Below, piece by piece: positions 1-49,384 of a stretch of DNA of 49,384 nucleotides (the stretch's first letter is position 1; the number at the start of each line of letters is the position of its first letter). Origin of the DNA: Firmicutes bacterium M10-2 (GTDB taxonomy: Bacteria > Bacillota_I > Bacilli_A > Erysipelotrichales > Erysipelotrichaceae). The translations under genes were made by a program, and so were the position numbers. The notes beneath the pieces are model-generated. The model saw nothing but the letters and a program-made list of their open reading frames with translations. It did no database searches and was not told where the DNA came from. The stretch covers positions 523,675-573,058 of the forward strand of contig KE159681.1 of the NCBI GenBank assembly GCA_000403415.2, read 5' to 3'.

Positions 1-1151
1 GTTAATGTACGTATGTCAAAATATCCTGTCTTTCTTCTTCCGAATATGAAATATTCGTTATTTTGATATTGTACTTTATCAAATAGCCGATATCTGTGTA
101 CAACGTATTCAGCCTGATTACGTTTCCGTATACCATGTTTGGTTGGTTTGGTTTTGTGTATTTGTCTGTTATGACAGCGTACTTTCTTTTGATAGTAATA
201 ATATGGCAATGGTTTTGCTTTCGGATTTTTCGAAATACATCTTGCATCTACATAATGCTCTTTCGCAAGATTGTTCCCAATACGGGTGTTCTTGGTGATG
301 TATCCGTACGTCATGTGAACATCCGGGTATATGTTTTTCAGCATATCATAGCATGACCATCGCATGATTCCCATGAAGGCGGCATCTTTGAATGACATAC
401 CGCGTTTGATTGTTTTTGGTAATATTACTTTTCCGTTATGATATCCGGTATGACAGGTTTCACATAGTGTAATCAGATTGTTTGGTGCATTGCCGCCAGT
501 CTGTCTGGATTCTATATGATGGACATTTAAAATGTTATCTTTCGAACGTCCTTTACAGCATTGGCAGGTGTGGTTATCACGGAATAATACGTATTCGCGT
601 ACATTCCAAAAATCAAGCTGTTCACCTTTTTGGTATTGTACACCATGAATATCCGGGTGTTTGATTTTTTGGATGTCAAAACTTGCCGTTTCAATGAGAA
701 TGGTTTTTGTCGGCAGTAGTTTATGGACGTTTGCAATAACCGTTAAATGACATTGTATTCTCTGCCGGATGCTTGGTGCTAACCATCCCGGTTTCCTGCT
801 ATGTGTCCGGTTTTGAAAGCGTGGCTTGCGATATCGTGTTTTACGGCTTCTACGTGAACGTCTTAATTCGCGTCTGGCAGCAAGCAGTTTTACAATGTCA
901 TTACGGAGTTCTATTTCTGCAGCATAAAGTTCCTTTTGCTTGGTTGTTGCAGAGAGTCCGATCTGTTTACTGCCGGCGTCTACGCCCAGTGTAATGTCTT
1001 GTGTATAATGTGTACTGTTATATAGTAACTGAATTGTGAACGGACAGCGCTTTATAACTTTTGCTTTGCCTGATTTGAGTAAATGTCTTACTTTACCATG
1101 CCGTTCGGTTGGCATAAGCGGCTGTCCTGATTGATCCAATACGTATACCAT
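1..1151 (-). CDS. iscB: IscB RNA-guided HNH/RuvC endonuclease (partial, 3' end off window)
   Basis: An open frame of 383 codons without a stop runs from ATG 1151 to the left edge. IscB proteins are omega-RNA-guided DNA nucleases of IS200/IS605-group elements and relatives of the Cas9 ancestor. Visible in order: the diagnostic PLMP motif (residues 11-14), RuvC-I GVDAGSKQIG (Asp58), an arginine-rich bridge helix (about 88-112), RuvC-II ILIETASFD (Glu154), an HNH domain with CxxC at 196/199, HH at 211-212 and CETC at 230-233, and RuvC-III HYVDA (Asp302). All catalytic positions are present. About 40 C-terminal residues are probably missing on the left. AAAGGAG lies 10 nt before the start. No TnpA is visible. 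TnpB is excluded by the PLMP and HNH order; Cas9 is excluded by size. Confidence 0.93.
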   Translation of the reverse strand, partial: MVYVLDQSGQPLMPTERHGKVRHLLKSGKAKVIKRCPFTIQLLYNSTHYTQDITLGVDAGSKQIGLSATTKQKELYAAEIELRNDIVKLLAARRELRRSRRSRKTRYRKPRFQNRTHSRKPGWLAPSIRQRIQCHLTVIANVHKLLPTKTILIETASFDIQKIKHPDIHGVQYQKGEQLDFWNVREYVLFRDNHTCQCCKGRSKDNILNVHHIESRQTGGNAPNNLITLCETCHTGYHNGKVILPKTIKRGMSFKDAAFMGIMRWSCYDMLKNIYPDVHMTYGYITKNTRIGNNLAKEHYVDARCISKNPKAKPLPYYYYQKKVRCHNRQIHKTKPTKHGIRKRNQAEYVVHRYRLFDKVQYQNNEYFIFGRRKTGYFDIRTL

Positions 1152-1164
1152 TCGAATGGCACTC

Positions 1165-1480
1165 CTTTCTTGATAATCGAATTATAACGCAGTCTACATT
1201 ATGGAATAACATAGACTGTAAGCAGCCTTCGCCAATGTTATGTAAGGTTTTAAGACGAAGTCTTTGACTGACGCACGGATCCTACCCCTCAGATCGGTTT
1301 AACGACAGTCCTTAGAGCAGTGAGCTAGGCTGTATACTCACCGGTAACTATTTACGGTTGATAAGTATCATTTCGCTATTCTTACATAACGTAGCCCGTT
1401 AAGGCTTAGGCTAGTCAATTATGGACTTTTGCAAGCCCATTACTCTTTAGAGTATGGGTGATTGACACTCTGCCTCAATC
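1165..1480 (-). ncRNA. Candidate omega-RNA of IscB
   Basis: The stretch directly 5' of iscB, where IscB omega-RNAs are normally encoded, is non-coding but full of pairing segments. Read on the minus strand: GTCAAT (1466-1461) pairs with ATTGAC (1419-1414) and encloses a hairpin ACTC-taaa-GAGT. GTTATGTAAG (1390-1381) can pair perfectly with CTTACATAAC (1246-1237), closing a long domain. AAGAC-TTC-GTCTT forms a small hairpin at 1252-1264. AGTCTA/TAGACT closes a hairpin at 1191-1217, just before the iscB ribosome site. By family precedent the guide is at the 5' end, so it should lie just right of about 1467. The exact ends are inferred. Confidence 0.75.
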
Positions 1481-1522
1481 TTCTTTACTATATTTTACTC
1501 AAAAAACGAAGCATTCCGCAAA

Positions 1523-1550
1523 AAAGATCCGGTTAAATTTCCGGATCTTT
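1523..1550 (-). terminator. Rho-independent terminator of the six-gene sugar operon
   Basis: A perfect 10-bp stem (AAAGATCCGG at 1523-1532, CCGGATCTTT at 1541-1550) has an 8-nt loop that contains the TAA of the oxidoreductase gene. On the minus strand it is followed by a run of T. The IscB element begins less than 70 bp downstream. Confidence 0.85.
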
Positions 1551-2498
1551 CGTCACCTCGCGAATTTTTCGAATCACTTTTTGTATTTCAATCGAATCGT
1601 TCAGGCTCATTCTTTCGCTTTCCGTCTTTCCTGCATTCAAGCAACGTTCCACCTCTTCGATCTGGGAGTAAAAATCATCGTGATCATAAGGAACGCACAC
1701 TTCTTCGATCTTGCCGTCTTTCCTTGCGATCACAATCTTTTCCGGACGATAAAACGGCTCGCACACAATCGTTCCTCGATCTCCGTAAATGATCATTTCA
1801 GGTGATTTTCTTTCATCCATTGCCATTTCCAAAAATCCTGTTTGCCCGCCTTTAAAACGAATCGTAATCCGATCATGCACATCAACCCCTTGCATAAAGG
1901 TTGCTTTGTTTTCTACTTTCTCAATCGGCGCATGAATATAATCCAAAAGACTGGCAATATTGTAGCTGCCGACATCATTCAATATTCCGCCTTGGTCTTT
2001 TTCGAACAAATACCTTGGATCCATTCCTTCTTCCATCCTATAGCAAAACCGGTTTTCCACTCTCTCGATTTTTCCGATCGCTCCTTGTTCCAGCAATTCT
2101 TTCAAATGCTTTACCATCGGAAGAAATCTTGTTTTCATGGCTTCCATGAAGAACACATGATTTTTTCTTGCGATCAAAGCGAGATCTTCCATCTCTTCCA
2201 CACTTAATACGGCCGGTTTTTCGCAAAGTACGGCCTTTCCTTTTTGAAGGGCTTGTTTCGCCCACCGATAATGATCCTTATGCCACATTGCCAAATACAC
2301 CACATTGACATTTTCATCTTCCAGCAATGCATCGTAATTGTCATAAGTCACGATGTTCGGACACAACGTTTTGAACTCTTCCCTTTTTTCTTTGCTGTGA
2401 CTTGCCACGGCCACCAGACGCCCTTCTTTGCTGAAGGAAAGTCCTTTGACGAATCGATGAGCGATATTTCCGGCTCCTAAAATTCCCCAACCAATCAT
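1533..2498 (-). CDS. Gfo/Idh/MocA family NAD(P)-dependent oxidoreductase
   Basis: A 321-residue cytoplasmic dehydrogenase of the usual family length. The N-terminal Rossmann fold shows MIGWGILGAGNIA (residues 1-13). The family EKP motif is intact as CEKPAVLS near residue 95, followed by the C-terminal alpha/beta substrate domain. I start it at 2498, because AAAGGAG sits 8 nt before that ATG and the glycine-rich strand follows at once; a longer reading would add 16 residues with no family match. It is the last gene of the manA operon, 25 nt after the LacI-like gene. Such enzymes oxidise or reduce a sugar or sugar phosphate at one carbon; the substrate cannot be read from sequence. The hairpin terminator overlaps its stop. 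Confidence 0.9.
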   Translation of the reverse strand: MIGWGILGAGNIAHRFVKGLSFSKEGRLVAVASHSKEKREEFKTLCPNIVTYDNYDALLEDENVNVVYLAMWHKDHYRWAKQALQKGKAVLCEKPAVLSVEEMEDLALIARKNHVFFMEAMKTRFLPMVKHLKELLEQGAIGKIERVENRFCYRMEEGMDPRYLFEKDQGGILNDVGSYNIASLLDYIHAPIEKVENKATFMQGVDVHDRITIRFKGGQTGFLEMAMDERKSPEMIIYGDRGTIVCEPFYRPEKIVIARKDGKIEEVCVPYDHDDFYSQIEEVERCLNAGKTESERMSLNDSIEIQKVIRKIREVTKDPEI

Positions 2499-2523
2499 AG
2501 AGGCTCTCCTTTCCCGCTCTTTT

Positions 2524-3342
2524 TTACCTTGTCGAATCTCTTTCAATCAATGAAACTTCGATGATTTCTTCTTGCTCATACGTTTCATGATTGATCTGCC
2601 CCATCAATTGACGGCAGGCACTCATGGCAATCTGTTTCGGATTGCGATCCATAGCCGTAATCGATGGTGTGGCCATAGCCGTATAAGGCGAGTTGTCGAA
2701 TGTAATAAGCTTTACATCTTCGGGAACATAGTAGCCGACTTTCTCTAATGCGGTCATGGCTCCGAATGCGGCCCGATCGCTCGAAGCAATGATCCCATCG
2801 ATCTTTTCTCCGTCATACAGCAGTCTTTCGATGATTTCTTCGGTTTCCGTTTCTGTATTGCGGATGCCCGCCCTTTTGAGAACATATTCTTCTTTCCACT
2901 CAATACCGTGTTCTGCCAACGCCTCTTCGTATCCGACAACACGTGGGCTGATTTGTCCTTGTGCTAAAAATCCGGGACATAAAACAATTTTCTTACAACC
3001 TTTTTCGATCAAATAATTGACTGCATCCTTGCAGGCTGCCTTATCGTCATTTGCACTCCACGCAAGGGAGAACGCACTTTTCGGCTTGCGATCCACAAGC
3101 ACGAACGGATACGCTTTTTCGATCAGGTTTTCTTCGATTTCATCCAATCCCGAAATGCATACAATGCCTTGGCATACAGTTTGAAGTTCGCGAATATATT
3201 CTTTTTCGTTTTCCGCTTTATTTTGGCAAGAAGCAACAAGAGTCAAATAACCCGCCTTTTTCATTTGCTTTTCCACTTCATAAGCGATCTTGGCAAAAAA
3301 GATATTGTCTAAAGTCGGTACGATCATTCCAATCGCTTTCAT
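2524..3342 (-). CDS. LacI-type sugar-binding protein lacking the HTH domain
   Basis: This 272-residue protein matches the effector-binding part of LacI/GalR repressors (type I periplasmic-binding-protein fold): MKAIGMIVPTLDNIFF at the start, then GIVCISG, FVLVDRKP, a long core, and GIIASSDRAAFGAM with DVKLITFDNSPY near the C-terminus. Full LacI regulators have about 60 further N-terminal residues with the helix-turn-helix and hinge; here they are absent. The start is well supported: AAAGGAG lies 8 nt upstream and the epimerase stop is 2 nt before it. There is no signal peptide, so it is not an ABC binding protein. It may be a DNA-binding-free sugar sensor, a dimerising antagonist, or a 5'-truncated regulator kept by the operon. 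Confidence 0.85.
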   Translation of the reverse strand: MKAIGMIVPTLDNIFFAKIAYEVEKQMKKAGYLTLVASCQNKAENEKEYIRELQTVCQGIVCISGLDEIEENLIEKAYPFVLVDRKPKSAFSLAWSANDDKAACKDAVNYLIEKGCKKIVLCPGFLAQGQISPRVVGYEEALAEHGIEWKEEYVLKRAGIRNTETETEEIIERLLYDGEKIDGIIASSDRAAFGAMTALEKVGYYVPEDVKLITFDNSPYTAMATPSITAMDRNPKQIAMSACRQLMGQINHETYEQEEIIEVSLIERDSTR

Positions 3343-3344
3343 CC

Positions 3345-3995
3345 TTATTCTCCTTTCAAATGATCGATCAGCTCTTTATATGTCTTTCCTTTTTTGAACA
3401 AAGCGCTTGATCCCAAGATGAACCCGTCTGCGCCAAGCGCGGAAAGATCTTCGATCACATCCGGAGAACAATGGCCGTCGATCATGACTTTAAAGCCGTA
3501 CTGATCTTTCAATTCAATGAGCTGCTGTACCTTCTTACGGGTAAAGTCAATGAATTTTTGTCCCGCAAATCCCGGATTGACAGTCATGACCAGCACATAG
3601 TCGCAAAGATTCAAAATTTCCGAAATGCTGGCAATGCTCGTATCCGGATTGATTGCGATTCCCGCATAAGCGCCCCGCTCTTTAATATGGGCGAGTGTTT
3701 TGACAACATAACGTTCCGATTCCGGATGGATATAAATGATATCGGCACCCGCATCAATGAACCAGTCCACTTTAGAGGCCGGATTTTCGATCATCAAATG
3801 GCAATCCACCAATTTATCGGTATAACGTCGTATAGTCTGCACATCCATAACGCCCATCGTAAAATTCGGGACAAACGTACCATCCATAATATCGCAATGA
3901 AAAATATCCACTCCCGCATCATCCAGTGCGCGAACTTCTGTTGCCAAATGGCCGTAATTGGCACACATCATTGACGGGCACAGCAAACGTTTCAT
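3345..3995 (-). CDS. Ribulose-phosphate 3-epimerase family, AlsE-like (allulose-6-phosphate epimerase type)
   Basis: A 216-residue TIM-barrel epimerase. Visible motifs are CPSMMCANYG at the N-terminus, the metal-site stretch HCDIMDGTFVPNFTMG, DCHLMIENP, TVNPGFAGQKF and the phosphate-binding GADGFILGSSALF. The family epimerises C3 of ketose phosphates. The SMMC N-terminus and HPESE after the third strand look closer to E. coli AlsE than to housekeeping Rpe, which fits a catabolic operon, but substrate choice is inference. The start overlaps the VOC stop as ATGA, with GGAG 7 nt upstream, and the LacI-like gene follows 2 nt later, so it is tightly coupled to both. Confidence 0.85.
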   Translation of the reverse strand: MKRLLCPSMMCANYGHLATEVRALDDAGVDIFHCDIMDGTFVPNFTMGVMDVQTIRRYTDKLVDCHLMIENPASKVDWFIDAGADIIYIHPESERYVVKTLAHIKERGAYAGIAINPDTSIASISEILNLCDYVLVMTVNPGFAGQKFIDFTRKKVQQLIELKDQYGFKVMIDGHCSPDVIEDLSALGADGFILGSSALFKKGKTYKELIDHLKGE

Positions 3996-4501
3996 TGTCT
4001 TTCTCCGTATTTCTTTGTATCTTCTTCGATGTTTCCTTTAAACTGTAAAGAATCCGGTGTATACTGCATGATTTCGAACTTGTTTCCGTCCGGATCATGG
4101 ATCCACATTTGCCATGTTTGCGATTGTCCGATATTCGGCTCGATGTCAATTTCGACTCCCGCATTGACGAGTTCTTCTCTGGCTGCATGAATATCATCCA
4201 CCATCAAAGCGAAATGGGAATACCCCAAATGCGTGTTCGGCTCAATGTATTCTTTTTGCCCTTCCGCTTTCGGGAACAATTCCAGAAACTGTCCCGGCGC
4301 AATCTCGATAAAAATATATGCGATACCATTCGGATCGGTTTGGGCACGTTGGGCCCACGCACCCCGTTTTTCGTTGCCTTTGTACGCCTCATAGCGCATA
4401 ATGATTTTTGCTTTCAGGCCTAGTTTGTTTTCGTAAAAATCCCGCATCGTATCCATTTGATCGGTATAAAAAGAAAGATGCATTATTTCGTTAAATTTCA
4501 T
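3992..4501 (-). CDS. VOC (glyoxalase/dioxygenase fold) family protein
   Basis: A 169-residue vicinal-oxygen-chelate protein with two beta-alpha-beta-beta-beta modules. Likely metal ligands are visible: His8 in MHLSFYTD, Glu in FLELFPKAE, His in YSHFALMVDD and Glu in NKFEIMQY. The family covers lyases, isomerases, epimerases and dioxygenases. Placed between a 6-phospho-glucosidase and a sugar-phosphate epimerase, an isomerase or epimerase role on a sugar intermediate is plausible but unproven. GAGG precedes ATG 4501 by 7 nt and the stop overlaps the next gene by 4 nt. The 14-residue tail after the fold is charged and looks unstructured. Confidence 0.8.
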   Translation of the reverse strand: MKFNEIMHLSFYTDQMDTMRDFYENKLGLKAKIIMRYEAYKGNEKRGAWAQRAQTDPNGIAYIFIEIAPGQFLELFPKAEGQKEYIEPNTHLGYSHFALMVDDIHAAREELVNAGVEIDIEPNIGQSQTWQMWIHDPDGNKFEIMQYTPDSLQFKGNIEEDTKKYGERQ

Positions 4502-4533
4502 TTTTCTACCTCTTTTTTCTGAATTTATCTTAT

Positions 4534-4555
4534 AAAGAAGGCTTGCGCCTTCTTT
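4534..4555 (-). terminator. Intra-operon hairpin after the GH1 gene
   Basis: A perfect 9-bp stem (AAAGAAGGC/GCCTTCTTT) with a 4-nt loop touches the GH1 stop codon. The minus-strand T tract after it is short and broken, so it may be a partial terminator or an mRNA-processing or stability element that tunes expression of the downstream genes. Confidence 0.55.
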
Positions 4556-6915
<2,360 letters not shown>

Positions 6916-6947
6916 TGTAGCCACTCCTCTATTCTCCTTGTATTCAT

Positions 6948-7000
6948 CTTATAAAACCGATTCTTTTCTTTCAACACAATAACTTGGCGTTATTAATGAC
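6948..7000 (-). promoter_or_regulatory. Promoter and candidate operator of the manA operon
   Basis: On the minus strand TATAAG (6953-6948) resembles a -10, with TTGAAA (6974-6969) a weakly spaced -35 (15 nt). Just upstream is a near-perfect 12-bp palindrome at 6989-7000, GTTATTAATGAC. An almost identical site, GTCATTAATAAA, lies upstream of the EIIC gene at 9472-9483, so both units may answer to the same regulator. Its position upstream of the -35 would suit an activator. Confidence 0.5.
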
Positions 7001-7008
7001 GTAAAATA

Positions 7009-7034
7009 AAAAGAAGAAGAAATTCCTTCTTCTT
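7009..7034 (-). terminator. Terminator of the zinc-ribbon gene pair
   Basis: GAAGAAG and CTTCTTC arms form a hairpin directly at the stop of the 143-residue protein. A T-rich tract follows on the minus strand. Confidence 0.6.
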
Positions 7035-7465
7035 CAAATCATAAAAAGAGAAAACAAACTGACAGCCGTTACGAACATAGCTACACTGCCAATCACTTTG
7101 ACACTGCTTGCTTTGATGCGAAATCCGTATTTGCTGAAAAGAAGATTATTGACCTGCTTTGCTTTGGTGATGTGATAATCGCCCAAAAGAGCCAGCACTA
7201 CAATGATGATTCGCATCGCCAAACTTGTTCCGATCCCTTCGCCGATTAGGTTCCATGGGAAAACGGCCAGCACCAGCGCAATAAAGGTGGGGATCATTGC
7301 TGCGGCAATATACGGATTTTTCTCATTTGGATGTTTTGCTTGGCGCTTTGCTTCAAGCTCTTGTCTTGTTTCGCTTTTTTGTTCGATCTTGACAACTTGA
7401 ATGCCGCAATTCGGACAGTGCTTCATGTTTTCCTTGATCAGTTCACCGCATTTTCTGCAATACAT
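7034..7465 (-). CDS. Zinc-ribbon membrane protein
   Basis: 143 residues. The N-terminus is a compact zinc ribbon, MYCRKCGELIKENMKHCPNCG (CxxC...CxxC), followed by a charged linker to about residue 45 and then three hydrophobic segments (about 51-72, 83-98 and 122-142). This architecture is common in Firmicutes membrane proteins of unknown function, with the ribbon in the cytoplasm. It lies 16 nt after a second zinc-ribbon protein of similar size and layout, so the two are probably paralogues acting together. A good AAGGA site precedes the start. No function is assigned. Confidence 0.75.
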   Translation of the reverse strand: MYCRKCGELIKENMKHCPNCGIQVVKIEQKSETRQELEAKRQAKHPNEKNPYIAAAMIPTFIALVLAVFPWNLIGEGIGTSLAMRIIIVVLALLGDYHITKAKQVNNLLFSKYGFRIKASSVKVIGSVAMFVTAVSLFSLFMI

Positions 7466-7481
7466 AGTCTTTCTTCCTTTC

Positions 7482-7904
7482 TTATAAGATGACTTGGGTC
7501 AAATTGACGAGCCCGATAAATACGCTCATGCAAATTGCCACATAAGCGTATTTTTGATTTCCTGTCGGCTGATACCCTCGTTTTTTATCTTGCTGATCGG
7601 TCCGTATGGAGGCGATACCGCAAAAGATCGCAAGAATATAAAGGATCGAACTGACATAATAAGGGATTTTCGGATTGATCCCGATCGCATTGAACACAGT
7701 GCCTAAAATAAAATCAAAACCGATCATTCCGACAAAAAAGAGGAAAAGCCCGATCTTGGACCATATATTTTGTCTGGAATTCTTTTTCAGCCTTTGCTCT
7801 TTTGATGCTTTTTCCAATCCCTTTCGGTCAATTTCTTTTCCGCAGTGATAGCAGAATTTCGAATCTTCCGGAATTTCTTTATGACAATACGGGCACACTT
7901 TCAT
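7482..7904 (-). CDS. Zinc-ribbon membrane protein
   Basis: 140 residues. The N-terminal zinc ribbon is MKVCPYCHKEIPEDSKFCYHCG, then a basic linker (about 25-47) and three or four hydrophobic stretches (about 48-70, 79-97, 119-139). GAGGAGG precedes the ATG. It is the first gene of a two-gene unit with the 143-residue ribbon protein and sits after the EIIC terminator hairpin. The paired paralogues suggest a hetero-oligomeric membrane complex; nothing ties them to sugar uptake except position. Confidence 0.75.
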   Translation of the reverse strand: MKVCPYCHKEIPEDSKFCYHCGKEIDRKGLEKASKEQRLKKNSRQNIWSKIGLFLFFVGMIGFDFILGTVFNAIGINPKIPYYVSSILYILAIFCGIASIRTDQQDKKRGYQPTGNQKYAYVAICMSVFIGLVNLTQVIL

Positions 7905-7924
7905 AATCTTTTCCTCCTCTTTGC

Positions 7925-7955
7925 AAGAAAGAAGGCTGGGAAGGCCTTCTTTCTG
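7925..7955 (-). terminator. Terminator after the EIIC gene
   Basis: AGAAAGAAGGC and GCCTTCTTTCT arms form a strong hairpin between the EIIC stop and the zinc-ribbon pair. The 3' side on the minus strand is T-rich. Confidence 0.7.
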
Positions 7956-7970
7956 TATTCATATTTTTTG

Positions 7971-7983
7971 AATCTATAGGTTT
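7971..7983 (-). repeat. 13-bp inverted repeat, copy in the EIIC 3' UTR
   Basis: AATCTATAGGTTT on +, the exact reverse complement of 9397-9409, about 1.4 kb away on the other side of the EIIC gene. Confidence 0.6.
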
Positions 7984-8001
7984 ATTTCTTTTTTTTGCGA
8001 A

Positions 8002-9372
8002 TTAAGCGCCTTGAGCATTCAATTCGGTTTCTGTTTGTTCTCCGGACACGTCCTCGTTCATCTTAGCCAATTCGGATTTTTCAAACGCTTTCCAGAATGG
8101 ATAGAAGATGACCATTCCGATTGCGAAATTGATAAAGACGATCACAGCGCCTCCGACAGATCCTCCACTTGCAAGGAATCCTAAAATCGGAGATGGCGTT
8201 GCCCAAGGAAGGTTCATGTACATTTTTCCGATAAAGCCGATACTTGTTAACCAGTAAGTAAATGCTCCGGTAATCGTATGGGTCAAAATGAATGGGATCA
8301 GCAAGAATCCGTTCATAACGACCGGAAGTCCGAACATGATCGGTTCGACAATACAGAAGATGGCCGGAGGGAAGCAAAGTGCCGCAAGAGGTTTCATGTA
8401 TGGCAGTTTTTTACTTGACATGATCATGTAAACCAAGATTGGCCAGCAGCTTGATACCCATTGCGATAGACGGCAAATGTTCGGAGTCCATGTGTACGGA
8501 AGATCCGCTACAGCTGTACCGGCCATGAAGGCTGCGTTGTTATCCAGGATCCACTGATTGGTGAACACGTTTGTTACTGCGCCCGTGATGTTGTCTCCGT
8601 GAAGTCCGCACATCCAAAGAAGAGCGGATAAAAATTGCTGAATCGAGTAAACGACGATGTTATCGGCAGCGCCCAATACCGGAAGCAGCATCGATCCGAC
8701 AAGTTCCGGAATGTTGATTCCGGCAAGGGTTCGGATTCCCCAGCAAATCAACGTGATAAAGAAGTAAGGGATGATTGCGGAGAAGCTGGCTCCGATCGCC
8801 GGAGGAACCGAATCCGGTAATTTGATCACGATATTTTTCTTGTAGCAAAAGTTGATTACGTTAATGGAGATTGCTCCTGCAATCATAGCGGTGATCAATC
8901 CGGCACCACCCCAGTAAGCAATCGAGAATCCGGATTGTCCGGTCAGTTCAACAGTTCCGTCTGTCAATACATTTGCCAAAGGAGCAGCTGAATTGTAGTT
9001 CAATAAGATAAATGCGAACAATGCACCGACAGAACCGGTTGTTTTGCTGAATCCTTTTGCTTCGGCATATTCGGCTCCGAAAGCAACCACGATATAAATT
9101 GCCATGATATTCATGGATAAGGTATTCACAAGAGCCAGATCATCAGCCCATGGTTTCATAAACGGAATGAGTGCTGTTGCAGTCAATCCTCCATCGGAAC
9201 AAAGCAAATACAATACCAAGAACAAGGACCCGACCATAGTAACCGGTAAAGCAGCAACCATACCATCGACGAGTGCATGTACAAACGGAATTTGGCCAAA
9301 GGCGGCCATCGGACCTGCAATGACATCGATTTTATCCATGATGCGATCCATAAATGATTTCTTTTCTGACAT
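8002..9372 (-). CDS. PTS EIIC component, lactose/cellobiose family
   Basis: A 456-residue permease with about ten membrane segments. It starts MSEKKSFMDRIMDKIDVIAG and ends in a hydrophilic tail with no fused EIIB or EIIA. Family landmarks are present: WMCGLHGDNITGAV with the substrate-site His, and IVEPIMFGLPVV with the conserved Glu of the (N/V)EPI motif. It takes up and phosphorylates beta-glucosides with separate EIIB and EIIA proteins, neither of which is encoded here, so it must borrow them from another locus. ATG 9372, preceded by GGAGGGAG, is preferred over GTG 9387. A cre site and the shared palindrome lie upstream. It probably feeds the GH1 6-phospho-glucosidase. Confidence 0.92.
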   Translation of the reverse strand: MSEKKSFMDRIMDKIDVIAGPMAAFGQIPFVHALVDGMVAALPVTMVGSLFLVLYLLCSDGGLTATALIPFMKPWADDLALVNTLSMNIMAIYIVVAFGAEYAEAKGFSKTTGSVGALFAFILLNYNSAAPLANVLTDGTVELTGQSGFSIAYWGGAGLITAMIAGAISINVINFCYKKNIVIKLPDSVPPAIGASFSAIIPYFFITLICWGIRTLAGINIPELVGSMLLPVLGAADNIVVYSIQQFLSALLWMCGLHGDNITGAVTNVFTNQWILDNNAAFMAGTAVADLPYTWTPNICRLSQWVSSCWPILVYMIMSSKKLPYMKPLAALCFPPAIFCIVEPIMFGLPVVMNGFLLIPFILTHTITGAFTYWLTSIGFIGKMYMNLPWATPSPILGFLASGGSVGGAVIVFINFAIGMVIFYPFWKAFEKSELAKMNEDVSGEQTETELNAQGA

Positions 9373-9396
9373 TTTTTCTCCCTCCACATTTCTTGA

Positions 9397-9409
9397 AAAC
9401 CTATAGATT
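9397..9409 (-). repeat. 13-bp inverted repeat, copy in the EIIC 5' UTR
   Basis: The 13 bases at 9397-9409 (AAACCTATAGATT on +) are the exact reverse complement of 7971-7983, which lies between the EIIC stop and its terminator. In the EIIC transcript the 5' and 3' UTRs could therefore pair with each other. Confidence 0.6.
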
Positions 9410-9439
9410 TACATTCCTTATGTACAACCTCATTCTAAC

Positions 9440-9454
9440 AGTAAGCGTTTTCAA
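9440..9454 (-). promoter_or_regulatory. Catabolite-responsive element (CcpA cre) of the EIIC gene
   Basis: On the minus strand TTGAAAACGCTTACT fits every position of the Gram-positive cre consensus WTGNAANCGNWWNCW. A possible -10, TAGAAT, follows immediately at about 9439-9434, so CcpA bound here would block the promoter when a preferred sugar is present. Confidence 0.75.
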
Positions 9455-9471
9455 TTTCGATTTAATCAAAT

Positions 9472-9483
9472 GTCATTAATAAA
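9472..9483. promoter_or_regulatory. Candidate operator shared with the manA promoter
   Basis: GTCATTAATAAA differs from the reverse complement of the 6989-7000 site by one base out of 12. It lies about 30 nt upstream of the cre and downstream of the PRD-regulator gene, a sensible place for that regulator to act. Confidence 0.45.
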
Positions 9484-9518
9484 GACACTTTTTTGACAAA
9501 ATTCCGTTATTTTTGCGC

Positions 9519-11420
9519 TTATTTTCCGCTTTCTGCACTTTTTTGAAAGGTTTGAATAATATGGCGGCGACTTGGATCGTTGAGCAAAGCATCAGACTGC
9601 CTTCTTGTCATGGTTTCGAGCAATGTACAAACGCATCGAAAGATTGTTGCGTTTTTGTGACGATAACTGACTGCGAATACGATTGAAGTGTTTCCCTCAT
9701 TTGTAAAAACAATCGGAATAATCACATCACATGGAAAAACATCGAGATGAAAGCGAAAAGCGGACAACCCGTTTTCCAGATCGATCCATGTTTCATCAAA
9801 AAATTGATATAAGCGTTCTTGGGCTTCCCGATCGATCAAGTAGCCGTAATCTTCAAACATCTGCGCAAGGATTGTCGGACTTTCTTTTAAATTACGCCCT
9901 TGCTGTTGTAAATAAAGCTTCTTGTTGAAGCGATACGTGATGGATTGTTTATAAGAAATCAGTTCAAAAAAGTTGGCGATTTTCGCATGATCGGTTGTTG
10001 TTAAAATCGGCGTGACACATATGGTTGGCTTTTTGAGATCGACATCGGCCGGAAGATCGATCATCGAAATGATCACATCATAATTTTGTTCGGGTACTTC
10101 CTGCAGCAAATACAATGGATGATGCACGACTGATTTGACATAATACGCATGTTTATGCCGGATATAGTAGCTGATCAGTTCCATATTTGCCTGATCGGCA
10201 GCACCGACCACGAGGACCCGCTGCTGCTTTAACATTTGCATATTTTGATAAATGCGGTAAAACGTTTGCAGACGCAGTCGATCGCCTTCCCCGACACCAT
10301 GTCCGAGCTTTTCGCGCAATACATCGTCTACGACTTGAGCGAACGTATCTTCCAAAAAGAAATTGTTTTTCTTCTTATAATAAAGGCCTGTTCTTTGTTT
10401 CGTGAAAAACACGATATGATATAGGATCGATTCCATAAGGATCGATAGTTTTTTTTGAAATTCCAAATTGGAAGAAAAATCGATGCAGTATGTTTCTTCT
10501 AAGTTTTTCGTAATCGTTTCCATCAGCTCTTCTTTATAATCAAAAGCAGTTCCGTCTTCGGGAAGAAGGGTGCTTTTCGAAACAAGTTCCATAAGCACTT
10601 GACGTCTTTCATACGAATTTTCTTCGATCGGAAACTGCGTGCGCAAGTATTCGTAAACGGCATTGCCCGCTTCTTCATACCTTTCGGGAATCGTTACGGT
10701 TTGTTCCTGGTTTTCCTGCAAATACCATCCTTTCACCATTCGGCTTAAAGAAATGGATAAATACAGCAAAAAATCAAAGCACGATTCATCGCTCATAATT
10801 AAATGATGATTGCGGATGATCTCGATTACTTTTCGTTCGGGCGTTTTCAAAAAAACGGGCTGATTCAGCAAATAGTAGATCATTTCGCTTTCCTGCCCGG
10901 CTCCGAACAGAGTGTCGAGCATGATTTTACGCATACTGTATTCGCTGCCTTCGATTTTCAGTCCGTAATTCGGTTTCGATAGAATGCAAAGTCGATATCT
11001 TCGAATTTGCTCTTTTACGTTTTTCAAGCTATTCAGAAAAGTCGATCGGCTGATCATCATTTCATCGGCAATTTGATTTGCTTTTAAATACCCGCCTTCT
11101 TCGACTAACCGCACAATAATATCACCGTGACGGTTGCTGAGTTTTCTTTCTTTTCTGTTTTCATCGATCTTTTGTTTTTCGATTTCTTCTTCGAGCTGTT
11201 CCAATGTATTGGGATAAATGGGGCGCAACGCATACCCTTTGCTGCGCTCGGAATGCAATTCATAGCCTTCTTTCGCTAAAATGGTCTTTAATTGACCGAT
11301 CTGCTCGCGAATTTGTCGTCCGGAAAGATGACAATTCGTTCCCAGTTTTTTCGCAGACATATACCCGGAAGCTTGCAGCAGCTCGGAAATAATTAGGATA
11401 TCATTTCGGTTTAAATTCAT
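9519..11420 (-). CDS. PRD-domain transcriptional regulator (LicR/MtlR/Mga-like)
   Basis: 633 residues with the layout of PTS-controlled activators: an N-terminal HTH (about 5-60), a second HTH (about 95-150, YLKANQIADEMMISRSTFLN), two PRD-like helical blocks (about 190-290 and 300-400), an EIIB-like fold (about 405-480, RVLVVGAADQANMELISYYI) and an EIIA-like C-terminus. The residues usually phosphorylated appear missing: PRD1 has FLLYLSISLSR where a His is expected, the EIIB loop has GAAD instead of a Cys motif, and the EIIA region has no clear PH site. It probably controls the adjacent EIIC gene and perhaps the manA operon. Only a weak AGAGAG precedes the start. Confidence 0.85.
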   Translation of the reverse strand: MNLNRNDILIISELLQASGYMSAKKLGTNCHLSGRQIREQIGQLKTILAKEGYELHSERSKGYALRPIYPNTLEQLEEEIEKQKIDENRKERKLSNRHGDIIVRLVEEGGYLKANQIADEMMISRSTFLNSLKNVKEQIRRYRLCILSKPNYGLKIEGSEYSMRKIMLDTLFGAGQESEMIYYLLNQPVFLKTPERKVIEIIRNHHLIMSDESCFDFLLYLSISLSRMVKGWYLQENQEQTVTIPERYEEAGNAVYEYLRTQFPIEENSYERRQVLMELVSKSTLLPEDGTAFDYKEELMETITKNLEETYCIDFSSNLEFQKKLSILMESILYHIVFFTKQRTGLYYKKKNNFFLEDTFAQVVDDVLREKLGHGVGEGDRLRLQTFYRIYQNMQMLKQQRVLVVGAADQANMELISYYIRHKHAYYVKSVVHHPLYLLQEVPEQNYDVIISMIDLPADVDLKKPTICVTPILTTTDHAKIANFFELISYKQSITYRFNKKLYLQQQGRNLKESPTILAQMFEDYGYLIDREAQERLYQFFDETWIDLENGLSAFRFHLDVFPCDVIIPIVFTNEGNTSIVFAVSYRHKNATIFRCVCTLLETMTRRQSDALLNDPSRRHIIQTFQKSAESGK

Positions 11421-11725
11421 AATAATTCTCTCTCTTCTTACTCTTTATCATACCCCGATAAAAAAGAAATATCAGTATTTCCTTTTATATTTTTTTCGGA
11501 TGTTACAAATCTGTAAAAACTAATACCTGTTTTTTACATGGAAAAATATCTACGTTTAATTAAAATAAAAGTGTAGATGAAACATAGAAAAAAATCCTTT
11601 CCGCTTGTTGCAGCAAGCAAAAAGGATCGTTCGATTTTTATCTCTTTTCGGTCATAATTTCTCTCCGATCATCGAACATTCTGTGTCTGCTTCTCGATGG
11701 TTTAGTTGTATTCTAAACCTTTTTT
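11421..11725. other. Intergenic gap with one terminator
   Basis: AT-rich, with no credible gene. It should hold the promoter of the PRD-regulator gene. The only clear structure is the hairpin at 11592-11625. Confidence 0.6.
11592..11625 (-). terminator. Terminator downstream of the YdcF-like gene
   Basis: The outer arms ATCCTTT/AAAGGAT and inner arms GCTTG/CAAGC form a two-part stem. On the minus strand it ends in a run of seven T (complement of 11588-11594). Confidence 0.75.
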
Positions 11726-12766
11726 TTATCGGAATGTCCATGTGATCAAAAGGATCAACAGATTGGGTATTTCCAAAATGCCAAGCACGTAAAGATGAAT
11801 CTTCCAAGTCAAAGAAAGATAGCCGACAAATTCGCGAAGCAATGCATTGAGTGTAAAATACCATTTTGTTTTTGATCCGTACCCGATGCATGGAATGTTT
11901 GCTCTTCTTGCCAGTTCAAGGGCCCGAAATACGTGATACCGTGTCGTAACGATCGCGATTTTCGCATTTCGATCATTGATCAGATCGTAAGAGAACGCAA
12001 GATTTTGCTCGGTATTTTTCGATTCCGTTTCTTTTTTCATCCGTTTCGGATCAACGCCTTGCTTTAGGCAATAGTCGTACATGGCTACGCTTTCCGGTAC
12101 CGATTCTCCGCATCCTTGTCCTCCCGAAAGAATAAGGATCGCCTTCGGATTTTCCTTCAGAAGCCGAATTCCTTCTTCAATGCGCGAGGCCAGAAGCGGT
12201 GTAACACGATCTTGAATGATGCCCGAACCAAGCACGATGATATAATCGAGATCTTTCCTCTTTCGAATATGGATCAAGTTGAGGACGGCCGAAAAGCAAA
12301 AGATGGTCAAGACACTTAACAAATATACGACGGCCAAACTGACAACCGCATAAAACGCAACCGAAACTTTGTCGTTTGTATGGCTTAGATACAGCGGAAA
12401 GCCGACTATATACATGAGAAGGCCGATTGCGAATGCAAGCGATAAAAAATTCGTCCATCGCAATCCTTCTTTCACAATGACTTTGATTCCTTGAACAAAG
12501 AAGGTCAGGATCATCAAAAACGGAAAGATGAGCAATCCGAACAGAACGACTACAAAACATAGAGCTAAAAGCATAAACAACCATCGTTGTCCAACAATCC
12601 AGCTCGAATAGCGAAAAGCGATCATTCCCAGAAACAAGGCCGAGAAAACGAGCATCCAGACAAAAGTGAATCCGCTCCACAATGTTCTTGGCCTTTTCCA
12701 CATGACAAGCATGAATAGGAGTATAGAACCGCTCCAAAACATGCCGGATCCCAGTAATAAATTCAT
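11726..12766 (-). CDS. YdcF/SanA-type (DUF218) membrane protein
   Basis: 346 residues. The N-terminal half has six or so membrane segments. From about residue 170 a soluble DUF218 domain follows, with DYIIVLGSGI, AILILSGGQGCGESVPES and SKNTEQNLAFSYDLI, all typical of the family, then a hydrophobic C-terminal stretch (LGILEIPNLLILLITW). These proteins are linked to cell-envelope homeostasis and vancomycin sensitivity in enterobacteria; their biochemistry is unsettled. ATG 12766 has AAAGGA 8 nt upstream; the longer reading would start at TTG without a ribosome site. Single gene with its own terminator. Confidence 0.85.
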   Translation of the reverse strand: MNLLLGSGMFWSGSILLFMLVMWKRPRTLWSGFTFVWMLVFSALFLGMIAFRYSSWIVGQRWLFMLLALCFVVVLFGLLIFPFLMILTFFVQGIKVIVKEGLRWTNFLSLAFAIGLLMYIVGFPLYLSHTNDKVSVAFYAVVSLAVVYLLSVLTIFCFSAVLNLIHIRKRKDLDYIIVLGSGIIQDRVTPLLASRIEEGIRLLKENPKAILILSGGQGCGESVPESVAMYDYCLKQGVDPKRMKKETESKNTEQNLAFSYDLINDRNAKIAIVTTRYHVFRALELARRANIPCIGYGSKTKWYFTLNALLREFVGYLSLTWKIHLYVLGILEIPNLLILLITWTFR

Positions 12767-12843
12767 AAATAAAATCCTTTCGTTTTTTCTTATCACCTTT
12801 CCTATTATACTGAAAAAGCGATAAAACAAAAATCAACCGGAAT

Positions 12844-13374
12844 TTATCTTTTCACATAAATTAAATGTGTCATGCCGTTATACGATTGTGTTTTGAGCAG
12901 CTTCAACTTGATTTCATGATCAACTTTTTCAAAAAGCCGGATACCTGATCCCAAAATGGTCGGAACCACAGTAATATAATAATAATCAATGATATCTTCT
13001 TTAACGATTTGCTGGATCAGGTTCGCACCTCCGCAAATCCAAATTCCTTTTCCGTTTTCTTCTCTCAACCTTTTTAACAAAGCAACGGGACTTTCATTGA
13101 CAAAACGGATTTCCTCGGAAGATGCCTTTTGGTTATGTGTTACAACATAGGTTGTAAAATCCGGATAGGGCCACGTTTCCGGTGAAAGTTCCGTGACGAT
13201 TTGATGATACGTATTCCATCCCATGATCACGGTATCAATGCCCTTGGCAAATTCAGAATACGGGTCAATGCGATTGTCATCCTTTCCGTGTCCGGTCAGC
13301 CAATTCACACTGCCTTTGCGATCGGCGATATACCCGTCAAGACTCATCGCTATAAACAGACTGATTTTTTTCAT
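12844..13374 (-). CDS. Dihydrofolate-reductase-fold protein (RibD C-terminal family)
   Basis: 176 residues. The N-terminus MKKISLFIAMSLDGYIAD and the internal DTVIMGWNTYHQI, IWICGGANLIQQI and PTILGSGIRLFEK follow the RibD_C/YwjB pattern of NADPH-dependent reductases. It is a stand-alone domain, not the full RibD riboflavin enzyme, and the physiological substrate is unknown. AAAGGAG lies 6 nt before the ATG. It stands alone between the YdcF-like gene and a repeat-flanked hydrolase. Confidence 0.88.
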   Translation of the reverse strand: MKKISLFIAMSLDGYIADRKGSVNWLTGHGKDDNRIDPYSEFAKGIDTVIMGWNTYHQIVTELSPETWPYPDFTTYVVTHNQKASSEEIRFVNESPVALLKRLREENGKGIWICGGANLIQQIVKEDIIDYYYITVVPTILGSGIRLFEKVDHEIKLKLLKTQSYNGMTHLIYVKR

Positions 13375-13463
13375 ACTTCTCCTTTCAATTCATAAACTTG
13401 AAATTTTTTTCAAAAGTTCGGCACGCTTAAAAGTATACCATGCCTCTAACAGCTTACGGTTCT

Positions 13464-13527
13464 AGGGCGTGTTCATACAAACACAGCTTTCGCAAATCGC
13501 AAACGCTGTGTTGTCAATTATTCTTTT
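13464..13527. repeat. 64-nt hairpin repeat, copy 1
   Basis: It matches 14513-14576 at about 59 of 64 positions in the same orientation. The core has ACACAGC and GCTGTGT arms around a 17-nt loop containing CGCAAATCGC. The two copies bracket the alpha/beta hydrolase gene. Confidence 0.8.
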
Positions 13528-13579
13528 GGGTGATTGATTCGGTTTATGCTCTTCTCTTTGTTTTCGGGTTTGCCATGAG

Positions 13580-14386
13580 TTACGAACTCATAAAATCTTT
13601 TAATATTTCCTTGGCCATTTTATCGCTTTTCCCGGAAAAACCATGTTTGCCGTTTTTTATGATTTCAAATCTGACATTCCTGTTCGGGGCACTACTTTTA
13701 TATACATCAAACGCCCTTTCTGAATAGCTGATGTTTACAATTTTATCTTTTGCTCCATGAACGATCAAAACATCCTTTTTATATTCTTTGATTTCCTCAA
13801 ACGGATCCATTTTTATAACATCTTCAACATAACATTTTCCAAGTTTCATAGGACCGCATCGGATGATTTCCGGTAAATTGTCCGGATCAAATTTAGCAAA
13901 CATCATCTTTCCTTCCCTGGCATCGTCCGGAATACAAAATGCCGGATAAAAGAGGATGAGTTTATTTACATGATATTTTTCCTTGGCTGCGAACAAAGCG
14001 GAAACACAGCCTCCTTGGCTGCATCCCATAACAACAATATTCTTTTGATCAGCGTATTTTCTGCTAATGGCATAATCAACCACACTTTCTAAATCTTTCA
14101 CTTCCGTTAATACCGACATTTCAGTGGTTGACCCATCGCTTTTCCCTTTTATGACACTGCCTCCGCAAAAATCGAAAGTATAGGTTAAATATCCCATCTT
14201 CGCTAATTCGACCGCATATTGTTTTACCGTATCCTGAAATGCCATAAAGCCATGACAGACAATTGCTATTGGCAAATTTATCCCTGTCGGTCTATATTCT
14301 GTTCCTCGAATTGTGAGGTTCTCTCGTTTACATTCAAATGGTGTTTTTGATATGTTATATCCTTTTTCTGTTTTCATACAAAACAT
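13580..14386 (-). CDS. Alpha/beta hydrolase (serine esterase/peptidase-like)
   Basis: 268 residues. Oxyanion region VCHGFMA, nucleophile elbow MGCSQGGC (Ser), acid in VHGAKDKIV and catalytic His in KNGKHGFSG, so the triad is complete. It is cytoplasmic, without a signal peptide. AGGA lies 7 nt before ATG 14386. The family (S9/DUF1749-like hydrolases) is too broad for a substrate call. The gene stands alone and is bounded on both sides by copies of a 64-nt hairpin repeat, which may mark it as a recently inserted or mobilised cassette. Confidence 0.85.
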   Translation of the reverse strand: MFCMKTEKGYNISKTPFECKRENLTIRGTEYRPTGINLPIAIVCHGFMAFQDTVKQYAVELAKMGYLTYTFDFCGGSVIKGKSDGSTTEMSVLTEVKDLESVVDYAISRKYADQKNIVVMGCSQGGCVSALFAAKEKYHVNKLILFYPAFCIPDDAREGKMMFAKFDPDNLPEIIRCGPMKLGKCYVEDVIKMDPFEEIKEYKKDVLIVHGAKDKIVNISYSERAFDVYKSSAPNRNVRFEIIKNGKHGFSGKSDKMAKEILKDFMSS

Positions 14387-14769
14387 ATTCGCATCCTACT
14401 TTCGTTTTTGTATACTAGAGTATATATTTCAGTGTATATTCCCTTTGTTTTCTCGTCAATAAAAGCTGTCTATAACAATTATCCGCTACCGTTAAAAGAG
14501 GTGTACCTTTTCAGAGCGTGTTCATACAAAAACAGCTTTCGCAAATCGCAAAAGCTGTGTTGTAAATTATTCCTTTGTATCCATGCGAATAAACGAATTG
14601 TTTTGTTCCGGAAATGGATATACCCCGGCCCACCATATTGCGTGTCTAAATTGATACAAATATTTCTTGGGTGCTATCGTTTTATTAGTTGGAATTGCCG
14701 CACTTTCGTTATTTTTTGCACCCAGAAGAATATCAGAGTTTTTAATCTATTACCATGGTCAGCCCGGCA
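14387..14769. other. Intergenic stretch with repeat copy 2
   Basis: It holds the upstream region of the hydrolase and the second 64-nt repeat. On the plus strand near 14660-14730 a short hydrophobic reading (GAIVLLVGIAALSLFFAPRR) could be the relic of a small membrane protein, but its frame runs into the GNAT gene and it has no ribosome site, so I do not call it. Confidence 0.4.
14513..14576. repeat. 64-nt hairpin repeat, copy 2
   Basis: Same orientation as 13464-13527. Here the stem is ACAGCTTT/AAAGCTGT, extended relative to copy 1. Confidence 0.8.
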
Positions 14770-15357
14770 CTATATATCTGTTTCCACAAAATGCACAGCA
14801 GAATTATTCCAATATTCTTTATAAACCCTGCAATCATTCCCATCAAGGTTTAATTGGTACATTCTGAATATCACCAAAATGTCTTTAGGCTGCCATTGTT
14901 CTTCATAGGAATATTGATATTTCATCCCCAGCCGTTTCATCACTTCCCCGCTCTGCGGATTGTTGACATCATGGGTAGCTGTAATATATGGAACATTATC
15001 TTTTTTTAATTGTTCAATAACAGCCTTACCTGCTTCTGTAACAATTCCCTTATGCCAGAATTCTTTGCAGATTCCGTAGCCAAAATCATAACTGTCATCT
15101 GCCCCAACATTGAGATACCCAATAGGATAATTATCTTTTTTTAAACAAATTGCATAATGATATGCACATTTCTGATTATACCTGCTTACAAGATGTTCTT
15201 CATAAAAAGCCTTGGTTTCCTCTATTGTTTTTAAAGGAAACCAGGGTAAAAACTTATTCACTTCCGTATCACTATAAATTTTGTATAAGGCTTCTAAATC
15301 GCTTTCTTCAAATTTTCTTAAAATAAGCCTTTCTGTTATAAGTTCTGGTGTATCCAT
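14770..15357 (-). CDS. GNAT family N-acetyltransferase (RimJ/RimL type)
   Basis: 195 residues. It opens with the typical ITERLILRKFEESDLEALY and contains the acetyl-CoA-binding strand-helix (FGYGICKEFWHKGIVTEAGKAVIE) and the late NPQSGEVMKRLGMKY motif seen in RimJ-like enzymes. The substrate could be a protein N-terminus, an amine or an antibiotic. AGGAGGG sits 5 nt before the ATG. It lies next to a dead GNAT relic, which suggests this spot collects such genes. Confidence 0.88.
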   Translation of the reverse strand: MDTPELITERLILRKFEESDLEALYKIYSDTEVNKFLPWFPLKTIEETKAFYEEHLVSRYNQKCAYHYAICLKKDNYPIGYLNVGADDSYDFGYGICKEFWHKGIVTEAGKAVIEQLKKDNVPYITATHDVNNPQSGEVMKRLGMKYQYSYEEQWQPKDILVIFRMYQLNLDGNDCRVYKEYWNNSAVHFVETDI

Positions 15358-15375
15358 ATTGTCCCTCCTATAGAT

Positions 15376-15640
15376 TCAACTGTATTTTCCCTTTTCTATA
15401 ATAAAATTTGTGAGATAAATTCCCAGCCGTTCCACTTGCGGCTCCCTAAATAATCTTATAACCTCTTTTTCAAAAAAGTACCTTGCTTTCATAGAGGCGT
15501 GTGTAATAATTCTTCCTGAAGCCTTCTACTCCAGTTTATCGCAGATAGCGACAGCAACACCTTTTCCCTGGTAGTCTGCATGGACATACAAGCAATCAAG
15601 ATCCCCCGTTTTATCGATAATCTGATGTCCCGGCCCTTTC
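15376..15640 (-). pseudogene. Decayed GNAT acetyltransferase
   Basis: The minus strand encodes recognisable GNAT pieces: GHQIIDKTGDLDCLYVHADY, then QGKGVAVAICDKLE (the CoA-binding loop), an in-frame TAG, then ASGRIITHASMKARYFFEK and VERLGIYLTNFIIEKGKYS before a TGA at 15376. The 5' part is in another frame (FKVER) or lost. The order of motifs is that of a YafP-like acetyltransferase C-terminal half. One stop, a frameshift and a missing start make it non-functional. Confidence 0.75.
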
Positions 15641-15812
15641 TACTTTAAATCCGGGCGATAAATATAAGCTTTGTAAAAGCTCTGTTTTCTATATTTTTCC
15701 GATTATTTTTATTGAGAATGACCATATCTCATTTTTTATAATTTTACAAAAAACTATTTTATTTCTTTTTTATAAAATCTATAATAAATATAAACAAAGA
15801 AAGGGTGAAAAT

Positions 15813-16205
15813 ATGGAATATAACCTATCAGAGAAAATACTGTTCGACAGCATGATTTTTGATCCATTGAATAAAACTTTCGAAATCTTAGATGGTTCGA
15901 TTGGTGTGTACCGTTATGAAGATATCAAACGGTTCGCCATCTTAAACGAAAATGCCAAGTACCGAGGAAAGCAGGCGCCGTTTATTGCGTTGCTTCCGGG
16001 TTCCGGACTTCCTGCCGGCATTTTTTCCCACCCCTATATGTATGTCGGAATCAAAGTTGTCCTCAAAGACGAAACAATTCTGGGAATCTATGTTTCGAAA
16101 GAAAAGACAATGCTCAACACCGATCAATACATCAACGATCGGAAAATCGCTAATGAAATCGGCCAAATATTTCAATCTATACTAAACGACCGGACAACTT
16201 TGTGA
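15813..16205 (+). CDS. Conserved-looking protein of unknown function (130 aa)
   Basis: I do not recognise this family. It is a soluble 130-residue protein with alternating hydrophobic residues that suggests a beta-rich fold: an N-terminal ILFDSMIFDPLNKTFEIL, a central GVYRYEDIKRFAIL, and a Pro/Gly-rich PFIALLPGSGLPAGIFS followed by YVGIKVVLKDE. The pattern resembles small sensor or PH-like domains that handle a stored set point, but that is a guess. GAAAGGG precedes the ATG and a strong terminator follows the stop, so it is a complete monocistronic gene on the plus strand. Confidence 0.75.
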   Translation: MEYNLSEKILFDSMIFDPLNKTFEILDGSIGVYRYEDIKRFAILNENAKYRGKQAPFIALLPGSGLPAGIFSHPYMYVGIKVVLKDETILGIYVSKEKTMLNTDQYINDRKIANEIGQIFQSILNDRTTL

Positions 16206-16210
16206 GAACT

Positions 16211-16244
16211 CTCCCCACCTACGGAAGTGGTGGGGTTCTGTTTT
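16211..16244 (+). terminator. Terminator of the 130-aa gene
   Basis: The stem CCCCACC (16213-16219)/GGTGGGG (16229-16235) is followed by TTCTGTTTT. Confidence 0.8.
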
Positions 16245-16286
16245 ATCCAGCAGGTTGTCGGTTCTCCCGATTTGAAAAGATAGGAA

Positions 16287-16315
16287 AAAGTGCAATGATC
16301 TTATCATCGCACTTT
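16287..16315. repeat. 29-bp palindromic direct repeat left of MITE
   Basis: Identical to 16509-16537. It is itself an imperfect hairpin (AAAGTGC...GCACTTT), the shape of a transcription terminator. The two copies directly abut the ends of the 193-bp element. Confidence 0.85.
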
Positions 16316-16508
16316 TCAGGCTGTTGACAAAGTCGATTTTTCAAATCGGCTTTGTCACAGCTTTTTATTTTTCTCCCACAAATGAATAAAAAAAGAGCAA
16401 TTTGAGGTATTTAAGTACCTAATATTACTCTTTTTTTAGACCTTTTTACCCACTTTTATTTTATTGAAATTTAATTTTTTCAAAATAGGTAGTTTGTCAA
16501 CACTCTGA
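16316..16508. mobile_element. MITE-like element, 193 bp with 16-bp terminal inverted repeats
   Basis: The left end TCAGGCTGTTGACAAA and the right end, read inward TCAGAGTGTTGACAAA, match at 14 of 16 bases. The interior is AT-rich and has no ORF. It contains a subterminal hairpin (GACAAAG...CTTTGTC at 16326-16356) and a long AAAGAG/CTCTTT stem around 16397-16435. It is flanked by perfect 29-bp direct repeats, as if the target hairpin had been duplicated. I infer a non-autonomous relative of an IS family that inserts into palindromic terminators; IS1182-type elements behave this way as far as I recall. Confidence 0.75.
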
Positions 16509-16537
16509 AAAGTGCAATGATCTTATCATCGCACTTT
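16509..16537 (-). terminator. Palindromic direct repeat right of MITE, serving as degV terminator
   Basis: Second copy of the 29-bp repeat. It lies 22 nt after the DegV stop and its hairpin, with flanking A/T runs, is a plausible terminator for that gene. Confidence 0.7.
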
Positions 16538-16558
16538 TAAAGATGAATTTAATTTCTT

Positions 16559-17419
16559 TTATTTTACGAAAATCGCACATCCGATTGCTTGCGGACCTGT
16601 ATGTGTGCCAATACTAAGAGAGAGCGGTGAATATCTTACGGTCGTTTCGGGAAACTCGTTTTGAAGCATGGCAACCCATGTATCGATTTCTTCCGGTGAC
16701 AATCCGGTTCCTGCAGCACCTACACCAAGATCTTTCCATTCGTAATCGGAAAAACGATCTTTAAAATCTTTTTTCAGCGCATCGATCATGATTGTCTTGC
16801 ATTTTTTCATACTTCGCGCTTTGGAAAACGTATCAAGTTTTTCTCCTTGAATGGTCAGGATCGGTTTGATTCCGAGAACAGAACCGATCAAAGCGACGGC
16901 CGGAGTGATGCGTCCTCCCCTTTTCAAATATTCAAGTGTATTAACGGAAATATAAATGGATGATTTCAATCCATCCTCTTCCAACATCTTTTTAATAAGA
17001 GCAGGATCCATTCCTTCATCGGCTAGTTTTCTTGCTTTTAAAACCGATTCCTGCAAAGGAATGGAAATTCTATGATTGTCAACCACAACGACTTTTCCAT
17101 CGTATTCTTCGGCAAGCATCATGGCTGTTTGGCATGAATTGCTCAATCCCGATGTCATAGGAATATAAACAACGGCATCGTGTCCTTGGGCAAGCAGATC
17201 GTCCCATACTTTCATTACATCACCGGGTGCAGGTTGAGAAGTGGTAATCTTCTTACCTTCTGTCAGCCATTCGTAAAATTGCGATTCGTCAATATCTACA
17301 CCTTCATACCGTGTTTGATCATCGATAATCACCGGCATAGGAATGAGTTCTACGTTGTGTTCTTCGGCTTCCTTTTTTGTAAATCCGCTATTTGTATCTG
17401 TTACTACTGCACATCGCAT
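16559..17419 (-). CDS. DegV family fatty-acid-binding protein
   Basis: 286 residues, usual length. Family marks: VVTDTNSGF at the N-terminus, ITTSQPAPGDV, MTSGLSNSCQTA (the Thr/Ser that contact the fatty-acid carboxylate), YLKRGGRITPAVALIGSVLGIKP and the C-terminal LSIGTHTGPQAIG. DegV/FakB proteins present fatty acids to the kinase FakA, which is not encoded nearby. GAGGA precedes the ATG by 6 nt. It is divergent from a TetR-type regulator, with a 15-bp palindrome in the shared upstream region, so it is likely controlled by that regulator. Confidence 0.93.
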   Translation of the reverse strand: MRCAVVTDTNSGFTKKEAEEHNVELIPMPVIIDDQTRYEGVDIDESQFYEWLTEGKKITTSQPAPGDVMKVWDDLLAQGHDAVVYIPMTSGLSNSCQTAMMLAEEYDGKVVVVDNHRISIPLQESVLKARKLADEGMDPALIKKMLEEDGLKSSIYISVNTLEYLKRGGRITPAVALIGSVLGIKPILTIQGEKLDTFSKARSMKKCKTIMIDALKKDFKDRFSDYEWKDLGVGAAGTGLSPEEIDTWVAMLQNEFPETTVRYSPLSLSIGTHTGPQAIGCAIFVK

Positions 17420-17454
17420 ATGGTGTCCTCTTTTCTTTTTTTCTGCTCAATAAC

Positions 17455-17469
17455 GTTACAAATTGTAAC
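17455..17469. promoter_or_regulatory. Palindromic operator between degV and tetR-type gene
   Basis: GTTACAAATTGTAAC is a perfect 7+1+7 palindrome. The half-site TGTAACA recurs twice more at about 17506 and 17528, just before the regulator start. This spacing is typical of an autoregulated TetR-family site. Confidence 0.65.
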
Positions 17470-17536
17470 AATGATGACCTTGATTTTCAACAATACCGTG
17501 CCATACTGTAACAGAAAGGAATCATTTTGTAACATC

Positions 17537-18079
17537 ATGGAAAATCGCAACAAACGAAATTTGTTTGCCAGAGAATGCATCGTCATGGCTTTATTGAAAC
17601 TGATCAAAGAAAAGCCGTTTTCTTCCATCACAATTTCGGAACTGACAGCCAAAGCTGGCGTATCGCGCATCACGTTTTATCGCAATTACACGTCCAAAGA
17701 AGAAGTGCTCACTTCTTATATTCATGATATTTTGTACGACTATATTCAAACGCATTCCAACGGAAAGGACCATTCCGGAATCTTTTACGATCGGGCCCAT
17801 GTAGCACACGCTTTGCGGTATTTTGATCAATACCGCGATTTTATCGATGGATTGATCGAATGCGGTTTCGGAATCCTCTTCTTGAACGAGCTGACGTCGA
17901 TTGCCTTGCAAATCTGGAATCCAGACAAGCAGCCATCCCTGAACAATCAACTCATTGCTTATGTGGGTATGTTGTACAATTTGTATATCGCATGGAAAGA
18001 CAACGGTCGAAAAGAGTCGCTCGATTATTTAATCGATGATGCGTATCACATTTGCGTAAGAGCGTTTCACTTCGAGTGA
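17537..18079 (+). CDS. TetR/AcrR family transcriptional regulator
   Basis: 180 residues. The N-terminal HTH is clear (FSSITISELTAKAGVSRITF, then YRNYTSKEEVL); the C-terminal helical domain looks like the DUF1836/TetR_C_8 type seen in DhaS-like regulators. I start at ATG 17537 because homologous sequence begins there; AAGGA lies unusually far upstream (about 14 nt), so translation may be weak. It faces DegV across a palindrome and is followed by a bidirectional terminator shared with the MATE gene. Confidence 0.85.
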   Translation: MENRNKRNLFARECIVMALLKLIKEKPFSSITISELTAKAGVSRITFYRNYTSKEEVLTSYIHDILYDYIQTHSNGKDHSGIFYDRAHVAHALRYFDQYRDFIDGLIECGFGILFLNELTSIALQIWNPDKQPSLNNQLIAYVGMLYNLYIAWKDNGRKESLDYLIDDAYHICVRAFHFE

Positions 18080-18107
18080 CCGATAGAATCTGCCGTAGAA
18101 CCTTCAA

Positions 18108-18137
18108 ACAAAAAAAGAGCCATTATAAAGACTCTTT
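18108..18137. terminator. Bidirectional terminator between the TetR and MATE genes
   Basis: AAAAGAG/CTCTTTT arms with A and T runs on both sides, between converging genes. Confidence 0.75.
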
Positions 18138-19505
18138 TCAAACCATCTCGGGTTCATAAACGGTATCAGGTTCTGCAGGAAACCAGTGCACAAACCGATA
18201 ATATCCAAAAAGAAACAGCGTACTGATTGTCCAGGTGATCGGATACACCCAGCATAAGATCGCAAATTCATGATAGTGCGGCAACACAAGCATCAAAATG
18301 AGTACACGCACAATTCCCCAGCTTCCTAAATACGCCATCATTGGAATCACAGGACGACCGGCTCCCCGAAGTGTGGCTGCCAAACAATGGGTCAAGCCAA
18401 GGATAGGATAAAACCACAACGTAATATCGGCTCTCTGCAGTGCTAGCGCAATCGTTTCGGGATTCGATGTGAACAAAGTCATCAGGAACGGACAGCCTAA
18501 GCGCAGTACAACCGCAATAGCCATTGAAATAACGACCATGGTCACTAAAGCGAACCGGCAACCCTGATGGGTCCGTTTTTCATTGCCTGCCCCCACATTT
18601 TGTCCGGTAAAGGTTGCAAGTGCGGCACAAAACGCGTTGATTGGCAAAAAGCCAAATCCTTCGATTGACGCAAACGCACCGGTTGCAGCCATCGTGATTG
18701 CACCAAATGAATTCACAAAACCTTGTACGATCGCATTGGCAAGCGAAACAGCACTCGATTCGATTGCTCCGGGAATTCCCATTCGGAAAATTTCGACCAG
18801 TGCATCTTTATGAAGCCGACATTGTCGGAATTTGATTTTCTGCACACCGGACGTATACCGCAAAAACACAAGCATTCCGATTCCGCTGATCCATTGTGCA
18901 ATTACGGTTGCGATTGCGGCTCCGGCAATACCGCACGGAATCACAACAATCAACAGCAAATCAAGACCGATATTGATCAGTGTGGATGCAAACAGAAAAT
19001 AAAGCGGGGTTCTCGAATCCCCGACCGCTTCTTCGATTCCAAGACCTGCCATATTGTAAAGAAGCTGTCCGCCCGCCAAACTGATATAAATGGTCAAATA
19101 TGTTCTTGAAAGCGAAACCACTTCAAGCGGCGTATTCATCAGTTCGATCAAAACGGGGCTTAAAAAGATCCCGACACCTGCCATCACAATAGCGAAAAGC
19201 GCACATAAAGCAATGGCCGTATGTTCGACTCGGCGCATCCATTCGTAGTTTTTCGCTCCGAACGCCTGCGAAATCACAACCGCAACACCCATACCGATCC
19301 CAAATAAAAACGATGTGATAAAATAGGCAAGATTTTGACAGTTGGTAATCGCGGCCAGTGCATTTTCTCCTAGATAGCGAGAAACGATCACGGTATCGAC
19401 AAGAATATACGTTTGCGACAAAAGGGCCGAAAGCAGCACCGGAAATGCGAATCGGAGCAGCTGAGATGCGATCGGTCCGCGCGTCATATCCATTTCTTTC
19501 TCCAT
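18138..19505 (-). CDS. MATE family efflux transporter
   Basis: 455 residues, 12 membrane segments in two similar halves, as usual for MATE pumps (NorM/DinF group). It begins MEKEMDMTRGPIASQLLRFA, has QTYILVDTVIVSRYLGENAL in helix 1-2 and GQNVGAGNEKRTHQGCRFAL at the start of the second half. It exports drugs or metabolites by Na+ or H+ antiport. A GAGAGGG site precedes ATG 19505; ATG 19493 is a possible alternative. Two copies of a 20-bp repeat lie in the upstream region and may be regulator sites. Confidence 0.92.
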   Translation of the reverse strand: MEKEMDMTRGPIASQLLRFAFPVLLSALLSQTYILVDTVIVSRYLGENALAAITNCQNLAYFITSFLFGIGMGVAVVISQAFGAKNYEWMRRVEHTAIALCALFAIVMAGVGIFLSPVLIELMNTPLEVVSLSRTYLTIYISLAGGQLLYNMAGLGIEEAVGDSRTPLYFLFASTLINIGLDLLLIVVIPCGIAGAAIATVIAQWISGIGMLVFLRYTSGVQKIKFRQCRLHKDALVEIFRMGIPGAIESSAVSLANAIVQGFVNSFGAITMAATGAFASIEGFGFLPINAFCAALATFTGQNVGAGNEKRTHQGCRFALVTMVVISMAIAVVLRLGCPFLMTLFTSNPETIALALQRADITLWFYPILGLTHCLAATLRGAGRPVIPMMAYLGSWGIVRVLILMLVLPHYHEFAILCWVYPITWTISTLFLFGYYRFVHWFPAEPDTVYEPEMV

Positions 19506-19613
19506 ATCTATCCCTCTCCCTCTCTTTCCTCATATGCTATAACAATACGCCTTTTCCATACGAGTTGTCCAGGAAGGAAAAAATCATAAAATTTACCTTT
19601 ATATAAAGATGTT

Positions 19614-19666
19614 TTACATTTTTCTAGGGGAAAATGAGCACTTCCATTACACTTTTCTAGGGGAAA
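19614..19666. repeat. Tandem 20-bp repeat, period 33, upstream of the MATE gene
   Basis: TTACATTTTTCTAGGGGAAA at 19614-19633 and the same sequence with one change at 19647-19666. The core TTTTCTAGGGGAAA is roughly dyad-symmetric. Three helical turns separate the copies, as for cooperative operator pairs. Confidence 0.65.
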
Positions 19667-19789
19667 GAGTTTCGCTGCAATCGTTAAATTCTTCTTTTTT
19701 GAATCTTTCATAAAATATTTTGTATAAGTTTTTTACATACGGAAGCATTTGCATTACAGCGAAGTCAATTAAATAAAGTTTTTAACAAG

Positions 19790-19813
19790 AGAGGATCAGC
19801 CGGTCCTCTTTTT
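19790..19813 (+). terminator. Stand-alone plus-strand terminator-like hairpin
   Basis: AGAGGA/TCCTCT followed by TTTTTG. No plus-strand gene ends here, so it may terminate antisense transcription or belong to lost DNA. Confidence 0.5.
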
Positions 19814-19829
19814 GTTCATTATCAGAAAA

Positions 19830-19851
19830 GAGATCTGTTTTTACAGATCTC
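19830..19851 (-). terminator. Terminator after the hydrolase pseudogene
   Basis: Perfect 9-bp arms GAGATCTGT/ACAGATCTC with a TTTT loop, followed on the minus strand by TTTTC. Confidence 0.7.
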
Positions 19852-19864
19852 CATGATTAAAATA

Positions 19865-20701
19865 TTATTTCAGTTTCTCTTCAAAGAATGCATTCATCTT
19901 ATCGGATGCCTGCTTCACATATTCGGGCTTCCAGTATGTTTCGATATGATGTGCATGAGGAATAAGGAACAATTCTTTATCTTTTGTTCCGGTTGCAGCA
20001 CTGTACACACCTTCTGTCATATACAATGTATGGCCGCTTTTCCTGCAATCATTAATAATGGAATGCTGATTAGGTCCGCATTGTTTCTGGCATCAAAACT
20101 CATCAAATCAAGTAGGCTGCTTTCTGTAAAACTAAATGTCGATCCTTTATGCGCATAGTCTTTTCCGTAATAGTAATAACCTTCACGATACAGATCGTAT
20201 GTCATTTTGTCCGCTTCTGCAGCCGGCAGATCGCACATGTTCGGAGTCAGGATGACTTCCCCCCCTACGCTTCTTTCGTTCTTGCTTCGCTTGCCTGCTG
20301 CAGACGTTCTTGAATCGTATCGATCTGGCTGTCCAGGAATCCATTGCGGCGAACAATTCCCGAATTGAACAAAGACAACGTACAGGCGGCCTTGAAACGC
20401 TTATCGGTCTGAATCGCTTTTGCGGTATATCATTCCGTTTTTTCGGATCCCTTTTCATTTCCTCTTCTGAATAAATCGGATAGAAGATCGTTTTCCCCAG
20501 ATCGGCCTCTTTTTTCAATGCTTCGAGCACTTCGATCGTTGTTCGGGTTTGGATGTGCGAATGATACGGCAACAATCGGTCCATTTGATCGAGTGTCAGC
20601 GAATCTCGGGAATACTCGGGCATAGGAAATAATAAATTTCCGAAACCGGCAAATTCCTTCATATTTTTGATATCGCGTATTGTTGTTTTGGGATTGATCA
20701 T
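19865..20701 (-). pseudogene. Alpha/beta hydrolase with several frameshifts
   Basis: From ATG 20701 the frame reads MINPKTTIRDIKNMKEFAGF and stays hydrolase-like for about 90 residues (DRLLPYHSHIQTRTTIEVLE). It then shifts. The remaining coding signal continues in other frames: KAIQTDKRFKAACTLSLFNS, DSQIDTIQERLQQASEA, DKMTYDLYREGYYYYGKDY, SIPLLMIAG and, after another shift, TKDKELFLIPHAHHIETYWK to a TAA at 19865. The catalytic His region is present, but the segment with the nucleophile elbow seems deleted. At least three frame changes make it dead. It has its own ribosome site and terminator, so decay looks fairly recent. Confidence 0.85.
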
Positions 20702-20716
20702 AAGAAAGCTCCTTTC

Positions 20717-20743
20717 AAAAAAGGGAAGCTCTGCACTTCCCTA
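20717..20743 (-). terminator. Terminator of the flavoprotein/AKR unit
   Basis: GGGAAG/CTTCCC arms overlap the stop of the flavoprotein gene and are followed on the minus strand by TTTTTT. Confidence 0.75.
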
Positions 20744-21355
20744 TCGAATAAAATGTGTATGGATCGGTTCTTCCGATACAGGAAGTCCTTCCCTTTCTTT
20801 CTGCAGACCGATTGCTTTCATAAGAAACGCCATATTTCTTCCTAGGATGCGCATCGTCTGCACACCTTCCTCGTCTTTCATGACATCTTCTTTTGTATAG
20901 CCGTGCACTTCGTTCCAGTACCGACTTGAAGCGATTGGCATTTGCGAGATTGTAAAATAACTGTTGATTTCATTGAAGGTCTGGACGGATCCGGCTCGTC
21001 TGGAGCTGACGACTGCTGCTCCGACCTTCATGCGCTTATCGCCCGTGGAATAGAACAGCCGAGTCAGAAACGATGCGAGTGTTCCGTTCATGCCGGCAAA
21101 ATAAACCGGCGATCCAATGACGACTCCATCCGCTTCCATGAGTTTTGGTGCGACCTCATTGACAATGTCATTGAAAATGCAATGGCCGAGGGTAGCGCAT
21201 TTCCGGCACCCGATGCATCCGCGAATGTCTTTGGTTCCAAGCTGGATCATTTCTGTTTCGATTCCGGCTTTTTCAAGTTCCTCGGCAACTAGGTTCAAAG
21301 CCGTAAAGGTGCACCCGTTCTGATGCGGACTGCCGTTAATCAGCAACGTTTTCAT
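20741..21355 (-). CDS. Iron-sulfur flavoprotein-like NAD(P)H:FMN oxidoreductase
   Basis: 204 residues with a flavodoxin-like fold: INGSPHQNGCTFTAL binds the FMN phosphate and GVVIGSPVYFAGMNG the isoalloxazine side. A compact cysteine motif GCIGCRKCATLGHC (CX2CX2CX5C) matches the 4Fe-4S site of archaeal and clostridial Isf proteins, so it may carry both FMN and a cluster and shuttle electrons. Its start overlaps the aldo/keto reductase stop by 4 nt, without its own ribosome site, so translation is probably coupled. Confidence 0.85.
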   Translation of the reverse strand: MKTLLINGSPHQNGCTFTALNLVAEELEKAGIETEMIQLGTKDIRGCIGCRKCATLGHCIFNDIVNEVAPKLMEADGVVIGSPVYFAGMNGTLASFLTRLFYSTGDKRMKVGAAVVSSRRAGSVQTFNEINSYFTISQMPIASSRYWNEVHGYTKEDVMKDEEGVQTMRILGRNMAFLMKAIGLQKEREGLPVSEEPIHTHFIR

Positions 21356-22197
21356 CGTTTGAGCCCACAGATCATTTCCACTGTTGCCGGGTCATAGTGA
21401 GAGAAGAACGAACTTTTTTTTTCATCGAGCGCTTCGATTTTTTTCATATCTGCTTCGGATAATTCAAAATCGAAAATATCGATATTTTGCTCCATACGTT
21501 CTTTTTTCACCGATTTTGCTAAAGGGACGATATTTCTTTGAACGAGCCAGCGTAAGATGACTTGTGCGATGCTTTTATGATATTGATCTCCGATTTCCTG
21601 CAGCACCGGATTGGTGAACATATTGTTTCGTCCTTCGGCAAATGGTGCCCATGCTTCGACTTGTACGCCGTATTTTTCGTTCCATTTTTGCGCTTCGATT
21701 TGCTGATTGAACACATTGACTTCGATTTGATTGATGGCCGGCACGATTTGTGCATCCAGACATAAATCCACCAGACGGTCCGGATAGAAATTCGACACAC
21801 CGATGGCCCGGATCTTTCCTTCTTTGTAAAGGTCTTCGAGAGCACGATATGCGCCATAGTAATCTTTGAACGGCTGGTGCAGAAGCACGAGATCGAAATA
21901 CTCAAGATTCATTTTCTTTAGTGAATCCAGTACGGACTGTTTCGCCTTTTCATATCTGTAGTTTGAGATCCAGACTTTTGTTGTGATAAACAATTCTTCT
22001 CTTGGTACGCTTGTTTGCGCGATTGCTTTTCCAACCGCTTCTTCATTGCCGTAAGACTGGGCTGTATCGATCAAACGATAGCCTGCGTCAATCGCATCCA
22101 ATACAGATTGTGTGCACTGTGCTTCATCTTTGACTTGGAATACTCCAAATCCGGCTTTTGGCATTTTTACGCCATTGTTCAATGTTACTGTTTCCAT
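21352..22197 (-). CDS. Aldo/keto reductase (AKR5-like)
   Basis: 281 residues, standard (beta/alpha)8 NADPH-dependent reductase. The tetrad is in place: Asp and Tyr in GYRLIDTAQSYGNE, Lys in FITTKVWI, His in LVLLHQPF. The C-terminus IVPLAKSVKKERMEQNIDIF binds the cofactor. AAGGAG precedes the ATG. It is followed by the coupled iron-sulfur flavoprotein. The substrate is likely a small aldehyde or keto compound, not resolvable here. Confidence 0.93.
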   Translation of the reverse strand: METVTLNNGVKMPKAGFGVFQVKDEAQCTQSVLDAIDAGYRLIDTAQSYGNEEAVGKAIAQTSVPREELFITTKVWISNYRYEKAKQSVLDSLKKMNLEYFDLVLLHQPFKDYYGAYRALEDLYKEGKIRAIGVSNFYPDRLVDLCLDAQIVPAINQIEVNVFNQQIEAQKWNEKYGVQVEAWAPFAEGRNNMFTNPVLQEIGDQYHKSIAQVILRWLVQRNIVPLAKSVKKERMEQNIDIFDFELSEADMKKIEALDEKKSSFFSHYDPATVEMICGLKR

Positions 22198-22220
22198 AAA
22201 TGTTCTCCTTACCTTTCTTT

Positions 22221-22774
22221 TTATTTCAGCTTTACTCCATCCGCAAAAGCTTTTCCTACAACCGCTCCGAGTTCGCGATACACATTGTGAATCGGATCAA
22301 ATGAGATGAATCCCATTTTTTCCACATCGATACTGTTTTCTGTAATATACATTTCATCAACACTGATCTTTTCGATTTGACCGATAATATTTCCTTCTTC
22401 TGTTTGTTTGATCAATGTACATTCCAAACACATTGGCAGTTCCTGAATGATCGGTGCGTTGACCACATCGCTTTTTGCATTGTGAATCCGGCTTTTTCCA
22501 GTTTGTTTGGTACTGTATTTCCTGATTCGAGCCCGACATAGTCACAAGCTTCAAGATATTTTTTTGTTGCGAAGCTGATCGTAAATGCTTTCCGGGCAAG
22601 AATATTTTTCGTGGTCTTGTGGCCTGCACTCAAGCATAATTCGACTTGATCGGAATCATATAATCCTCCCCAAGCTGCATTCATCGCATTCGCATTTCCG
22701 TTTTCATCGTATGTTGCGATAATGAGGACCGGCAACGGAAAGAACCATGGTTTTGCGTCAAAACTTTTTTTCAT
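22221..22774 (-). pseudogene. Flavoredoxin-type flavin reductase split by a frameshift
   Basis: The first frame from ATG 22774 reads MKKSFDAKPWFFPLPVLIIA, contains NANAMNAAWGGLY and CDYVGLESGN, and loses homology after KAGFTMQK. The next frame resumes with VVNAPIIQELPMCLECTLIK and runs to TAA 22221. Adding one base to the five-base homopolymer at 22472-22476 restores one 184-codon flavin reductase. The lesion is a single-base change in a homopolymer, so a sequencing error or phase-variable tract is possible; otherwise the gene is inactive. Confidence 0.8.
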
Positions 22775-22792
22775 CTTCTTCTCCTCTTTTCG

Positions 22793-23152
22793 TTAATAGT
22801 TAATTCGTGTGTACGACATGGATGCCAGACGAAGTTTTCCTTCTTCTTCGATGTATGCTTCCGTTACGACAAATGGATTGGTCACGCTTTGTCCGTTGAC
22901 AATAGCGGTCAATTTCATTTTTGAATAAACAAATGTGACCGGTCCGACTGTATTGACTTCCTGTTTTTCGATATTGATCGTGTCGTATACAATTCCACGT
23001 TTCATAATAATGGCGATTTCTTCGTCCCGGTCGGCCGTAATGCCCATATGCACAAACCATGCGTTTGGCATAATATACGTTTCGAGCGCCTCTTTATTTT
23101 CTTCATGCATTGCGTTCCAAATCGTTTTTGATGTTTGAATAGCGTCTTTCAT
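22793..23152 (-). CDS. NTF2-like (SnoaL/DUF4440) small protein
   Basis: 119 residues with the cone-shaped NTF2 fold pattern: helical MKDAIQTSKTIWNAMHEENK, then VHMGITADRDEEIAIIMKRG and a beta-sheet C-terminus with FVVTEAYIEEEGKLRLA. Family members are steroid-isomerase-like enzymes or binding domains. AGGAGG precedes the ATG. It sits between an aldo/keto reductase and the flavoredoxin in one operon and may handle the same small substrate. Confidence 0.75.
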   Translation of the reverse strand: MKDAIQTSKTIWNAMHEENKEALETYIMPNAWFVHMGITADRDEEIAIIMKRGIVYDTINIEKQEVNTVGPVTFVYSKMKLTAIVNGQSVTNPFVVTEAYIEEEGKLRLASMSYTRINY

Positions 23153-23164
23153 GTTTTTAACCTC

Positions 23165-23932
23165 CTATTCATGAATGTGGTCCGTATTGAGAATGCGTAC
23201 GGTTAGCGGATCGGAATGATCGATATTTTCTTTTTGATGGTCTGACTTGCCTGAACGTGGTATCGCAATAATTCCTTGCTCAAGCAGCCAGCGAAGCACA
23301 ACCTGCGCCACCGTTTTGTGATGCCTGTCGGCAATATATTTCAGGACGGGGTTGGCAAAAATATTGCGTTGTCCTTCGTTGAGTGGTCCCCATGCTTCGA
23401 TACGACATGTTTTCGGAAGGGTGGCATAAAGACGCTTCTGCTGAAAAAAGGGATGCAGTTCGACCTGATCGATCATTGGGGGAATTTCTGCGTTCAATGT
23501 CAGATCAATGAGTCGCTCAGTACAGAAATTGCAGACGCCGATTGCTTTGATACGGCCGGCACGATACAACTCTCCCATTGCTTTCCAGCTGCCGTAGTAA
23601 TCGCCGTACGGCTGATGGATCAAATAAATGTCGATGTAGCCGGTCTGCAGATTTTCCAGTGATCGTTCAAATGCCTTTTTTGTTTGTTCATAGCCGGTAT
23701 CTTGTACCCAGACTTTTGTGCTGATTACGATCTCTTCTCTGGGAATTCCCGAATCTCGGATGGCTCGGCCAATCTCTTGTTCGTTGAAATAAGAGGCTGC
23801 GGTATCGATCATGCGGTAGCCGTTTTCAAGAGCACAGCGCACATTGTCATAAACTTCGCCAGCCTTGAGCTGAAATGTTCCGTATCCGAGTTGCGGAATG
23901 TTAAATCCATTGTCCAGTTCGATCCATTCCAT
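23165..23932 (-). CDS. Aldo/keto reductase with divergent C-terminus
   Basis: 255 residues, about 25 shorter than its relatives in the window. Catalytic residues are present: GYRMIDTAASYFNE, VISTKVWV and IYLIHQPYGDYYG. After IIAIPRSGKSDHQKENID the usual IFDFEL...helix is replaced by HSDPLTVRILNTDHIHE, so the C-terminal cap that helps bind substrate is eroded or shifted. It is the first gene after the divergent LysR-type regulator and has AAGGAG before the ATG. Confidence 0.88.
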   Translation of the reverse strand: MEWIELDNGFNIPQLGYGTFQLKAGEVYDNVRCALENGYRMIDTAASYFNEQEIGRAIRDSGIPREEIVISTKVWVQDTGYEQTKKAFERSLENLQTGYIDIYLIHQPYGDYYGSWKAMGELYRAGRIKAIGVCNFCTERLIDLTLNAEIPPMIDQVELHPFFQQKRLYATLPKTCRIEAWGPLNEGQRNIFANPVLKYIADRHHKTVAQVVLRWLLEQGIIAIPRSGKSDHQKENIDHSDPLTVRILNTDHIHE

Positions 23933-23999
23933 ATTGTTCTCCTTATGTCACTATCATACAAATGCATCTGGTTTTTGTACAATGCCGGTTAATAATCAT

Positions 24000-24010
24000 G
24001 GTATAATAGA
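24000..24010 (+). promoter_or_regulatory. Extended -10 promoter of the lysR-type gene
   Basis: TGGTATAAT, with a perfect TATAAT at 24002-24007, is an extended -10 about 29 nt before the ATG. No good -35 is seen, in line with activator or autoregulatory control. Confidence 0.6.
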
Positions 24011-24035
24011 AACGCATAGTGAAAGGAAGACTCTT

Positions 24036-24902
24036 ATGGAATTCAACCAACTCGAACAACTGGTCGCTATTGCCGAGTACCGGACGGTTTCTCAGGCGGC
24101 CCAAAAGCTTCACATTTCACAACCGGCTTTGACTCGATCGATTCAGCGTCTTGAAGAGGATTTGCATGTTTTTTTGTTTGACCGAACAAAAAACCGGATC
24201 ACCTTAAACGAAAACGGACAGATGATGGTACAGATGGCTTCCGAGCTGTTGGCTCGCAAAGAGGAAATGATTGCATCTCTGCGTCGTTTTGATGAAAAAA
24301 ACAAAATCGTGCGTGTTTTTTCGTGCGCGCCGGCACCATGCTGGGGTGCTGTTTCCCTGCTGAACAAAAAGTTCCCGAACCTTCGTATTGAAAGCGGACT
24401 GAACACAGACGAGGATTCGGCTTTGGAACATCTGATAGATGGCTCGATTGATTTGCTCATTACGAATAAAAAACAGTCCGGATCCGAACTGATTTGCCGC
24501 CCGTTTGTCAAAGAACGCCTGTTTTTATCTCTTCCTCCTGCACATCCGCTTGCTTTGCTTGATTCGGTTTCTTTTGCGGATCTGAACGGTCAAAGTGTAC
24601 TGCTGCTGACAAAAATCGGGATCTGGAGCGAATTGTGCAAACAAATGCTTCCCGATTCCCATTTGCTGTATCAAGAGGATGTCACGATTTTCAATGAACT
24701 CACGAAGATGTCGGCCCTCCCCAACTTTCGAACAAATATCACTTTAGAAAGAGAGCCGGAAGAATCCAATCGAAAATCCATTCCTTTTATCGATGAGGAA
24801 GCGGAAATAACCTTTTATATTGTGACCAAAAAAGAGGAATGGAAACGCTTTGCCTTTCTGGTCGAAGAGATCAAAAATCTCGACTGGTCTACCACCCAAT
24901 AA
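24036..24902 (+). CDS. LysR family transcriptional regulator
   Basis: 288 residues. The N-terminal winged HTH is textbook: MEFNQLEQLVAIAEYRTVSQ and QKLHISQPALTRSIQRLEED. The effector domain follows with SALEHLIDGSIDLLITNK. GAAAGGAAG lies upstream of ATG 24036. It is transcribed away from the aldo/keto reductase, NTF2-like and flavoredoxin genes, the usual arrangement for a LysR activator and its target operon. Confidence 0.92.
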   Translation: MEFNQLEQLVAIAEYRTVSQAAQKLHISQPALTRSIQRLEEDLHVFLFDRTKNRITLNENGQMMVQMASELLARKEEMIASLRRFDEKNKIVRVFSCAPAPCWGAVSLLNKKFPNLRIESGLNTDEDSALEHLIDGSIDLLITNKKQSGSELICRPFVKERLFLSLPPAHPLALLDSVSFADLNGQSVLLLTKIGIWSELCKQMLPDSHLLYQEDVTIFNELTKMSALPNFRTNITLEREPEESNRKSIPFIDEEAEITFYIVTKKEEWKRFAFLVEEIKNLDWSTTQ

Positions 24903-24908
24903 CAACGA

Positions 24909-24946
24909 ATAAAAAGATCTCCTGCCGCTGCAGAAGATCTTTTATT
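24909..24946. terminator. Bidirectional terminator between the LysR and AKR genes
   Basis: AAAAGATCT/AGATCTTTT arms with T-rich tracts on either strand, between converging genes. Confidence 0.8.
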
Positions 24947-24978
24947 TTAAGGTTTCCCTTTTTTCTCTGTTCGTTTTA

Positions 24979-26130
24979 TTACATCACAAATGCGTGTTTT
25001 ACAAGAAAATCCCATGCCTTTTCTACTTGTTCGGTCATATTTTTTTCATGAAAGATAACCGTTTCTTTCGGAAATTCCTGTTTGATATTTGTTATGCCGT
25101 TGGCCATGAGCTTATTGGCAAGGTAATTCATTTCTCCGGAAAATAACGGATTGGGCTGTACCATTGCGGAATTATATGTATCCAAAATGGCTGCTACCGA
25201 GATGCCATGATAAGTCAAATTTTCATATTTCGTAAAATCTCCGGTTTTTTCCGGTCCTGTCGCTTTTTGTTCTTTTGCGATTTGAAGGAGCATGTTTTTC
25301 TCCTTTTCGTCGAGCGTGGAAAAGTCTTTCATTGTTTTTATGTTGTCTTCCATTTGGTCAAGGGTAGACATGCCGGAAAGCACGGCGATCTCGTCATCCA
25401 GACTGCCTGCAAACCGCAGCGCCCATCCGGCTGGTGAGAATTTCGGATTTTCGGAACAAAGTGCCTGTTTTGCTGTTTCGGGAATTTGTGCAAGAAAACC
25501 ACCTTTGACCGGTTCCATCACGATGACTTTTTTTCCGTGTTTTCGGATTACTTCATAACATTTTTTCGAAGCGATAAAATAGCTTTCCCAGTCAAAATAA
25601 TTGATGATGATTTGCACAAATTCAACTTCCGGATGTTCTGCTAATATTTGGTCGAGAATTTCCGGCGAATCATGGAATGAAAAGCCGATATGTCTGATTT
25701 TTCCTTCCTCTTTCCATTTTTGCATATGTTCAAACAAATGGCATTTTTTGACAATACCTCCTTGACTGTCGGATCCGTTATAAAATTTCGTATTCAACAA
25801 GTGAAGCAAATAGTAATCGACATAATTGGTTCCGAGATTTTCGAGTTGCTGCGAAAAGATTTCCTCTACCTGATCTTCTGTCTGAATTGCGAATGTCGGG
25901 AATTTTGTTGCGATCGTAAATCGTTCTCTGGGATACCGTTCTACAACGCTTTTCCTCAATGCTGCTTCGCTTTTTCCGTTGTGGTAAACATAGCTTGTAT
26001 CAAAATATGTGAAGCCATTTTCTATAAATTTGTCTACCATCGCATTCAACTGTTCAAAATCGATGTTTTCCTGCTTCTTGTCGATAACGGGAAGTCTCAT
26101 AAAGCCAAATCCTAATTTTCCTTGTGCCAT
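24979..26130 (-). CDS. Aldo/keto reductase, COG1453 type, without its Fe-S cysteines
   Basis: 383 residues. It begins MAQGKLGFGFMRLP after a good GGAG site; a longer frame adds 41 residues with no match. The barrel has FTYFDTSYVYHNG, IATKFPT and VDYYLLHLLN for catalysis, and the cofactor loop VLSGMSTLDQMEDNI. COG1453 reductases usually end with a 4Fe-4S domain of the CxxCxxCxxxCP type; here that part reads TGDFTKYENLTYHGISVA with no cysteines. It ends an operon with another AKR and a flavodoxin. Confidence 0.88.
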   Translation of the reverse strand: MAQGKLGFGFMRLPVIDKKQENIDFEQLNAMVDKFIENGFTYFDTSYVYHNGKSEAALRKSVVERYPRERFTIATKFPTFAIQTEDQVEEIFSQQLENLGTNYVDYYLLHLLNTKFYNGSDSQGGIVKKCHLFEHMQKWKEEGKIRHIGFSFHDSPEILDQILAEHPEVEFVQIIINYFDWESYFIASKKCYEVIRKHGKKVIVMEPVKGGFLAQIPETAKQALCSENPKFSPAGWALRFAGSLDDEIAVLSGMSTLDQMEDNIKTMKDFSTLDEKEKNMLLQIAKEQKATGPEKTGDFTKYENLTYHGISVAAILDTYNSAMVQPNPLFSGEMNYLANKLMANGITNIKQEFPKETVIFHEKNMTEQVEKAWDFLVKHAFVM

Positions 26131-26158
26131 TTGTATTTTCTCCTTCTTTTCTTGTTGT

Positions 26159-27001
26159 TTATCGGGTTTCGAACTGTGGTTTCCACGAGGCAAAGTTTGC
26201 AAGTTGCGCGTCTGTCCGATGATAATAACGTTCTCCTTTATCGAGCTTGGCAATTTCTGCCATTTCTTCTTCGGTCAATTTAAAATCCAAAATATCGAGG
26301 TTGTCTTTGATGTGTTCGACATTTTTACTGCCCGGAATCACGACAAAACCCATTTGCGTATGCCACCGCAAAATGATTTGAGTGGGGGTTTTTCCGTATT
26401 TTTTCGCAAGTTCGATAAATACGGGTTCTTCCAGAAGTGCTTTATCTCCATGTCCGAGTGGATACCAGCTCATCAGCCGGATTTCATATTGATCAAGTAT
26501 TTTTCGAAGCTGCGACTGGGTAAAATACGGATGGGCCTCTACTTGTATAAACTGTGGTACGATTTCCCACTTTGTTTGAAGTTCTTCAAGATACTTGCCT
26601 TCGAAATTGGAAATTCCGATTGCTTTTACTTTGCCTTCTTTGTATGCTTTTTCAAGCTGTCGGTAACCGGCAAGCCAATTTCCGGCAGGTTGATGAATAT
26701 AAAGAAGATCGATATAATTCGTGCCCAGACGTTCTAATGTTTCATCAACGGCATTTTCGTTTTCGTATTCGCTAGGCCAAAGTTTTGTGGAAAGAAAAAT
26801 ATCTTCACGTCTGATTCCGCTTTCTTTCATGCCTCGTCCGCAAGCTCGCTCATTGACATACGCATTGGCTGTGTCTACAAGGGAATATCCCATTTTGAGT
26901 GCTTCTCTCACACTGTTTTGTGCTTCTGCGGGCGAAAGCATGAATGTTCCGATCCCGATTACGGGGCATTCCAGTTTGTTGTTTAAAATTACTTTTTCCA
27001 T
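26159..27001 (-). CDS. Aldo/keto reductase
   Basis: 280 residues. Tetrad motifs GYSLVDTANAYVNE, LSTKLWPSEY and LLYIHQPAG are intact, and FVVIPGSKNVEHIKDNLDIL supplies the NADPH-binding loop. AAGGAG precedes the ATG. It lies 13 nt after the flavodoxin and 28 nt before the longer AKR, so the three form one unit, likely controlled by the divergent TetR-type regulator at 27722. Confidence 0.93.
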   Translation of the reverse strand: MEKVILNNKLECPVIGIGTFMLSPAEAQNSVREALKMGYSLVDTANAYVNERACGRGMKESGIRREDIFLSTKLWPSEYENENAVDETLERLGTNYIDLLYIHQPAGNWLAGYRQLEKAYKEGKVKAIGISNFEGKYLEELQTKWEIVPQFIQVEAHPYFTQSQLRKILDQYEIRLMSWYPLGHGDKALLEEPVFIELAKKYGKTPTQIILRWHTQMGFVVIPGSKNVEHIKDNLDILDFKLTEEEMAEIAKLDKGERYYHRTDAQLANFASWKPQFETR

Positions 27002-27014
27002 TGTGTCATACTCC

Positions 27015-27536
27015 TTAAATTAAATGGTTGATTTTTAACCACTTTTCGATTTGCGGTTTCGCATTTGCCACATCACTTCCGATGATGGATAATCCTTTTG
27101 CGACTTTCGCACCATGGCAGACTGTTTTGATCTCTTTTTCGCTGTTTCCCATGCCGCTGCCTTCGTTTGTACAAAGCGGAAGAATTGTTTTTCCGAAGAA
27201 GTCGAACTTCTCAAGAAATGTAAACATGGCCATTGGCATGGTTCCCCAATAATTCGGATAGGCAAGAATTACAATATCGTACTGTTCGATCTTGTCGAGA
27301 ATGTGGACAAGTTCCGGCCTTACTTGGTTTTGCAAGTCATTTTTCGCCTCTTCGATACAGGTCATATACTCTTTTGCATAGGTTTTTTTCATTTCAACCT
27401 GAAATACGTCTGCATTCAATTGTTCTTTTATTTTTTCTACTGCGATTTCAGTATTTCCGACTTCGACAGAACGAAGGGTGCCTCCGAAATAGTTTTCGCC
27501 GGCCCTTGAAAAATAAGCAATGAGTACTTTGTTCAT
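27015..27536 (-). CDS. Flavodoxin
   Basis: 173 residues of long-chain flavodoxin type. YFSRAGENYFGG forms the N-terminal FMN region, VILAYPNYWGTMPMAM the second flavin contact, and LPLCTNEGSGMGNSEKEI the third. It carries electrons in the cytoplasm and probably serves a partner enzyme. AAGGAGG lies before ATG 27536. It is the first gene of the AKR unit and divergent from a TetR-type gene; half-sites TTATGCAACC occur near both starts. Confidence 0.9.
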   Translation of the reverse strand: MNKVLIAYFSRAGENYFGGTLRSVEVGNTEIAVEKIKEQLNADVFQVEMKKTYAKEYMTCIEEAKNDLQNQVRPELVHILDKIEQYDIVILAYPNYWGTMPMAMFTFLEKFDFFGKTILPLCTNEGSGMGNSEKEIKTVCHGAKVAKGLSIIGSDVANAKPQIEKWLKINHLI

Positions 27537-27578
27537 ATATGATTCCTCCTTGACTTCTTTAAAAACTCATGATAATTT

Positions 27579-27699
27579 TTATGCAACCCGAGTTTCTTAT
27601 ATCTGTTGATTGAATTATATATCTTGTCAGAAACAAAACAATGGTCGATTTTTTTTTAAAAGTTACTTATGCTACTTTTTTTGAAAAATGGTTGCATAA
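27579..27699. promoter_or_regulatory. Inverted half-sites between the flavodoxin and TetR genes
   Basis: TTATGCAACC at 27579-27588 and its exact reverse complement at 27690-27699, one near the start of each divergent gene, plus a related TTATGCTAC at 27667-27675. They are candidate binding sites of the TetR-type protein. Confidence 0.5.
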
Positions 27700-27721
27700 C
27701 AGAAATCGGAGGAAAAAAAAT

Positions 27722-28306
27722 ATGCTCTTAAACGGATCGGAAGATTTGCGTGTCCAAAAAACAATTGACGCTATTCAAAAAACTTTTGAGGAAATGATTT
27801 GCGAAATGGATTATGATCAAATTACTGTAAAAGAACTTTGCGAACGAGCTCGCATCAACAAGAAAACTTTTTACCGCTATTACAATGTCCTTGATGACCT
27901 GCTTGCCGAGCTTCAGGAAATTTTGACTCGAGAATACTTGAAACGAATTGCCGATTACCGAATACCGGAAGAGCTTGATAAAATAAATCGGGAATTTTTC
28001 CTTTATTCCGCAGAAAAAGGGCTTGCTTATGAAAAGATTACCTGTAGCGGAAGCTATAATTACATTCGAAACAAAATGATGAAAAGTGTGATGAGTTCAA
28101 CGTGGGGAAAAAACAATTGGCTTCAATCATTGGATCCGGCCAAGCAAAATATCTTATTGGGATTTATACAAAGCGCAAGTGTGGAAATGTACCGCAGATG
28201 GGTGGAAGATGGCAAAAAAATATCTTTGGAAGAAATCATCGAAATTTCAAACCAGCTTTTATGTTCCGGTGTGAATGGATTTGTAAGACACAATATCCCT
28301 ATGTGA
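27722..28306 (+). CDS. TetR/AcrR family transcriptional regulator
   Basis: 194 residues. The N-terminal HTH contains DQITVKELCERARINKKTF followed by YRYYNVLDDLL; the rest is a helical ligand domain with no clear subfamily. GGAGG lies 9 nt before ATG 27722. A longer frame would add 27 lysine-rich and phenylalanine-rich residues with no match. It likely represses the divergent flavodoxin/AKR operon and itself. Confidence 0.88.
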   Translation: MLLNGSEDLRVQKTIDAIQKTFEEMICEMDYDQITVKELCERARINKKTFYRYYNVLDDLLAELQEILTREYLKRIADYRIPEELDKINREFFLYSAEKGLAYEKITCSGSYNYIRNKMMKSVMSSTWGKNNWLQSLDPAKQNILLGFIQSASVEMYRRWVEDGKKISLEEIIEISNQLLCSGVNGFVRHNIPM

Positions 28307-28322
28307 GTGTAAAGGAAGAAAA

Positions 28323-28427
28323 AACTCTCCGAAAGCAAAAGCTTAAGGAGAGTTAGAGATTTTATGATTTATTTTGGATAATTTGCAAGTATGTGGGATA
28401 CTGTTCAAAAGTAAGTATCCTTTTTTT
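28323..28427 (+). terminator. Two hairpins downstream of the TetR-type gene
   Basis: First AACTCTCC/GGAGAGTT (28323-28354), whose better T tract is on the minus strand. Then GGATACT (28396-28402)/AGTATCC (28414-28420) followed by seven T on the plus strand, the likely tetR terminator. Confidence 0.7.
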
Positions 28428-28648
28428 GTTCCTTTAATATTTTTTATAAAGCCTAAAACAATTCCCTCACCAATACGATAGTGTCAAGAATTTTGTGTGA
28501 AAGTATATCCTTAGGCAATTAAATTAATCCTTGAACCAGTCTCTCGAGTTGTTTATCCAAAACTTCTGTGCACATGATTCATGTTTTTCTCGTTATAACG
28601 ATTAAATTGGACTACAAGGTATTTTTCTTCGGCCTATTCTGTTGGAAA
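28428..28648. other. Non-coding stretch, probable IS256-type end
   Basis: No gene seen. Around 28479-28505 the sequence GATAGTGTCAAGAATTTTGT looks like the terminal repeat of an IS256-family element, consistent with the transposase relic that follows; the opposite end was not found. Confidence 0.4.
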
Positions 28649-29071
28649 CTATTCTTTCTTTTTGAAATTCCTTTTTAATTGTTTGTGTTTCCATTTATTG
28701 ATGAATTCTTTTAAAGAAGATAGAACTTTTTCTTTTGATTTGGATCGATACACCTCTTTAAACTCATTGGCCACTTCTTTCCTGTCGCTGACTCTTAGAT
28801 TCTGGACACACATCCAGTATCGCATCCTCCATACCCGTCAATCCGTCTATGCAAAAGTAAGAAATTCGTTCGATACCTCTTGTTTTAGATCCTTCAATAA
28901 CTCTTTCCATATCTCAGCGGATTCGGTTGGAACAACCATATAGCCAAGTATTTCATTGAGAGATTTCTCTAATTCCGAACGAAACAGTTTGGTTATAGCT
29001 TGTTCAAAAGCCGGAAGATTCTTGTCATTAGAAAATAGGTTTTTCATTGAAGATGTAGTAAAATAGTTCAT
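28649..29071 (-). pseudogene. IS256-family transposase remnant
   Basis: The N-terminal piece from 29071 (MNYFTTSSMKNLFSNDKNLP, then LFRSELEKSLNEILGYM) ends early. After a large internal deletion the minus strand encodes FCIDGLTGMEDAILDVCPES, which matches the IS256 core (DGLTGF.EAI...FP), then after a frameshift SDRKEVANEFKEVYRS and SSLKEFINKWKHKQLKRNF to a TAG at 28649. Two of the catalytic-domain blocks and the C-terminus are gone. It marks the left border of the AT-rich polysaccharide region. Confidence 0.75.
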
Positions 29072-29377
29072 GGGTATATTCCTTTCGTAAATTGTTTTTT
29101 GTCGAACTGATTTTACTAAGGAGATGCCTTTTTTTCTGCATTTATAGAAAAACGAATTTACAAAAAATATTTTATGCTATCTAAGATTCACTCTCGTAAA
29201 ATTCAATTTATTCTTGGTCAAGAAACAGATTTCATATTTTTTCCTTCTCTTGATCTCTTTAATTCTTTTTCTGTGATATCCTATACATAAATGTACTTAT
29301 AACTTAGATAAAATTCTTCAATAATGAAATCACATAAAATAAGAATAGAAACAAATATATTCCTCAAAAAATATAAA
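29072..29377. other. AT-rich gap, nothing recognised
   Basis: About 300 bp between the transposase relic and the acyltransferase pseudogene. I see no gene, strong hairpin or repeat. Confidence 0.6.
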
Positions 29378-30460
29378 TCAATTGTTTTTTAATATCGCAT
29401 TAAATAAGCCATCTACTTTTTTGCTGATATTTTTAAATAGCTTCATTGTTATTTTATTTACTAAATTTGTTATCCATAAAGATATTGGAATTAAAAACAA
29501 AAAAAGAAAAACAATAAGTATTGGATGTAATATAACATAAACATTTGAAGAGAAATACCAAGAATCAACATAAAAAATTTTTCTCCATAAAGGTCTAAAT
29601 AATACGTTTTCATGCAATAAGTAAATTCCAAACGAGGCCTTTCCTCCCCAATAGATAAGTTTTTTTTGTTTTACCTCCATTTTTAAAAAGCAATAGAAAA
29701 TCATCGCTGCTGTTATTATCGTAATTAAGGTCCGTCCGCGAATCTTAATATAGATATCAATAAATCGTTCTGGAGGAAGATAAATTTTAGCTATCATTTC
29801 CAAACCTATAATTACTATAATCCCTATAAAAAAATAATTTCTATTGCGTTCAAACCAATTATTTTTATTAGATTTTAAATATGCAATAAATAGGAATATA
29901 TATATAAAATCCATTAAATATCCACCTACATTTTGCTGATAATAATTATAAATCGGTACCAAGGGTGTAAACAAAAGCCAAAGAAATTTTGCAGTTTCTG
30001 GAGTTAATGAATTAGTTACTTTTTGTAATAAAGGAATCATCAAATAAAAAACTAAAAAAGCTGAAACGAACCAATATTGTTGTTTAATTGGAGTAAAAAA
30101 TTCTGTACAAAAAATCTCTCTAGAAATTACTTTTGAATCATATAATATAAAAAAAACTAAAAATAAAACTGAAACTATCCAAGATTGAAGAGTAATTTCA
30201 ATAAATCGAATAAATTTTATCCCTTTTCTATCTACCATAAACCATAAAGTAATCATCACAAATAAAACAACGCCTAACTGTCCCCAATTTCCAAACAAAC
30301 TAGCAATGAAAAACCGCCAAGAAATTGGTAATTGTAAAATTGCATAAGATGAATCTCCCGTTCCTCTCTCAATCAGATGCTAAGACATAATAAGAAGAAT
30401 CGCAATTATTCTCAATAGTTCAATATTTGCGTTTCGATTTTTTTTTATTCTTACCATCAT
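29378..30460 (-). pseudogene. Acyltransferase-3 (OafA-like) interrupted by an amber codon
   Basis: A membrane O-acyltransferase frame begins at ATG 30460 (GGAGGA just upstream) with MMVRIKKNRNANIELLRIIA, the usual NIELLRI(I/L)A motif, then reads ILLIMS-stop-HLIERGTG. The TAG at 30380-30382 replaces what is normally an aromatic or other residue before the conserved His. Beyond it the frame stays open for more than 300 codons with about nine membrane segments, including FFTPIKQQYWFVSAFLVFYL. Unless the stop is read through, no active enzyme is made. It would acylate a sugar of the polysaccharide. Start overlaps the fusion-gene stop. Confidence 0.85.
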
Positions 30461-31800
30461 TCCTCCAAAATTATTATTTGTCGATTTTGCAAAAATCGTT
30501 CCATAATATCTGCAATCGCAATACTATATTTTTCTAGAATATATTCATTTGTTTTCGTTTCTTTTATCATCTGAACAAAAGAAACTAATTCATATCTAAT
30601 TCCTTCTCCATCCAATTGATAAAAAAAACGTTTTTTATCTTCAATTTTTTCATATCGAATTTCAAAATAATCTAATTTCCACCAAGGAGCCGGTACATAT
30701 ATATACCCCTTAGTTCCTGTTATGACTAAGTCCCCTTCTGATTTCACACCTTTTCCCACTTTAACCGTTGCTGTTCCATTAGGAAAAACAAAATTAATTT
30801 TTGTAAATGCATCAAACTTTTTTTCTTCATCCAAAAACATCGAAGTAATTTGAATATTTTTTGGTTTTACTCCATAAATTTGAAAAATCGGCAATAAAGC
30901 GGTAGGCCCCCACCCACAGATACTATTCCAAGGGACTTTAGTATAATCATTTTGAGATTGGTCAAGCTCTTTTCGACTCGTACACGTTGCATCTACAGAA
31001 ACCACCTGGCCAATCTTTCCACTTTTTATTAAGAGAAGAAGACGATTATATGCAATAGAATAAGCAGTTTTAATAGCTTCCATTAAAATAAGGCCATTTT
31101 TTTTTGCAATCGTGTATAAATTTTCAACTTCCGTTCCATTCAATGCGATTGGAGATTCGCATATTACATGCTTCATGTTGTTCAAGGCCATTTCTATTTG
31201 ATCGGCATGATATTGTGGTGCGGATTCGATTAACACTGCATCACAATATTTTAGAAGTTCCTCATATGAAGAATAATTTACAATCCCTCCCATATTTTCT
31301 TGTTCCTTAAATTCGTTTAAATATGCCCCAGAAATTTGTATTCCATTTACGAATTCAATTTCATTAGCATATTTTTCAAGCATCGTACGATCACCTACAA
31401 ATCCAAGTTTAAGAAAAGATTGTTTTTCCCTTATTTGAGTGCTCGATATACCTTCTGTTCTTTCTAAATAAACTACTTTGCAGAATTCCTTTAAATAATC
31501 AAATTTTCCTTCCCAATCTGATCCCACCGTAAAAATATCTATATCATACCTCTGGATATCATCAATTTTTTGTCCCTCATATTCTTCTACTATTATTTCA
31601 TCCGCTAATCCTGTAGCTTTTACGGCTTCAATTCTTTCCATCAAAGATTGTTGAACGTTGATTTTCCCTCGCGCCTTATCAAAATCATCGGCAGTAACTC
31701 CTACAATTAAATAATCTCCAAGTTCTTTTGCTCTTTTAAGTAAATTAATATGACCAAAATGAAGTAAGTCATAAGTACCATATGTAATGACTTTTTTCAT
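30457..31800 (-). CDS. TagD-like cytidylyltransferase fused to a Gfo/Idh-type domain
   Basis: 447 residues in two parts. Residues 1-128 are a glycerol-3-phosphate cytidylyltransferase: VITYGTYDLLHFGHINLLKR carries the HxGH motif, RTEGISSTQIRE the second nucleotide motif. Such enzymes make CDP-glycerol. From about 131 a Gfo/Idh-type oxidoreductase follows, but its nucleotide loop is GFVGDRTM (not GxGxxG) and the usual EKP motif is CESP, lacking the Lys. The second half may thus have lost or changed its redox function. CDP-glycerol would serve the glycerophosphotransferase at 34026. AGGAGGAG precedes the ATG. Confidence 0.85.
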   Translation of the reverse strand: MKKVITYGTYDLLHFGHINLLKRAKELGDYLIVGVTADDFDKARGKINVQQSLMERIEAVKATGLADEIIVEEYEGQKIDDIQRYDIDIFTVGSDWEGKFDYLKEFCKVVYLERTEGISSTQIREKQSFLKLGFVGDRTMLEKYANEIEFVNGIQISGAYLNEFKEQENMGGIVNYSSYEELLKYCDAVLIESAPQYHADQIEMALNNMKHVICESPIALNGTEVENLYTIAKKNGLILMEAIKTAYSIAYNRLLLLIKSGKIGQVVSVDATCTSRKELDQSQNDYTKVPWNSICGWGPTALLPIFQIYGVKPKNIQITSMFLDEEKKFDAFTKINFVFPNGTATVKVGKGVKSEGDLVITGTKGYIYVPAPWWKLDYFEIRYEKIEDKKRFFYQLDGEGIRYELVSFVQMIKETKTNEYILEKYSIAIADIMERFLQNRQIIILEE

Positions 31801-31816
31801 CTCTCCTCCTCCTCAA

Positions 31817-32875
31817 TTAATTATCTAGCTCAAATAAAGCTGTTAAAAATCGCTTCATGTATTGTTTCTCTGCAGTTGTTACTCGTAAACAAGTTCCAAA
31901 TTTCCCAATTCCATTATATGACTTAATTAAAATACCTTTTTCATTTTTCATTCGTTGAACTAAAATATCTGCATTGGTTTTAGGTTTGATGAAGATAAAA
32001 TTTCCAGTTTCGCCCTCATATTCATATCCATACTTCTCTAACTCCTTTTGCAGATATTCTCGACCATCTTTATGTTTTTTAATTAAATCTTCGATCATAC
32101 CTGGTGTTTCAATGATAGACTGTGCAAACAACTGTGCAAACGCATTAACGTTATGCGGAGTACAAAGTTTTTGAATCATTTTTACTCCTGCTGGCCATCC
32201 AACAACATATCCCAATCTTGCTCCAGCTAAAGAAAACATTTTTGAAAACGTTCGTGTTAAAAAGACATGTTCATTTTCTAATGCATATTGCAAAAAAGTT
32301 TCTGAGTAAAAATAGTGGTAAGCTTCATCAACTAAAATAGTGATTTCATTTTCTTTCGCCTTTTTTAAAATTTGTTTGAATTCTTCTTCTGTATATACAT
32401 TTCCCATTGGATTATTCGGATTAACTAAGATTAGAAGTTGTACTTCTTTCGTCATTTTTTCTAAAATTCTTTCTACTGGCATCTTTAAATCGTCAGTATA
32501 AGTTACTGGAATAAATTCTCGACCATACATTTTCGAATAAACTTCAAACATTGCATAAGTAGGTGTTACTCCTAAAATCTTTCCGTTTATAGAAGTAAAT
32601 GCTTCTATAATATAACGGATACCTTCAGAAGATCCATTTACTAAACAAATATGTTCAATATCTGTTCCTAAATATTTAGCTAATATCTCTGTAAACTCCA
32701 AGGTTTCAGGATATTCTGATATAACCCGAGCATCGATTTTTGACAAAACCTTCTCAATAAATTCTTGAGACAATCCTCCTGGATTTTCATTCAAATCTAA
32801 TCTCAAATATTCTTTCCTACTATTTTGATCAAAAATACGATTTAGATATTCTACATTTGGATTTAAATAATACAT
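31817..32875 (-). CDS. Class I/II PLP aminotransferase (HisC-like)
   Basis: 352 residues. PLP residues can be placed: NPNNPMGNVY near 152, DEAYHYF with Asp183, and the Schiff-base Lys212 in RTFSKMFSLAGARLGY. The sequence is closest in style to histidinol-phosphate aminotransferases, but no his genes are near. I start at ATG 32875 after GAGGTGAG, 1 nt beyond the opine-dehydrogenase-like stop. In this setting it may form an amino acid or amino sugar precursor for polysaccharide decoration, possibly the amine partner of the opine-type enzyme. Confidence 0.88.
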   Translation of the reverse strand: MYYLNPNVEYLNRIFDQNSRKEYLRLDLNENPGGLSQEFIEKVLSKIDARVISEYPETLEFTEILAKYLGTDIEHICLVNGSSEGIRYIIEAFTSINGKILGVTPTYAMFEVYSKMYGREFIPVTYTDDLKMPVERILEKMTKEVQLLILVNPNNPMGNVYTEEEFKQILKKAKENEITILVDEAYHYFYSETFLQYALENEHVFLTRTFSKMFSLAGARLGYVVGWPAGVKMIQKLCTPHNVNAFAQLFAQSIIETPGMIEDLIKKHKDGREYLQKELEKYGYEYEGETGNFIFIKPKTNADILVQRMKNEKGILIKSYNGIGKFGTCLRVTTAEKQYMKRFLTALFELDN

Positions 32876-32876
32876 T

Positions 32877-34010
32877 TTACTCACCTCTATAAAATTTTTC
32901 AATTTGCTCAATGAATTGAAAGCCATTTCTCCCTGGAACACCAGTATCATCTATCTCTTTCCCATAAGTATTTTTTTCAAGATTGAAATAATTGTGTCCT
33001 GTTAATTTTTCGTAAAAAAGCAATAAGTTATCAATAACTGGTGTATCGATGTTAGCCATTAAAGCAAAATCTTTTATGATGCAAATTCCATAAGGAAAAT
33101 CTTCAATAAACATTCGAGAATTAAAATCTGGAATATATCCCTTCTTAGTTTGAATCAAAGGAACTTTTACTGATTTAAATGCTTCTATACTTTTTAGTTT
33201 TTTAGTCATTGCCTCTGGGGTAGAAGATTCATAATAAATAGGTAGTGGCACTACGTCTTTAAGATTAAAATTTCCTAAATTGCCACAAATCTGTTGTAGC
33301 TCATAATCGTAATCAAATAAGAGTTTAGATGTATCATCATTCCATTCTTCGTAAAACATAAGTTGCTTAGGATAACTCATCCCAGGTTTATAATCTTTAA
33401 AGACATTATAAAGCCCACTTAGATGAAGCAACGGATTTGATGGGGCTAAAGTAATAGCTAAATATTCATGAACTGGTTCTACTGGAATATTTAAAAGACT
33501 TTCTACTATCTCACTTACATATTTTGTATCTTTCTGAGGAATAGCAGCTATATAAAGTTTTTTCTTTTTTGATAAAATATTTGCTATGATTTCATGCTCT
33601 TTTTTTTCTGAACGCGCTACGTAAGGCACTCTTTGAAATCCTGCAATAATTACTCCTTTATCTATTAAATTTTTGCAAAAATATTCGGCACCGCCATATC
33701 CTGGAACAAAGCATAATATCGCTTTATTTGTAATATACTTTTCATTTTCTTGAATAAATTTTTTTCTTAAAAAAGCCGGATAAGTACAAAAAATGATATC
33801 AGCTTTTTTGAAAGAGTTAGCAGGATTATCAGATATGGTTACATCTTTAATAATTTTTGTTTCATCGTTCTCCACATCATTTAAAAATAATTCTCTGTTT
33901 TCAAATAAATTTTTGCAAGTATATACTGTTACTTTATTCTTTTTATTTAAGGAAATATACGAAGCCATTGTTAAGCCAACATTTCCTGCTCCTACAATTG
34001 TAATATTCAT
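32877..34010 (-). CDS. NAD/NADP octopine/nopaline (opine) dehydrogenase family protein
   Basis: 377 residues. The N-terminal Rossmann domain starts NITIVGAGNVGLTMASYIS; the C-terminal helical domain has the family stretch APSNPLLHLSGLYNVFKDY with its conserved His. Opine dehydrogenases join an amino group to a keto acid by reductive condensation. Between an aminotransferase and a glycerophosphotransferase in a capsule cluster, it could make an N-(carboxyalkyl) amino substituent; such groups are known in some O-antigens. This is inference. AAGGAGG lies before ATG 34010. Confidence 0.85.
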   Translation of the reverse strand: MNITIVGAGNVGLTMASYISLNKKNKVTVYTCKNLFENRELFLNDVENDETKIIKDVTISDNPANSFKKADIIFCTYPAFLRKKFIQENEKYITNKAILCFVPGYGGAEYFCKNLIDKGVIIAGFQRVPYVARSEKKEHEIIANILSKKKKLYIAAIPQKDTKYVSEIVESLLNIPVEPVHEYLAITLAPSNPLLHLSGLYNVFKDYKPGMSYPKQLMFYEEWNDDTSKLLFDYDYELQQICGNLGNFNLKDVVPLPIYYESSTPEAMTKKLKSIEAFKSVKVPLIQTKKGYIPDFNSRMFIEDFPYGICIIKDFALMANIDTPVIDNLLLFYEKLTGHNYFNLEKNTYGKEIDDTGVPGRNGFQFIEQIEKFYRGE

Positions 34011-34025
34011 AAACAGCCTCCTTAA

Positions 34026-35216
34026 TTATAATTTTAAATATTCAGAAATTCTTTGTGATGAATTACCATCTCGATATTTGTGAAAAAGAGGTAATATATC
34101 ATTTCTCTCTGTTCTATAAATATCTTTCTCTTCTACTATATCTTCTATCGCATGATACAATTCTTTTTCTTCAAAAATACGATATCCCACCATGTAATCT
34201 AAAGCATTCTCAGGATAGATTCCTCGAGATTCTTTATATTTTTTATAGTCATCAAGTATATATATAATTGGTTTATCCAATAATAGATAATCCACTGTAA
34301 TCGAAGAATAATCACTAATTAAACAATTAAATAATGGAATCATTTCATATAATTGAATTTTCTTCTCCCTGAGTTCATCATCTCTGATTATCCGAATATG
34401 TGAATAAGACGTTTGAAAAATAGGTAATTCTGCTTGTAAATGATGAAGTTTAAGATAGCACATTGATTTTTTTTCTTTCATATACTCATTAAATTGATTT
34501 AGCTTAGCTTTCGTTACAAACAAAGGTAATCCCGTTTCATTTTCAATATAATCTTCGCTAAGAAATTTATTAATAGATTTTCTAAATGTAGGCATCCAAA
34601 GGAAATTGCATTTTTCACTATCTATATTTAGAATTTTTAATATTTCCTTTTTCCTACTTTCTGTTTCATTAAAAAAATAATCTAGACGTGGATATCCTAA
34701 AATCTCAGTTTTATTTAAGTCTACCTGAAACCAATTCGCATTACCTTTCGCAGGAATTTCACCAGTAGCAATCATTTTATCGAAGGAAGGAGGATTAATA
34801 GAAAAATCACTTCCTTTGGAACTTTTGAATCCAAATCCATGACTAAGGTATAAAAGTATTTGATGATTCCTTTTTTTAAAGCCTCCTTCTCTGTATAAGT
34901 CACAATGATCATAAATATAAAATTTCGACACAGCTAAAAGATATATATAATAAAAATTTAAATATTTATATCTTTTTTTTATTTTTTTTATTTTATAGGA
35001 ACAGGGACACTCATTATTTAAATCATCTAGAAACCAAAAAAATCTATATTTCTCTTTTTTCTGATTTATCAAATATTCAAAAAAAGCATATGAATTATCA
35101 GAAAAATCACCTTCACTTTCAAATATTACATAGTCATTTCTTAATGGCAAGAGAGAAAAAAAATTAAAAATCATTTTTTTTAACTCATATAATATTTTTT
35201 TTATTATTTGTTTCAT
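34026..35216 (-). CDS. CDP-glycerol glycerophosphotransferase family (TagB/TagF-like)
   Basis: 396 residues, a single Glyphos_transf domain with a basic, membrane-associating N-terminus (KKILYELKKMIFNFFSLLPL). Conserved motifs are YLSHGFGFKSSKG near residue 130 and LISDYSSITVDYLLLDKPII near 315. It transfers glycerol phosphate (or another polyol phosphate) from a CDP donor at the inner membrane face. Its CDP-glycerol could come from the TagD-like fusion three genes downstream. ATG 35216 has GGTGAG upstream; its start overlaps the flippase stop by 4 nt. Confidence 0.9.
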   Translation of the reverse strand: MKQIIKKILYELKKMIFNFFSLLPLRNDYVIFESEGDFSDNSYAFFEYLINQKKEKYRFFWFLDDLNNECPCSYKIKKIKKRYKYLNFYYIYLLAVSKFYIYDHCDLYREGGFKKRNHQILLYLSHGFGFKSSKGSDFSINPPSFDKMIATGEIPAKGNANWFQVDLNKTEILGYPRLDYFFNETESRKKEILKILNIDSEKCNFLWMPTFRKSINKFLSEDYIENETGLPLFVTKAKLNQFNEYMKEKKSMCYLKLHHLQAELPIFQTSYSHIRIIRDDELREKKIQLYEMIPLFNCLISDYSSITVDYLLLDKPIIYILDDYKKYKESRGIYPENALDYMVGYRIFEEKELYHAIEDIVEEKDIYRTERNDILPLFHKYRDGNSSQRISEYLKL

Positions 35217-36634
35217 TGCAATCTCACCTTCTTTATTTTCCACACTTTATTTATCCAATATTTCAGCTCTTTTTTATACAAAAGAATAAGAAGTATTATC
35301 AAAATCATTTGAGAACTATATAATATAAATGAATCAAGAATAAATAATAAAACTATAGCTTGAATTACTAATATAAAGTAGCTTAAAATATCCCTTTTTA
35401 ATTTTATTCTTAGCCTAATATATTTCTTAACATGTTTCATTCGAACCGCCCATACTACAAAATAAGATACCGCAGTTGCAATAGCGGCTCCCATTGCTCC
35501 TATAAACGGAACTAATGCAATATTCATCGCAATATTGATTGCAGCCCCAATAATCGTTGAAACCGCAAATATTTTTGAATTCCTTACCGCTGAAAATATT
35601 CCGCCTATATACCCTGACAAAGCACCAAAAACGATTGAAATGAGTAAAAAGGGAACATATTCCCATGCAATATAAAATTCTTTTGCATATAAAAACTTAG
35701 CCAAAATTTTATCAATGAATATTAGTCCAGATGCTATCATGACCATCCCAAAGTTATAAATATTATATGAATTAGTAAAAAAGCCATTTTTATCCTCTCT
35801 ATCAAAATCTTGTACTGCCGATAATGTCCATGCTTGATTAAATATTGATTGAAAAATATTAAGGATAGATGGTATTTTTGAAGCTACAGAATATATTCCA
35901 TTTTGAGCTAATCCGCAAAAGAAAATTACCACATATCGATCAGAAGCATTATTTACCCACCAAGCAATACTATTCGCAATTAGAGGTTTACTATATCTCA
36001 ACATTTTATCATTTTCTTCTTCATAGTTATCTCTAAACTTAATATTTTGAATTATATCAGCCCGTATAACTAAATAAAAACACTGAACCAATGGCCCAAT
36101 TATATTAGCTAAAAAATAACCATATAACCCCCATCGAAAAGCAAGAAGAAATAAAATATTTAAAATTATAGTAATTAGTGATGAAAAGATACTAGAAACC
36201 GATAAATCCGCAATTCTATCAATTCCTCGAATATAACACGTCAAAACTCCTGATAAAGACTGGACAAAAAACATCAAAAATAAAAAAATTCCATATTCGT
36301 TGATTACTGGACTTATATTAAAGAAAGAATTCAAAAAAAGTCCCAATATAATTAATAAATTTGCAATCAATAAATACTTTACACTAACGGTTACAATCGC
36401 TTTGCGATTAAAATTTTTATCGAGCGCAAAGCGCATTACTCCTTCTTGAATATTTAACGTTAATATTGGGAGCAATACTCCAATGGTGGTATTAAATAAA
36501 TCATATGTACCATATTGAGTAGTGGTAAGCAAATTGGTATAAAGTGGAACCAAAAAAAAACTTAAAAATTTTGTTGTGAAATTACTTAATGTTAGTAATC
36601 CTATATTTTTAAATAAATATTTATACCTATTCAC
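35213..36634 (-). CDS. wzx: Wzx-type polysaccharide flippase
   Basis: 473 residues with 14 predicted membrane segments, the MATE-like fold of oligosaccharide flippases. The start MNRYKYLFKNIGLLTLSNFT is typical of RfbX/Wzx. It moves undecaprenyl-linked repeat units across the membrane. The start is a GTG with AGGAGG 6 nt upstream. It sits in the middle of the cluster, translationally overlapping the glycerophosphotransferase. Confidence 0.92.
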   Translation of the reverse strand: MNRYKYLFKNIGLLTLSNFTTKFLSFFLVPLYTNLLTTTQYGTYDLFNTTIGVLLPILTLNIQEGVMRFALDKNFNRKAIVTVSVKYLLIANLLIILGLFLNSFFNISPVINEYGIFLFLMFFVQSLSGVLTCYIRGIDRIADLSVSSIFSSLITIILNILFLLAFRWGLYGYFLANIIGPLVQCFYLVIRADIIQNIKFRDNYEEENDKMLRYSKPLIANSIAWWVNNASDRYVVIFFCGLAQNGIYSVASKIPSILNIFQSIFNQAWTLSAVQDFDREDKNGFFTNSYNIYNFGMVMIASGLIFIDKILAKFLYAKEFYIAWEYVPFLLISIVFGALSGYIGGIFSAVRNSKIFAVSTIIGAAINIAMNIALVPFIGAMGAAIATAVSYFVVWAVRMKHVKKYIRLRIKLKRDILSYFILVIQAIVLLFILDSFILYSSQMILIILLILLYKKELKYWINKVWKIKKVRLQ

Positions 36635-36709
36635 TGAGATCCTCCTGTTTTTATTCTAGTTGATAATAGAAGAGCATTTACTATATTATTTTTCAATAAA
36701 TTTTTATAT

Positions 36710-38053
36710 TTACTCATTTTTATCCCGTTTCATAATGTCTTTATACAAAATATTTATTTCTTCTACAAAACACTTCCAATCTTTTATTGATTTTTTTGCT
36801 GTATTGATATTCAATTCATCAATATTATCAATGCTTCTTTTTAATGTTGATAATAAATCCGCCTTATTATTCGCCTCATAAATATATCCGCAATTATCGA
36901 TAATATCTTTTGCGCCTACATGACTACTTACAATTACGGGAGTATTGTAACTTAAACTTTCCAATACCGTAAATCCGAAAGTCTCATACCATTGACTAGG
37001 AGCGATAAGAATATCTCCGTTTTTAAATATTTCTTCTAAATCTTCACTAGTATAACTCTCACAAATTTTCTTTAAATATGGTCTTTTTAATTCGGTATGA
37101 GTAAATATTTGAAGTTCAAAATCACCTGGAATTTCTCTATATAATTCGTCAAGCACATCCATAAGAAAATTAAACCCTTTGTATGTTTTAGCAGGTCCCA
37201 AATAAAGAAATCTGAATTTATTATCTTTTACTTTTTTTCCTTGCTTTCGATTTAATATATCCTTATGAGATAAAGATATCACTCGATTATCCGGTAAAGT
37301 AAAATAATTAGAATATACTTTTTTTGTTAATTGAGAATTAAAATGAATACAATCTATTTTTCGAAACATTTCGATATAATAATTACGAAGATATTCATAA
37401 TTTTTCAATTTAATTTCTTTTTTTTCATATACAATCTCCTTCTTATCATTTCGGCTACGATTAACTTTCCTCAATTTAGTTACTAAAGAAGAATTCTTAA
37501 TTTTCCGATATAAAGAAGATTGTAAAAATTTAATTTCTTTTAAAGATAAAGCGTTCTGATTGCAATAATTACAATCCCTACAACAGTGATCGTTACGACA
37601 TACTTCCCCATTTTTAAAAAGAATAGTCCTAGAGCAAATACCAAAAAAGTCATGAGAAGTATAAACTATTTTGATATTCAATTCTTTTGCCACTTCGATA
37701 AACTCTCTATGTAGCCCCATTAAAGTATGGATATGAATAATATCTGGTTTTTCTTCTAAAAGAAAATTTCTATATATGTCTTTATCTACATTCTTTGTAT
37801 AGGCATATATATCTTTAATACCATCCATTAATGGCACAGGTAACGGATTTATAATTTCAACGTTTTTCACTCTATTGATAAAATCGCTTTTTTTCAACTC
37901 TGGATTTTTATCATAATTTCTTATTGCCGATGGCCACAATGCAATAACCTCATTATCTTGATGGGCTTGAGTAATCATTAAATCATAAGCTAAACGAGTC
38001 ATCCCTCCAGAGCGATAAGGAGGAAATCCTAAAAAATAATGAATGATTTTCAT
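36710..38053 (-). CDS. GT4 family glycosyltransferase
   Basis: 447 residues of GT-B fold. It begins MKIIHYFLGFPPYRSGGMTR after AAGGAGG. An inserted cysteine cluster near residues 140-170 (GICSRTILFKNGEVC, then CCRDCNYC) may bind a metal, as in several capsule GT4 enzymes. The nucleotide-sugar part has FRFLYLGPAKTYKGF and APSQWYETFGFTVLESLSYN (the EX7E motif). It adds one sugar to the lipid-linked repeat unit from the cytoplasmic side; the sugar is unknown. Confidence 0.9.
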   Translation of the reverse strand: MKIIHYFLGFPPYRSGGMTRLAYDLMITQAHQDNEVIALWPSAIRNYDKNPELKKSDFINRVKNVEIINPLPVPLMDGIKDIYAYTKNVDKDIYRNFLLEEKPDIIHIHTLMGLHREFIEVAKELNIKIVYTSHDFFGICSRTILFKNGEVCRNDHCCRDCNYCNQNALSLKEIKFLQSSLYRKIKNSSLVTKLRKVNRSRNDKKEIVYEKKEIKLKNYEYLRNYYIEMFRKIDCIHFNSQLTKKVYSNYFTLPDNRVISLSHKDILNRKQGKKVKDNKFRFLYLGPAKTYKGFNFLMDVLDELYREIPGDFELQIFTHTELKRPYLKKICESYTSEDLEEIFKNGDILIAPSQWYETFGFTVLESLSYNTPVIVSSHVGAKDIIDNCGYIYEANNKADLLSTLKRSIDNIDELNINTAKKSIKDWKCFVEEINILYKDIMKRDKNE

Positions 38054-38054
38054 T

Positions 38055-38843
38055 TTAACCTCCTTGATATCGTTGCTTTTCTTCCTCATATTTTTTTAAA
38101 ACTTTTTTTATTTCAATTTTTTGTTTAATCTTAAAAAAGAAATATTCAGCAAAATTACTTATTCCACTTTTCTGATAGTCATCATAAATTTTTCCTAATT
38201 TATTTTTTTTTTCCTTTTCTTTCCATGATGCTGCATAATGATGTATAGAGTAAGTATTAGAGGTAATATTCATTTCTCCATTAAAATTCATTGGGGCAAA
38301 ATATTCCGGAGGAAAAATACAACATTCTGATAAATATTGAATCTCATCAATATCCATTCTAAATCCAAATTGAAAGGCCGCTATGGTATTATAATAAGGG
38401 CATCCTATAAAGTTATAAATATTCGATTTGATGCAATAATGTCTTCCCTTATATTGATTAAGCATTTCTTTCAAAATTTTCGTACCTTTCTCAGCTCCAA
38501 AACCTAAACCCGTCGCAATAAATTTGCCCTCTTCCATTCCAAAAAAAGATTTATATTTCAATAGCGGATCCAATGATTTAAGTAATTCCACATCTGTATC
38601 AAGATAAATCCCTCCATATTGATTAACTACATCAAGGCGTACATAATCTGTTACAAAAGCCCACTTTCTAGCTTGATACGCTTCTTTTACATAGGAAATT
38701 TTATTTATATCATAATTATCCTCATTCCATTCAATAATTTCATAATCTGGACAATACTTTTTCCAACTTTCTATACAGCGAACAGCCAATTCCGGTAGTG
38801 GATTTCTTCCAAACCAGCAATAATGTATTTTTTTAGGTATCAT
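38055..38843 (-). CDS. GT32-type glycosyltransferase (capsular polysaccharide synthesis)
   Basis: 262 residues. MIPKKIHYCWFGRNPLP and GGIYLDTDVELLKSLDPLL (DxD metal site) are diagnostic of GT32/Och1-like bacterial enzymes. GAAGGTGA precedes ATG 38843; a longer frame has no ribosome site. Its stop is 1 nt from the GT4 start, so expression is coupled. It likely adds a hexose to the repeat unit. Confidence 0.9.
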   Translation of the reverse strand: MIPKKIHYCWFGRNPLPELAVRCIESWKKYCPDYEIIEWNEDNYDINKISYVKEAYQARKWAFVTDYVRLDVVNQYGGIYLDTDVELLKSLDPLLKYKSFFGMEEGKFIATGLGFGAEKGTKILKEMLNQYKGRHYCIKSNIYNFIGCPYYNTIAAFQFGFRMDIDEIQYLSECCIFPPEYFAPMNFNGEMNITSNTYSIHHYAASWKEKEKKNKLGKIYDDYQKSGISNFAEYFFFKIKQKIEIKKVLKKYEEEKQRYQGG

Positions 38844-38847
38844 ATAT

Positions 38848-40023
38848 TCACCTTCTTTTTTTATAAATATAATCTTTCTTGCGTTTTGAATTGAGATACA
38901 AATATACAAAATTAAAAAATATATTAATTGTCTTTATCTCTGTGATTCCATATAATGCTATAATTACTGCGATAGTGAGAGTTTTTAGATTTTTTTCTTT
39001 CCAAGCGATATCTATTATTTTCATATATCCTATAGCAAAAAGAATAGTTGGTATAATTCCCATTACTACTATCGAAAAAATGTATCCATTATCAACTGTG
39101 GTTGTTATATTCCATGTATCCCTAATAGGATTATGGATTCCAGTATAATTTAATTGAACGTTTTGTCCCCATAAAGTTAAGCTGTTTTTTGATAATAAAA
39201 ACCAATTTAAAAATATCCGATTCGTTAAAATCTTATCAACAAACTGAGAAAATTCACTAATCAAAAATGTTTTTCCCAAAATATAATTAAATAAAAAAAG
39301 GAAAGGAACTAAAAATTTTGTAATTAACAAAATACATTTATTTTTCTTTTTTGTCGCTAATTCATAAATATACATAAAAATAGGATACAGTAAAATAACT
39401 ACTGAAGCAGTTTTTGATCTAGTAATTAAAAATGTTATTCCAGAATAAACTATTGTATGCACTAACTCTTTTCTTGGTTTTTCTATTTTATTGTTCCATA
39501 TTTTTTTCATTAAATATAAATAAGCAAAAATCAAACCCGTTTGATTTTTTTGTACAAAGCCTAAAGTAAGTCCAGTTTTTAATTGAAAAACAAATGATTC
39601 CCAATCAATCGTAAAAATATAACATCCTATTCCTATTACAAATGATATTAACAAGCTATAATATAGGACTTTAATCAATCGTGTATATTTTTCACCTTTT
39701 GAAGCAACAATTAAAAGCCATGCAAAGACGAATGCAGACATTCCACTTTTATACATCCCATAAGTAAGTAAAGATGTAACAACTATAATTATAGCTAATT
39801 GCTTCTCCGTATATTTTTTATTAAAAATAACATATATTAATAAAAAATAAAAAAACAATTCTACAAAATTCTGTATTTCTAAAAATATTATATTGTCCAT
39901 AAATAATTCAACATTAGAAACAAAATACAGAATAGATAGCCAAAATAAGCAAAAATCAAAAATATAAACTTTTTTACTAATCGAAAGATTATTTAATTCT
40001 CTATTTTTCATAAAAGTATTCAT
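38848..40023 (-). CDS. wzy: Wzy-like O-antigen/capsule polymerase
   Basis: 391 residues, about ten to twelve hydrophobic segments, and a larger loop with SKNSLTLWGQNVQLNYTGIH near residues 275-300, as in Wzy polymerases. Low sequence conservation is normal for the family, so the call rests on topology and place. It would join flipped repeat units outside the membrane. Its start overlaps the GT2 stop by 4 nt. Confidence 0.78.
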   Translation of the reverse strand: MNTFMKNRELNNLSISKKVYIFDFCLFWLSILYFVSNVELFMDNIIFLEIQNFVELFFYFLLIYVIFNKKYTEKQLAIIIVVTSLLTYGMYKSGMSAFVFAWLLIVASKGEKYTRLIKVLYYSLLISFVIGIGCYIFTIDWESFVFQLKTGLTLGFVQKNQTGLIFAYLYLMKKIWNNKIEKPRKELVHTIVYSGITFLITRSKTASVVILLYPIFMYIYELATKKKNKCILLITKFLVPFLFLFNYILGKTFLISEFSQFVDKILTNRIFLNWFLLSKNSLTLWGQNVQLNYTGIHNPIRDTWNITTTVDNGYIFSIVVMGIIPTILFAIGYMKIIDIAWKEKNLKTLTIAVIIALYGITEIKTINIFFNFVYLYLNSKRKKDYIYKKRR

Positions 40024-40955
40024 TTTTTTCTCACTTCTACATACTTTCTAGGGAGTAACTCGAAAAATATAATTTTAAGTTTTTCTTTTAAATTCAGCGC
40101 ATATTTAAATGCAAAACCAAAATCAACCCCTTCTATTTCCCACTGGGTGATGTTAAATTGTCTACATTCATATAAATACATTTTTGTTAACATTCCGTAT
40201 AAATATTTTTGAAGTTCTTTATCTTGTACATCATCAAAATAACACTTCCATTCTCTTAAGTTCTGAATTGCATCATATACTTTTTTCTCATTTCTACTAG
40301 ATGTCATAATTGAATTCTCTCTAATAACATAATGGTAAAATGCTTTATCTATACATGCGATTCTTTTTGCCGACAAAAAAACTTTAGGAAGTATTTGTAC
40401 ATCTTCAAAGTATCTATTTTGTTTAAAGAATAGATTATTAACTAAAAGATATTCTCTTCGATACATATTAAGCCAAGCCGGAGCATACCACTCACCAGCT
40501 TTTATCGCTTTCTTAATAAATGTAGAAGGATCATATATAGTTCCACATGGAGTAGCATAATGGCCTAGGATAGTAGATTCGTTAGGTTTTTCTATAATTG
40601 CATTTCCTACAATAATATCTACTTCCTCTTCCAGTGCCGCCTTTATAAAATTTTCACATGCATCTAATTCAATATAGTCATCGGAATCTATATAAAGAAC
40701 ATAATCACCCATTGCTTTTTTCAGTCCAACATTTCGAGCATCCGATAGACCTCCATTTTGTTTATGAATTACCGCAATTCTATCGTCTCGTGTCACCCAA
40801 TCATCGCATATCTTTGAACTCTCATCAGTTGATCCATCATCTACTAATATTATTTCGATATTTCGATATGATTGATTAATTAAACTTTTTACACATCTAT
40901 TTAATTCTTTTTGAACATTATATACAGGGACAATAATACTTATTTTTTGATTCAT
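40020..40955 (-). CDS. GT2 family glycosyltransferase
   Basis: 311 residues, GT-A fold. MNQKISIIVPVYNVQKELNR, IILVDDGSTDESSKICDDW and DYVLYIDSDDYIELDACEN give the UDP and metal sites. The C-terminal part is helical and basic and would attach to the membrane. GGAAGG lies before the ATG. It is the first gene of the compact, overlapping run through to the acyltransferase relic. Confidence 0.92.
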   Translation of the reverse strand: MNQKISIIVPVYNVQKELNRCVKSLINQSYRNIEIILVDDGSTDESSKICDDWVTRDDRIAVIHKQNGGLSDARNVGLKKAMGDYVLYIDSDDYIELDACENFIKAALEEEVDIIVGNAIIEKPNESTILGHYATPCGTIYDPSTFIKKAIKAGEWYAPAWLNMYRREYLLVNNLFFKQNRYFEDVQILPKVFLSAKRIACIDKAFYHYVIRENSIMTSSRNEKKVYDAIQNLREWKCYFDDVQDKELQKYLYGMLTKMYLYECRQFNITQWEIEGVDFGFAFKYALNLKEKLKIIFFELLPRKYVEVRKK

Positions 40956-41499
40956 ATTTTCCTTCCTAAGGAGATCCTTTACGTCACCCCTCTCAAAATT
41001 TTGATATCACTTATCTTTATTGTATTCAAAAATCATCGCTTTTGGTCCATTTTTTATCTTTCAGAATAATCTAATTACTAAGATAAAGTAATCATTCAAA
41101 CCTATAAATCTAAATATCATTTCTATTTTTAATATTTTATTTAAACATCTTTCCATCTTGTTAGATATTTCATTGAGATTAGTTCCCCCTGTATAAACAT
41201 TTCTATTCTCCTTTCGTTTTTCTACCGAATTCTTCTTTTCCATCTACTCTATCTAATTTCTCCCATTGCGTAATTAAACGAAAAAACCACCCTTTATCTT
41301 TTATCCAACAAAATGCAATACCTTCCATTCATTAAAACTAATCCATCATAAAAGATTTCATCATATCTCCAAGGATTATGATAAACTAGGATTAGTCCCC
41401 CTCAACTTCATATCCATAAAAATTGCCATTTTTCAAGTCCAGAGAACAAGTTCACATCTAGTATTGTTCTTAAAAGCGTTCTATAATACTTTGAAATTT
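40956..41499. other. Gap inside the polysaccharide cluster with coding scraps
   Basis: No intact gene. The minus strand has a 41-codon frame at 41203-41328 (start MEGIAFCWIKDKGWFFRLIT) and nearby fragments with several stops. They may be relics of a lost gene, but I cannot name it. The 40960-41060 part should hold the GT2 promoter. Confidence 0.4.
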
Positions 41500-42750
41500 T
41501 CATATTCTTGCCACGTTTACTTCCGTAAACACATCTTCATACTGTCTACAAATCTTATCCCATGTATATTCTTCTGCTACACGCTTCTTAGCTCTCTGCC
41601 CCATCTCTACGATTTCATCCAGGCTCATCTGATCAGCCTTATCAATGAGTTTTGCCAGGCTATCCGGTTTTCGGCTCCAATATAATGCACAGTCTTCTGC
41701 TACTTCTTTGTTAAAGCCAACATCAACCAACATATTTAGATCTGTACTGCCAAGAGCCTCAATCAGTGATGGGTTAGTACCTCCAACGGTATGACCATGG
41801 AAATATGCATAAGCATTTTCTCGAATCTTCTTCAGTAATTCCTGATTATAGACTGTACCAACAAATTTGATTCTTTTATCACTCTTGAAATGAAGTTTTT
41901 CTTCTAACTCATTCAAGAATTTATCGTTCACATTTGTGATAATAGCAAAATCTTTCTTGCTTTTACTTTTCATAAATTCCCGAATCATGACTTCAAAAGA
42001 ATTCTCTGGTACAAATCGACCAACGACAAGGTAATAGTTCTTTTTCTTTAATCCTTTTTCTTTATACCAGTTAACTAGTTTCTCATCCTCATCAGCTAAC
42101 TTACTGAGTGTTAGGTCCGCACCATACGCAATAAACGTAGTCTTTGGATTTCTCCCTTTAATGCCCTTACCGTCATAGCACTTATGGATATACTTCTCGA
42201 TGTTCACAGAATCACAGACAGCAAGATCGCAATACTTGACCATCATCTGCTCAGAAATCTTCCAATATTTACGAATCGGAGCAGACCACTTAGCCCGCAT
42301 CCATTCGTGTCCATCTGGATTTAGGTACACAGTGCCTCCCAACTTATGGATTTCTTTATAAAAATGACCCGCAAAAGGTCCAATTCGACAAGCCATAATA
42401 TAGATGATTGGACGCTTAATCTGATGTTCCTTTATATACTTGCAGCAAGTATTTAATGCCGCCACATCATAATAAATCGCCTGTGCAGGTCCAATCTGAG
42501 GAATATCTATTTTAAAACAATGTGCATTATGGAATTCGAACTCATGATCATTGATGCGAGTCACACCCTCCACTTTTGTTTCGTCCATACAGCCGTCCCC
42601 GTTAGCTTTACACGCCACATGATATTTTATATTTTTCTTATCCTGGTGGTACTCTGTAAGCTTATAAACAAAAGTTTCATATCCACCATATGCGCCTAAG
42701 CTCTTAGCTCCTATCAGAAATACGTGTTGCACTTCATTTTTACGTCGCAT
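41500..42750 (-). CDS. DUF1972 glycosyltransferase (Cps2T-like rhamnosyltransferase type)
   Basis: 416 residues. The N-terminal DUF1972 domain has VFLIGAKSLGAYGGYETFV, KRPIIYIMACRIGPFAGHFY and LNPDGHEWMRAKWSAP; the C-terminal GT4 part has YLVVGRFVPENSFEVMIREF and HGHTVGGTNPSLIEALGSTD. Relatives add the second sugar, often rhamnose, in streptococcal and lactobacillar capsules. GGTAGGAAG precedes the ATG. Base composition is clearly richer in GC than the genes to its left, so it may have another origin. Confidence 0.9.
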   Translation of the reverse strand: MRRKNEVQHVFLIGAKSLGAYGGYETFVYKLTEYHQDKKNIKYHVACKANGDGCMDETKVEGVTRINDHEFEFHNAHCFKIDIPQIGPAQAIYYDVAALNTCCKYIKEHQIKRPIIYIMACRIGPFAGHFYKEIHKLGGTVYLNPDGHEWMRAKWSAPIRKYWKISEQMMVKYCDLAVCDSVNIEKYIHKCYDGKGIKGRNPKTTFIAYGADLTLSKLADEDEKLVNWYKEKGLKKKNYYLVVGRFVPENSFEVMIREFMKSKSKKDFAIITNVNDKFLNELEEKLHFKSDKRIKFVGTVYNQELLKKIRENAYAYFHGHTVGGTNPSLIEALGSTDLNMLVDVGFNKEVAEDCALYWSRKPDSLAKLIDKADQMSLDEIVEMGQRAKKRVAEEYTWDKICRQYEDVFTEVNVARI

Positions 42751-42821
42751 TCTTCCTACCCCCTATATCCAAAAATTTAAAAATATCTTTTAGTCCCACA
42801 CCTACTTCTGATCCTTTTCGC

Positions 42822-43154
42822 TCAGATTAAATGCAATACTATCTTGTAGCCCTCTACACTTGTGCTACCCTAGTACCTAGGTATGCACCTCTCAGTTCGA
42901 TCACCCCATACTACTTGCCATAAATTTTTAGAAGCACTTTTTAGTCCTTGATCAAGCCATATAATTATTTGCTTACCGAAATCACTTTCGTTTATGGTAT
43001 GTTAGTATCTGTACATCTCAATTTCATTCATATCAACGCTCAATCGAGCTTGCTCGTATGTATCAGTCAGGATGCCAATCTAATCATTAACCATGCGACC
43101 AGTATCATACTTCCTCATAGTCTTGATGAATCTCTTATCGTTCAAGCCATAAAT
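42822..43154 (-). pseudogene. Possible decayed gene, family unknown
   Basis: One minus-strand frame of 110 codons reads protein-like with only three internal stops before the final TGA: IYGLNDKRFIKTMRKYDTGR, then IGILTDTYEQARLSVDMNEI, then WLDQGLKSASKNLWQVVWGD followed by RTERCIPRY. I do not recognise the family. It could be the remains of a gene once upstream of the DUF1972 transferase. Confidence 0.35.
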
Positions 43155-43228
43155 CTAAACAATATGAACAATAAAATATTTTTCTAGTATCTAGCTTAGT
43201 GCCCGTTCAGCTTCTCCTAAATTTCTAT

Positions 43229-43292
43229 CAAGTATGATAAATATAGGAGGTGTAAAATACACAAAGCTTTTTAAATAATATCATACTTGAAA
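43229..43292. repeat. 12-bp inverted repeat with a 40-bp centre
   Basis: TCAAGTATGATA at 43229-43240 and TATCATACTTGA at 43281-43292 are exact complements. An AGGAGG sequence lies in the loop without a following ORF. Confidence 0.6.
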
Positions 43293-43616
43293 TAATCCAC
43301 AACATAAAAATCTAAAATCATAAGAATTTCTTTCGTTTGTTATGCGTATCACTTGAAAAAATAATAGAATACTGATATGTTTTTAAGTTCTATAATAAAG
43401 ATAGCATATAAGTATATACTGATTATTGGGGTTTTTCCTGGAACAAAGTCAGTATCAACATTTATGTATTCAACTCAGATGTAACTTTTAAAGGTTTAGA
43501 GTATGAATTCCTGCGATAGCTATTCCACCCTTTTTCTTTCTAAAACAAAAAGGTCCCTAAAGAGGATTTCTCCTAGGAATTGTCGGAAAAACTAATTTTT
43601 GAGTGACATCTTGAAA

Positions 43617-43662
43617 TAACAACCACACAAGAGTAGAAATGCTCCTGTGCGGTCGTTTTCTT
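43617..43662 (-). terminator. Long hairpin after the KwaA-like gene
   Basis: 16-nt arms that pair fully on the minus-strand RNA when G-U pairs are allowed (AACGACCGCACAGGAG with its partner). The three variable pairs mismatch on the plus strand, which supports minus-strand use. The T tract is weak. Confidence 0.6.
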
Positions 43663-43691
43663 ATTCCCAAGTACCGAAATGGTAGTTGAGG

Positions 43692-44258
43692 CTATTGTTT
43701 TTTTTCATTTATATCTAGTTTGATTTCATTATTCAGCGATTTTAGATATATGTATTCTCCCTTATGGGTGGTCAGCGTTCTATGACTAATTATTTTCCAT
43801 TGAATAACATTTTTATCTTCATCCTCAAGTTCACAAGTAAACATCTTGTAATTTAGTATTTCCAAACATATATTGGCACTAAAGTGGTTATGGCTAATAC
43901 ATAAAAAGCCTAGCATTACAAAAAAGATGAGAAATAACACTACCTGATCCCATTTTGTAAAATCAAAAGCAAACAAAGGAAGTATGTATGATAATAAATA
44001 TTCAGATGATATTGTTTTATCATCTGCAACATCCTTTACCATAAGCTTTGTGCTTCCTTCCTTTGAATTATGAGCAAATGCAGATTGCAATACTATGAAG
44101 GAAATAATACTTGCTAAGGAAATAACGCAAATACTTATTCTCTCTGTCCATAGATTTTCAGGACTCTCAAAGCGGCTTTTAATATCAATGAAAAGAATTG
44201 AAATCCACAACGGTAAAAATGAGGTGAAGTAAAGGCAACTTGACACAAGTTTAGACAT
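43692..44258 (-). CDS. kwaA: Small membrane protein in the KwaA position (Kiwa-like)
   Basis: 188 residues with four hydrophobic segments (about 6-24, 42-62, 88-100 and 106-126) and a soluble C-terminal domain of about 60 residues. In Kiwa defence systems KwaA is a four-helix membrane sensor that holds the DNA-acting KwaB. This protein follows a KwaB-like gene by 12 nt and has the right size, helix count and EYLLSYILPLFAF segment, but direct sequence identity to KwaA is something I cannot test. AAGGAGG precedes the ATG. Confidence 0.55.
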   Translation of the reverse strand: MSKLVSSCLYFTSFLPLWISILFIDIKSRFESPENLWTERISICVISLASIISFIVLQSAFAHNSKEGSTKLMVKDVADDKTISSEYLLSYILPLFAFDFTKWDQVVLFLIFFVMLGFLCISHNHFSANICLEILNYKMFTCELEDEDKNVIQWKIISHRTLTTHKGEYIYLKSLNNEIKLDINEKKQ

Positions 44259-44270
44259 TTATCAGCCTCC

Positions 44271-45200
44271 TTATTCCCATTTTTTTGAGCTTGATACTTC
44301 CATAGGATTGTCATCAAATGGGTCAACCATACCCCTGTCACATAATAGCTTAATAAGCTTATCAGCTGCTCCCGGCTGGCTCATATCAAATTTATCCCCA
44401 TCCAGAGGAATATTAAATTTCTTGCTCATTTTCTTTCTACTATCTACATTCTTCAGCTTTTGCAAACGTGATTCGTTAAATGAAATAAATTTTCTCGGAT
44501 TGTGTCTACAACTTGCAACACCGCTAAACGCTTCAGCATCATTAATTATGTTTGAATTTGTGATATTAGTGATTTGTTTTTTGCAAACAGCCTTATAAGC
44601 TCTCTCCATATTAAATAAATTCTCTCCGGCAAGTGTGAGCATATAAACAATTTCATCAACAATTACAACATCAATGGCTGGTCTCAGGGAGATGACCTTA
44701 TCAGAAATTTCTGTAAATGTTCCATTAGAACGCAAAAACTTGTGTTTTAATGATGTAACAGGATTTTGCATGGAAATCAGTTTTACTGATAATTCTTCTC
44801 CATCGATAGGAATCACGCCTTTAAGAATATATGCTCGTGCAGAAAATTCAAGAGGGTCAACCTCAGAATCAGGATTTCCAATTGCTTTAATTAATGCTGA
44901 ACATTCTGTTGAAATCAACTCATTGTCGGTAGTCAATTTATAAATCGTTTTATCCACAGTAGATCCGTCATAATCAGTTACGCTCTCAAACATTTTTTCT
45001 AATCCTTTTTCTTGAGAGCAATATCTGTCAGAAATCTCAGACAAAAAATTCGTAAGAGTACCTTCTGGAGATAATGTAATTTCTCGCCCACAATATGTAG
45101 TTCCATTTCTCTTTGAATTCTTAATTTGCAAAAGTTGTAACGAGCAAGCTTCGCAGGTTGCTACTTTTTCAAATATACTTTTTATTTTGTCTATTGACAT
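44271..45200 (-). CDS. kwaB: KwaB-like protein (DUF4868)
   Basis: 309 residues, close to known KwaB length (about 315). The C-terminal half has the DUF4868 style: RPAIDVVIVDEIVYMLTL, NLFNMERAYKAVCKK, CRHNPRKFISFNESRLQKL and KLIKLLCDRGMVDPFDDNPM. KwaB binds DNA and blocks phage replication once released by membrane KwaA. The ATG overlaps the end of the HsdR fragment by 10 bp and has GAGGTG upstream, so the two genes shared an operon before the restriction gene lost its 5' part. The family call is from memory of motifs. Confidence 0.65.
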   Translation of the reverse strand: MSIDKIKSIFEKVATCEACSLQLLQIKNSKRNGTTYCGREITLSPEGTLTNFLSEISDRYCSQEKGLEKMFESVTDYDGSTVDKTIYKLTTDNELISTECSALIKAIGNPDSEVDPLEFSARAYILKGVIPIDGEELSVKLISMQNPVTSLKHKFLRSNGTFTEISDKVISLRPAIDVVIVDEIVYMLTLAGENLFNMERAYKAVCKKQITNITNSNIINDAEAFSGVASCRHNPRKFISFNESRLQKLKNVDSRKKMSKKFNIPLDGDKFDMSQPGAADKLIKLLCDRGMVDPFDDNPMEVSSSKKWE

Positions 45201-46495
45201 TTAAACACCTCACTTAATCGTTTTTTACTATAAAGAGCAGCATCCTCTGCAACTATCATAGGTCTTTGTATAGGAGCAGAATAAGTAAAAAGAACAACTT
45301 TACTTTCTGGAGTTGTTTCAGAATATCCTTCAAAGTTTTCCACCTGCTTCATAACCTTTGTAACCCCTTCAGGACTGTACTGTGGCGAATAACCGTTCTT
45401 AATCAAACAAATCTTGATATCTAGTTTTAACTGGTTACGCACATTCTGATTATTAAGCCAGTCAGCAAATGAAGACTTGGTATCTATGGTTTTCTTAACC
45501 TTTTTAGCAAGCGACTTACACTTATCATTTACCACAACACCATCAATTTCTTTGTCTGTGCCGTATTCAAAATTATACTGGTCATGGAGAGCAATCAAAA
45601 TATCATAGAATGCATTTTCTTCAAAGATTAATCCTATTTTACGGAAGCTCTCACGATTTTCGTTCATCTGGCGAAGTATTGCTAAAGCTTGTTCAGTTAC
45701 AGCCTTAATGATATCTTCTGAGATCGATTCTTTTGTTGCTCCGGCTTCTTCAGCTGTAAGGTGCCTTACGTCTTTCATGGTATTCAGCAATAGTCTTCTC
45801 AAGCATCTCTTGGAAGTCTTTGCTGTTAACTGATTGACCTTGCCATATTCCTTTATCTGCTTACAGAGCATTTTGATAAGTAACTCCAACTTTGTGACTG
45901 GCATTTTTACATCCGATAACTTTTCAAAGCATTTAGGAAAGAACATATCTTCTTCCTCGCCACTTTCAAGAATGATTTCTACCTGATTGTATTTCAATAC
46001 TTCTTCAACCCTCTTTGACACTGCACGATTCATAGTATCGGTATCAACATCACTTGTTCCACTCATTTTACGAACGAAACTTGCTATAGCCATAAAGCAC
46101 TGTGCAAGTACAGACTCTTCTTCGCCAAGATTTCCGGAAGGTTGGCAAATATCAAAAGCACTTCTCATTCTCTTAACGGTCTTTAAGAAATATGTCTTAA
46201 ACGAGACCTGATTAGTCTTTCCATTTGCTTCTGTCTGCAATGCCTGTGTTGATGCAAAGACATATTCAGCTGCTTTAGAAAGCAATTTATATCTTTCAAC
46301 AGGATTCCATTCTGGATTAAGGAATGGTGCTAAGTCATAATCTATGAACAGTGTTTTAAGGATTTCAAGTTCTTCTTTGAATACAGAGATAGCTTGTTCA
46401 ACGTTATCCGATTTAAGCGCAACTAATGTATCACCACCGTAAACCTTCATGGCTTTACGCATATTGTCACGAACCCCAATGTAGTCGATAATCAT
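45191..46495 (-). pseudogene. hsdR: C-terminal fragment of type I restriction subunit HsdR
   Basis: 434 codons that match only the last part of HsdR: MIIDYIGVRDNMRKAMKVYG follows helicase motif VI in the full protein, then the long helical C-terminal domain (FLKTVKRMRSAFDICQ, ENAFYDILIALHDQY, NVRNQLKLDIKICLIKNGYS). The nuclease domain and nearly all of the helicase, about 600 residues, are missing. In-frame sequence reaches a little further up (PGKDYD) and stops where HxsD sequence begins. It cannot translocate or cut DNA. The frame itself is intact, so a product may still be made. Confidence 0.85.
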
Positions 46496-46740
46496 ATCAT
46501 AATCCTTACCCGGATATTTTTTGTTTGTAAATAAATTTCGTGACGAACGCTTTGTGCCAGAATTTCATTTTCAAACTCTTTATCGGATATTTCGCTGTCA
46601 TTGTCTTTCGGCTGAATAAATACATAGTAATCGTGTTCATCGGCATCCAGATGAACATAGGCCCGGTCCGTAAAATTATAAGCCGCCTTAATTAAAGCCG
46701 TTTTTGAATAAAGTTCCCTATTAAATTTTATCTGCTTCAT
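46492..46740 (-). CDS. hxsD: HxsD-like protein (His-Xaa-Ser system), C-terminally truncated
   Basis: 82 residues from ATG 46740, which has GAGGG 9 nt upstream (ATG 46749 lacks spacing). KTALIKAAYNFTDRAYVHLD and ILAQSVRHEIYLQTKNIR fit the HxsD family, small partners of the radical-SAM HxsB/HxsC pair. Homologues continue for some 10-15 residues after TKNIR; here the frame ends with VRIMI, encoded by sequence that belongs to hsdR in the other frame. HxsB, HxsC and HxsA are not present, so it is an orphan relic, though the frame is open. Confidence 0.65.
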   Translation of the reverse strand: MKQIKFNRELYSKTALIKAAYNFTDRAYVHLDADEHDYYVFIQPKDNDSEISDKEFENEILAQSVRHEIYLQTKNIRVRIMI

Positions 46741-46966
46741 TAATCTCATCCCTCACTGTGTTGAAGATCTAACTAATCTACATCAAAACCCTTTCATATT
46801 ATATAAGACTCGTTATTATTAATTGTACCGATTACAGTAAAACGATGTCAATTCCTCTCTGCGCTTTTCATAATATAAATGCTGATTGAATAAAAAGAAG
46901 TGTGTCCCTATAAATCCAACTTTATCGAAGGAGGTCGAAAATCCAAAATTTCCATTGTAAAAAACA

Positions 46967-46990
46967 AAAAAGGCCCCTAAAGACCTTTTT
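46967..46990 (-). terminator. Terminator of the LCP gene
   Basis: AAAAAGG/CCTTTTT arms directly before the LCP stop region, T-rich on both strands. Confidence 0.7.
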
Positions 46991-46992
46991 CA

Positions 46993-48459
46993 TCAATGAT
47001 TGACATACGGTGGTGTTTCTCCATGGAAAATCGAATCGATATCTGCTTTCGCATTGGAAATCGTCATTTCGTTTGGATACATGACATACGCATTGTCTTG
47101 CAGTTCATACGCGAAATCCGTTCCTCCCGTTCCATTCACCGAATAATTATAAACTGTCCATGATGCATCGCTTGAAAGCTGCGAACTTACAAGTGCGGCA
47201 ATTTCCTTTGTCGACATATTGGTTTGGAACGATTTTGAAATCGATTTCATGATTCCTGAATAATTGGACAAGATGGCCGGTGAGGTAATTTTCTCGATAA
47301 TCGCGGTCAGCACACGCATCTGGTTGCGCCCGCGCTCACGATCCCCTTCCGTAAAGGAATAGCGTTCCCGAACAAAGCCCAGTGCTTTCTCTCCGTTTAA
47401 ATGCACTTTACCAGGTGCAAAATGATAATTTCCATGCAATGATGTAAAATCATCCACATTGTCTACATCTACGCCGCCAAGCTCATCGATAATCGTCACA
47501 AGACTCGAGAAATTGACACGCACGTTGTAGTTGATTTCAATCCCAAACAACTTTTCAAGCGTCATTTCCGTTGTTTCGATCCCATGCAGACCCGTATGAG
47601 TCAGCTTATCCATTTGGCCTTGAGCACATCCTGCCGAAGCATCACACGCCGTTTCCACATAAAAGTCGCGCGGAATGGAAATCACAAGAATTTGATGCGT
47701 CTGCGGATTAACCGAAGCAATCAGATTCACATCGCTGCGCGAAACATCCTCAATCGATCCGTACGTATCGATCCCGCTAATGAGCACGTTAAACGGTTCC
47801 TGTGCCGTATCGACACCAGCCGCTGAATCCGTTTTCTCAATTGTATACTCCACATCAAACACAGGAACAATTTCCTCGCGAATGTCCTTTTGTCCTTCCA
47901 TTTCCTCAATCGTACCTAAATACGACTGATCCAGCACGATTCCGTCAATCGCCTGTCCTTTCAAATCGTTTACCATTTGAATTGACGATTCGTATTGTTT
48001 GCCGACAATCTCGATCCCTTTCTTCTTCAATTCCTCAAGCACCCGTTTTGTCCCTTCGGCTTTCGCATCCACATAGCCAATCGTACGACCGTCCAACTGC
48101 TCCGGCGTTGAAATGACATGATTATTGAGCACATACACGCTGGAAACCTTTCGCGTTTCGTCTACAGACGTCAATGAACGCAAAGCCCCGTTTGTCACCT
48201 GCAAATAATACGTACCAAATCCTGTTCCTATAGCCAAAACAAGCACAAGAACCACACCCAAAATACGTGAAACAACACTTTGTTTGCGCAGCATCAACAC
48301 AATCGCAATCAGCCCAAGCAGCACAACAATCACCACAATCATGACCATGATCCGGTTCGGAATCATGCCCAGCGTAATCAGTTCATAAGAAAACCAGATG
48401 ATGAGCCCACTGACAAGGACACCCAAAACACCGGCGATCCATTTCCAAATATCTTTCAT
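46993..48459 (-). CDS. LytR-CpsA-Psr (LCP) family protein
   Basis: 488 residues. Three N-terminal membrane helices (about 8-28, 36-58, 65-86), an accessory extracellular domain (about 100-215, DGRTIGYVDAKAEGTKRVLE) and the LCP catalytic domain with DTYGSIEDVSRSDVNLIASV, VISIPRDFYVE, LGGVDVDNVDDFTS and FVRERYSFTEGDRERGRNQM, where Asp and Arg bind the lipid pyrophosphate. LCP enzymes attach teichoic acids or capsule to peptidoglycan, a fitting neighbour of the polysaccharide cluster. CGGAGG precedes the ATG. Confidence 0.94.
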   Translation of the reverse strand: MKDIWKWIAGVLGVLVSGLIIWFSYELITLGMIPNRIMVMIVVIVVLLGLIAIVLMLRKQSVVSRILGVVLVLVLAIGTGFGTYYLQVTNGALRSLTSVDETRKVSSVYVLNNHVISTPEQLDGRTIGYVDAKAEGTKRVLEELKKKGIEIVGKQYESSIQMVNDLKGQAIDGIVLDQSYLGTIEEMEGQKDIREEIVPVFDVEYTIEKTDSAAGVDTAQEPFNVLISGIDTYGSIEDVSRSDVNLIASVNPQTHQILVISIPRDFYVETACDASAGCAQGQMDKLTHTGLHGIETTEMTLEKLFGIEINYNVRVNFSSLVTIIDELGGVDVDNVDDFTSLHGNYHFAPGKVHLNGEKALGFVRERYSFTEGDRERGRNQMRVLTAIIEKITSPAILSNYSGIMKSISKSFQTNMSTKEIAALVSSQLSSDASWTVYNYSVNGTGGTDFAYELQDNAYVMYPNEMTISNAKADIDSIFHGETPPYVNH

Positions 48460-48564
48460 CGAAAACCTCCGTTTTACTGTAGTCCTATAATACCCGTCCT
48501 ATGCGGTTTTGACAACCCGCCTTTCAAAACCATACAATCTTAGATAAATATTCTTCCTCTTAAA

Positions 48565-48591
48565 AAAGGCCCGGAACTTGTCCGGACCTTT
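48565..48591 (-). terminator. Terminator of the surface-protein gene
   Basis: The 11-nt arms at 48565-48575 and 48581-48591 pair at all but one position, with a 5-nt loop and T6 on the minus strand. Confidence 0.85.
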
Positions 48592-48613
48592 CGAAACAAC
48601 ATTTCAAAACCGC

Positions 48614-49384
48614 TTATTTTTCATCATCGTTTTTTCTTTTTCCGAAGAATGCTGTAATCAGCGCAATCAACGAACCAAGCCCAAGGCCAAGCCAAGCCGA
48701 CCTCGACGTTGAAGCCGCCGTATGAATCGGTTTCGCGTTGGAAGCAAGCGAGTCATTCGGAACAACCGGCCGCTGCGCCACCTCTCCTTCAAACTCTACG
48801 ACACCCGCATAGTTGCCATGGAAAATATAACGCAAAATCGTCTTACGACCAATCCGCTCTACTTGTTTATCATAGTCGCGACCCGCCACCAGCCAATGAC
48901 CACGCACAAACACTTCTCCGTTTTTAAACGTTCCGTTTTGTTTCGTCACCCGCAAAGGTTCGATCACAAACCGAATCGGATCACTTTCAAGCGGCAAGAC
49001 ATTGTCGTCACCTAAAACAACCGCCCGCATATAATATGTTCCCGCATCAACCGGTACCTGCGATACAAACGGCCCGTTTTTCGAAGCCGCATATGTAAAT
49101 TGTACCGTACCATATTTTGCCTCCCCGATCGGGTTCAGGCTTTGTCCGTACACAATATCCTCGACAGTAGGTTCAATCGTCCATTCATTCTCTGCCTTGC
49201 CGATCTCAAACGATACCGAGTCTGCTAACCCTGTATAGTCGGCTGTCGAAGGCACATACGCAACAAGCGTATACTTGCCCGCCTCCGTCGGCACTTGATC
49301 CAAAACCTTTCCCTTTTCATCCAAGTACGTATACTCGATCTCTCCGTATTTTGCCTGTGCATTCGGTTGGGACGGCGTTTGTCC
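48614..49384 (-). CDS. Repeat-containing surface protein, C-terminal part (partial)
   Basis: 257 codons open to the right edge; no start inside the window. At least two Ig-like/MBG-type units are visible with the recurring YTYLDEKGKVLDQVPTEAGK and FTYAASKNGPFVSQVPVDAG pattern (pleasing-interval 'pay-off' loops ending in AGxY). A Ser/Thr-rich linker precedes a membrane anchor (AWLGLGLGSLIALITAFFG) and the tail KRKNDDEK. No LPXTG sorting motif lies before the helix, so anchoring is by the helix or by an atypical signal. It likely displays an adhesin-type stalk; the functional N-terminus is outside. Confidence 0.82.
   Translation of the reverse strand, partial: GQTPSQPNAQAKYGEIEYTYLDEKGKVLDQVPTEAGKYTLVAYVPSTADYTGLADSVSFEIGKAENEWTIEPTVEDIVYGQSLNPIGEAKYGTVQFTYAASKNGPFVSQVPVDAGTYYMRAVVLGDDNVLPLESDPIRFVIEPLRVTKQNGTFKNGEVFVRGHWLVAGRDYDKQVERIGRKTILRYIFHGNYAGVVEFEGEVAQRPVVPNDSLASNAKPIHTAASTSRSAWLGLGLGSLIALITAFFGKRKNDDEK

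What the first reader, a model, noticed from the sequence alone, without database searches (positions are those of the whole stretch)
43692..45200. Kiwa-like pair in an operon with a type I restriction subunit
The KwaB-like ATG overlaps the hsdR stop by 10 bp, which implies an old operon hsdR-kwaB-kwaA. It suggests layered defence with restriction first and Kiwa second. Both Kiwa-like genes are intact here though HsdR is not.
Basis: partly seen in the sequence, partly recalled or inferred. Interest (0 to 1): 0.6.

Follow-up and report, generated by a model that had tools for sequence, protein, structure and literature searches.

The report
Kiwa defence pair behind broken restriction gene
Two intact genes of the known anti-phage system Kiwa lie just behind the tail end of a restriction-enzyme gene whose front was lost in a deletion; Kiwa genes turn up behind many kinds of restriction system in other bacteria, so this is a known sort of arrangement in an unusual, half-decayed state.

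Summary
KwaB (44271-45200, -) and KwaA (43692-44258, -) are intact: KwaB passes the Pfam KwaB cut-off (54 vs 26.3 bits), and its AlphaFold2 model matches only solved KwaB structures (Z 16). KwaA matches PADLOC KwaA (5e-18) and solved KwaA. The kwaB ATG overlaps the upstream stop by 10 bp. The upstream ORF (45191-46495) is the C-terminal third of a type I HsdR.

The inference "overlap implies an old hsdR-kwaB operon" is weak. The last 39 codons of that ORF, which create the overlap, lie past the point where its closest relative stops, and the ORF carries a compensated frameshift. Its front was removed by a deletion whose joint (46512-46526) fuses hsdR to the 3' end of hxsD. Today's likely transcript is hxsD-hsdR'-kwaB-kwaA.

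The linkage idea itself fares better. None of the 15 closest kwaB relatives has hsdR upstream, but Kiwa sits directly behind type II, IIG, DpnI-type, type III or Dnd genes elsewhere, and hsdM-hsdS-hsdR-kwaA-kwaB is contiguous in 20 of 5426 E. coli genomes. A Vibrio study clusters Kiwa with type I genes. Kiwa also occurs without restriction genes. "Restriction first, Kiwa second" is untested. A divergent member of a known kind.

The parts
43692..44258 (-). kwaA, membrane subunit of Kiwa, 188 aa, intact; RBS-like AAGGAGG just upstream
   Evidence: PADLOC KwaA 5e-18; NCBIfam KwaA 66 bits, below the equivalog cut-off of 100; solved KwaA 9mrg 7.6e-10; conserved partner of kwaB in relatives; hydrophobic segments
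44271..45200 (-). kwaB, DNA-binding effector subunit of Kiwa (DUF4868), 309 aa, intact; RBS-like AGGTG upstream
   Evidence: PF16162 54 bits, cut-off 26.3; PADLOC KwaB; AlphaFold2 pLDDT 89 matching only KwaB structures
45191..45200 (-). 10-bp overlap of kwaB start and upstream ORF stop
45191..46495 (-). hsdR', C-terminal piece of type I restriction subunit HsdR, 434-codon ORF starting at an internal ATG
   Evidence: PF11867 153.6 bits; PADLOC REase_I 675-1022/1029; 75% identical to L089 over residues 1-395
45191..45310 (-). 39-codon tail of hsdR' (plus stop) beyond the stop of the closest HsdR relative; makes the overlap with kwaB
   Evidence: most HsdR relatives stop within about 12 codons of residue 386-395; tail has no homologue in fetched loci
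45762..45815 (-). stretch of hsdR' read out of frame: 1-bp deletion and compensating 1-bp insertion against L089 (approximate ends)
46512..46526 (-). deletion joint hxsD/hsdR: homology to hsdR begins here, 13/15 identical downstream against 2-3/15 upstream
46492..46749 (-). hxsD (His-Xaa-Ser system protein), last ~10 residues replaced by the joint; stop overlaps the hsdR' ATG
   Evidence: TIGR03976 73.4 bits, cut-off 50, profile 1-80 of 90
46822..46851 (-). promoter-like site TTGACA-18-TACAAT upstream of hxsD, 11 of 12 consensus positions, best in the region
   Evidence: sequence match only; number of sites found is not above shuffles
43619..43656 (-). hairpin just after kwaA, likely end of the transcript
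   Evidence: -26 kcal/mol, z -5.9

Best explanation
This is a complete, divergent Kiwa anti-phage system in B-A gene order. It once lay downstream of a type I restriction-modification operon. A deletion with short shared sequence at its ends joined the 3' end of hxsD to codon ~660 of hsdR and removed everything between. The leftover hsdR C-terminal ORF is a non-restricting remnant that stays open from an internal ATG. Kiwa is now probably transcribed from the hxsD promoter as hxsD-hsdR'-kwaB-kwaA, ending at a hairpin after kwaA. By homology, KwaA in the membrane senses phage attachment or injection, and KwaB binds incoming DNA and blocks replication and late transcription. No restriction activity is needed. 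Shown: the gene identities, the joint, the open frames, the neighbour survey. Inferred: the deletion event, the transcript, and Kiwa activity in this strain.
For: KwaB and KwaA identity by profile, fold and pairing. HsdR lacks nuclease and helicase parts, and hsdR homology starts inside hxsD with an abrupt identity step. Against L089, changes fall at third codon positions (187 against 50 and 48), so the truncation is recent. No second copy of this HsdR or of hxsD in the genome. Promoter-like site and terminator hairpin frame the unit. B-A order is kept in all close relatives with both genes and in the Kiwa of S. thermophilus 90730, which protects against lactococcal phages (PMC11514479). Mechanism as summarised in PMC12904381.
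Against: NCBIfam equivalog cut-offs for KwaA and KwaB are not reached (66 vs 100, 38 vs 200 bits), and KwaB is only 11-16% identical to solved KwaB, so functional equivalence is inferred. The hsdR' ORF has stayed open despite a frameshift pair, which could mean it is still selected. The ancestral intact operon was not seen. Nothing was measured.
Confidence: 0.8

Rival explanations
1. Working operon: type I restriction and Kiwa are a co-regulated layered defence, and this strain has only just lost the restriction part. Selection built the linkage because the two act together.
For: hsdMSR-kwaA-kwaB contiguous in 20 E. coli genomes; Kiwa and type I genes cluster as co-gained in Vibrio (PMC12409351); restriction genes immediately upstream in 8 of 19 non-redundant loci, downstream only in 1 (sign test p 0.039, post hoc).
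Against: The partner varies in biochemical type and is often absent: 5-kb plasmid pMUT2, an Emticicia plasmid, a lambdoid prophage. Each module survives without the other (and this window). General clustering in defence islands gives the same picture.
Confidence: 0.2
2. The HsdR C-terminal piece is not a remnant but a functional small protein, for example a KwaB partner or a leader ORF that couples translation into kwaB.
For: ORF open for 434 codons despite a -1/+1 frameshift pair; strong purifying signal against L089 (dN about 0.14, dS about 2.2); overlaps kwaB by 10 bp and hxsD by a few bases.
Against: Every other HsdR relative found is full length or cut by a contig end; no kwaB relative has such an ORF; both ends are non-ancestral. 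The low dN/dS is what a recent truncation would show.
Confidence: 0.08
3. The hxsD/hsdR joint is an assembly artefact of a chimeric contig.
For: Draft genome in 22 contigs with 3.57% estimated contamination.
Against: The joint lies well inside a long contig, and both sides stay in workable frames with overlapping stop and start.
Confidence: 0.05

Closest known systems
Kiwa (KwaA-KwaB), E. coli O55:H7 type; structures 9mrg, 9mrx, 9mtn, 9nyu
   Same: Two adjacent genes; KwaB DUF4868 profile and whole-chain fold (Z 16); KwaA profile with hydrophobic segments; E. coli copy also sits next to restriction-type genes (vsr, dcm, restriction endonuclease)
   Different: 11-16% identity in KwaB; gene order B-A instead of A-B; below NCBIfam equivalog cut-offs
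Kiwa of Streptococcus thermophilus 90730 (PMC11514479)
   Same: Gram-positive, kwaB-kwaA order, in a defence island with R/M systems; shown to reduce phage plaquing
   Different: Not compared by sequence here; its restriction neighbours were not read in detail
hsdMSR-kwaAB island of E. coli (e.g. MB06101, M159-1)
   Same: Type I restriction operon directly followed by Kiwa, 51-bp gap from hsdR to kwaA
   Different: HsdR only 21% identical; restriction genes intact; order A-B
HindI-like HsdR C-terminal domain (PF11867)
   Same: Whole domain present, 153.6 bits
   Different: Nuclease and helicase parts absent; no hsdM or hsdS next to it

Membership tests
Kiwa | KwaB with DUF4868/KwaB domain | tested here: met
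   PF16162 54 bits vs 26.3
Kiwa | KwaB fold over the whole chain | tested here: met
   Foldseek probability 1.0, VIA Z 15.8-16.1, 269-281 residues aligned to KwaB; next unrelated Z 4.8
Kiwa | Adjacent KwaA membrane protein | tested here: met
   PADLOC 5e-18; solved KwaA 7.6e-10; pairing kept in relatives
Kiwa | Four transmembrane helices in KwaA | tested here: inconclusive
   A simple hydropathy scan finds about three clear segments
Kiwa | KwaA-KwaB supercomplex, DNA binding, phage protection | not testable with these tools
   needs experiment; reported for E. coli Kiwa (PMC12904381)
NCBIfam equivalogs NF041622/NF041623 (narrower group) | Score above the equivalog cut-offs | tested here: not met
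   66.4 vs 100 and 37.6 vs 200 bits: outside this narrower group, not outside Kiwa as defined by Pfam and PADLOC
Type I restriction-modification system | HsdR with nuclease and helicase domains | tested here: not met
   only profile positions 675-1022 of 1029 present
Type I restriction-modification system | hsdM and hsdS next to hsdR | tested here: not met
   none in the window ORF list; the genome's only N6_Mtase-family gene belongs to another operon on contig C12
His-Xaa-Ser (Hxs) system | HxsD | tested here: met
   TIGR03976 73.4 vs 50 bits, C-terminus cut by the joint
His-Xaa-Ser (Hxs) system | Radical-SAM partner HxsB | tested here: not met
   no match over the TIGR03978 cut-off in the genome

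The most novel reading that the evidence does not exclude
Kiwa is functionally coupled to DNA modification: it recurrently sits behind modification-based systems of every chemical type (type I, II, IIG, DpnI, III, Dnd) because KwaB DNA binding, or the products of restriction, feed into one another. The conserved asymmetry (restriction genes upstream, Kiwa downstream) would then reflect regulated order of action.
Probability: 0.08. Interest if true: 0.75.

Novelty: new member of a known kind. Interest (0 to 1): 0.33.

Why it matters
It shows a Kiwa system outliving its restriction partner, while the E. coli hsdMSR-kwaAB island shows the reverse loss. Together they provide natural single-module states for testing whether Kiwa and restriction help each other. 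The survey suggests that Kiwa is a mobile add-on behind restriction operons of many chemistries, which is testable by a census and by one double-deletion experiment in a laboratory E. coli. It also warns that a 10-bp gene overlap can be recent debris rather than an old operon.

Tried and rejected
KwaB in viral contigs, phage and plasmid collections: no relative found, so no evidence of phage or plasmid carriage of this subgroup. The hsdR' tail was searched against all fetched loci: no real match. The idea that L089 was another stand-alone HsdR C-terminal gene (open frame 488 aa) was dropped: its frame runs off the contig end. A broad PF16162 search in the window's own phylum and family gave few hits, so the survey moved to Lachnospirales- and Oscillospirales-type orders, E. 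coli and plasmids. Profile-profile comparison of the KwaB alignment with one E. coli KwaB was uninformative; the fold comparison was used instead. One KwaB-like hit without kwaA (L047) was left out of the neighbour count. The Kiwa paper itself (Cell 2025) is not held in the library; its mechanism is taken from a review.

Full report
What is there. On the - strand between 46749 and 43692 lie four ORFs in a row with overlaps or a 12-bp gap: 46492-46749, 45191-46495, 44271-45200 and 43692-44258. Profiles name them hxsD (TIGR03976, 73.4 bits, cut-off 50), the C-terminal domain of a type I restriction subunit HsdR (PF11867, 153.6 bits), kwaB (PF16162, 54 bits, cut-off 26.3) and kwaA (PADLOC, 5e-18). 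The 10-bp overlap of the kwaB start with the upstream stop is exactly as reported.

Kiwa identity. Sequence scores are modest: NCBIfam equivalog cut-offs are not reached. The fold settles KwaB. An AlphaFold2 model from 12 aligned relatives (pLDDT 89) matches six PDB chains below E 0.001, all KwaB, with Z about 16 over 269-281 residues, while the best unrelated chain has Z 4.8. The KwaA profile picks out only solved KwaA chains. In the relatives whose sequence continues past kwaB, kwaA follows directly: 14 of 15, the exception ending at a contig edge. Order is B-A throughout this group. More distant relatives show A-B (L040/L108, L045) or the two genes facing each other (L043, L044). B-A order is also published for the functional Kiwa of S. 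thermophilus 90730 (PMC11514479).

The hsdR piece is debris with a dated break. The closest HsdR found, L089 (75% amino-acid identity), continues upstream to its contig end, and most others are about 1000-1100 aa. DNA homology between the window and L089 starts abruptly at 46526: 13 of 15 bases match just downstream, 2-3 of 15 upstream. Upstream of that point the sequence is hxsD, which loses its last ~10 residues there. Both genes are truncated at one point, the signature of a deletion; the shared AAAAATATCCGG-like stretch suggests short-homology joining (inference). At the other end, L089 stops at residue 395 and most relatives within about a dozen codons of residues 386-395, while the window ORF runs on for 39 codons into kwaB. 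A 1-bp deletion and a compensating insertion put about 18 codons out of frame. Changes against L089 fall mostly at third codon positions (187 against 50 and 48), so the break is recent compared with that divergence. The 10-bp overlap is therefore not evidence of an old operon, although an old operon may well have existed. The genome has no other copy of this HsdR or of hxsD. Its other type I operon, on contig C12, is separate.

Expression now. The best promoter-like site in the region (TTGACA-18-TACAAT, 46851-46822) is upstream of hxsD, and a strong hairpin follows kwaA (z -5.9). The likely transcript is hxsD-hsdR'-kwaB-kwaA. This is inference: promoter-like matches are no more numerous than in shuffles.

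Is linkage with restriction recurrent? Non-redundant loci with readable upstream flanks were inspected. Modification-based systems lie immediately upstream in 8 of 19: the window (type I remnant), L002 (C5 methylases and type II enzyme), L007 and L013 (type III), L015 (DndCDE with cysteine desulfurase, HNH and methyltransferase genes), L045 (DpnI and methylase), L108 (type IIG and specificity subunit) and L105 (vsr, dcm, endonuclease). Only L003 has such genes downstream and not upstream (8 against 1, sign test p 0.039). The test is post hoc on a convenience sample. None of the 15 closest kwaB relatives has hsdR. In E. coli, however, hsdM-hsdS-hsdR-kwaA-kwaB is contiguous with a 51-bp gap in 20 of 5426 genomes, among 320 that carry a related hsdR. 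That HsdR is only 21% identical to the window's and gene order differs, so the two assemblies look independent. A Vibrio pangenome study lists Kiwa and type I S, R and M genes in one co-occurrence cluster (PMC12409351). E. coli relatives of the island show Kiwa destroyed while hsdMSR stays. Kiwa also stands without restriction genes on pMUT2, an Emticicia plasmid and a prophage.

Verdict. Observation confirmed; interpretation partly supported. Kiwa-restriction linkage is real and recurrent but not specific to hsdR, not obligate, and not shown to be layered. The window adds a Kiwa that outlived its restriction partner after a deletion. Mechanism of Kiwa as in the literature: KwaA-KwaB lattice at the membrane, KwaB binding injected DNA without cutting it (PMC12904381).

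Noticed in passing
window 3-1151 (-): IscB-like protein: RRXRR domain (220.6 bits) and HNH domain; runs off the window end. No guide-RNA search was made.
   Followed up: partly
L101 (G000 contig C12, 455990-465560 approx.): The genome's other type I system has hsdM, hsdR, several hsdS genes with repeated identical stretches and a tyrosine recombinase gene: looks like a phase-variable specificity locus.
   Followed up: no
L008, L009, L011 upstream of kwaB: Same kwaBA and same downstream recombinase gene, but different large NTPase/nuclease-like genes and glycosyltransferases upstream: a cassette-swapping hotspot.
   Followed up: partly
L106 (E. coli Nissle pMUT2), 1777-3569: Kiwa makes up about a third of this 5.5-kb plasmid, and kwaA overlaps the replication gene by 11 bp.
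   Followed up: no
L043 and L044: kwaB and kwaA face each other with overlapping 3' ends, a third gene arrangement of Kiwa.
   Followed up: no
L117, L118: E. coli hsdMSR islands in which Kiwa was destroyed by IS1 or by deletion, leaving a kwaA fragment.
   Followed up: partly
window 46492-46749: Orphan hxsD without an HxsB partner over cut-off in the genome.
   Followed up: partly
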